A stretch of 64,000 bases of DNA. Origin: Carallia brachiata (taxonomy: Eukaryota > Streptophyta > Magnoliopsida > Malpighiales > Rhizophoraceae). Positions 1 to 64,000 of the stretch are shown in pieces. The DNA lies in contig JADCRB010000065.1 in the NCBI GenBank assembly GCA_021464245.1, forward strand, positions 1,000,689 to 1,064,688. Reading direction: 5' to 3'. Position numbers and translations under genes: made by a program. The notes beneath the pieces are model-generated. The model saw only the letters and a program-made list of their open reading frames with translations, had not been told where the DNA came from and searched no databases. Every line of letters starts with the position of its first letter. Position 1 is the stretch's first letter.

Positions 1-165
1 CGTTGTGGTCGAACACGTCGTGGCAGCGGACGACGTTCGGGTGGTTGACGTCGCGGAGGATCTCGATCTCTCGGCAGATCTGGTTGTGTACGGAGTCGTC
101 GTGGTTGCCGTATATCACCTTCAGTGTGAGTAGATGCGACCGGTTGGGCGGTGGACCACTTTGTG
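1..165 (-). pseudogene. MKK4/MKK5-like MAP kinase kinase fragment (truncated, frameshifted)
   Basis: Read on the minus strand, this stretch encodes the start of a plant group-C MAPKK catalytic domain. It contains the KVVHRPTGR segment, then LKVIYGN with the ATP-anchoring lysine, then [16 protein letters not shown] and HDVFDHN. The two halves lie in different frames: two extra bases near 121-130 separate HRPTGRIYS from LKVIYG. The glycine-rich loop that should precede HRPTGR is not found in any frame upstream (166-260), so the 5' end is missing as well. The homology runs off the left window edge and the rest of the kinase domain cannot be judged. Family knowledge: MKK4/5 genes are usually intronless. 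A truncated pseudogene copy is the best reading. A real gene with local assembly damage is the alternative, but the lost P-loop argues against it. Confidence 0.6.
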
Positions 166-1514
166 GGGGCGGTGGGGCGAGGAGTGAGAAAGGGAGGAAG
201 ACGGTGGAGAGAGATGAAATTTCCTTTTTATTTTTGTATTTTTTAAATAAAAATTTATTTTAATTTATTTTAATTTTGTTAATAATTAAAAAAAAATTAA
301 CTTTTTAAAAATGTTGCATCAGCGTCAATTTATGGTGTCTATTTATGGTGTGACATACTAATACGACGAGTTTTATATGAAATGACACCGAGTCGTTGTT
401 ACATTAATAGACTTAACTTATATCTTAACAAACTTTACAATCAAGGGGATCAATTGGTCCAATACTTTTTAGTCATTTTAATTCTAATTTTGATTCTAAT
501 TCTAATTAATTTAATTTCACAGAAATAACGTAACGGATTAATTTAGAAAAATAAAACAATTTTAAACACAAATTAAGAAATACAAAAGTTTTTAAGGTGA
601 AACAGCCGAAAAGAAATGACTGAGACTTGTTGATTAGGGAAACCAACAGGACTACACGAAAGCCCCACTTACGGACCAAAAAAAAAAAAAAAAGCCCCAC
701 CTGGGATCCAAAGTTAAAAAAACCAAAACAGCGCAATTTGATTGTTATTTTGCTTGATTGAAATTTTGTTTTATGGGTCAACCATTGAAATTTAAAAATC
801 ATAATTACTGATAGAGATATTTATCCATTTTGTTCCGAAGCGAGCAATCTGCCTACTGCAATGTACGGGGAAGCTGAACAGCTTTTTAAATAAACAGCTG
901 CATAAGATCAATATATATTGAAACCATAAGCCAAGAATGCAAATTATTAATATAAAAAAAAAGGGGTCAAAACATTTGTTGTACACCAGGGGCGTTATAT
1001 TTTAAATTATGTGTAATTATTATAATAAAAGTTAAAAATTTCTTTTTTTTTTTTTGTTCAATTGGCTGGAAATTGGGATTCAAAATCTTCAAATTTAAAA
1101 ACGGTTAAGCATGGCATCAAATCACGTGATAGTCCATATCCTCGTTTCAACCGTAGCCTATACATTTAATCAAACATTACCTGGAGAACATTGTAAACTG
1201 TCGGGCATGATCCTATTACACAGCCAAACCAAGTTTTAATTTATACGATAACAACAGAAACAAGTAAAAGGAAAAGCAAACAAGACATTGTAGAACCTTG
1301 TTGACATCGTGAAGGTCATCGATCATATCGCTAGAAGCTCAAGCTGGCCGGCCATATTGTATTACATAATTGTGTGCTGTAGAGAGTGACACTGCAGGTC
1401 ATCAAGCCACAATAAGATCACAAGAGTGAACATAGATAACTGATATATCCTTTGCCTGTCATAAGTTGTAGATGTAATGTTCCAAAGCATAAAGTAACGA
1501 AGCATATATAGTTC
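166..1514. other. AT-rich intergenic DNA and UGT upstream region
   Basis: I see no gene here. The ORFs in this stretch are short and low in complexity. The last few hundred bases before 1515 should hold the promoter and 5' UTR of the glycosyltransferase gene. A TATATA run at about 1505-1510 sits too close to the start codon to be a convincing TATA box. Confidence 0.5.
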
Positions 1515-3056
1515 ATGGATAGGCAACCTCATGTGTTAGCAATAGCATATCCTGCACAAGGCCATACAGGGCCTCTGATGAAGCTGTCACAACTGATTGC
1601 TGACAATGGAATCAAGGTCACATTTGTGTGCCCGGAGTTGATACGAAATCGAGTCTTGACAGAAGTTCCCGCTAATGGTGAAGTTCAAAACCAAGTTAAT
1701 ATAGTTTCAATCCCGGAAGGTTTTGAGCCGGGAGATGACCGAGACGACCAGGCGAAATTGAGTGAAGCTATGTTTACAGTCATGCCTACACACTTTGAAA
1801 GCTTGATAAGGAAGATGAACTTATCAGATGACAAGAAGGTCACTTGTGTCTTGGCTGATCCATTTGTTGATTGGGCGCTAGAAATTGCTAACAAGCTAGG
1901 AATCCAGGCAACCGCGTTTTGGCCTGCTTTTGAAGTTGGTGCGGCCTTGATGCTGCATGTCCCTCAGCTAATTCAGGAAGGAATTGTTGATCAAAGTGGT
2001 AAGTTGGATACCCATTTATATTTCTTTTCTTACCTTGTTTATCATCCCAAGTCTTATAGAACACTGAAAATTTTAATTGGAAAAGTCATGCATATGCAAT
2101 AATAAGAATATTGAGTGGTTAATGCTGTAGCCCAACATTTCTTACAAAAGTATGATTCCTGTGCAGGAATTCTATTGAAAACTGATAAGAAGATCAATAT
2201 ATCACCAAAACTGCCTGCCATCAATGCTGAAGACTGTATATGGATCATCCGAGATGACCCAATGGCGCAAAAGGTGGCATTTCAATTATTTTCAAATGCC
2301 ATTGAAGGTATCAAAGTCTCAAACTGGCTTCTCTGTAACTCATTTTATGACCTCAACCCTTCAGCTATGGACTTATTTCCAAACCTCTTACCCATTGGTC
2401 CAATACTTTCAAGTAAAAGTAAGCTTGGAAAATCTGTTGTAAACTTTTGGGAGGAAGACTCAAGTTGCTTATCTTGGCTGGATAAGCAGCCCGCCAGATC
2501 AGTAGTTTACATTGCCCTGGGCAGCGTAACAGTCCTTACGCAGCACCAATTTGAAGAATTAGCACTAGGAATCGAACTTTCAGGTCTACCATTCTTGTGG
2601 GTTGTGAGATCAGATCTTACCCAAGGTTCCATTATTCAATACCCAGAAGGATTCCTAGACACAGTAGCTAATCGCGGAAAAATAGTAAAATGGGCACCTC
2701 AGGAACAGGTGCTGGCTCACTCTTCCATTGCTTGTTTCTTAAGCCACTGTGGCTGGAACTCAACCATGGAAGGGCTAAGCATGGGTTCGCCCTTTCTGTG
2801 TTGGCCTTACTTTGCTGATCAGTTTCTTAACAGAAGTTACATTTGCAACATCTGGAAGGTCGGTCTTGGGTTGGAAGCAGAGGACAGTGGTCTAATCTCA
2901 AGGCATCAGATAAAGACCAAGTTGGAGAAATTGCTTTGTGATGGTGAAATAATTGCAAATTCAATGAGGTTGAAGGAATTAGCCCAGAAGAGTGCCAGTG
3001 AAGGCGGATCCTCCATGCAAAACTTCAAGTTTTTCATTGACCAAATCAAACACTGA
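1515..3056 (+). CDS. UGT83A1: UDP-glycosyltransferase, UGT83A1-like (two exons)
   Basis: This GT1-family enzyme transfers a sugar from a UDP-sugar, probably UDP-glucose, to a small hydrophobic acceptor in the cytosol. The coding exons are 1515-1998 and 2167-3056. The intron (GTAAGT...GTGCAG) splits a glycine codon, and the product is 457 aa, against about 460 for the family. The catalytic histidine is H17 in PAQGH, with D115 in the VLAD segment as the probable charge-relay partner. The 44-residue PSPG donor-binding box spans residues 337-380, from WAPQEQ through HCGWNS to FADQ. Its final Gln is the residue usually linked to UDP-glucose preference. No stop or frameshift interrupts it. The overall fit is to subfamily 83, whose acceptors are poorly known, so the acceptor is not predicted. 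The start was chosen because MDRQPHVLAIAYPAQGH is the expected N-terminus. Confidence 0.9.
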
Positions 3057-5182
3057 AGCAATCAATTCCTTCCTGATGATTTCTAAGTAAATCATAAGTA
3101 TATCGATGTTATCTTATAAACAGATTTCAGTTTCATTTTAACTTTAAACTGTTCGCCTCGCTCACTAATTAATGTTTTCTTTTTCCATTGAAACACTAGG
3201 ATGGTGTTGAATCACTTGATATCTGATATTTAGCCGGAACATTCATGGGCATAATTTAAGCATACAGGGCCACAACACTTGCTAGCATAGCGCTGTATTA
3301 TTAATCATATTTTTATTACTTAAATAATAATAATATATCATTCTGGATGTTAAAGCTGTAATCATCCCAACACTGTTCACCCCGAAACCAAGCTAATAGT
3401 TTCACGGTTGGAAACAATATGGAAAGGTTAATTATTTTAGTAAATTTAAGGGTTAACATTTAAAAGAAAAAAATCACATTTAGACTTAACAAATCTTTTA
3501 AAAAGTAATAAATCTAACAAAATTAAATTATTTTAAAATAAATTTAACATGCCGTCAATTAATATTCAGGAAATCCGCTAATATGCGGCACTCCTACCTC
3601 GCACAAGCTGGTACTATAAAAGCTACTTTAATCTTATCAACAAAAGAATACCTGATAGCCATGAAATGTCATGTGATTGATTTGAATTGCCGTATCCTGA
3701 TGCGAGATAATCTGTAAATCAGGGAATCTTTAAGAATGGAGAAGAAGATTTCGAGAATTGAGATTAGGGGTTGTTCGTTTAGAGAAAAAGAGAGCGTCGA
3801 AGAAAGAACAAATAGAGAGAATGGGAGAGGAACTTTTATTTCTTCAAAACTATGCTTCCACAGCATCTCCTTCTAGGTTTGTTCGTTCGGAAAAGGTAAA
3901 ACAATGGTCTGAACCGTTGGATGTGCTTTACAATTGCTTGTGTGACTCCCTAAATCTGTGATTCACTAAATCTGTCATACGGTTTTATTCAAATATAATA
4001 ATAATTGGGATCAGAAGCCCTCTATATTGAAAGGGAGTGAATCCTTTGGAGTTGTCTAAGGATCAGTAACCTGTAAAGTCACGAAGCTAGCGAGAGTTTG
4101 ATTTTCGTCAGCATTTCTCCTTCCACTTTAAAGTGAGATTTAAAGGGTTATGTGCACTGTTTGCAATTTCTTTAGATCCATTTTCGCCTTTTCAATTTAT
4201 AAATAATATTAATAATTGTGAAACGATTAATTTAGATATTTAATTTATATTAGTTTATTATATTAAAAAATTTATTTTTATATTTTTAATTTTTATTTTA
4301 AAATAAATATTCTATAAATAATATTAATAATTGTTTTATTTATTTTTAAACTTTTTTAAAAAATTATTGATATTTACTAAACAATAAAAAAAATAATATT
4401 TGAGATATTTTTAAGTGTAAATATTAATGAAAATTTGAAGTAAAAAAATATTTTAAATTTTTTAAAAAAATTTTATTTATATAAATATTTATGAAAAGAA
4501 TAATAACTTCCAAATCTAATTCATATTGTAAGTAAAAATAATAATAAAATTGTATGGATATTTTTAAGAGTAATTTAGTTTAAATAAATTATTATTAATA
4601 TTATAAAGTGAAAAACAGCCTAAAAAATAGTAAAAAGTAATTTCGAATTACTTTTCAATCAGTTATTTTTAAGAAATCATATAAAGAAATAAGTAGAATT
4701 AAAAAAGTAGTCAAAAAAATTTTACTAAACACAATTTTTCTTACTTTTTAAAATGAAATGTAAATGTATTCTTCTAAAAATTAAGTTGAATATATCCTAA
4801 TACTTAATAGATTAATGATTAATTATTACAAATATTAAAAAAAAAACAGAAAAAGAAAAGGAGTGGGACTTTTGTCCCCTCCCAGTCGCGGGGCCCTTGG
4901 CTGGTAACGGAGCCCTAACCGTCTGTATTTTTTTTTTTTTTTGGATGTGTTATTAGAAGAGGAAGTAAAAGAAAATTGATAAAATTAATGTAAATTCATT
5001 TGTTTGCATTTCATGAGAATCTAATTAGAAAAGAATAATGATTGAAAAAAAAATGTGTTAGAAGATAGAAGCCTATTTATAAAAAAAAAGGTAAAATAGT
5101 TATAATAACTCTAATATTATCTCTTTAATTTTAACTCATTATTTAATTATTTATAAACTTATTCTTATAATTTTATTCATAT
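3057..5182. other. intergenic, AT-rich
   Basis: The first 200-300 bases are the probable 3' UTR of the glycosyltransferase gene. The rest is AT-rich with runs of A and T and only short ORFs without recognisable protein similarity (for example 3758-3961). I see no gene, RNA or clear repeat boundary before the retrotransposon target site at 5183. Confidence 0.5.
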
Positions 5183-5187
5183 ACTTT

Positions 5188-6652
5188 TGTTGGAAAATTC
5201 ACACCTCATGCATACTTTAGGGAAATTGTTATTAAGTGTGAATTCATGTTTTGATGATGAGTGTTTTGATAATGAGCTATGAACCAATCTAACATAAGTA
5301 CAAGTGAATTTCATTTGTATGTTCTTCAAGTATACAATTCAGGTTCAAGAAGTCCAAAGAGGTACACATATGCCATCTTACACGTGCATGGAAGTGCATG
5401 GAAGAGAAATATCACATTGGGCCTTATTAAGCTACTATCTTATAAAGACAGCATAAGAGCAAATCTGTTTGGACAGATTCCAGGTACTAAACTCACTCAC
5501 TTGAGATATATTTTGGACCTAAAATATATATATTTTGGCAGGACTATAAGTCTAGTTTCAAATGAGCTTGGTCGTGCAATTTTTGGAGCCCTAGAGAAAA
5601 ACTTATGAATTTTATACCAAGAGGGTGCAAGCTGTCAGGAACTTTCAGTGCACATGGAGTGAATTGCAACGGCTGCCTAGAAGAGCACACGACGAATTTG
5701 AATGTGAAATTTTGTGTGTAGATTCTTTGTTCTGTCTATTAATCAATGCAAAAAGAATCACATCAAAATTCAAAGCCATCTGCAAGATATTACCGTTCTA
5801 CTAAAAGTGTGCAGACTGTCTAACGGAACTTTAACGTCTGTATTCAAACATTTATTTGACTATGCTATACTCATTCAAAAATAGTCAAATTTGGTGGGTA
5901 GAGAGCTCTGACAGTCTACTAAATAACAAAAAAGGAATCGAATTTTTCAAGCTGTCTGTATCAAGTTATAGCCGTTCAACCAGAAGGTGTCAAACAAGAG
6001 AATCAATGCAAAGCTGTCAAGAGGGAAACAACAAGGTATGCATGTGCAACTCATGGCAACGGCTCTAACATGCTAACCTATCTTGCAGCTATTTAAACAT
6101 CACTTGAAGATGTTTTACTTGTGAAGAAAGTTATATTCAACCACTGTACAATCTCTCTCAAGGCAAAAAGGCTTTCTTTACTCTAAGTGCTTTTATTGTA
6201 AAACTAGCATTCAAGCTAGTAAGTTTCATTTGTATTGTAATACATTGTGAGAATAGGTGAGAGCTCTCAAGTGGGACTTGTGAGGATCATCTTGTAAGGA
6301 GTTAGGGTTGAACTCCAAGAAGGAAAACCTAAAAGAAAAGGGAAAGTGGTGTTGGCAAGTGGGACTTGTGCAACAAGCGTTTTGAAGGCGGACGCAAGGG
6401 TGTTTGCGGAGTCTTCTTGTAAACTGTACGGTGATTGGTGCGCCCAAAGGCACCCTTATAGTTGAACTCTCAAGAATCTCCAATAGAGGGATTGTTGAGA
6501 AGACCAAGGACGTAGCCATTTGGTGAACCTTGTAAAAATCGGTATTGTATTTCTTTCAATCTCTTTTTACATTCATTTGTAGAAATTTATATTTGAGGAT
6601 TTCATTGGTAAGCCTATTCACCCCCCTCTAGGCTTCACCCTAGGGACCAACA
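5188..6652 (+). repeat. 5' LTR of the Copia element
   Basis: Direct repeat of 1465 bp with short terminal inverted repeats TGTTGG/CCAACA. A TATTTAAA box at 6090-6097 is the probable core promoter of the element, placing the start of R near 6120. The 109-codon ORF at 5279-5608 lies wholly inside the LTR and is repeated in the other LTR; it resembles no known protein and is regarded as chance. Confidence 0.95.
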
Positions 6653-6654
6653 TT

Positions 6655-6666
6655 TGGTATCAGAGC
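6655..6666 (+). other. primer-binding site (initiator tRNA-Met)
   Basis: TGGTATCAGAGC starts two bases after the 5' LTR. It is complementary to the 3' end of plant initiator tRNA-Met, the usual minus-strand primer of Copia elements. Confidence 0.93.
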
Positions 6667-6707
6667 TTAACCTCACTTGTAAGGCTTAACATCCTTGAGG
6701 GATCCCC

Positions 6708-8120
6708 ATGGAATCCTCATAATGAAAACAAGAGACCTTTCTTTGATGGTAGTGATTTTCAATACTATAAATCATATGGAAAGTTATCTTAAATTTAAGG
6801 GGATGAAAGTTTGGCAAAGTGTAGAAGAGGGACCATATGTGCCTAAGGAAGAAGTTGTTGATGATAAGGGAGTAAAAACCTTGAGAGTAAAACCAATAGG
6901 AAAATGGGATGAAGAGGACTATAAGAAAAACCAAATAGATGAAATAGCATATTATTATTTGAAAACGTCCATAGCTAGAAGTGAATATAACACCATCAAA
7001 CATTGTAAAAATGCTAAGGAAATTTGGAATACATTGTGTCTCTCAAATGAAGGGACATTAAAAGTTAGGAAAGTTAAACTTGGCATGCTTATGAAAGACT
7101 TTGAACTTTTCACTATGAGACCAAATGAATCGGTTAAAAGTGTGTATGATAGACTCATGATTATTGCTAATGGACTAACCGATCTTGGCAAAGTGTTTGG
7201 AAAGGGTGAACTTGTGCAGAAATTAATGAATTCGATGAATGAGGAATACGAAATGAAGATTAATGCCATTGAAGAAACTCACAACGTGGAGGAGCTAACC
7301 ATGGAAGAGTTACTTGGGTCCTTGATAACTCATGAGATCAAACTCAAAAGGAGAAGTGCATTACCACAAGTAGAACCATCCTCAAAAAATGTAGCACTCA
7401 TGGCCCTAGATGACATGAAAGTGACAATGAGGTAATGGATCTTCCCTCTTATGAAGAACTTAGAGAAGCTTTTGATGATTTATTGATCACTTTTAAAAGG
7501 AAATGTAAACAATATAAAGAGCAAAAGAAAGCATGTGAAAAACTTTTGTTAGAGAAAGATGAAATTGTATTGGAAAATAGTCTTTTAAAAGAAGAACTTG
7601 AAAAGGCTAAATTAGATCATAAATCAACTTGTAGTGAGTTAAATTTTGTTAAACAAGAGCTTGCAATATCTAAAGAGGTTCCTAACATCAAAGACAATTT
7701 ACATCATGCTTTGGAAAAAAAGTTGAGGACCTTAAAGAAAAGAATTTAAATTTAGAAAAGTCCTTTTCAAAATTCACATTAGGTAGCAATAAGATAGATG
7801 AGATGTTATCTTGTCAAAAGAAATTTTTTAACAAATCCGGTTTGGGATACCTCACTAAAAACAAGACTAATCTCATAAAAGAGAAGAAAAATGTTGTATC
7901 ATGTTTTTATTGTCATAAAGAAGGACACAAATTTCATGATTGTAGACTTAGAAGACCTAGTGATCCTAACAAGTATGTGTCATCTTCTAAAGTTTGGGCA
8001 AAATCTAATAAATTCAAACAAGTATGGATGGTTAAAGATTCAATGAAGAAGAATGATTGTTGTAACATTGAAGGACCCAAAAAGATATGGGTACCAAAAT
8101 ATCTACATCTTGTTTTGTAG
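6708..8120 (+). pseudogene. Copia gag (UBN2-type capsid plus zinc knuckle), frameshifted
   Basis: The capsid region is a UBN2-type gag: a WQSVEEGPYVP-like segment is followed by the conserved KEIWNTL and FELFTMRPNESV blocks. It continues as a strongly charged coiled coil (about 7435-7749) and a nucleocapsid zinc knuckle of the form CX2CX4HX4C at about 7894-7935. The frame breaks at about 6770, at the junction near 7400-7435, and in an A-run near 7715, and a stop precedes the protease near 8118. Gag packages the element RNA into virus-like particles. This copy could not make the full protein unless the small indels are assembly errors. Confidence 0.85.
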
Positions 8121-8450
8121 GTGGAAAAGTACTTGAAGGCAACATATTTTAAAGAAGATGCCATTTGGTATCTTGATAGTGGATGTGTCACATTTGGAGA
8201 CAATGGAAAAGGCAAAATCATTGGAGTTGGCACTATAGGTAACAATGTATCGAGTTTTATTGAGGATGTTGCTTTGGTAAGTGGTTTAAAGCACAACTTA
8301 ATTAGCATTATCCAAATGTGTGATAAAGGTTTTAAGATATTATTCAAACCCATGACTTGTGAATTATATGATCCCCATACTAAAGCATTGAGATTTGTAG
8401 GAAAAAGAATAAGTTGTGTAATGCATGTGCTTGTTAAGACCCTAAGGTTT
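8121..8450 (+). pseudogene. Copia pol remnant: start of aspartic protease
   Basis: The segment encodes WYLDSGC, the Copia protease active site (DSG). It then jumps directly to VTFGDNGKG and a GLKHNLISI block with a small internal deletion of the residues that normally follow DSGC. Similarity stops at about 8440, where foreign sequence begins. The GAG-pre-integrase, integrase, reverse transcriptase and RNase H domains are absent from both strands of the element. Confidence 0.85.
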
Positions 8451-9230
8451 CGTTTTTTTTTGGTTTTGATGATTGCTAAACACTGAGAGTTACTAATATG
8501 TTTATTTAAGTGTGTAGTTAATGATTTAATCAAATAAACATCAATTGAAATGGAAGCAATGCTAGCATAAGGCAACTATTGATATTGGTCACATTCAGTG
8601 TAAGTATATCCAGTATGGTCAACTTTAAAAGGCTCGTTTGCTCACATGGAGATGAACTAGATAATGTGCTATATACGGTTAGAAAGATAATTCTGTCTAG
8701 TTTCTGAATTCTCAAGAATCATCTCAATTGGATATTTTGGAGGAAGTTATAGTCTATGAACTGAAAGGTGCTCAATCTGTCAAGGCAGACAGGATCAGTC
8801 CACTTTAAGAGATGATTGCAAAAATGGGAAGGAACTAGCTGTTGAGTTTTATATTCATACAAATATAATTCTGTCTAGTTTCTAAATTGACCAGAATCAC
8901 GCAAATTGGAGTTCTGTAGAAGGAGATATTGCCAAAATACTAAAGGATGTACAGCCTGTCCCGTCCAGCAGGATCAGTCAACTTCCAGAAGCACTACGGC
9001 TAGCTGGAGTGGAATCAGACCATGATCTATACATGTATGAAAAGCTCTATGAGTCTACTTTCAAATGGAAGAAACAGGATATGATTTGGAGTTATACAGG
9101 TAGACTTATGATTGATTCTTTAAGAAGTGCCAGAGCTGTCCAATTGAGAAAGGAAACTAGCTTAAATTGGGTTTGTGTGATGCATGCTTAGATTAAAACA
9201 AATACATACTTCATTTTCAGGGCAAGATCC
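8433..9230 (+). repeat. foreign LTR-like segment with a 120-bp imperfect direct repeat
   Basis: Sequence from TGTTAAGACCC onward has the look of the left end of another SIRE-type LTR: a TG start, a TTTTGATGAT motif soon after, and CTGTC-rich stretches. It does not match the LTRs of the host element. Inside it, about 8688-8805 and about 8868-8987 repeat each other imperfectly, both starting at ATAATTCTGTCTAGTTTCT and both holding a CAGGATCAGTC block. No right LTR end, primer site or coding part accompanies it. It probably marks the recombination or template-switch point that replaced pol. Confidence 0.5.
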
Positions 9231-9507
9231 CAAGAACAACGTCTCACACACTTTCACAAGGTTTTACATTTTTCCCCACGTCTTTATCTCAGTAGTACAT
9301 GCAGACTTACCAAAATTGATAAGTACACAATTACAAGACAAATAACACCAACCACTTATTCATACATATTAGAGTACACCAACCATGACTCATCCATGTA
9401 CTATGCACTACAAGACAACATCCCTGCGCATACATACATTCCAGTAAAGCTTTGTATGTTGGAATCCATATTCCAACGCCAGAAAATGTCTTCAGATCTT
9501 ACCCCTG

Positions 9508-10094
9508 TCAGTCGCTCCTAGGGGGCCTAAGGCGTAGCTCTAGATCCATAAAGCCCTCATTGTTCGGCAGGTTGGCAATGTCAATAGTACCAGCATTTTC
9601 TTGCTGATTGAGATCACCTAGATGAACAGGAAAGAGACTGAGTGTTTCTCTTTCTCCCTCACGAGAAGAGTTGACCGATCTGCTTCTCACTGGAGTAATG
9701 CTTCCTACTAAGTGAAAATATTCATGGGAATTTGATCTCTGACCCACATCAAAGATTTCAAATGATAAATGGAAATACCTGGTGGCTGGCGATGCTGGTT
9801 GGGATTTTCTTGAGAAACAATTGTTGTGTTGGTGGAATGAATAACAGGAGGTGCTCTGCCTATTCTCACACTGCGCCTTCGGTTCTGGATCCAGAGTCTA
9901 ATGTTACTTGGCTGAATTGGACCATATGGTCTCAACAGTGAGACAAGTTGAGTAAGTTGGCTTGATGTCGGACGAGCTTCTTCAATGCCATGAAAAATAT
10001 TTTCCAAGATTTGTAATTGCTCCGGCACCGGTCTCCATCTGGAATTGGAAGAGTCTCCAGTTTCCAAGTTCGGATGGCTTGATGGTGGTCTCAT
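9508..10094 (-). CDS. WUSCHEL-related homeobox (WOX) transcription factor captured inside the retrotransposon
   Basis: Two exons (10094-9779 and 9707-9508) joined over a 71-bp GT-AG intron (9778-9708) give an uninterrupted 171-aa protein. The intron is phase 1 and both exons stay in frame across it. Residues about 18-80 form a WOX homeodomain: SRWRPVPEQLQILE, then RPTSSQ, then PYGPI, then the recognition helix with W68, Q70 and N71 in the WIQN core. A WUS-box follows at residues 127-134 (TLSLFPVH; family form TLPLFPMH). A C-terminal EAR-like repression motif lies at 161-165 (LELRL). The three motifs in this order are diagnostic of the WUS clade, nuclear factors that control stem-cell and lateral-organ programmes. 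The start at 10094 has a good AACAAAATG context; an upstream in-frame ATG at 10163 would add 23 residues. The gene lies antisense to the retroelement. It is intact but divergent, so whether it is expressed is unknown. Confidence 0.85.
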
Positions 10095-10460
10095 TTTGTT
10101 GAACGGAAAGGTGAGTGAAAATTTTGAGACTCTGGATGATGAAGAGAAATTGAGATAATGCATATCTCCATTTATGTCTGACGATCCGCAATTTACGCCT
10201 GACTGTCAGCGGTAATAATTGCTTGGCTGTCCTCAACTTTCGCTTAACTGTAAGAAATTTCCGTCTGACCGTTCGCGACTTTTCTGACTGTGTGCCACAT
10301 CTGCACCGTTTCTAATTGTATACCATGTAAGCTTCCACGTAAGCAATTTGACTGCGGTAATATTTTTGACCTACTCATGAACTATTATTGAAGGTAATGA
10401 TCTACATTGTATTTTTGGTAACATAGTGACCAAATTTTGAATAAAGACCTTTTGATAGAA
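10095..10460 (-). promoter_or_regulatory. upstream region of the captured WOX gene up to the retroelement junction
   Basis: About 350 bp lie between the WOX start codon and the resumption of retroelement-like sequence near 10460. They hold several GACTGT/TCTGAC-type words and no clear TATA box. If the captured gene kept its own promoter it would have to lie here; otherwise the antisense strand of the 3' LTR is the only other nearby source of transcription. Confidence 0.35.
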
Positions 10461-10793
10461 GAAGAAAATTGGGCATGTCACACCCCATGCATTAGCATAG
10501 GCTTGATTATCTTCATTTCCTCAATTTAATGATTTTATTTGAACTCTACAAGGCCTGCATTTCAAAGTTACTATAACTTATATGCTAAATTGTAAATGTG
10601 AACTTGTGATACATGCATACATTAAGGGGGAGTCTTAATCTCTTAACCTAGTTAGCATTCACATTTTTTGTTTCAACCATTTTTATTGATGACAAAAAGG
10701 GGGAGAAAATTAAGAGAGTGTCATCAAGAAAGAGCATTTCTAGAGGAAGCTTAGATTAAGGGGGAGCATCTATTTAAGGGTTTTGTCATCATC

Positions 10794-10806
10794 AAAAAGG
10801 GGAAGA
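10794..10806 (+). other. polypurine tract
   Basis: AAAAAGGGGAAGA ends one base before the 3' LTR and is the expected plus-strand primer. Similar purine runs (GGGGGAGAAAA, GGGGGAGCA) occur upstream at 10620-10770, as is usual for SIRE-type elements. Confidence 0.88.
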
Positions 10807-10807
10807 T

Positions 10808-12269
10808 TGTTGGAAAATTCACACCTCATGCATACTTTAGGAAATTGTTATTAAGTGTGAATTCATGTTTTGATGATGAGTGTTTTGATAATGAGTTATG
10901 AACCAATCTAACATAAGTACAAGTGAATTTCATTTGTATGTTCTTCAAGTATACAATTCAGGTTCAAGAAGTCCAAAGAGGTACACATATGCCATCTTAC
11001 ACGTGCATGGAAGTGCATGGAAGAGAAATATCACATTGGGCCTTATTAAGCTACTATCTTATAAAAACAGCATAAGAGCAAATCTGTTTGGACAGATTCC
11101 AGGTACTAAACTCACTCACTTGAGATATATTTTGGACCTAAAATATATATATTTTGGCAGGACTATAAGTCTAGTTTCAAATGAGCTTGGTCGTGCAATT
11201 TTTGGAGCCCTAGAGAAAAACTTATGAATTTTATACCAAGAGGGTGCAAACTGTCAGGAACTTTCAGTGCACATAGAGTGAATTGCAACGGCTGCCTAGA
11301 AGAGCACAAGACGAATTTGAATGTGAAATTTTGTGTGTAGATTATTTGTTCTGTCTGTTAATCAATGAAAAAAGAATCACATCAAAATTCAAAGCCATAT
11401 GCAAGATATTACCATTCTACTAAAAGTGTGCAGACTGTCTAACGGAACTTTAACGTCTGTATTCAAACATTTATTTGACTATGCTATACTCATTCAAAAA
11501 TAGTCAAATTTGGTGGGTAGAGAGCTCTGACAGTCTACTAAATAACAAAAAAGTAATCGCAATTTTTCAAGCTGTCTGTATCAAGTTATAGTCGTTCAAC
11601 CAGAAGGTGTCAAACAAGAGAATCAATGCAAAGCTGTCAAGAGGGAAACAACAAGTTATGCATGTGCAACTCATGACAACGGCTCTAATATGCTGCTAAC
11701 CTATCTTGCAGCTATTTAAACATCACTTGAAGATGTTTTACTTGTGAAGAAAGTTATATTCAACCACTGTACAATCTCTCTCAAGGCAAAAAGGCTTTCT
11801 TTACTCTAAGTGCTTTTATTGTAAAACTAGCATTCAAGCTAGTAAGTTTCATTGTAATACATTGTGAGAATAGGTGAGAGCTCTCAAGTGGGATTTGTGA
11901 GGATCATCTTGTAAGGAGTTAGGGTTGAACTCCAAGAAGGAAAACCTAAAAGAAAAGGGAAAGTGGTGTTGGCAAGTGGGACTTATGCAACAAGCATTTT
12001 GAAGGCGGACGCAAGGGTGTTTGCGGAGTCTTCTTGTAAACTGTACGTGGTGATTGGTGCGCCCAAAGGCACCCTTATAGTTGAACTCTCAAGAATCTCC
12101 AATAGAGGGATTGTTGAGAAGACCAAGTAGTCATTTGGTGAACCTTGTAAAAATCGGTATTGTATTTCTTTCAATCTCTTGTTTACATTCATTTGTAGAA
12201 ATTTATATTTGAGGATTTCATTGGTAAAACCTATTCACCCCCCTCTAGACTTCACCCTAGGGACCAACA
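10808..12269 (+). repeat. 3' LTR of the Copia element
   Basis: The 1462-bp partner of the 5' LTR. It has a TATTTAAA box at 11713-11720 and lacks a 6-bp ATTTGT unit present in the 5' copy near 6230. Read-through from this LTR would enter the flanking DNA at 12275. Confidence 0.95.
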
Positions 12270-12274
12270 ACTTT

Positions 12275-15200
12275 TTTTTTTGTCATTTAAATGCAAAATT
12301 TTACTTTATTATTATTTTTCTCATAACTTTTTGTTTCATAACTTTCTTTTTTACCAAAATCTCACAATCCAAATATTATTGTAAAACTCGTAAAATTCAT
12401 CTAAATTTATATGTCTGGCTGAATTTGTCTCGATCTATTTATTTACAACTTCTATGAAAGACCACGGAACAAACTTAGTCGGATGAGCGAAAAATCAGCA
12501 ATAATTTTTTATATTTTTTTTAATGTAACCCTAATTTTTTATTTTTTCATTTAAATTCTATACCTTTATATTTTGTTTCATATGAGCCTATGTTTGACAA
12601 AAATTAGTTAATCCACTAAAAAAAAAATTTGATGAGTAGACAAAATATGATTAAAAAATCTACATTCTATCTAAAAATGGGCTCAAATAGAAAAAAAAAA
12701 AAAAGAAGCATATGACAGGAATGCAAAAGCAAAAAATAACATGACTGCTTTAAAAAAAATGTGTTAAGGTTTAGATTTATTTGCAACTTATCTGCAACTT
12801 AATCTTAAAAGTTTTTCAACTGGAAGTGATAGAGCCATAATTAGATCAGTGATATGTATATATTGTTTTTGAAATTTGCAGAGATTATATAAACAAGTAG
12901 ATATGCAATAAATCAAGGCCAACTAACAGAAATGTAATATAAATGAAGAAGAAAAAAAAAAACAAATGGCTACAAAACTTTGTAGAATTGATAGAATACC
13001 TAAAAATAACTAACCTAATGATGAAAATTTTATTAAAGAGTGATCAAATGAATAAAAATAGATTAGAAAAAGGCATCGTAGCCTTTTCCTCTTTTCAGTT
13101 TCCCCAACACCCATTCAGCTCCCTGCAGCAAAATGGGTCAAGTAAGAGACGAGAGACCACAATCAACACAAAAGAAACCTAGACTATGAGATACCCTGCT
13201 TAAATTGATTGTATATATTGTTTAAAATATGCTTATTTTACTTTCGTATGACAATTTTTTATAGAAGAAACTTAAAATTTAGACAAGATTAGAATCTCAT
13301 TGATTTAGGTCTTCTATTTTCAACTATAACACAAAAAGGAATACCAGTTAGGTCTATTTTTCAAAAAAAAAAAAAGAAGTGTAAAATTAAAATTAAAGAT
13401 ATATTTTTTACTAAGTTAAAATTAACATTATCTTATAATGATAATAAAACTAGCTATCCTGGAAAAAGTTATAGCGCATCCCGCAAGTCCAACACTAGTT
13501 ACTTTATATACATAAAGATCTTTTTTGTTTAGCTCTTTTTTGTTTACATAAAGATTTTATAGTAGCCACCCATGATCTCAAAAACTTTCACATATTAATT
13601 TATAATTTACAGACCAATGGAACTTATGATGAAAAAAATAAAATTCTTGATACAGGGACAGGGAGGGAAATAAGAGGTGACAGAGAAAGATGATATATAA
13701 CTATTTTGTAAATTTTTTTTATAAATTTATTATATCAATTTTTTTATTTTTTTTATATTATATGTTAAAAACAATTGTGCAGATCAGATTTTGTCTCATC
13801 GCTCCCTCTCTCTCCTCCGACACCTTATCTGACCTCTCCCCGTCCATCTATATATCATTTCCAAAGAACAAGAACATGAACTCACCTGAACATTTGTTGA
13901 AGCACTACAACATCCACAATGATTGGACAACCGATACACATCCATCTTCCAGTGTGTCTTCTGGGGTTTGACATGTTTCCAGAAAAATAAATTAACTCGA
14001 ACTTCTGGACAGAAACTTCGCCTTCCAAGATCTGAATTGGTTTTACTGTCTTACTTTTTCTCCAAAACCCATCTCCATTTCAACGACTCTAATATTAAAA
14101 TCTTCATCTTCGTGGATGAAGAAGTACCATTCTCTTTCTTCACATTCGAATGCCACTGTTGTGTATGTACAGGTAAACAAAGAAACACAAAGCTGAATTA
14201 GTAAAAAAAATAGTTTATAATTTATTTGTATTTTACCTGATACTTGTTTGAAGATGATTAGTTCTGACACCACTATTAGAACGTAATTAACTTGATTTAT
14301 TATAAATAAATTATATCAAATTATGATAGAGCAATACTTATTAATTTTAAAATGCAACATAGAATTAACTGAAAAGGGCAATGCATACTAATAATACCGA
14401 TTGACCAACCATACTATACCATCAATTGACCCACATCAGCCAAATGTGACAAGATAATACTTATACCATCAATTGGCTTATTTTGTTTTTTAACACATAA
14501 TTGGTTGTTAGTTAACTTGTTTAGTGTTAACAGAAAAGAAGAAAACAGGTCTAAAAATATGATAGAAAGTACAGCCTCAACGTAAATTCACGCTACAATA
14601 CGACAAGATATTGCTTAACAATGACATTATCACTGCAAGCGACAATGCACAGAAAACTTCAAGATAATAGTTATGCAATTATAGCCAATGAAAGAGTGGT
14701 CCGAACAACCACTAACTGCACACTACTTTCTTGTAACTAGAATTCAAATTGCAACACCAAATATCCATTAAAAAAAAGGGAAATGAGGAAATTGTTGATG
14801 CTAACACTTGGCTGAAGTAATGTTCCAACTACTGTGGTATAATTAGTTCAAGTGGCTTGTATTATTGATAAATCAGTCTATGTTTAGTTCGAGCTTGTGT
14901 TTCATTAAATTAGCTTAAGTTTGTCAACTGAAAAAGCAGTCTTTAGCCTTGCATTTCTGATAATAAAAGCTAAAGAGTTTGGCGCGTGTATCAAGCAAAT
15001 TGCATGCCTAAGTTGCATGATTTTTTGTAATTATGAAGAGGCTTAAGACTCCTATATATTGGCCTAAATAAACCAGTGAATCTCAACTATTTTGAGCTTC
15101 ATTTCCTTGAAGCAATGACATTTTCTGCAGAACATCTTTGCAACATTCTTTTGGCTTCTGTAATTTAGCAGCAACTCTGTTGCACTTTTAACTCCTACAC

Positions 15201-16269
15201 ACATCCGTCCCCTAATTTTTCCTACACACATCATGCCATTAATTTTCCTTCAAATGGTATTAGAATTCACATGTGATTTAGGAACCTACGAAATTATGTG
15301 AGAAATATTGATTCCAAACAAAAGAAAAACCAACAATCTCTTTTTTGAAAAATCAGAAAATCTATTATAGCTTCGAGCAACTTTTCCCCTCCTTTATCTT
15401 TGTGTTCACAGGAGAAAATGACAAAAAGAACTTTTGAAATCATGCATAATGAAGCTCTAATATCATTGGAAGAAAAAAAAAAAGAAAAGAGAATGAGGAA
15501 CCATTAGTTGTATATTAAAATAAGTTAATAGACAGAGCTTACAAAGTCTAAAAGAAGTGAAGACGACAAAATGGAAGGGATTTGACATAAAAGAGGCATA
15601 TCTGGTTCACATCAAATATGAACCAGTAATATCAAAGAGGCATATTTGTTTAATAGGAAATCCCCAGTAATATATATATGTTTTTTTATAGTTTAGCAAC
15701 TGCATCCGGCGTCTCGGTGCCTGCTGCGCCGAGTTGGGTAGTGAAGAATATTATATTATTATTATTAATTTTATGAAAATTAAAATTTATATTTAGGACA
15801 ATATTATCTTAAAATATATAATATAGATAATATATAAAATTAGTTAAAAAAAAATTTCTTTGAAAAATTTTTTTTTTAAAAAAACTCTGTGTACAAAACA
15901 TGTATACCAAACATTTCCCTTATTAACTAGTAATAATCATAGCAAATACCTATTTGTTCTGTAGATCCCCATTTACTTCATTCTAGTTCATGCATGATCT
16001 TTGACTAATTTGAAGCTTCATTTTAGGTTCATGATCTATCCTTAATTTGCCTTTGCCGAGGATGGTGAGGCCACGAGCATTATATCTCCTGATCTCGTTG
16101 CCACTCTCTGCCGTCCCCAGCCACTCTTTAATTATCACCATTACCCTTCTTAACTTTGAAAAACCTAAGATGAAATTGGCAAACACAGCTCCATTGTCAT
16201 GCATACATACAAATACAGACACAAATATTTAGTGCATGTTGTGTTTGTAGCTGCTGAATCAGTACATAC
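12275..16269. other. AT-rich intergenic DNA
   Basis: I find no supportable gene. Small ORFs at 12943-13182, 13690-13971 and 15983-16222 show no motif I recognise. At 13780-13970 a CT-rich leader-like stretch precedes a 31-codon ORF starting at 13876, which may be a gene remnant but cannot be named. A/T runs and short simple repeats are frequent. Confidence 0.45.
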
Positions 16270-16474
16270 CAAGTTTATTCGGAGCTTGGCTGTACAGCTT
16301 GTTGGCTTTGATCTCCCGACCAATGGGTACGGGAAGAGGCCTACAAAGCACCTTGTTGATCAAGTAATGGCTGACCAGCTCTTCTTCTGTCGGCAAAAAC
16401 CTATACCCAATTGGTAGACCTTTGAGATATGGCTGCCGCCTATCCGTGCCTACCTCCATCTTCATCGCCGTCAT
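16270..16474 (-). pseudogene. NAC-domain transcription factor, first exon only
   Basis: The minus-strand ORF starting at 16474 encodes MTAMKMEVG and then NAC subdomains A and B: LPIGYRFLPTEEELVSHYL, NKVLCRPLPV and EIKANKLY. It reaches a good donor (G|GTATGT at 16270/16269), which fits the first intron position of NAC genes. The next exon should carry the WYFF and GYWKATG blocks of subdomains C and D. Neither is present in the 300 bases downstream; the ORF at 15983-16222 is unrelated to NAC. Either the second exon is very far away or, more likely, this is a truncated gene copy. Confidence 0.6.
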
Positions 16475-18497
16475 TTTATCGAGAGAAAATTAAAGAAAAT
16501 AAAAAGGTGAAAAAATACGTTTTTACGTACAACAACAAGGGATGCCCGTATACGTGTATATATATAGAAGAATACGGTGGAGGATACGTATAAGAGCTCT
16601 ATGTCTTGTTCAAAACAAAATAACAAATTTATGAAACTTCATGCGATCTGAAACTCGAATTTTTGGTCAAGTGGAATCCTAGTAATACTTGGTAAGTTCA
16701 GACACGTAATAAAATCAATTTAGAGTTTTCCCCCCGCTGACATACGAGTGTATGACTGGTCCTGTTGTGGCAAAGTAAATAACTGCATGGATTGATTTGA
16801 CTAGATCTGAGGTTGTTGAATTGGCAGAGTATTAAACCACCGGAATTACCTGAAGGACTTTTTCTCCGAGTCCTAATCCCGCACGCGTTAATCGTGCTTT
16901 GTTTCTTTTTTATTGTATCACGGTTACTCGTAACAAGAGCGAGCGAAGTTACTTTGCTTTCTCAACTACGACAGCAAATTTTATCTAAAATCTTATTAAG
17001 ATAGCGAATTATGGGTGTTGACCCCAACAGAACCAGTACATTCTGCACCGGAAATAGTTTAAGATTCCTACTGATTTTAATCTGATAAAGTATCCAAAAA
17101 AAAAAATAACAAGCGTTTAATTTTTAATAATAATATTTGTATTTTAAATAATAAAATTTTATTTTTTTTTTTATTATTTAAAATATATATATTATTATTA
17201 AAAATTACAGTGTTGTTATTTCTAAAACCTCGCTCATTCTGCACTTGCAAGCAAATAATTGATGATCAATTAGATACTTAATATGTATAATAAAATAAAA
17301 AAAAAAAAAATATTTTTATTTTTTATAACAAATATGGTTATTAAAAAAACTGTTAATTACAAATTATAACTTTCCTATTTTCTCCTTGGTAAGCGTGAGA
17401 ATAGATTCGCATTGGCGACGATGAATGCTGTTGAACCATTGTTATTTCGCGAATTAAATTTATTTAATTGTATGCTATTCTGACTAAAATTATTGCTTAA
17501 TTAATCAAGAAGCGACCGAATTCTGGGAGAGATGAGACAGGCTTTGAAGACGCTTCTCTCTTTGAATTTTCTTGCGTTCATTTGAATTGTCGAATGCCAA
17601 AGTGACTGCATATCAAATGGATTCGGGATTCTACATTTCTCAAAAGAGTGTCCAAAGATGATAAGGACCGATCCGTTGGCTTCGTTTGTCCCCATAATCA
17701 GGGATGCCCCGAACTGTGCAAGTGCAATTCTTGAAGGTGAAACTGGCCATCAAGTTGATTTTTATGCTCGTACTTGTTACTTACTTATTTAGCTTTTTTT
17801 TTTTATTAAAAAAGAAGGTATAAATCGTATCTCACATTTTTATTAAAAAATATTTAAATAATAATTAAAATATTTTTTAAATTAAATAATTAATTTAATT
17901 TAATTTTATCACTTAATTTTCACGTAATGAAACCTTTCTTTCTTTTATTATGAGATGAGAATTTATGTCTAATAGATGTGTTCTTACTCCGTTCAAAATA
18001 AAAAGAAATTGGGTGCAATAATGGCGTCTCAAACGAAACTTGCTTCACACTTTCTTATTCTAAATAGATTTGTTAGATAGATCTCGTTCCCTATCTGTCC
18101 AAGAGACAGTAATTGAATTAAATTTTGAAAAAACAAATTCTTTTTTTGGCCGTGTCATTAAAAAAAAATAATAAATATAAAGTTGATATATTAAGATATA
18201 AATTATTAAATTATAAAAAATATTAAATTTAAAAAATAAAAAATAATTAAATTAATCTCGTATTTTTATATAATATAAATTACGAAACTGTGCGTTAGAA
18301 CTCTAACTAAAAAAATTAAAAAAACCAATAGGCCAATGCGCCTGGTTTTGATTGAGAATCAAAGCAACAGTTAAAAATCCAAACCTACAGTTTTGACAAC
18401 TCAACTTGCCTTTTTTTTTTCGTGGATGCTGCGCTCCAATTTTTTGTCTTTTTGAACTACTTAGATTTAGACCGAAGTCAAAGCGGTCGCCGGAGAA
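16475..18497. other. intergenic DNA and FEY-like gene upstream region
   Basis: No gene is recognised. The NAC fragment's upstream side and an AT-rich stretch fill it. The last 150 bases lead into the short-chain dehydrogenase gene and should include its promoter and 5' UTR, but no clear TATA box stands out. Confidence 0.45.
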
Positions 18498-21400
18498 ATG
18501 GTAACAAAGTCTCCGCCTCCGTCTCCGTCGTCGTCGTCGCCGTCTTCTTCTCCCTTAGTACCGTCAAGGGAGAAGAAGAAGATGAAGAAGGAAGGATTGG
18601 AGTGGATGGAGTGGCTAAGAGGATGGATGAAAGTGATGCAAGAAATGCTTTTCCAGAGAATAATGGCGAGTCACTTGCACAACCCTCTGCCTTTGCCTCC
18701 CGTCAACGAACTCACTTTCATTGTCACCGGATCTACCAGCGGCATTGGCCGCGAAATCTCCAGGTCTCTCTTCTTTCTTTTTCCTTTTTTCGTTTTCTAA
18801 GCTCTACTAATTCATTCACGCATTTTCTCAAACAATTCTCGTGATTTGGCCTTCTTTCTTTTTTATTGAAATCGAAGCGCAGGCAGTTGGCGGAGGCCGG
18901 GGCACATGTCGTTATGGCTGTTAGGAACACAAAGGCGGCTTCTGAGTTGATCCAGAAGTGGCAGAGTGAAGGGTCTGAATTGGGCCTACCTCTCAATGTT
19001 GAGGTATTCTTAATTCAACTGACAGTTTTAGTCTGGAGTCGTCTTCAGGACTTAGGCTCTAAGTTTAAGTTCCAGTTAGAGCCAATTAACCATAAAAAAA
19101 AAAAAAAAAAACAATTTCAGTCTACTTGGTCTCTCTTGTTCAAATCAATTTTCAAATTTTAGTTTTCTTTTGTTTTTTTTTTGCTGCTTCCTTTGCTTTT
19201 TTTTTTTTTTTTGAACTTTCCGGATGACTTATATCATGAAACTCCTGTTTAAGTTGATATTATTGGATTTTTTTTTCAAAAAAAGAAAAAAAAAAAACTC
19301 GGGAATCTGGAGTAAATATACTTACTGCAAATGTTTGCAAGTTGCTGTCTTGGACAATTTTTACTTAATATATTTTTGAATTTAACATTTAAGTTTCTTA
19401 TTCGAGAGGGCTGACATGATTTCATAATTCTGAAGGTGATGGAGCTTGATCTTCTTTCTTTAGATTCAGTTGTGAAGTTTGCCAAAGAATGGAATTCTCG
19501 GTCAGGGCCTTTGCATGTTCTTATTAATAATGCTGGAATATTTTCCATTGGAGGTCAGTTTTTGCTTAATCTATGCATAAAAATATCTGGTTGCCCATCG
19601 TTTTTTTTTTCCTTGACATTGGATGCATTCTACATGTATTTTATATGAACTTGTTAATTGTAAGTTCTATGGTGGGACAATCTGGTATTTAAGTCATCTC
19701 AATATTTCTGAATGAGCACTATGTGCAGATACAATGGCTTCTGCAGTATGCTGACCAATAGGAAGATTTCAAATGATTTGTTAGCCAGAAGTCTTCTTAT
19801 GCCTATATCATTTCGGTGAGGAAATGTGTTACTCTGAACAAAGAGGAATGAGATTCCACAAAATATTTCATTCTGCTCTATTCTCCCAAGAAATGGCTCA
19901 GAACCTTGGATGCATTCTCCTCCAGTAACTGTTGGTGTGATTCTATTTCTAGCAATTCCTTAACCCCGTTAGAGTGATACCTGTAGTTTTTCTTCAAATT
20001 TAAGATACGTTCAGGTTAGAGTCTCATATTTTAAAGCTAACCAGAAGCCTTCTTATGGCCTGGGGAGCCCAGACACAACATGGAGGAGCTCCATGCTGTT
20101 TTGGACACGTGTTCCACACGGACACATGTTGAACACAGCACGGATATGTGTCAAACATCGCAAAATGTGTGCATAAAAATAAAAAACAAAAGAAAAAAAT
20201 CAGATACACCTAGGATACATTTGAGATATTTTTGTAATTTGAACAATAAAATTAAACCTAACCAAAAGTTCCTATTACACTTGTAAGTGAAGACCCACAT
20301 TATATATTTATATTTGTGAACAACGCAATAATACATATTATACAATAATATTTGTTAAAAATATTGAATAATAATATATACAAAAATCACATATAAATCT
20401 AACAAGTAGGTAGGACATAAAAGTAAAAATAAGATATAAGATAAAAGTGTATATATGTATATATGGCTTTTTCTTCAACTTTTTTGTGTCCTTATCTTTT
20501 TAAAATTAGTGCGTCGTAATGTCCGTGTAGTGTCGTGTCCGTGTCCATGCTTCATAGTTTAAGGTAGTAGCATTTTTGTGAGGACATGTGTTACTATGAA
20601 CAAAGAGGAATGAGATTCATCAAGGATATTGCATTCTCCTTTTTTCTCCCAAGAAATGGCTAAGAACCTCGGGTGTCTCCCTCAGGAACTGTTGGTGTGA
20701 TTCTAGCAGTTCCTTAACCCCATTAGAGTGATGCCTGTAGTTTTTCTTCGAATTTACAATATATTCAGTTGTGTAGACTCTTATTTCTTTACCACAATAT
20801 CAAACAACCAAGAATCTTCTTGTTTTACTTGATGAAAAATTGTACATCCTTTTACTAAGTTGTATTGACCGAATTGAAGTTGGGTATGCTTTTGATGTAT
20901 ATTTTTTGATAAGTGATATGCTTTGGTATATATATTCATGTTATTTCACACTATAAATGATGTGCTTTGACTTCATTGCATTCAGAACCACAAAAAATTT
21001 CAAGGGATGGGTATGAAGAGCATATGCAAGTGAATCATCTGGCTCCAGCTCTGCTTTCAATATTGCTTTTTCCATCTCTAATTAGGGGATCTCCAAGCCG
21101 AATCATTAATGTGAACTCAGTCGTAAGTTTTATGGTCCATAGGAGCATATAATACCCTGCACATGTCTTACAATGTATATTTTTTGGGAAGTATTAAGTT
21201 TCACTAGCATTGTTGTTTATAGAATTTTAGATGGTATCTACCACTCTTTAAATTTTGTCATTCATCTGTTTCCATTATGAAATTAAGCTACTTACCTGGA
21301 GCTAGGTTTGTTGTCGGTGCATCTAATATAGTTGACAGGACGATAGGGGACAGCATTGCTACATCAGTTAAGCAAGTTTGAGGAAGGATTTGATGCTGGC

Positions 21401-24400
21401 ATGGTGGACAGTCTAAAATTATTTCTCTAAAACAGTTTAACAATTTTCTTATAGCCTTAAAGTGTTTCTCTAAAGTACTCCAAAAGTATTATGGTATTTG
21501 GAAATTTATATGCTGTCGGATTTCTTTTAGTTTTGCTCCTAAAGTAGTTAGCAAGATGATAGGCATAGTTAACAGCATGATTGTATCAGTTAAGTTGTTC
21601 GTTTCAAATCTATGTTTAAGGCAGGATTAGATGTAGAGTCTAAAAGTACTTTTCTGGTGAGGGAAATGGATATAACTGTTACCCAAAGAACTGACAGAAT
21701 CTTTATATTTGAGATTGCCTATCTAGCTCCCAGCTGCCGTAGCCACGTGGAGTGAGTAGCACAGCCCACGGCTTGTCGGCTGTAACTGTGAGCGTATTCT
21801 CCACGTAACAGTCTTTGTCTTGTTTTATTTATGAAATCAACTGAAAATTAAGTGAAAGGCAATCTTTTGCTGGGTGTAAATATTAATCCTTCTGTGTTAG
21901 GGGACCAAAAGTGCATGTGGCCATTTAATCCACATGTCAACAATTGATTTAACCTTCTCATTGCTTGACTTTTGTTATGTCTGCATATGCACCCATCTTC
22001 ACAGGCTTTTCCTCTTGATGTATCATAATTCTTTTCTATTGTGAAAGAGGGTCATTTGTAAGTAATGTGAGCTTTCATTGAAGATTGTGTTGCCTATGTC
22101 TGAGAGTGGTCTGGGAATTTCGTTTTTGGTCTTGCAGATGCATTATGTCGGCTTTGTTGACACAGAAGACATGAATGTTGTTTCCGGAAAGCGGAAATAT
22201 ACAAGCCTCTTGGGATACAGTAGTAGCAAACTAGCGCAGGTGCACATAAGCTTGATTATATTTTTTTTGCACTTCTTATGTCATCATACAAAAGAAAGTT
22301 TGATATGTTCATCCATGGGAAAAGGAAGATGCTAATATCAATCCCTCTTGCCATTTTTGGTTATTTGGGAGGGCAAAGAACACAGAGGGATTTTGGGGGA
22401 GAGGAAAAATCTCTCTATGCCACTTGTAGACAATTAGGTTAGAGCTCTTAAGTTTTGGTTTAGTGAACAATGCTCTGATGACGATGGGGATGCTTTCATT
22501 TCTGCAAATGATTTATACCCTTTGTACTTTGGGTTGCACTGTTCTGATGCTTTTTTGTAAAGAAGATTACTTATCTAAAGTGAGATCCGATAAATTTGTA
22601 GTTAAACTGGAACCCTATTACTCTAGTGTGACAATCTATGTAATTTTCATGTCTTTCCCTTCTTGCAATTGCCTTTGGTACATGGACAGAAAATTGGTTA
22701 TGAAGCAAATGGTTCTGTTATAACAAGTATGATGACTCTTAACTGTAATGGTGATGGTGAATTATTATGGACATAATAGGCGCAATATACTTTGTGTAAA
22801 AAATGTATAGGGTTTGGAGTTTGGCCTCATTTAATGCTTCAATATTTTCTTTTGTGGGACAGCTCATTTATGCTCATTGAGTTCTGAATGCTATTTTGTG
22901 TTCCTGGAGACATCCAAAAGGATGTTTCTCTGTTTACAGATCAGGGGATAAAAGCTGTGTTCTTAAGTAATGTACAGGCCTATGTAACCCCCTTCCTTCC
23001 CTCCCCCCTCCTCCCCCCCTCTACCCCCCCGGCCGCCCCCCCCCCCCCCCCCCCTCCCCAAAACCAAAAAAAAAGAGTGATATGCAAGCTTTTTTAGGCT
23101 GTAGTTTATCATTTATGAACGGCTTTATCACTATATTTACTGCTTTATTGCTGCCCATAAATTGAGTTGAGTTCTTAAAGTACCAGAAATGTACTTTGGA
23201 TTCCAAACCATCTAGAATTACAAGTCTGCACAACCAAATATGATGGATAATATGACTTCCCTCACAGGTTTTTTCTCAGATTTTTTTTAATTGTATCTCA
23301 GACAGTTTGGCTTTTGGGATTGCAGGTCATGTTTAGTAGTGTTCTCCACAGGCGGCTACCCGCTGAAGCTGGCATTAATGTAGTATGTGTTTCGCCTGGA
23401 GTTGTTGACACAAATGTTGTAAGTCTCTTGAAGCATTTAAATTTCTACTATAATATAAGAAAAGGATGTCTAAGACATGCAGCTATGGCAGAACTCTAGT
23501 CAGATGAATCTGAGCGCATGGATGCATGCAGCATGTACATATGCTTCTTCCGAGAATGAAAATGGAAATAATATTGTATATTTGTGCCATTGCTGCTGCC
23601 AAAGTTCTTCAATGAAATGTGATATTCACCTATGCTTTCAAGTGTGGGATCTTAGAATTATTTACCTCCCAAAAGAACGCTCCTTGCAAATGTTTTTTCT
23701 CGGGTCAATATGTTTTCATTTTCTTCACAGGCTTAGGTTGGTAAATTCATGGATGGAATATTAAGATAGCATTTGTTATAAATTACAAAAATTTGTTTAA
23801 GAACTTGTGTCCCCAGCATCCTTTATTGCATTGTTCACCTGGAGAAGTTGCTACATTATGCTCATCATTTATGTAGTCACATCGCAATTATGTTTTTGCA
23901 TTAGCATATGTGCACCCACCCACACGCACATGCATCTACATGCACTGACACATGCATTTACATAAAACCTGGACCTTTTGATCGATTTTTTTGTTTATCG
24001 AGATTTGGAATATTTGTGAACTATAATGTTGGCTTTCAAGATTGTAACTTTACTTTTACGAGTGCTATTGTTCATTAAGTTGTCCATTAGTGATTGGGAT
24101 TTTTTTATTTCTTTAATGTATGGGAGAGGGGGGGGGGGGGGTTTGTGTGCCACAAAAGGGCCATTTGGGGCTTTGACACCTGACTAAATACCGATGTTCC
24201 GCAATTATGCCAACAGTAACCAAATCATAGATTTTATTCTACTATGGTCAATCTGAGTTTTAAGCATAATAATGAGGTCACATAACAGCAATCATGCTTT
24301 TAACTCTTTATCTCATTCAAGGAGAGTGTGATGGTTGAGAAAATGTTATAGATTTTCTTTGATTGCTAGATCCTAGTGAGTCTTAAGAGAAAATGAGCGA

Positions 24401-25360
24401 AATGGGCAATACCAACGTGAATGTCTCAGGGTATATTTTTGGCATACAAATGACGATAGCGTTTTCTCAGATCGTATCATTTTGTGTTTCTTATTCTTCT
24501 GCTTTCTTTAACATGTAAATGTAGGCAAGGGATCTGCCCAAAATTGTCCAAGCAGCTTATCATCTGATACCGTATTTTATCTTCAATGCTCAAGAAGGTG
24601 AGTCTCCCAAAATGGTTTGTAAAATAGTCCATTCAGCCTATCATCTCATATCATATTTTGTCAATAGTGCTGAAGAAGATAAGTCTTCCAAAATGGTTTG
24701 TTGTTTTCTCTTCTAGATAGGATAATAATATGGTGAGATCATCATTTACCATTGTGATCAAATTGTTACAATGATTATTGCTTGTCAAAAGAGATATTTC
24801 TGTAGTGTCTGCTTTATGATCAACCATGCAATGAAGTGAATTTAAACGAACCATTGCTTTCATGCCTGTTTTTGTCGTTATCTGCTTCTTTAGCAATTCT
24901 TATTCGAAAAGAACTCTCAAACTGTGTTGGGTTTTGTAAGTCTGTTTGAAAGCTGCAAAAGCATAAAGGATTTTTTCTGTAATTATTCAACTAGAATCGC
25001 TCGTGAAAACATTCGAGTTTATTCTTGTCCCATAATATGTAATCTCAATTCTCAGTGAATTTATGGAGTTTGACATCTGCCAATTGTCTATTGGCTACCA
25101 ATTCAGGTTCCAGGAGCTCGCTTTTCGCTGCTACGGATCCTCAGGTACCAGAATATTGTGAGTTATTGAAAGCAGACGACTGGCCTGTTTGTGCATTCAT
25201 CTCTCAAGATTGTCGACCAACAAATCCTTCAGAAGAAGCGCACAACATCGAGACCTCACACGAAGTTTGGGAGAAAACACTAGAGATGATTGGCCTTCCT
25301 TTAGATGCTGCGGAGAGGCTAATAGAAGGGGAAGAAGTTCCATGCCGTTATGGACATTAG
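18498..25360 (+). CDS. FEY: short-chain dehydrogenase/reductase, FEY (FOREVER YOUNG)-like
   Basis: Eight coding exons: 18498-18763, 18883-19003, 19436-19553, 20986-21122, 22138-22239, 23326-23418, 24525-24597, 25107-25360. All introns are GT-AG and all phases agree, giving 387 aa. The first 70 residues are a Ser/Pro-rich and basic leader. An SDR Rossmann domain follows, with TGSTSGIG (77-84), NNAG (160-163), catalytic S213 and the YSSSK pair Y241/K245. The sequence matches the plant FEY group, NAD(P)-dependent oxidoreductases implicated by an Arabidopsis mutant in shoot-apex development; their substrate is not established. Other plant SDRs (retinol dehydrogenase-like, TIC32-like) are alternatives, but they lack the long leader and the C-terminal [11 protein letters not shown] end. 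Introns are large and repeat-filled. Confidence 0.85.
19812..20780 (+). repeat. segmental duplication around a TE-like insert within FEY-like intron 3
   Basis: About 200 bp (roughly 19812-20016) recur imperfectly at roughly 20576-20780 in the same orientation. Shared blocks include GAACAAAGAGGAATGAGATT, CTCCCAAGAAATGGCT and CTGTAGTTTTTCTTC. Between the copies, about 20060-20560 is rich in GTGTCCGTG/ACACGGACA words seen at the ends of dispersed plant repeats. An insertion accompanied by duplication of flanking DNA is the simplest reading; the element class cannot be named. Confidence 0.5.
22980..23065 (+). repeat. C-rich homopyrimidine tract in FEY-like intron 5
   Basis: A run of over 70 bases is almost only C and T, ending in about 20 consecutive C. 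Such tracts are hard to sequence, and the length given is probably unreliable. A 17-base G run occurs near 24128-24144 in the next intron. Confidence 0.8.
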
Positions 25361-25906
25361 GAAGCCCATGTCTTTCATATTTTTGTCTTTTTTAACTATC
25401 TGTATAATGTAATTAGGTTATGATGACATGCATTCCAAATATTGTAGTTTCACATTCTGATATATATTACTCATGATTTTTTTTCCTTTTTTTGTCAGCT
25501 ATTAAGATAGTTGTCGTGTTCTTGTAAATTCTAAACCTGCCTTCCTCTAATACTTCGAAAACAAAAATATAAATTCTTACTACTGAAATTAGTGAAAATA
25601 TTCTTGCAGAGACTTATTACTCATGATCTTGAGTTGCCTGCACGTAACTTCGTGAAATTGATCAGCCACAGAGAGACATTTGTCAAGCCAGGTACGGTTA
25701 TGTAGAAGATTAAACGTAAATTCTTTTTCTATTATTGTGAGTGATTTGACTATTTTTGTTAAAGCCTTGAGATTATGCGTTTCTTGTGAGGATTATGCTC
25801 TTTTAATAATTCATTATAACAACCTTTGTCTATTGCGCACAATAAAAGTAGAGCAATCTTTCTTGCGCATCCATAACAAGTGATTCCTCTTTCTTTTTTT
25901 CTCTAA
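25361..25906. other. 3' flank of the FEY-like gene
   Basis: Probable 3' UTR followed by unremarkable AT-rich DNA. Small ORFs (for example 25680-25883) show no known motif. Confidence 0.4.
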
Positions 25907-26383
25907 GGATAAAATTATAACTCGGTGTCTAACATTTAGATTAAAATCTAATTATAAACATAACATTTTTTTTAATAAAATTAGTCTTTAACGTTTTTAT
26001 TATAAAATAATTCAGTACTATTCTGTTATTAAATTGTTTAATTTACTAAAAAATAAATCATTTATTCGTCGTGTTATTAAATCACCTCTTAATAGGATGA
26101 CATATCAATAAAAATATGGTAGTTTAATATTTTTTTAATTTTTTCATTTTTTCTTATTTTGGAAAAAATTAAAATAAAATTTATAATATCATATTTTAAT
26201 AACATTGAATTCTAATAGAGATGGTATAACAAATGATGTATTTTTTTATAAATTAAACATTTAGATAATAAAAAAGTACTGAATTATTTTACAGTAAAAC
26301 TGTTGGAACCGATTTTATTAAAAAAATATTGTATCTATAATTCAAATTTAATTAAATATTAGACACTAATTTAAAATTTTAGT
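25907..26383. mobile_element. long-TIR MITE, copy 1 (Mutator-like)
   Basis: The two halves are inverted copies of each other over most of their length: GGATAAAATTATAACT... on the left against the reverse complement of ...AATTTAAAATTTTAG on the right. The element shares its layout and many words with the better-preserved copy at 37988-38478. Ends are approximate because no clean target duplication is visible. No coding capacity. Confidence 0.65.
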
Positions 26384-26779
26384 TTTTTTAATAAAAAGTA
26401 TGTAATAAATGTTTAATATAATAATTCTTATGCTCAAAAATCTTGTTTCCTTGTTGTTTAATGTTGATCCAAAAATGTTGTTATGTTTTTCTTTGTATTT
26501 TGCCTACATTTAGAGTTACACTGGCCTAGTCCTGGCCTTTTCTTCTGCCACGTGGCATCCTTCAGGAAGGTTCAGAATCTTCGCACTTCGCAGTTTCTAG
26601 ACAACACTTGCAGAGAATCTGCAATTTCCTTTTTTCCTTTTCCCAACTCTCAAGTAATGAATAAATTCTTCTAAAAAAAAAAAGCAAAAAAAAAAAGTAA
26701 TGAATAAATTAAATAATGAACTAATTTTAATTAATTAATTAATTATCAGAAGAATTTAAAAAGTTATTATTAATGAAAG

Positions 26780-27490
26780 CCTATTCCTTTCTTCTCGATG
26801 TTGCTTCGGCGCCCTTTTCTCTCTCTAGATTTCGCTTTAGTTTTCTCTCTCTAGATCAGCGCTCTTCTCAAAGTTTGCGCTCTGCGGCAACCGTCCGCGA
26901 TGCGTCGCTGTTCTTCTGCTGTCTGTAACGATCTTTTTTCACTTTTTTTTTGTTGTTTTATTTTTTTTCCCCTTTTTCTTATAGTATTGCTTTCTGGAGA
27001 ATTATTTGTACATAGCTTTTTGTTTTTATAAATTCTGTTTGATTTTTTTGTTTAATTTTTATCCTTTTTTATTTACATGATCGCCATTTCCTTTTTGAAT
27101 TCAAACTTTCCAAATCTTTTTTTTTTTTTTTTTGGTGTTTAAAGTTCTTTTTGTTTTTACTGTCCTAGGAATGAATTGATTTCATGTAATATAATTGATT
27201 TTTTTTTTTTTTTGGGCCTGTTAAGTGTTGCTTTGGTGTTGGCTGTTTGAAATTTTTTGGCATTTTAGATTTCGTGGTGTCATCAGAAAGCTATGGTTAT
27301 GTGTTTTTGGGAGGTTTTTTGGTGAAGTGGGTTTGATCTTTGACTCTGAATACAATTTTTCATGTTTTACTTGTTCGGCAGGCCTATTTCGGAAGATGTT
27401 GCTGGCAGTTGGTCTGTGTTTTTGGGTGATATGATGTTTTCTGTAGTTTTTGGGTAGAGAGCATAGAATGCAAACATAGACACTTTAAGA
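26780..27490 (+). promoter_or_regulatory. 5' UTR region of the DGK gene with a probable leader intron
   Basis: A CT-rich leader (about 26790-26934, with two TCTCTCTAGAT words) ends at a candidate donor GTAACG (26935). A very T-rich stretch follows to a candidate acceptor at about 27457, then the leader to ATG 27491. The leader intron is inferred from these signals alone and its borders are tentative. Confidence 0.4.
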
Positions 27491-30400
27491 ATGGATGATG
27501 ATAACAGAGAGTTTGAGGCACTGCTTTTCGGTTGGAGTAGCAAGAATTCGACGGAGTCTCGACTGTTTATTATATCTTGTTTTGTTGCTGCTTTAGTTGG
27601 TATTTTGACGATAGCTTACACGGCTTTTCAATGGAGAAGGAACATTAGTTTGAATTGGATGAAAGCCATAGCTAGGTCGAAGAGAAACCCGAAGGCAATG
27701 AACAAGGTTCCTGGGGCTCCCCATGCTTGGGAACTTCAATCGGTATCTCGTTGGAAGAACCTTAATTGTTGTGTATGCTTAAAGACCATTTCTCCTTCAC
27801 AGACTCTTGGGCCTATGGTGGCATCGGACTCTTTTATTCATCATTGCAACATTTGTGGTGCAGCAGCTCACCTAAGCTGCTCTTCGAGCGCACACAAAGA
27901 TTGCAAGTGCGTGTCTATGGTTGGATATGAGCATGTGGTGCACCAATGGGCTGTTCGATGGACAGAGATAACAGATCAACCTGATGAAACCTCCATTTGT
28001 AGTTATTGCGAAGAACCATGTAGTGGCTCTTTCCTTAGTGGATCTCCTATTTGGTGTTGCTTGTGGTGTCAACGACTTGTACATGTTGATTGTCACAGTG
28101 GTATGTCCAATGAAACTCGTGACGTATGTGATTTGGGGCCATTCAGAAGGCTGATTCTGTCACCACTTTATGTCAAGGAATTGAACTCTAATCCGGGTGG
28201 ATTTTTGAGCTCTATCACACATGGTGCAAATGAGATTGCTTCTTCAATGCGTGCAAGTATTAGGAGTCAAAGCAAGAAGCACAAGCATGGCAGTGAAACC
28301 TCTGTTGACACAAGTAATAGTGGTAGTACCTGTGACACATCTCCGGATAGCACATCAGGCACCAATTCCACAACTAATGGTCCTCATCGTGTGGAAGAAG
28401 GCTGTAATGGTACCACGAGTATGAATAGCACTTGCCATGATGGTGATGTACATAAGTTGGAATCAAAGTCAAGCTTTAAAAGAAGTGGATCAATGAATTG
28501 GAAAGATGAGTCTCATTTGTTAAGAATGAAACAAAGGTATGAAATAATTGATTTGCCTCATGATGCAAGACCTTTGTTAGTTTTCATTAACAAGAAGAGT
28601 GGGGCTCAGCGTGGAGACTCCCTCAGGCAGCGCCTGAACTTTCTGTTGAATCCTGTTCAGGTCCGAAATGTTTTTCGTATGGAATTTTCTTAAGCTTTTT
28701 GCCATTATGTTGTTCTTCTGATGTCTTCAGTTTGCTTTCTTTTTTCCTTCACCAAGCGCCTTGAGTCCAAGATTCTCACTGTTTGAAATAATATGATTTT
28801 TCAGTGAATTAAAATTTTGTACTAGCTAATTCCAAAGATGTGATTAGTTTCATGTGTAAGGAATCATCTTGCTTTGTAGCAAATATTTTGATAAATGGTG
28901 GAATCAGATAAACACTTTGGAATACCAAATTTGCACTGGGTGATTGTGTGTTTCCACTTTTTCGAGGTGTATAGATAGGGTATCCAGAATTTGGTTGTTA
29001 ATAAGCAGGAAATCCTCTTTTAGAAGTCAGAACATGTGTGTTTGGTTCAATGTGCTTTGGTTTTCATTGTTGGGCGGCTCACAATGTTTATGTTCTGCCT
29101 GGGCCATGGTCTTCATTAGATTGTTTTACTATTTTGGTCTATTTTGGTACTTTCAGGGCAATTGCACTGATCTGCAACATATGAAAAAATGAAATCCTGT
29201 TGATATCACTCATTTTGAAGACACTTCAATGACGTGTTGTTGGAAGAGTGCTTATTTTTTGGACTGATATAGAGGACAATGATGTAAAACTGACTTCGTT
29301 AGTTCGTCTGTTGCTTTGCATATTTTGTTCCATGATGATAAAGCTTACGATTCTTGAGAGAAATAACTTACCATAGTTTGGTCATCAAGTGATGGTGAAC
29401 TTTAAATAGGCAATAGGTTTGCTAGAATTTAGTCGGAGTTGGTGCAAAAGGTTGAGAGCTGCTAGTTCTTTAAGAGGCATACACTTACTATTAAACAGGA
29501 GCTCTTGAAAGTCTATCATATTTCTACTTCTTCTTTTAATTGTTTATACCTTTCAATATGATGTTTATGAGGATCATCCGAATTGGCCTTACAGGTTTTC
29601 GAGTTGAGTTCAACACAGGGACCAGAAGTAGGCCTTTATTTATTCAGGAAAGTGCCTCACTTCAGAGTTCTTGTATGTGGGGGCGATGGTACAGTTGGCT
29701 GGGTCCTTGATGCCATAGACAAGCAAAATTTTGTATCTCCTCCACCAATAGCTATTTTACCTGCTGGAACTGGAAATGATCTTGCCAGAGTGCTTGGATG
29801 GGGAGGTGGTTTGGGTTTTGTGGAGAGACAAGGAGGACTTTGCACAATATTAGGCCAGATAGAGCATTCTGCTGTAACCATTCTTGACCGGTGGAAGGTA
29901 GCAATTGTAAACAGGCAGGGAAAGCAGCTCCAGCCTCCAAAATTTATGAACAATTATCTTGGTATGCAAATATTCATGTTAAACAAGGTTACCTACTAGC
30001 ATTTTTTGAGAGTGATTAGGTTCATAAATGGATGTATAACTTCGGAGATCATGTTTTGCCTCAAGATATCACTATCAAATATGGCTTCAACAATTAAATT
30101 TATGTGCCTTGTATCTCATTCCATTTTTGTCAGATAAGTTGAGTAGTCTCCAGCCCTTTCCTTTAATTGGTTATCGATCTGTCAAGTTTCAACTATAACT
30201 GGTACTGTTTTTTCCTCTGGGTCTATTTTTTTTCAACATCTGGCTTTCTTTTTCTGTTTTTTTATTATTTATTATTTATTATTTTATTTTTTAAAATTTT
30301 GGAAAGACATTAGACGCCAGTGCTCAGGATGGATACTGGGAATAATGAAGATAAATTTATTGTTCCTTGGTCCCTACAAATGTGCAACGTGTGTTCATTT

Positions 30401-33400
30401 TCATATTCTTTTGTCATTACTCAACGTGGTCAATCATTGTTGGAATTGTGATTTGCAGGAGTTGGGTGTGATGCAAAGGTCGCATTGGAAATTCACAATC
30501 TACGGGAAGAGAATCCAGAGAAGTTCTATAACCAGGTAAATGCAAAATTTGGCTAGGATGAGATGCAAACTGCTTTGCACAATAACCAAGAAGTAAGTGC
30601 CACCAACAATGTCAACACTAGGCCAACAAAAGAGAGTATTAACGACATCAAATTAAACAGGGCTATCGCCAGGATAACTTTGGATCTTCCCCATACAGAA
30701 ACATATTAACCTAGACACTTTAAATCAATTTCCTCTAAACCTCTGGATACGATGCACCAGAATAGTGTTTACAATATGCAGAGGGAATCATTTTTTGATG
30801 TTTTATTGTCTAATTTTATGTCTAGTGCTGAAGTTGCTTATTTATTTAGAAAATTACTACCTATTCAATTTGTAAGTTTCCATCTACTTTTGCTTAAATT
30901 GATTTTATTTTTCCTTCTCTTTTTCGTCTGTGTGTGTGTGTGTGCTAACTTTTGTGTGAGCTGCCAACTGCCAGCCTATGGTGCAACTTTTGCATGGTAA
31001 AGAATTATTCAAAGCTTTCCTGTGGTTCTGTATGCATTCTTGCAAATGCATGCATTAACCAAATTGCTATAGTATACAATATTTTGATTGCAAACATTGA
31101 TAATATATTTCTTGGTAAGGCCTCATTGCACTCTTATTATGGTTTTTATCTCATGTTTGACCAATTGACTGATGATAAAAGTATGGAAATGGACTAGCGT
31201 AGAGGAAAAAAATTGTATGCAAGTATCTTGTTGATACCTGGCTTTTGATAAAATGGAAGGTGAAAGATAGACCTTCTCAATCTTTCCAAATAAAAAAAGT
31301 TCATATGCACAAAAAATGTTGACATAGGAATTGTGCACATAATTAGGCAACATATTGTCTGGATATCTGTGGACTCATTCCATCTCTTAGCTCCTTACTT
31401 CGTACAGCTAGACTTTTATAGTTTAAATTTGACTAAAATTATTGTAGTATTACTGCAGTTTATGAACAAGGTTCTGTATGCAAGAGAAGGTGCGAAGAGC
31501 ATAATGGATAGGACGTTTGCAGATTTTCCATGGCAAGTTAGGGTTGAAGTGGATGGTGTTGATATAGAGGTCCCAGACGTGAGTTCCACTCTAATCTCAA
31601 GTATGTAGGTAGTGGAAATGCTTTGGAATTTGCTTGTACTCTTTTTTTCTTTTATCAGGGATTTCGAATACGAAGTTTACAAACTAAAATTAAGGCAGAC
31701 AATTTATCTTCTAAAATCTCAGAAGTTTTTGTGTTTCTTCTGTGCACTGGTTGACCCTAATTATAGCCCATCTTTTGCTTAGAATGATATGGTGAAAGAA
31801 GAAATTATACTTCTCTACTTTTTTTTGTTGTCATTCCTTGTATGCCATGCGAAATTTTTTTCACATTATCCAACTGTATTTGTCAGTAGCTTTATTTTAC
31901 TTTTGTTAAAGGTATACTGTCACTTCCAGCAACTGCTCTGAAGTGGGTGTTCTGACAGGGGTCTGTATTACCTCTATGGTTACCACAGACCGAATGAATA
32001 TCACTGTAGGAAATTATGTAATCTTTTTTCTGCACGTTTGCAGGATGCAGAAGGTGTACTGGTTGCAAATATTGGAAGCTACATGGGAGGTGTAGACTTG
32101 TGGCAAAATGACGATGAAACCTATGATAATTTTGACCCTCAGTCTATGCATGATAAGGTACTTGAAGTTGTGAGCATATCTGGAACATGGCACCTTGGAA
32201 AGCTGCAGGTAAAGCACTTCAGAAAACATCAATTGTGCATGCAGTACGTGAATTTCAATAGTTTATCATAAGCATGTGTTTCAATTCTTGAAAAAGACCA
32301 GGGAGCATAAATATCTATGTCACTGTAAACCAGCATATAGAACAGTTGGTTTTATGGTATTCATACTCAGGTAAATTCCAACTTTCGGTGAAACAGAAAA
32401 ACTATGAAGCTTGCCAGTGCTTTCCAATCTCTTGCGTATTGATTCCTTGACAGCCAAGAAAAGGAAAATGAAAATTTAGAAAGGCACTGTTGGGGTTTTT
32501 TTTTCATTTTTGGGCCAGGGTTTTTTTATTTTTCCGGCCGGACGGGGGAAAGGGTGAGGGTATTCCCAAGCACCTCTATGCTCTTGACACTAATAAGATG
32601 GCATTTCTGGGCCACAACTTAGGTCAATGATCTTTTTACTTGAATGTTTTATGTGTCAGGTTGCCATTGTATGCAAAATGGCATTGAGCTTGTCTTCTGT
32701 GTTCTGATAGGTAGGGCTTTCTCGTGCTGGAAGACTTGCACAGGGGCAATCAATCAAAATACAGCTCCTTGTTCCATTGCCTGTACAGATTGATGGGGAG
32801 CCTTGGCTTCAGCAGCTGTGTACTTTATGTGTGTCTCATCATGGACAGGTAGCCACTCGCCCTTTGTCTCCAATGGTTTAATCTACTGGCCACGATTCAA
32901 AAAAGAACTCCAAATATCAATCCGTCATCTTGAAGCCATGTTCTAATATTATATGGCCTCTATATTTATACATGTGATGCGAGCACAAACGGAAAAGTTG
33001 AGGCATGTTGATGAATGGTAATATGCGCCACTAGTAAAAATTAAAATATGGGCTATTTAAACATGTAGATAATAGAGAATTTATAGTTTCATGGCAGATG
33101 TAGACAAAATTTACAACCATGCTATCTCTCCATATTTCATGTGTGCGATTCGTTGTGGGCACCGACGCAGACAAAAAGTCTCATGCTACATTTAGGTCTA
33201 TTTCCCTTGCTGAATATGAACAGAGACACAAACCTTTCCTCCATTATTCTGGTTTACTGTTTTCGTTGTGCTGATACTTATTTTGCACTGTATTTTATCC
33301 TGCAGATGTCCAGATTTTCCTGATTGTTTGCATCTGGATATTGACCATTTGTGTCGCTAATCAGATATTTTAATCAATCCTTTTTAGTTGTGCAGGCATT

Positions 33401-33545
33401 CATGTTAAGGCGGGCTGCTGAAGAACCTCTTGGCCATGCCGCAGCCATAATCACTGATGTGATTGAAAATGCAGAAAGTAATCACGTAATCAATGCTTCA
33501 CAGAAGCGTGCTCTTCTTCAAGAAATGGCACTTAGGCTGTCTTAG
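27491..33545 (+). CDS. DGK1: diacylglycerol kinase 1-like (membrane-anchored, cluster I)
   Basis: The enzyme phosphorylates diacylglycerol to phosphatidic acid with ATP at internal membranes. Seven coding exons (27491-28660, 29595-29961, 30459-30535, 31459-31578, 32044-32208, 32711-32848, 33396-33545) all join in phase and give 728 aa, the length of Arabidopsis DGK1. Residues 25-46 form a single transmembrane anchor. Two cysteine/histidine-rich C1-type regions follow (about 88-150 and 155-220), then a Ser/Thr-rich linker. The catalytic domain begins near residue 365, with the ATP-binding GGDGT at 419-423 and [12 protein letters not shown] shortly after. The accessory domain fills the C-terminus. 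Introns are conventional GT-AG. No damage is visible. DGK2 is the close alternative, and both belong to cluster I. Confidence 0.93.
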
Positions 33546-34257
33546 AGGTGCTCTCTTACCTCTCAAATCAGGAATTGTGGTTGTGGCCGTCTCAACGTTA
33601 TCAAATGTTCCATGCTTTTTGTTACTGGTTGTTTCTTTCTTCAAAAGTCGTATGGGTTTTGGTGTCCAACTTGAGCATGCCATGGTAACCGATTTAAGGA
33701 TTTAAAGTAATAGGAAAAGTCCTACAGTGAACCAACAAGATGAGGAATTTTGATCTTTTGTACACGAAAATATAGAAATTGAAAGAAGATGATCATCAGT
33801 AGTTCTTGTAACTTTGAATTTCGATTTCATGCTTGGATTGAGTCAATCCCTAAACTACCTCTCCAAATCCTGCCACTCATTTGTCTCCTTTTTCTCTTTC
33901 TCTCCCTCCCACTAACTCACCCTCTGACTTGCGCATAAAACACTTTCCCAAACACAAATGAATATGCTTTTTAGTTTATATTTGAATAGTGAGGAGGTTA
34001 TTGTGATGTCTTGTGGGGGCTTACAATTTGCCTGGGAGAAAAAAGTGACAAATGAGAGAAACCTGTCCACACAATTAAGGGTTAGATTATCAACAAAGAA
34101 AGCATTTTCCTCTTTTTTGCATTAAAGTTTTCAGGTGGTTGATGCATTATTACATATTTTACCTCATATATGCTGCTGCTCATGCTCAGCATGATAAGAT
34201 TGAAGATGGTTTGGCTCTGGTGTCTGAACAAGTGGCCACAACCCCTTTCTTTACTGA
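33546..34257. other. DGK 3' UTR and flank
   Basis: Mostly the 3' UTR and flank of the kinase gene. It runs towards the convergent small gene whose stop codon is at 34258. No other gene is seen. Confidence 0.4.
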
Positions 34258-34683
34258 TTACTTAGGCATCTTTTTTATGTTCTTCCAGAGTCTGCTTAAT
34301 AGTCCCCAGCTTGCTGCAATCTTACCTCTTGTGTGTCTCCCTCTTTCAAGCCCTGAGGTAGATTTTGAACATGAAATTTGCTTTGCCGTTCTTGCGTTGT
34401 CTTTGTAAATTCCCTGCAAGTATTGGCTATAGAAAGGGAGTTTCAAGTAGGACGTGCCAGCAGGTGATGAGCTATTCGAGTCTTGCATTGCCTTGTTGAG
34501 TTGGTTGGTAACAGCTCTCAGCTCATAGGAGTCAAAAAGTGTGCTCCCGTTGTAGCGTGGACTGATCCTGAAAATGGGTTTACGCGTCCGCTTGTGGCCA
34601 CCGTTTGGCGGTTTTTCCGTCAACCCTTCCCTGGCCTTGTCAGTCAGGTCAGGCAAGTTTCTTTGCTTTGAAGGTTGTCCCAT
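34258..34683 (-). CDS. small uncharacterised basic protein
   Basis: An uninterrupted 141-codon minus-strand ORF of balanced, non-repetitive composition. It contains a central block FDSYELRAVTNQLNKAMQ followed by a Ser-rich turn, PFYSQYLQGIY, and a basic tail LLSRLWKNIKK. It has the feel of plant-specific small proteins with a conserved Tyr/Glu-rich helix and a tryptophan-containing C-terminus, but I cannot name the family. No signal peptide or membrane segment is seen. It converges with the DGK gene; the overlapping plus-strand ORF (34139-34408) is compositionally poor and is taken as the shadow. The start has the context AATATGG. Confidence 0.5.
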   Translation of the reverse strand: MGQPSKQRNLPDLTDKAREGLTEKPPNGGHKRTRKPIFRISPRYNGSTLFDSYELRAVTNQLNKAMQDSNSSSPAGTSYLKLPFYSQYLQGIYKDNARTAKQISCSKSTSGLERGRHTRGKIAASWGLLSRLWKNIKKMPK

Positions 34684-36191
34684 ATTTTGAGTGTGTTTAT
34701 TATCATATTATGGTGTTTTGGCTTTAACTGGGCGAAGGCTTTCAATATGTGTGCTGAGAGTGTGTATTGTAAGTAACGCGGCATCCGAACGGGCTTTCCA
34801 AGGAAAACAACTTTGTTTTCTACGTCTTCAGCATGTTCTGTCACGGTTTTCGTGGTATGGTTGTGACGGATTTTAACATAATTAATCTAACCCGTTGAGA
34901 TGCAATAGGCTTTCTGCATTAATGTTTTAATCAGGATTAAAATAAGACATGATTCACAAGGGTAGTTAAAACCAAATTAAAGCCCATAATTTTTTTTTCC
35001 ATCTTGTTGAGGGTGGACGAGAGGGACTTCTTTAATTACTTTTAACTTTTTTCCCGGAAAATTTGGAATGTATTACGGGCTCCTCTGTCCTAAGATTGTT
35101 CCTATGATTTTGGTTTGGCATGGTGCTGTCTAGAGTCTTAGTTATTTGGTAGCCCTCTTTGGCTGCCCATACCACAGGCCTTAGCCGCACCTTGGAAGCG
35201 TCAGTCTGCTGGACCCATCACTGGATTTGACCGTGGCTGCGTTGTGGTTTTAGACACGTGTACACCCACTTAGAACAGAGTTGGACCACGCTGGCAGCCG
35301 TTTGTCAAGAAGGTTCAGGTTGTTAAAAATTGTCGACAATCAATAGTTGTCAAATAATTTGGAAACTTTACATTAACTTAAAAAGGTCAAAGTATGAGGG
35401 AGAAAAAAATTAGGCATTATAAGTCATATTAATTTTTTATATTTTATCAATGTTAGATTGCGAGAAAGTTATGCATTGGAAGGAAGAAAATGAAATTAAT
35501 ATCTAATAAAATATAACAATGTTTATATTTTATATAAATTTTTTTTATTTTTTTAGTGCATATTATGGAGAATTTATATTTTAAATTTTAAGAATAATAC
35601 TCATTAAATGTTATATTTTATTTTTATTTTTTTATATTTTATAAATATAATTATACTAAATTAAAAGTTTGTTGCACTTTGTTAGCAGCGTACAGTGGAA
35701 ATGTGCGGTTGCACAGTGTAAAACTAAGCTCTTCCAAATTTATACTTCAGCATGCTCATCTGACATACGCTAAACCTGCAATTAGCACTTGGGACAGTTA
35801 AATTAGATTAAATGGGTCAAATTTAGATACTGGACTCCACTAGTACTAAATTGATTTAATTAGATTAATTAAAGACACAAAATGAGTTGTACTGGTGAAA
35901 GATGTATATAGACACAAGAGTAAATTAAATTTTGATATTATATCAAATAAAATTTTGAAAGTTGAAATCTACTAAGAAGATCAACTTAGTAGGGGAGATG
36001 TAGGTGGAGAAATTCATGAACGTCATGCCTGCATGTCAAGTGTTTATAGTTTAACAACAGTTTTATTATTTTAACAATAATGTAATGGAAGAGCGTTAGG
36101 CTTTTCTGCACTAGCTCGGTTACAAACACCGTTTCCATCTTTCTACGTCAAGCAACCCTGAGTTTAATTTTGACCAACTAGTCTTATACTT
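34684..36191. other. upstream region of the small minus-strand gene and AT-rich intergenic DNA
   Basis: The only notable word is a palindromic ACACGTGT (35254-35261), the G-box/ABRE core bound by plant bZIP and bHLH factors. It lies about 570 bp upstream of the minus-strand start. The rest is AT-rich with no gene recognised. Confidence 0.4.
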
Positions 36192-36342
36192 GGACGATAT
36201 TGCTTTTTTTTTTTTTTTTTTCACTTTATCCTTTAGAATTGGAAATTCAGCAGTTGGGAGAGACAGAGACGAGGGCAGGGATCGAGCTCCTACCCATGCC
36301 TCAACCACTCTAACTGAGTTAAAACCTCGGACAATATTGCTT
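36192..36342 (-). mobile_element. short tRNA-derived SINE with poly(A) tail
   Basis: A body of about 123 bp is flanked by a 14-bp target duplication, GGACGATATTGCTT (36192-36205) and GGACAATATTGCTT (36329-36342), with one mismatch. On the minus strand it starts with an A-box-like segment (TAACTCAGTTAGAGTGG), continues with a B-box-like GCTCGATCCC, and ends in about 18 A. These are the marks of a pol III-promoted SINE moved by a LINE machinery. Confidence 0.7.
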
Positions 36343-36589
36343 TGATTCACCGCTGAGCTTTAATTTTTTTAATTTTTTTATTTTTTTGGTGGAGGCTTTA
36401 AACATATCATGTCGATTATTCTATTCAGGGACTCATCAGAACTAGATGGTACAGCCAGCTTCCGTACCGCATGCAGGCCACGTCTAATTTGGGCTCCCAT
36501 GAATTGGCATATAAGATATGAGAATTGCTAGTATTGGAAAGCTATTATGTAATGAGCAAGCTTACATGGCCCGGGTAAAACGTCTCGGG

Positions 36590-36725
36590 TTTTGTCCCAG
36601 AATAAATCGCGCCTGTTATTTTTGAAACCGCAATTGATATTTTTGAAACGTAAAAATAACAAATGTTACAAAAATATCAGTTTTCGTTTCAAAAATAACA
36701 GTCACGGTTCTATTCGGGACAAAAA
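36590..36725. mobile_element. small foldback MITE
   Basis: A stretch of about 136 bp folds on itself. The left arm (TTTTGTCCCAGAATAAATCG, CTGTTATTTTTGAAACC, GATATTTTTG) is matched in reverse complement by the right arm ending CGGTTCTATTCGGGACAAAA. No coding capacity. The target duplication is unclear. Confidence 0.6.
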
Positions 36726-37978
36726 TCGGCACACCAAATATCGGCCCATATACCTTTTCTGTTATGTAATCTATGATCTTTTGGTGAAAGCGTTGATCTT
36801 TTGTATTCTATGAATAGTATGTGCCTAACGCGTTTAGGTTTTAGTTTGTTGCGCATACAACAGCAATGTACAAGCCTTATATTTGACCAGCCTTTTCATT
36901 TCCTATCGAGTAGTGTTATTAAATGCAATTTGTTGAGAAGGCAATTTGTTGAGTAGGATGAATGGCTCATTAACTGGGAGCAATTAATTAATTAGTATCA
37001 ACAAGGTTGGTCCAAACTTAACTCCCAAAAAAGGAGAGATGAACTCTATGAAGCAAAGAATATAAAATAAGAAATAAGTAAACGAATAAACGTGGAGCGG
37101 TTGGCGCAGCAAGAACGGAATCGTAAAACTTCCGGCCAACGGCTCTACCACCTTTCTTAGCCGGAAAGGTGCACTTTTTTTTTTTTTTTTCAAATTATTT
37201 TTATATATGTATCAAATTAACGTGCAAATCAGTAATTAATCATAATCAACGCTAAGACAAAAGGATAAACAGTACAAAAAACGGAATATACAACACCACG
37301 CAAACATGAAGAAATTACTCACTCTTCAAACGCTCTCTTGTGAAAATAAATATACGTATTATATGCGTGGACGAAGGGGTATAACATGTGCCGTGGTGAG
37401 GTTCCACGCCATGTTCATTAGCGTTGTGGTGCTGATTTGAGAACACTGCAAAAGGTACCAAACACGCTTAAGTCCATTAAATTTTGCGTGTTTATTTAGA
37501 CCATCTATTAAATTCCCCTTTGCTTATCACTTTTTGTTTTCATTTTTAATTATAATTGTAATAATTATTGGCTTTTTTCTCACTCCTAAATCACCTTTCT
37601 CACCCACTAAGCACGCTGTTTCTGCTCTCTTAAGCACCACCCCTTTTACCGGTAGGAGAAACATTTTTAGTGTTTTGGTTGATTCCCTTTATTTCACATG
37701 GAAATGTTTACATCCAACTTTATTAGTTAGATCATTTTATTAATCACGACGTGATATAAGGAAGCCGAAAATGTTTTAGACTACACTATCATATACTGAG
37801 TTGTTCTTTCAATTTCATTTATTTTTAAAAGTATTTGAATAAATTTTTCTTGTTTTTATATAGTTTTCAAAAATATTTAATTTTTTAAAAATTAATTATT
37901 ACTAATGGACATTAAAAAAGAAAAATATCTACATACACATTATATATCTACACAAGTATTTATTTATAAAGTTGACTT
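36726..37978. other. intergenic DNA without recognised features
   Basis: No gene is supported. A 16-18-base T run near 37175-37191 follows a GC-richer segment (37090-37170) that could be another small retroposon in minus orientation, but no target duplication was found. Confidence 0.35.
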
Positions 37979-38487
37979 TATTTTTATGACTAAAATCTTA
38001 AATTGGTGTCCAACGTTTGAGTAATAATTTAATTATAGACACAACGTTTTTTTTAGGTAAAATCAGTTCTCAATATTTTGGTTAAAATCTAACTAAGGAC
38101 ACAACGTTTTTTTTGACAAAATTAATCCATAACGTTTTCACTGTGAAATAATTTAATACTTTTTTGTTATTTGACCATCTAATTTACTAAGAAGTACACA
38201 ATCTGTTAGTATCTCTTTGTATTATATTTTTAATAACATTATTTCCTATAAAGAGGTGGTCTAACAGATAGTGTATTTTTTAGTAAATTACAAAGTCAGA
38301 TAATAGAAAAATATTGAATTATTCTACAGTTAAAATGTCTGGACCGATTTTGCCACAAAAAAACGTTGTGTCTTAATTAGACTTTAGCCAAAACGTTGGG
38401 GAATCAATTTTACCCAAAAAAAATTATGTCTATAATTGAACCTTAGTCCAATATTAGGCACAAATTTAGGATTTTGCCTATTTTTAT
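37979..38487. mobile_element. long-TIR MITE, copy 2, with 9-bp target duplication (Mutator-like)
   Basis: The element proper is 37988-38478 (491 bp). It starts GACTAAAATCTTAAATT and ends AATTTAGGATTTTGCC, and the two halves are long inverted repeats of each other. The perfect 9-bp duplication TATTTTTAT flanks it at 37979-37987 and 38479-38487; 9 bp is the signature of Mutator-like transposases. There is no coding capacity, so it is a non-autonomous element. Confidence 0.82.
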
Positions 38488-39326
38488 CAGTTACAATAGT
38501 TGCACAAAAAAATTATTGTTTCAATAATAAACATCATAAAAAATTTATTATACAATCACATGAAAGATAATAACTAAATAATTAAACTATTACTTATATA
38601 AAAAATACAATTAATTATATATAAAAATATAATAGTTTTAAAATATTAAAACTCAAAAGATATAATTATAATTTTTTTTACTTCAAAATAATTAATATAA
38701 TATTCATTTTCATCATATAAATAATTTTATTACTATAAGCATACATATAAACTTGCTCCTCCGAAAATTTTTTTCTTGGCTTCATCCTTGAACACATATT
38801 GATAAGCAAAGAATTGGTCAATTAAATATGTAACATGGGTTTGCTCAAATTTCAATCCTAAGATGTATATAATCACATCTAAGAAATCGGTTAAATAACT
38901 AACGACTATATTTTGAGCCAAAAACTTGATGAAATTTTAAAACATGATGCAACAAACATGTACTGTCTAGCCGCAGTCGACCCCTTTTGAAAGTATCCAG
39001 GGGTTTTTTTCTTCGATATAATGATGAGGAATCCCTTTCATGCAAACCCTAGATTGCTAGCACGATACATCATGCTTTTTTTTTTTTTTTACGTCCATGC
39101 AAAGCCTAATTTAATTTTTCAATACACTTTATACCCTATATTCATTTTTCATGTGTGTGTGTGTGTGTGTGTGTATTGTATCCTTGTTTGTTTCTGAAAG
39201 GTAGCTTTCAGAAACATGTTCAATGTTCCAGTTCAGCTTTTGAAATCTGACTTTGCTTAGGTTGGTGAAAGCTACATGCAGAGCTCTAGCACATAGGAAT
39301 GGGTAGATCTAAAATGAGGCTATTAG
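38488..39326. other. UGD upstream region
   Basis: AT-rich DNA with a GT dinucleotide repeat at about 39153-39174. No gene is seen. It leads into the UGD core promoter. Confidence 0.4.
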
Positions 39327-39333
39327 TATATAA
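39327..39333 (+). promoter_or_regulatory. TATA box of the UGD gene
   Basis: TATATAA lies about 100 bp before the leader-intron donor and would place the transcription start near 39360. The spacing to the 5' UTR intron supports the call. Confidence 0.6.
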
Positions 39334-39429
39334 GGATCTGGCCTCTCCTAACTTCCATAGTTCTAATTCTTGGTTTGCATATATGAAATAGTTTCTCCAT
39401 CACAGATATACACCTGAACTTTTTGCTTG

Positions 39430-39672
39430 GTAAGTCTTTGGGTTTTAAAATACAAAATGAAACCATATTGATGTCCAGACCATAAGGCATGCTTCATTTA
39501 CTTTTGGTTAGTTGTTGTGATATGCTCATCCAATGCACCAACAAAAAGAAGTCTTGAATTCTGTTGCAATGACGTTTGAGATGATATATGTCAACTAATC
39601 TGCAAGATTCCCTTTGGATGACTATTCTTACAATTTCTTTTTTTCTTCTCTTTCTTTTTTTTTCCTTTTCAG
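39430..39672 (+). other. 5' UTR intron of UGD
   Basis: A consensus donor GTAAGT at 39430 and a long pyrimidine tract ending TTTTCAG at 39672 bound a 243-bp leader intron, 22 bases before the ATG. A single leader intron followed by an intronless coding region is the usual structure of plant UGD genes. Confidence 0.8.
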
Positions 39673-39694
39673 GTTTTAGGCTGCCTGAGAGACT

Positions 39695-41136
39695 ATGGTG
39701 AAGATCTGTTGCATTGGTGCTGGCTATGTAGGAGGTCCTACTATGGCCGTAATCGCACTGAAATGCCCTTCAATTGAAGTAGCTGTTGTTGACATTTCAG
39801 TTTCTAGGATTACAGCATGGAACAGTGACCACCTCCCCATCTATGAGCCAGGCCTTGATGAGGTGGTCAAGCAGTGCAGAGGAAAGAACCTTTTCTTCAG
39901 TACTGAAGTTGAAAAACATGTTGCAGAGGCAGACATAATCTTTGTTTCTGTCAACACCCCAACAAAGTCTAGGGGCCTTGGAGCAGGCAAAGCTGCAGAC
40001 TTGACGTATTGGGAAGCGCGGCCAGGATGATTGCCGATGTGTCAAAATCCAACAAGATAGTTGTTGAGAAATCAACTGTTCCCGTGAAGACGGCTGAGGC
40101 AATCGAAAAAATCCTGAATCACAATAGCAAAGGCATCAACTACCAGATTCTGTCAAACCCAGAATTTCTTGCAGAGGGGACTGCTATACAGGATCTTTTT
40201 AATCCTGACAGGGTTCTTATTGGAGGGAGAGAGACCCCTGGTGGCCAAAAGGCCATTAAGGCACTGAAAGATGTGTATGCCCATTGGGTTCCTGAAGACA
40301 GAATCATTTCAACCAATCTGTGGTCAGCAGAGCTCTCAAAGCTAGCTGCCAATGCCTTCTTGGCTCAGAGGATTTCTTCTGTGAATGCAATATCAGCTCT
40401 CTGTGAGGCAACTGGGGCTAATATTTCCCAGGTTTCCCATGCTGTTGGCAAGGACACCAGGATTGGGCCCAAGTTCCTCAATGCCAGTGTTGGCTTTGGT
40501 GGATCATGCTTTCAGAAAGACATTCTCAACTTGGTCTACATATGCGAGTGCAATGGTCTGACAGAAGTTGCAAATTACTGGAAACAAGTTATCAAGATTA
40601 ATGACTACCAAAAGAGTCGATTCGTCAACAGAGTTGTCTCTTCAATGTTCAATACAGTTGCAGGTAAAAAGATAGCCATTCTTGGCTTTGCATTCAAGAA
40701 GGATACCGGTGACACGAGAGAAACACCATCTATTGATGTATGCAAGGGCTTGTTGGGCGACAAGGCACGCCTGAGCATATATGATCCTCAAGTCACAGAG
40801 GATCAGATCCAAAAGGACCTTTCAATGCACAAGTTTGATTGGGATCATCCAGCTCATCTTCAACCAATGAGCCCTACTTCAGTGAAGCAAGCCAGTGTCG
40901 TTTGGGATGCCTACGAGGCCACCAAGGATGCCCACGGTGTGTGCATTCTCACTGAATGGGATGAATTCAAGAAGCTTGATTACCAGAAGATTTATGACAA
41001 CATGCAGAAACCAGCATTTGTGTTTGATGGACGTAACATTGTGGATGTCAAGAAGCTGAGGGAGATTGGTTTCATAGTTTACTCAATTGGCAAGCCATTG
41101 GATAAATGGCTCAAGGGCATGCCTGCAGTCGCATAA
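39695..41136 (+). CDS. UGD: UDP-glucose 6-dehydrogenase, with one 1-bp deletion
   Basis: The enzyme oxidises UDP-glucose to UDP-glucuronate using 2 NAD+ in the cytosol, supplying precursors for hemicellulose and pectin. The coding region is a single exon. The NAD-binding loop GAGYVGG is at the N-terminus, NTPTK follows near residue 90, the catalytic cysteine is C272 in GFGGSC, and the end is KGMPAVA. The frame is broken once: after GAA at 40013-40015 one base, probably A, is missing. The product splits into 39695-40015 and 40016-41136. With that base counted, the length is exactly 480 aa, the invariant plant UGD length, and every other codon is intact. That pattern favours a sequencing or assembly error over a decayed gene, although a very recent null allele cannot be excluded. 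Confidence 0.92.
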
Positions 41137-42690
41137 GTTTCCTCTCCTCGGTAGTTTCACAGACAGAAAAAAAACCCACCCCTTAAGCGTTGCTATTCAA
41201 TCCTTTGAGCTCCCCCTTTATCCATGGAATTGTTTATCCTCTTTTCCGGAGGTTAGGGCTTCCTAATTTCTACAATTAAATCAGAGTGTTTCCTATCACC
41301 TTAGTTAATCCCTTCGTAATTACCTACTCCCTGTAACTTTCAATCATAATATGCAGTGGCGGATCTAGAAAAAATGTTCAGGGGCAAATTTTATACATAC
41401 AAATAAAATAATAAAAATTAATTATAATAAAGAAATAAAAAATTAATTTCATTGTTCTAAGTAAAGTAATGAACATTGTAATTATATCATACGTGAATTT
41501 AATGTTTAAAATTTTATTGAAAATTTTAAAATAAGTGAAAATAATTTTAATAAATATATTGTAAATGGATTACCAAGGAAATAAAATAAAAAAAAAAAAG
41601 AAACCAATTTGCTTTGAAAAAAAAAAACAGAGAAAGAAAGCGAAGAAGCTAAAAGAAAGAAATTGATTGCTTTGAAGAAAAAAAAAAAAAAGAGGCAAAA
41701 AACAAAGAAAGAAAAAGAAAGCAAGGAGGAAAAAAAAAAAAAAAAAAAACAAAAAAAAAAAAAAAAAAAAAGGAAAAAAGCAAGGAAAGAAAAAAGAAAC
41801 AGAAACAGGCGACGAACAAAAGGGCACAAAAGAAAAAAAAAATAGAAGACGGGAAGAAAAAAAATAAAAAAGAAGGCCAAAAAGCCCCAAAAGAAGAAAA
41901 GAAAAAGGAAAGAAAGTGAAAAATCGTGGAGTTGACCCTGGCAGGGGCATGCAAGAAATTGAGGGAAGGCAAAAGTATTCAACACAAGCTGAAGTCTTAT
42001 GGCTGTAAAAATTTATAAACTTACGATCCCGTTTATTTATTATAAAATAATTTATTTTTATAAAATATTTTTAATAAAAATAATAATTTTTCTTTGTCAC
42101 TTACTTATAATATATTTATAATTTTTTAAAAAATTATCATCAGTTCAAAAAGAGGAGAAATTATTTTTTCTAAAAATTTCAAAATTTTCTCTAAATGTTT
42201 CTTAAATTTTCCGTTGTAAAATATTTTACGTAAAACAAATACTAAAAAATGAAAAAAATTTTCAGCCTAACAAACACACCCTTAAAATACATAATTTCAA
42301 AGCGAGCAACAATTGCCCACCTTCCACCAATGGTAATATGAAACAGCACCGCTTAAGCTTTATGAAATTTCTAAATAATAAAGAGAATCTAGTGTTCCCA
42401 TTATCCGATTTTTGAGTTGTCTTGGCACTTGATCAAGCCTAAGTCAAACGAACTTTAACACAATAACCCAAAATATTGTTAAATCACGTCCCGAATCCTG
42501 CATAGTTATTGGATATTTAACTTATGATTCAAAAATGTTGTCCCAAAGAAACTGAAAAAAAATATATTGAAACTAGAATTGGCACTAGCCAGGAGACTTT
42601 AAATTACACGCTATGGGATTACAAAATCTTACATTCAGTTACATGCTATCTTCTCATACACTGAATTTAAGAAGTGCTAACAAAAAAAAA
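41137..42690. other. UGD 3' flank, TE-like scar and purine tract
   Basis: About 200 bp of UGD 3' UTR lead to CAGTGGCGGATCTAG (41355-41369), a word common at the ends of dispersed plant transposons. From about 41580 to 41930 the plus strand is almost pure A and G. The long phenylalanine-rich minus-strand ORFs over this tract are artefacts of that composition. No gene is seen. Confidence 0.5.
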
Positions 42691-43064
42691 AAAAAAAGGT
42701 TGACATTGGGTTGGAAGACCTCTGGCCTTAAGGACTAAAATACATTAAAAAAATATTTACTTGCAACATTGACACCAGCTCCTAACGAGCAAATGGGAAG
42801 GCATCAGAAGTCCACCCAAGGCAATTCAAGCTCAAGATGGCGAAAGAATCCAAGTCCAGCCCAAGAGAGGGAAAAAAAACCCCAAAATTGTGATTGCAGG
42901 CAACAAAGATAGTTTTGAATTGATATCATATACTGGTGTACCAAAGAGCAGATACAACTAACTTCTTCAACCTGACTAACATACCCCGGGTGACCACAAA
43001 TAAGGCCTCTCAAAACCTAAAATAGGCCGACCATAATCCGATTTGACTCAGCCGTAAGCTACAT

Positions 43065-53765
<10,701 letters not shown>

Positions 53766-53770
53766 TTTCA

Positions 53771-54640
53771 CTGCATCAATGAAGAACTAATCAAAAAACA
53801 CCTAAACAAGGGTTCAAAAAACTTAAATTGATACCAAGAACATGTGACATTACAAAACAATACCGAATCAAATGTCAAAGGAATTTAACTGCTGTTCCCA
53901 TTCTCAAAGCAGTAAGATTGTCCATTCATACAAAAAATAAGAATATTAGCAACATTGCAAACCCACTTCACAGTCACGGATTACATACATTAGATATTTT
54001 TTTTATCTAATGGATTTGCAAATCTAATCAATGCCATTCAATGTCCCTCCCTCCCTGCCCTATCTCTCAGTTTCCCCCAAACCTATGCTTCACATTTACA
54101 CTAGCATCGCTACGTATCCTGATACATATGAAAAAGGCGTCCTAGTGCAGAAGTCAATGCCATGCAGCCTTACTCGAGACTGAAACCTGTAACCTCCGAG
54201 TCACAATCGGGTCACAACGGGTAAAATTACCATGTAACATCACATCACGGCTCGCGAAGACTAACATGTTACTTAACCCAAGTTGTTCCCATGACGGTAA
54301 ACCCTACATGACACATAAGTCATTATCCGGTTCACTTAAATTAAATTCATTAAAGCCAAATATTTGGTTTTGACTTCAGTACAAGAACTTGCAAATTAGG
54401 GCAAGAAAACAGACAAAACCCCTAACACTTACCAGAACAACAATTTAAAAAAAAAAAAAAACAAAACTGTACGAGGATTATGCTAATGCGCACTGTCATG
54501 CTTCTCCGATATTGATGATTCTTTATAATTTAATCTTTTTTTTTTGAATAAAAGAAACAAAAAAAAAACCTCCAGTTCTTGATCAAGTAGAAATATGAAT
54601 AAGGAACAGAAAAAGAGATAGAGAGAGAGAGAGAGCTAAC
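53771..54640 (-). other. 5' UTR intron of the ESP3-like gene
   Basis: On the minus strand a candidate donor CCG|GTTAGC at 54640 and an acceptor GATGCAG at 53771, five bases before the ATG, would remove an 870-bp leader intron. The leader exon would be the CT-rich stretch from about 54840 down to 54641. This is inferred from splice signals only. Confidence 0.55.
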
Positions 54641-54840
54641 CGGTGCTCTAGAGAGAAAGAAAGACGAAATTGGTAAATTTGGAGAAGATTTGGGGGCAAA
54701 TTGAAGAGGCAAGGAAACTGATTTCGAACCGAATCGACGATGTGAGCCGCGTGTTGTCGAAGAACAAACAGGTTACGACGTCTTTTGATGTATTGTTTTG
54801 TCTCTCGCTAGGGCTTTGATTTGGTGTCTCAACGGCTCTC

Positions 54841-56159
54841 TCTCTGTCTCTGTAGATGTTGTTCTGCCCGTCCCTGCACTTCTTGGCTCCGATGCGCGTG
54901 CTTCCTTTTTCAAGGACAAAATATTGTTATTAAAGCGACGTCGTTACTTGCTTAATAATTTATTGGTTCGCTAGAATAGAAAAATTAATCGTAATGGAAT
55001 AAAGATATCTATCATTACTCAATCTCTCTTTTTATTTTGTTGTTCTGTCTCTTCAGATTAATTGATTGATTGACTCTGTCTGACTGAGATTTTAATATAA
55101 AAATTTTTAATTTTGAAGCCAACTTGAAAATCGATTGAACTATAGTTGATTGACCAATCTCTCAATTTTGTGTAAAACAATACTTTTAGGTTCTGTTTGG
55201 AGTGCAAAAGGGATGAGGAGAGAAAGTAGAGAAAAAGAAAGTGGTGAGAATGAAAGTGGAGAGAAAGAATGTAACTTTCTCTTATGTTGTTTGGAGTGAC
55301 AAAAGAAATATGAGGAAAGAAAGTGGAGAGAAAATAATAATTTATTTGGATATGGGAAGAAAGTGAAGAGAAATAAAATTTTTTAATTATAAATTACAAA
55401 TATATTCCATGTCACTCAAATTTGGATTGAATTTTTTTTAAGATTTTTTTTTTCAAAAATCGTAATCAGCATATTTGTATAAAAAATCTAAATACATTGT
55501 ATCGTCTAGAATTATCATTTTCAATTTAATCCGTGAGATTTTTTTTTTTTTTTGTTAGGTAGAGAGGAGAAAAATTGCATAGAAGTAAATCAAGATTTAA
55601 AAAATTGCCCATCAAAAATAAAATAATTTTTTAAAATGCTTGAGAACCACTGAGGAAAAAAAAAACTCTAATCTAACAACCAACTGAAGGACTCATTACT
55701 GCAAACAAGATTCAACAGATGGAAGTTAAATTGAGTCTCTTTCTTGCCTAATTCAGCGCAAGTTATTGCAAAATTACAAGAAACAGACAAGCAAATAGAG
55801 TAGCAAACTGATTTGGAATAAAGATTCAAAAAGCAACAAATAAGGCACTTCACGGCATCAGTCCAGCCTTCTCGTCCTCTCTTTTGTTTGATTTTCAGTC
55901 TTCACAGCTTTGATGAGGGTAGTTTAGTAAATTTACTGTACAATCTTTGCTTTTCTCCAATTTTCTCCCCGTTTTGGCGAGAAAATTCGTACTGTACAGA
56001 AGTGATTAATTTTCGCCTGAGAATCGCTTGTTTTTCTTTCCTCAGCCACTCCAAACGGTGGAATATTCTCTTTCTTCTGTACTTTTCTTTCTTCTCCGTT
56101 TCTTTCTTCTCTTTTCTTCTCACACCAAACAAGCTGTTAATGAAAAAAGTGACTCAACT
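54841..56159. other. intergenic DNA between the ESP3-like gene and the zinc-finger pseudogene
   Basis: Likely promoter of the ESP3-like gene at the left end. At 55190-55375 a purine-rich stretch repeats a TGTTTGGAGTG word and an AAAGTGGAGAGAAA word two to three times, possibly an old MITE. No gene is recognised. Confidence 0.4.
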
Positions 56160-57570
56160 CTTTTTTTCAATGGTGGAGTCCATAGCATCAGCACTGGTAA
56201 TGAAGCTTCTGCCTATGGCCTCAGGAAGAGTAGAAAGAAGACATGGAGATTCGCATACCACTCGAGTGGCGATAACTCACATATTGACAAGTTTTTCAAA
56301 GAGTGTTGAAAAGTTTTCCAATCCTGGAAAGCCTTGTTTGGTCATATGAAGTGTTATTCAGAAGAAAAAGAAAGACTGCCCAAAAACAATAGCTTGGAGG
56401 AGTTGCAAGATTCCTGGACTAGTGGTAACAACCAGAAGATGGTCATGGATAGCCAATCTGACAACGAAATTGCCACCCCTAATCGAAAAAGGAGATCGAA
56501 AAGGAGAATAAGGTACATGGGCACTGCAAATTCTTCTTCTCTATCCATTCCTAATAATGCTTCATCTTCGACTTTTGAGATCGAGCAAGAACAAGAAGAG
56601 GTTGCTTTGTGCTTGATGATGCTCTCTAGGGACGTTGGTCAATGGGGTAGCTTGAATTCTGCTACAGAGTCCTCTGATAATGATTCTGTCTTCATGGAAA
56701 CTACTCGGTTAATTTTAAAGCTGAAGTTAGCATTTTTAATGCTAATGTTATTGAGACCAAGAAAACGACAGCATTTGAGATCTATAGAAAGAAGGAGTCT
56801 ATCAAGGATGATAGAGTTAATAAGTCTCAGCTAGGCCTAGAAGATCAATATGGTGTTGATTTTGGCAAGAATTTGATTGATCAACCTAGATTTCACCAGA
56901 CTAAAATGATTTCCAGTAAGTGTAATCCAAGCAAGAGAAAGTTTCAGGATTCTTTTGATACTGGGTTGAGGTTAGATTCCTGAAAGAAGCCACCAAGCAA
57001 TGATCTGGTGGATTTCGAATCTTGCAAGAACTCTAATAAAACCGGCAAATTTGAGTGTGCTACCTGCAACAAGGTTTTCCACTCATACCAAGCTCTGGGG
57101 GGCCACAGAGTTAACCGCAAAAAGATCAATTGCTTTGCTTAAAAAATTGAGAGCAAGGAGAATAGTATTGAAACTGAGCTCTCTCTAGACCCAACAGAAG
57201 ATAGTAAGCTTATCACACCCAAAAACAATGGTGTCACAGTTGATATTCTGGCCACAGAATGTGACAATAAGACAGAGATGAGTCAAGTGGGAATGAAGAG
57301 TAAATTTCATGAGTGCCCAGTTGGTCTAAAGGTGTTTCGATAAGGACAAGCATTGAGGGGTGGCAAGAGGTCTCATCTAGTAGGGGAAACTAAGGATAAA
57401 ACCACACAGACTGACACAATTTAAAAACCAAGTCCAGCAATTAGAAACTTCCTAGATCTTAATCTTCTTACTTCTGCTGAATAAGAAAGCAATGGCCTTG
57501 TGGGGTTTGGTTCATGGTGGATTGGAAGCAGCCACAAGCATGAAGCTTTTGTGGGTTTGATCTCCAACTG
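56160..57570 (+). pseudogene. ZAT-type C2H2 zinc-finger transcription factor, decayed
   Basis: A continuous stretch still reads as a ZAT4/ZAT9-like repressor: SRKKTWRF, then [76 protein letters not shown] and a C-terminal EAR motif LDLNLL. It is dead many times over. In-frame stops occur at 56307, 56981, 57140, 57341, 57422 and 57482, and there is a frameshift near 56710. Every finger has lost zinc ligands: the first Cys and last His of the first visible finger, the last His of the QALGGH finger, and one Cys and one His of the last finger. The N-terminal finger of this family is missing. The family is normally intronless, so a decayed gene or retrocopy fits equally. Confidence 0.88.
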
Positions 57571-57889
57571 AGTTTTTGTGGTCCTTCTGGCCATGGTTTG
57601 CAGAAACAAGACTCAAAGAGTGTACAGATTCATTCAAACTTTTACAGACTCAAAGCACTATCCATGTCCATTGTATAAGTATACTCCTGATATTCTTTTT
57701 ATTTTGGGCCAATTTCACGTTTCATTTTCAAAGCAAATGTAAACTACTTTTAATTTTTTATTTGTTATTTTTGACTTCTTTGTCTCTTTTTTTTGGTTAT
57801 TTGCTATTTACTTTTGTTATCTATAGAGTCTTTTTTTTCAATAATATTTTTACAATCATTATCATGTATAGAAAGAAAATGTAGATATA
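57571..57889. other. 3' flank of the zinc-finger pseudogene
   Basis: T-rich sequence with no recognisable feature. The ORF at 57576-57884 is a low-complexity chance frame. Confidence 0.4.
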
Positions 57890-60002
57890 GACAACCCCTT
57901 AAAAGATAAATTTAATTTTCTTATACTTTTAATTAAATATATATGAACAAGAAAACAACCCTTTTTGGCAATTAATAAGTTATTTTTTAACATGCTCAAT
58001 AATTGTCCTTAGTATCATCCGAGGTGATAGTTTTTATTGTAATTTGACATGCCTTCATCACTCATAACCCTAGTTCGAGTTCTACTGATATCGTGTGATA
58101 CTTTGACGCCTGAATTATCCGGCAATGACTATGAGTTGTGCACCTTTGATTTCAGACTCGACAATTACCGTGACTAATTTAGGAGAGTCACGTTTGAGTT
58201 TAACATTACTCGGATAGTGAATCGACTTAAGAGTGGTCCATAGCGAAACCATATTACGGCAATAAATGGCAAGAGCATCTAATGGCCACGAGCCAGAACA
58301 AGAATGAAAATGGTTGGCTTTGAAGTTGCTTGAATTCCAGATATGAAAATGAGGGAAAGCAAAAGCATTCACGTTTTAATTTGTTGGGGTCACATTTCAT
58401 AATCCAGCACTGTTTTTGAAGATCAGATTGGTGAGGCAGTGGCCATTCAAGTCTTTTTGACTTCCTATGTGTCTAGAAATTTTTTTCAGGCAAACTTTTC
58501 AGAGATACTGCCATGCATCATCAGTCACTGACATAGCAACAACACACTAAGAATGAAGATTATACAAAGGAAACTTGTTGGCTTAATCGTATATAAGAGA
58601 AAATAGTCAGAGAACTTCATGAAGTAAATAAGCCCCCATAAGGACCACCGAGAACTATATCAGAGGAGGCAGCCCCAATATTATACAAGAAACAAGCAAT
58701 TACTCCATTTACAATCCTGCATATGGCAACCATTTCACCACCAAAATGGTCAACATTGACGCCCATAGAGTGTCAAACGAGATGCAAAGTGTTAAAAAAA
58801 AAAAAAAAAAATATGCCTAAGAGTATTACAAATTATGTCAGATTTTTATATTTTATTAACATCAGAATTTTTATATTTTAATATACCCTCTTGACATGCC
58901 TTAACCTTGATTAGGAAATGGCACAAAGAAATTTGATTGCAATAGACCAAGCTCATATATAAAGGGCTAAATTTAAGTATAAATAAGAGGATAAATCAAA
59001 CTCTAATGCTACATTAAATAAAGTCTTTGGATCTCAAATTTTCTTAAAAGTTTAAGCCAGTAAGAGAAAAATCTAAAGAATTATAAGTTATATGAGATTT
59101 TTACTTTATCATTTTGGGATATTATATTCTTTAATAGAATCAATTGCCACCCGTTGATGCGATGATTCTTATGAGACAGAATATTCTGAAGATGGTTTAT
59201 GACATCTAGATGTTAGCCATTGTTTTTTCTTGTTGTTGTCAATGTGTGATGAATAGATGACTGTCTTCAAACTGGCTTGGGCGGAATCAGAGATGTCTTT
59301 GGTGTATCCGCCTAGGAAACTTTGGTTCGCAGCTACCATAGAATGATTCCTTTACAAGTGATTAACCAAGGAATGGGATTCTAGAAGCAATGTTCCCCAC
59401 TTTTAATTGTTTACTACATTTTAACATGCTGAATTAATTTAAGCTTTTGTATATATCCTTTAAGATTATTGTCTTTTAACTATTGTGGTCCAGTAGAAAA
59501 ATGGAAAAGGCAGTGCACCGAATATAGCATCCGGATGCATTTTAGGGAAGGGTGCATATTTTATATCCCAATTCTATAGTATAGGCAATTTTTTTTAGTA
59601 AAAATAAAATTTATTGTGAGTATGTCGATTATCAGACTTTTAAGTCGAAATTAAAATAATTATGTTTGAATGCCTTATTTAACAATTTTTATAGAGATCG
59701 ATTCACTATCCGAGTACTGTTGAATCCGAATGTGACTTTTTTAAATTAATCACGATAATTGTTGGGTCTGAAATTAAAGGCGCAGAGCTCACAGTCATTG
59801 CCGGATTATTGAGGTATAAAAGCATCACGCGTTATCAGTGGAACTCGAACTAGGGTTACGAATGATGAAAACATGTCAAATTACAATAAAATTATCACAT
59901 CGGATAAAAAATAACTTATTAATTACCAAAAAGAGTTATTTTTGTTCGTATATATTTAATTAAAAGTAGAAGAAAATTAAATTTATCTTTTAAGGGGTTG
60001 TC
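57890..60002. mobile_element. 2.1-kb non-autonomous element with long terminal inverted repeats
   Basis: The left arm 57890-58225 and right arm 59697-60002 are inverted copies. The outermost words are GACAACCCCTTAAAAGATAA on the left and its reverse complement at 59983-60002, and the innermost shared word is ACTCGGATAGTGAATCGA. The arms are clearly related but carry many substitutions and indels. The 1.47-kb centre has no significant ORF and no transposase motif. No target duplication is visible at either end. The long arms suggest a Mutator-like or foldback element of some age. Confidence 0.8.
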
Positions 60003-60690
60003 AAACAGCCTGATTCGGATTCCTTTGCAAATGCCAAGTCTTACCTATATTGATGGGCCTCAAGAGAACTTGTCACGGCTCTCTAGCTAATTTTCCAAAC
60101 CCAATTTGCCCAAGTCAAGCATTTGTCACTGGTCAATAAAGTTGGTCAAATTACTTCTGTCTTTTAATACGAAAGCAACGGCGGTCGGCGCAGGCCGGAG
60201 ATTTTTGATTGAAACAACCATGTAATTAAAACCAAATTTATTTTATAGCCGCCTACTCTCTCTCTCTTTTTTTTTTTAACAATAAAATGACTGATCAGCA
60301 GCATACCAATAACCAAAACCAAAGCAGCATACAAATAACAAAAAAAAAAAAAGCTAATAAAGGAAACCATTAATCATAGGGAGTCACAGTTTTCGGATAT
60401 AAGAGGGTCGCAGTTTTCTTTTTTCTTTTTTTTTATCTCAATTTTGAGAATCCTTCTTCTAAATAAGGGAAATTGTGGCCCCACGTCTGGGCTGGATGTA
60501 AATAAATGGCAAGTTGCAACGGTCCATTTGGGGCCGGACGTAATTTCAAAAAAAAAAATCTGTCCTTATCATATTTATTTATCAAAAATTAAAATAATAT
60601 GAAGATTGGAAAAAATTCAATTTTCGAAGACAAAAACAAAAACAATAAAGTCAAAAAAAGAAATCTCTCTTTCCCCTCTTTAAATCCATC
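60003..60690 (+). promoter_or_regulatory. upstream region of the SNAP33-like gene
   Basis: AT-rich DNA containing a CT microsatellite-like stretch near 60255-60268. The promoter of the SNARE gene should lie towards the right end, but no single element is convincing. Confidence 0.35.
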
Positions 60691-60771
60691 CAATTTTCAC
60701 TCTCCAAAATCCAAATAGATTCTTGGAATTCGGTTTCGCAGAAAAATCTTTTCTTTTCTCCACATTATCAG

Positions 60772-61699
60772 GTATTACCCATTCGCTGCTCATGATTCTT
60801 GATTCTGTTTGTATTTTGGACTCTTTTTTCACAATTATGTTCGCTTTATAATTGAATCCATCTGGGTTTCTTTTATTATACTTGTGTTTGTATCTGTCTT
60901 CTTTCTTGTCATCGTACGGTCCGTTCCTTCTTCTTCTTCTTCTTTTTTTTTTTTCTGTGTGCTTCAATTTTGATTTGATCCTTTGTATATAGCTTTATGA
61001 TGGTCACTTTTAAACACCCTTTTGTTGATATTTTCATGGGTTTATTTCCTTTTTCTTTGTTCTTTTACTGTCCCAAAAAAAAAAAAAGACCCTTGTTCAT
61101 ATGAAAAAAAGGAACCTTTTTGGTGAGCGTTATGGATTCGTGCCCCTGTTTGGTTGGTCAGTAAACTGAAAAGTTGAAAGCTTTGATTGTGCGTTTTCTT
61201 ATTTGGTTTCTGGGTTTTCAATGAATCAATAAGGAAACAGGCCCATTTAGTTCTCTTGTTTGATTGCTTATGAATGATTGCGTTTTTCCTTTGCTTTTCT
61301 CGTTCTATCTTTCTCATGATACTGTTGGACCGAAGAAAAATAAGAATAGAAATTACTCCGATACATTAACTTGTCACTGTTCTTGCGGTTCCCTTGAAAA
61401 TTTTGGATGTGCTTTGATATTGCAATTTTAATCTCCAGTCTTCCTACTAATAGTTCTCATTTGCCACTTACCGGGCAAGTCTATGCTGTTGTTTGACCTT
61501 GTTGTCCTTTTCTCTTTGAATTTCTGATTGTGGTGTTTTCTGACAAATCGCTACAATGTATTCTGAAATCAAGTTCCCGTGCTGTGATTTGGAACTGAAA
61601 TTTTATGTGCCTAAAGCAAATGTGCCTGAAGGTGTTTGATAGCCGCTAGTTTCACGGTGAGCACGACATCACATGTTCGGCCTTTATTCATTTGTGCAG
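60772..61699 (+). other. 5' UTR intron of the SNAP33-like gene
   Basis: A short leader exon (about 60690-60771) ends ATTATCAG before a GTATTA donor. The T-rich intron ends TTTGTGCAG at 61699, 61 bases before the ATG at 61761. The call rests on these splice signals and on the absence of coding potential between them. Confidence 0.6.
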
Positions 61700-61760
61700 G
61701 AATTTTAATTGGTTACTCATCATCTGCTTGATCATACTGTGAATTTTACTTCTGGAGAGG

Positions 61761-63890
61761 ATGTTTGGTTCAAGGAAATCTCCATTGAAGGGTGCTAAGC
61801 ATGACAAGGCTGACACGGAATATCCTGTTTCATCTCATTCTAACCCTTTTGATTCTGACGATGAGGTGGACAATAAGAAAAACTTTAAACCACCGAAGAA
61901 GACTTCTTCAGAACCAAATTTAATGACATCAAGTATTGGCACTAATCCCTTTGATAACGATGAAGAGGGCAGTGCAGCCTTCATCTTCATATTCTCTTAC
62001 ATCAGCACCAAGAAACAAGTACAAGAATGATTTTCGTGACTCTGGGGGAATAGAGAACCAATCAGTCCAAGAGCTAGAGGATTATGCTGTCTACAAAGCT
62101 GAGGAGACTACAAACGCAGTGAACGGCTGCCTAAAGATTGCTGAGGAAATAAGAGATGATGCAACCAAAACTTTGATCACACTGCATCACCAGGGTGAGC
62201 AAATTACGAGGACTCACAATGTTGCTGTCGAAATAGATCACGATCTTAGTCGGGTATGTTTTCTTTTTTTTTTTTTTTTTTCCAACTATAACCATATGAT
62301 TTGTGATATAAAATAAAAAAAGCAAAGACATTGAAGTACCGAACATGCACCACCTACATTTTCTCATTAAATCCACTGTAAAAGGGCGTTTAAGTGAACA
62401 GCGCTCACACGCTATGGGGTATGAGGAGTCAGGTTTACACAGTTTTACCCATGCCTTTACAAGGAGGTTGTTCTGTGACTTGAACTTGTAACCTCTTGCT
62501 CCTAGTGGATTAACTTTAGTGTTACATCAATGCTTATTTTTCTCAATATATCCACTTCATTGGCATTAATACTGTTGCTGCAAGTGGCTTTTCAAGTTTA
62601 TATAGATGGTTGAATTTGTTAGAGACACTATTCGTTTTTGCTAGGTTGTTACTCCATTTTTGTATTTTATAACTCATTTCCCCATAATTCTGCACAAAAT
62701 TCTTGTCTATCAGTGGAGGTCATGTATTTACTTTGTTTTGAGAGTTTCATTGAGATCTCTGAATCTGTTTATAGAACTGTCACCTTGAGGGATGGGCCAC
62801 AGCTTTTCGGCAGGATGTGGTTCTGCCATCCTAGTACATGAGCGTCTTTAACTGAAGGATCAAAATGAGCCCTTTATGTTTTAGTAGACAAGGATTGATT
62901 GTAGGCGTGCAAAAGGAGACATCCTTATAGGCAATCTTGCGTTATTCAAGCAACCAATATCTTTTTCTGGTCAAGCTTCGCTCTTCATATTTGACTACTC
63001 AGTTTTCTTCTTTAAAACTTTCTAGCCATGGTTTGTTGAATGAGAGACAACATTATTGGAAAGCCCAATAAAGATTGAAGGTGGCTAGAGGACATGTGAT
63101 GGAGTCTGGTTTTCATTTTGTTTTTAGCCATTTTTGAGGTGGGCAAGCTACGGCATTAGTCAAATGCATTAGTGTGTTGCAGTTTACATGTTGTTTCAGG
63201 AATAACCACCCAAACACACCCATCGATAAAGCCCTATTTAACTTTGATGCTTCTGGAGTTTTTGTTTTTGCCTTCTGCTTCAGGAATTTAGGGAAACATG
63301 ATCATGGTATTTTCTTTTCTTTTGATTTCAGGGGGAGAAGCTTCTGGGAAGTCTTGGGGGCATGTTCTCTAGAACATGGAAGCCGAAAAAGACTCGTCCT
63401 ATAACTGGTCCTGTCATCACTGGAGGTTGTATTTCTATCCGTATTTGCCATGTTATCGAATTTCTATTTCCATAATTGGATAAGATAATCTTACATAACC
63501 CATAGGAGGTGGAAATACGGTTGAGAATACTTATCTGTGAATGTGAGATTAGTCATCTGCTTTGTTGTATACATTTTCGTTTCTTTTTTGAAAAGGAATA
63601 TGCTCATCAAGAGGAAACACAAGAGTCTTTCTATTATATTGGCAGTCGTATTAATAGGAGCACAAAAAGCATAAAAGCATGCTATTTAAGCACTAAAAAG
63701 TTCCAAGAATTGTGTGTTTTATTGTCCTAGTTATATGAGTAGTCCATTTTGTTTTACAGATGATTCAACACAAAGGAGAGCTGCCCACATGGATCAGAGG
63801 GAGAAGTTGGGTTTGAGTCCCGCACCCAAGGGACAGTCAAACACACGAGTACCCACAGTTGAACCGACCAATGCACTTCAGAAAGTTGAG
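61761..63890 (+). CDS. SNAP33: SNAP25-type SNARE, SNAP33-like (partial, 3' end outside window)
   Basis: SNAP33-type proteins supply two Q-SNARE helices for vesicle fusion at the plasma membrane and cell plate. The exons seen are 61761-62253, 63332-63425 and 63760-63890, with matching phases; the gene continues beyond the window. The N-terminus MFGSRKSPLK is followed by NPFDSDDE and NPFDNDEE repeats and then the first SNARE helix (ELEDYAVYKAEETTNAVNGC to EIDHDLSRGEKLLGSLGGMF). The linker MFSRTWKPKKTRPITGPV follows and lacks palmitoylated cysteines, as is normal for plant homologues. Exon 1 carries one extra base near 61980, in the Ala-Ser junction before SSYSLTSAPR, which breaks the frame. Removing one base gives 164 whole codons, so an assembly insertion is likely. 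Confidence 0.9.
62385..62515 (-). mobile_element. Au-like SINE in SNAP33-like intron
   Basis: On the minus strand the sequence runs from GAGGTTACAAGTTCAAGTC (a pol III B box) through CCTTGTAAAGGCATGGGTAA to CATAGCGTGTGAGCGCTGTT. This is the order and wording of the Au SINE family found across flowering plants, at moderate divergence. The 5' A-box end is poorly preserved and no clean target duplication was identified. Confidence 0.55.
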
Positions 63891-64000
63891 GTTGGTGCCT
63901 ACATTATTAAAAGTCCACTGCAAAGGAGTGTATAATCAATTTTGTTTTCCATGATATTTGAAATTATTTGCTTGTTCTTTTCTTCGTTCTCACTTATATA

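Follow-up and report, generated by a model that had tools for sequence, protein, structure and literature searches.

A WUSCHEL-type homeobox gene carried antisense, in the place of pol, by a non-autonomous Ty1/copia retrotransposon family

Positions 5188-12269 of the window (the whole stretch of 64,000 nucleotides that was analysed) are a Ty1/copia LTR retrotransposon, a non-autonomous member of a family that we call F1, and this element carries a WOX gene. It is flanked by a perfect target site duplication, ACTTT, at 5183..5187 on the left and 12270..12274 on the right (neither with a strand), and bounded by a 5' LTR (5188..6652) and a 3' LTR (10808..12269), both on the forward strand and with TGTTGG...CCAACA ends. 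Between the LTRs, also on the forward strand, follow a primer-binding site (TGGTATCAGAGC, 6655..6666), read directly from the sequence, which we take to be of the tRNA-Met type and whose anchor is present in 20 of the 21 copies compared; a copia-type gag (6716..8120; PF14223, 4.1e-27); a protease/pre-integrase remnant of pol (8121..8430; Pol_BBD, 2.5e-7); a probable RNase H reading-frame tail (10437..10496), read by eye; and a polypurine tract (AAAAAGGGGAAGA, 10794..10806), again read directly from the sequence. Paired LTRs, primer-binding site, polypurine tract, 5-bp target site duplication and copia-type gag together identify the element as Ty1/copia. Gag is broken into three open reading frames in the window copy (6716-7435, 7435-7749 and 7803-8120); a single gag frame of 484-490 amino acids occurs in three of the 21 copies (L023, L026, L027). 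Neither Pfam nor reading by eye found any pol in the window beyond the Pol_BBD remnant and the probable RNase H tail, and the element is classed as non-autonomous because a pol with the order PR-IN-RT-RH is missing. The place of integrase, reverse transcriptase and most of RNase H is occupied by about 2 kb of foreign sequence, from ~8431 to ~10437, with the RNase H tail as its right border. This insert starts with a non-coding tract (8431..9230, no strand assigned) that begins with TGTTAAG and contains imperfect direct repeats of ~178 nt. By eye the tract gives an LTR-like impression, and among the stretches fetched it had no match outside F1 copies. Compared with the window copy, many fetched copies have ~170 nt and 50 nt extra near 9180 and 8187.

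The two LTRs of the window copy are 97.3% identical with gaps included (21 substitutions in 1454 columns, 8 indels; K2P 0.0146). At the substitution rates of 1.3e-8 and 7e-9 per site and year used for LTR dating, this divergence places the insertion at 0.56 or 1.04 million years ago. An Rfam scan and a tRNA scan of the window were empty. Elsewhere in the window, Pfam marks host genes for a UDP-glucosyl transferase (2115-3056), a C1 domain protein (27491-28693), a UDP-glucose dehydrogenase (40009-41136) and an HA2/Helicase_C helicase (45028-46053).

The WOX coding sequence (complement 9508-10094) runs antisense to the element in a continuous frame of 171 amino acids; all features of the gene given here lie on the reverse strand. 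Exon 1 (9779..10094) opens with the ATG at 10094 and contains the homeodomain codons (9855..10046; residues 17-80 of 171). A phase-1 intron of 71 nt with GT..AG borders (9708..9778) leads to exon 2 (9508..9707), in which a WUS-box, TLSLFPVH (9622..9645), and an EAR-like motif, LELRL (9529..9543), both read directly, precede the TGA stop. A start further upstream, at the ATG at 10163 (194 amino acids), was considered and rejected. This ATG is missing from four second-class copies, whereas all 40 copies have the ATG at 10094, and the latter is therefore the likelier start. The 5' flank of the gene (10095..10436, ~343 nt) is the presumed promoter; a pattern search found no TATA box upstream of the gene. 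A degenerate 21-nt periodicity lies upstream at ~10178-10285 (P 0.002 by single-base shuffle), for which Tandem Repeats Finder listed no repeat. Its surroundings are the most variable stretch of the insert.

Homeodomain and motifs point to the WUS clade for the product. The homeodomain is recognised by Pfam (PF00046, 2e-6), and its best relatives of solved structure are STENOFOLIA (E 1.1e-8) and WUSCHEL (1.8e-8). With an alignment that included nine host WOX rows, AlphaFold predicts three helices for exon 1 (block means of 77-88 pLDDT), and the ten best PDB matches of this model are without exception homeodomains of WUS or STENOFOLIA, with a lowest E of 0.003 and hence none below 0.001. A structure model made without an alignment has a mean pLDDT of 41.8, its top PDB match being STENOFOLIA (E 0.046). 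The F1 protein is nonetheless divergent: helix 3 reads WIQNRRR, with Ile in place of Phe, as against WFQNHKA in nine host WUS-clade genes, and the WUS-box TLSLFPVH compares with ETLPLFPIH in host WUS-like and ETLQLFPLN in host WOX5-like genes. The F1 intron, in phase 1, begins 115 nt past the helix-3 Trp codon. In four of the nine host WOX genes, scored phase-1 donors lie 112-148 nt past this codon, namely at 112 in the WOX5-like L015 (where a phase-0 site at 72 was scored as well), at 127 and 136 in the WOX1-like L009 and L011, and at 148 in the WUS-like L010. L014 has a scored phase-2 site only, at 122, and no donor site was scored in the remaining four of the nine. Scans of viral and bacterial contigs returned no relatives of the gene.

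In the assembly to which the window belongs (337.5 Mb, 164 contigs), the WOX gene is a dispersed repeat found on many contigs; 40 of 115 candidates were scored, and these are 96-100% identical. These 40 comprise the window copy, 20 copies fetched with their flanks (together n=21) and 19 others fetched as the gene stretch only; loci L001-L008 duplicate the window and the L021-L027 copies and were counted once. Two full LTRs are present in 15 of the 21 copies examined with flanks, their K2P divergence ranging from 0.0055 to 0.043, and the target site duplications are perfect over 5 bp in 13 of these 15 and match at 4 of 5 bases in the other two. The left junction of the insert could be aligned in 19 of the 20 fetched copies and the right junction in 14, and these alignments revealed no copy with pol at the insert position and WOX elsewhere. 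In the 14 fetched complete copies, the interior from LTR to LTR is element sequence that aligns throughout, except for gaps of up to ~340 nt, which leaves no room for pol. L021 is a partial unit only. In L035, an F1 copy has apparently inserted in the gag of another F1 copy.

Because full-length copies share the same insert place and have separate target site duplications, the WOX gene transposes as a part of the element, and it has moved with it repeatedly and recently. A duplication taken alone could not exclude that the gene entered a single element after its insertion, through nesting or rearrangement, and was never mobile with it. The position of WOX between gag and 3' LTR material in 18 of 21 copies, together with the separate duplications of the 15 copies with two full LTRs, refutes this scenario and leaves it practically no probability. 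The earlier note had described a gene between two LTRs that share a perfect ACTTT, with a complete frame over two exons and homeodomain, WUS-box and EAR-like motif in this order, and had regarded it as part of a transposed unit whose copies might be dispersed. The boundaries and the reading of the gene given above agree with this description, the arrangement of frame and motifs being far above chance, and the search for copies bears out the dispersal. Copies of the family with pol at this place and the WOX sequence elsewhere, which the note had named as contrary evidence, were not seen.

The frame and both splice sites of the WOX gene are intact in 21 of the 40 copies, which rules out a reading-frame artefact, and the encoded protein is the same in nine of the 21. 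Among the 19 broken copies, 16 are one or two bases short, two are interrupted by a stop and the last has lost its splice acceptor. Variants shared among F1 copies comprise 13 nonsynonymous, 10 synonymous and no stop changes, and singletons 32, 12 and 2, respectively. Measured against the neutral expectation for nonsynonymous, synonymous and stop changes (~0.68, 0.29 and 0.03), shared variants stand at ~0.55 of neutral and singletons at ~1.1. Pairwise pN/pS is 0.52 among intact and 0.53 among broken F1 copies. The dN/dS of ~0.5 among F1 copies, the measure that the earlier note had proposed, is not significantly below 1 (binomial P 0.12 for shared variants), and the comparison of shared with singleton variants is not significant either (Fisher P 0.18). 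For the N-terminal part of gag, taken for comparison, shared variants are 10 nonsynonymous and 4 synonymous (20, 20 and 12 copies for three pieces, those with coverage below 80% dropped). Purifying selection on the gene in the F1 copia family is, on these sequence counts, suggestive only.

Diversity along the insert was compared in 18 of the 21 copies (L021, L030 and L034 excluded). Here pi is 0.0136 in the coding sequence against 0.0191 and 0.0225 in the flanks and 0.084 upstream. The intron has a pi of 0.0083, below that of the exons, and the homeodomain 0.0205 against 0.0095 in the rest of the gene; the variable homeodomain and the less variable intron therefore speak against strict constraint. 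A neutral simulation based on each copy's own LTR divergence yielded 3.95 expected intact copies as compared to 8 of 15 observed (P 0.02), a result that is biased because similarity to an intact copy decided the ranking of the copies. For the window copy, the neutral probability that the 171-aa frame has stayed intact since insertion is 0.20-0.28.

The main rival on function is that the gene is a neutral passenger, caught accidentally in the lesion that removed pol, amplified in trans and decaying after insertion. Such a passenger would account for a pN/pS in F1 that is not significantly below 1, for singletons that look neutral (34 nonsynonymous plus stop to 12 synonymous), for the 19 broken copies among 40 and for the appreciable chance that the window frame is still intact under neutrality. 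The lack of a stop among the shared variants points the other way, though fewer than one would be expected. We give this explanation substantial weight, albeit less than even odds.

A search for the origin of the gene in the host recovered nine canonical WUS-clade genes (L009-L017), with WOX names assigned by motif reading. Pairs of WUS-, WOX1- and WOX4-like genes occur among them, a hint of past duplication of the host genome. A search with a host homeodomain gave 1343 candidates; the 150 that were scored are the nine known genes, three further host genes (one WOX9-like and two WOX13-like, making 12 host WOX genes found) and 138 repeat places. Three further one-mismatch hits were also read: L019 turned out to be a fragment of WOX5-like type, decayed and interrupted by stops, and neither L018 nor L020 reads as WOX. 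Capture of the F1 gene from one of the nine canonical genes was rejected as an origin, as its homeodomain is identical to theirs at only 18-24 of 66-67 positions and falls outside them in the tree on a very long branch. Among the 12 host WOX genes, with 150 of the 1343 candidates scored, there is no donor close to F1.

The 138 repeat places constitute a second, larger WOX-bearing repeat, F2, with 48-54% identity and open frames of 101-380 amino acids (among the 150 of 1343 candidates scored). Six of these places were read (L060-L062 and L066-L068), and the family unity of the others rests on score and identity. L060 (G000:C86:1772500-1776000) and L062 have an uninterrupted frame for a WUS-clade protein with an ETLPLFP box and a DLELHLGP end; the protein of L060 matches WUSCHEL in the PDB at 2.9e-18. 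In L061 the frame is open and the box scrambled by indels, L066 is broken, and L067 and L068 end at the edge of the fetched stretch. The WOX gene of L060 lies in sense, downstream of an integrase (rve, 6.6e-11) and upstream of a polypurine tract and the start of an LTR; L061 and L062 are collinear with it. F2 is thus, to judge from its one closely read copy (L060, with the LTR start read at one end), a Ty3/gypsy element. Long poly-A tracts separate integrase and WOX in L060. At 1872-1972 of the same locus, a stretch of the open WOX frame, continuous in frame with the rest, has intron-like edges (a GTATGT start and two AG at the end). The idea of an old intron that is read as coding sequence in F2 was considered and not upheld; the edges exist, and their phase and length are not decisive. 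At L031 (8945-10000), an F2 integrase end adjoins an F1 copy, with an F2-type WOX place just beyond.

The F1 and F2 (L060) proteins match at 1e-22 in BLASTP, with 34% identity over their length, including the WUS-box and the C-terminus. In a homeodomain tree of 66 columns, a split with support 80/98, found in 77% of 200 bootstraps, sets F1 and F2 apart from the 12 host genes; branches are long, and the place of F1 may be an artefact because of its Ile-for-Phe helix 3 and its very long branch. The nearest relative that we found for the F1 gene is, by these comparisons, the WOX gene of another retrotransposon, F2. The homeodomain phylogeny that was to reveal the donor, according to the earlier note, therefore did not do so: F1 falls on the F2 side, outside the 12 host genes, none of which is close. 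A recent capture from a known host gene, in parallel with the oncogene capture by retroviruses that the earlier note had drawn on, is not supported by these comparisons.

Selection in F2 bears on the neutral passenger as well. Pooled over 15 pairs of six copies, which are not independent, pN/pS is 0.49; 14 pairs range from 0.29 to 0.99, and L066-L067, with two synonymous changes, reaches 2.5. By part, pN/pS is 0.39 in the exon 1 part and 0.75 in the last part (exon 2). Fisher tests gave P 0.003, 0.004 and 0.013 for three hand-chosen, non-independent pairs with rounded counts. That a second element family carries a related gene, for which these three chosen tests indicate constraint, argues against a mere passenger, as does the retention of homeodomain, WUS-box and EAR-like end in both families despite their low overall identity.

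Whether the two families acquired the gene separately has to be weighed in the same light. Separate captures of one divergent host WOX gene, by copia and by gypsy and with no passage between elements, would agree with the differences between F1 and F2 in orientation, intron state and flanks, and with the finding that the F1 element and the fetched F2 loci are not similar at the DNA level. No host gene of that lineage is, however, among the 12 non-repeat WOX genes (150 of 1343 candidates scored), although the donor may be lost or hidden, and we consider two captures rather unlikely. A single capture followed by passage between elements would be the simplest history, because the nearest relative found sits in the gypsy family F2.

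Taken as a whole, the observations are best explained by a non-autonomous copia family with an antisense WUS-clade accessory gene that is mobilised in trans and shares its gene lineage with F2; we assign this explanation a probability of roughly 0.7. Briefly, F1 would have lost most of pol and gained in its place a compact antisense WUS-clade gene that has an intron and, probably, a promoter of its own. A related autonomous element would supply in trans the enzymes that use the LTRs, primer-binding site and polypurine tract of F1 and copy the whole unit, and this copying would have spread the WOX gene to the at least 40 scored sites (of 115 candidates). The intron would survive each cycle because the gene is antisense and its intron is invisible to the splicing of element RNA. 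Expression would be driven by a promoter of the gene's own in the ~343 nt upstream. WUS-boxes and EAR-like motifs recruit co-repressors, and the protein is predicted to be most likely a nuclear homeodomain repressor that is kept as the element's accessory regulator. Its benefit to the element might, at a guess, lie in activity in stem cells and the germ line. It is tempting to go further and to propose that the WUS-clade gene is a standing, selected accessory gene, present in sense in gypsy and in antisense in copia elements of one genome, exchanged between the two, and a means by which elements gain access to shoot stem cells and thereby to the germ line; this proposal we regard as tentative and, at present, doubtful.

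Amplification of WOX genes by LTR elements is already known from Vigna. The accessible part of a 2023 meeting report that covers work of K. Naito (PMC10714607) describes many WOX copies in Vigna marina and V. riukiuensis, more than 1000 of them in the latter, which mostly lie between identical LTRs with target site duplications. Many-copy WOX between LTRs with such duplications is the likeness to our case, and the copy number is of the same order as the 1343 candidates found here; the comparison is one by description, as superfamily, orientation, clade, structure and selection are not given in the accessible part of that report. It leaves open a host role of the WOX copies in the coastal species. 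Some F1 copies might likewise have become domesticated regulators that now serve the host, a view that is in line with the many intact copies and with the LTR-element WOX amplification in salt-tolerant Vigna (PMC10714607). Conservation singled out no copy in what was examined, and we consider domestication improbable.

Antisense accessory genes have precedents among other plant retrotransposons. Grande, RIRE2, Retand and PvRetro13 are gypsy elements with an extra ORF between pol and LTR. From the parts of two publications available to us (PMC7264820, PMC11963269), F1 resembles these elements, such as Grande with its gene23, in having an antisense extra gene in the 3' half whose protein is thought to be DNA-acting or nuclear, and in Grande such a gene has its own promoter. 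Their antisense ORFs have no clear similarity to other proteins according to the review, whereas the F1 gene belongs to the recognised WUS clade and has an intron; the same parts contain no mention of a homeobox among the extra ORFs of LTR elements. F1 further differs from Grande-type elements in being copia and in carrying the gene in the place of pol. A regulator that acts in meristems, LONELY GUY, provides another point of comparison. It acts on cytokinin, and a LONELY-GUY-type domain of Citrus is, along with AlkB of orchids and B3 of Aegilops, one of the domains captured by gypsy elements (PMC9289625). As in F1, a host-type regulatory gene has become fixed as an element ORF in these cases. 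The screen of 121 angiosperm genomes in that paper, as far as its text was accessible, yielded 15 extra domains, all of them in gypsy as opposed to the copia element F1, and the main text has no mention of homeobox, WUS or WOX in the part available (PMC9289625). Gene-capturing LTR elements also include maize Bs1 and those with captured genes in rice and sorghum (PMC7264820, PMC3726574, accessible parts), which share with F1 a host gene inside the LTR unit. Captured genes of the Bs1 type are, in the accessible text, usually in sense and present in one or a few copies (PMC7264820), whereas that of F1 is antisense, intron-bearing and a regular part of an amplified family. For Brassica napus, the available part of a WOX study reports elements near WOX genes (PMC6482515).

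In the literature searched, with subscription papers and bioRxiv preprints mostly outside it, we found neither a WOX-carrying element other than that of Vigna nor a report of WOX in two LTR superfamilies within one genome. New here are the copia, antisense, pol-replacing and intron-bearing form of the WOX cargo, with its dates, frames and first selection figures, and the co-occurrence with a gypsy family that carries a relative of the same gene.

Together, the two families suggest that a WOX-type gene has become retrotransposon cargo. They offer a datable, multi-copy system in which a gene from a family of developmental master regulators travels with an element, and they make testable whether elements manipulate the stem cells from which the germ line arises, and to what extent they inflate the WOX gene counts of genome papers. 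One gene lineage in two superfamilies, if true, would mean that accessory genes pass between retrotransposons, and a standing accessory gene, if true, would be the equivalent in plants of oncogene capture by retroviruses, but one that lasts longer than any single element. Testable, too, is a response of the LTR to the element's own WOX protein. Among WUS-type sites in the LTR, TAAT is depleted (z -2.9) and TGAA is weakly enriched, with a z of 2.3, only the sixth of 136 tetramers; none of 35 control windows reached this TGAA value, the highest being 1.56.
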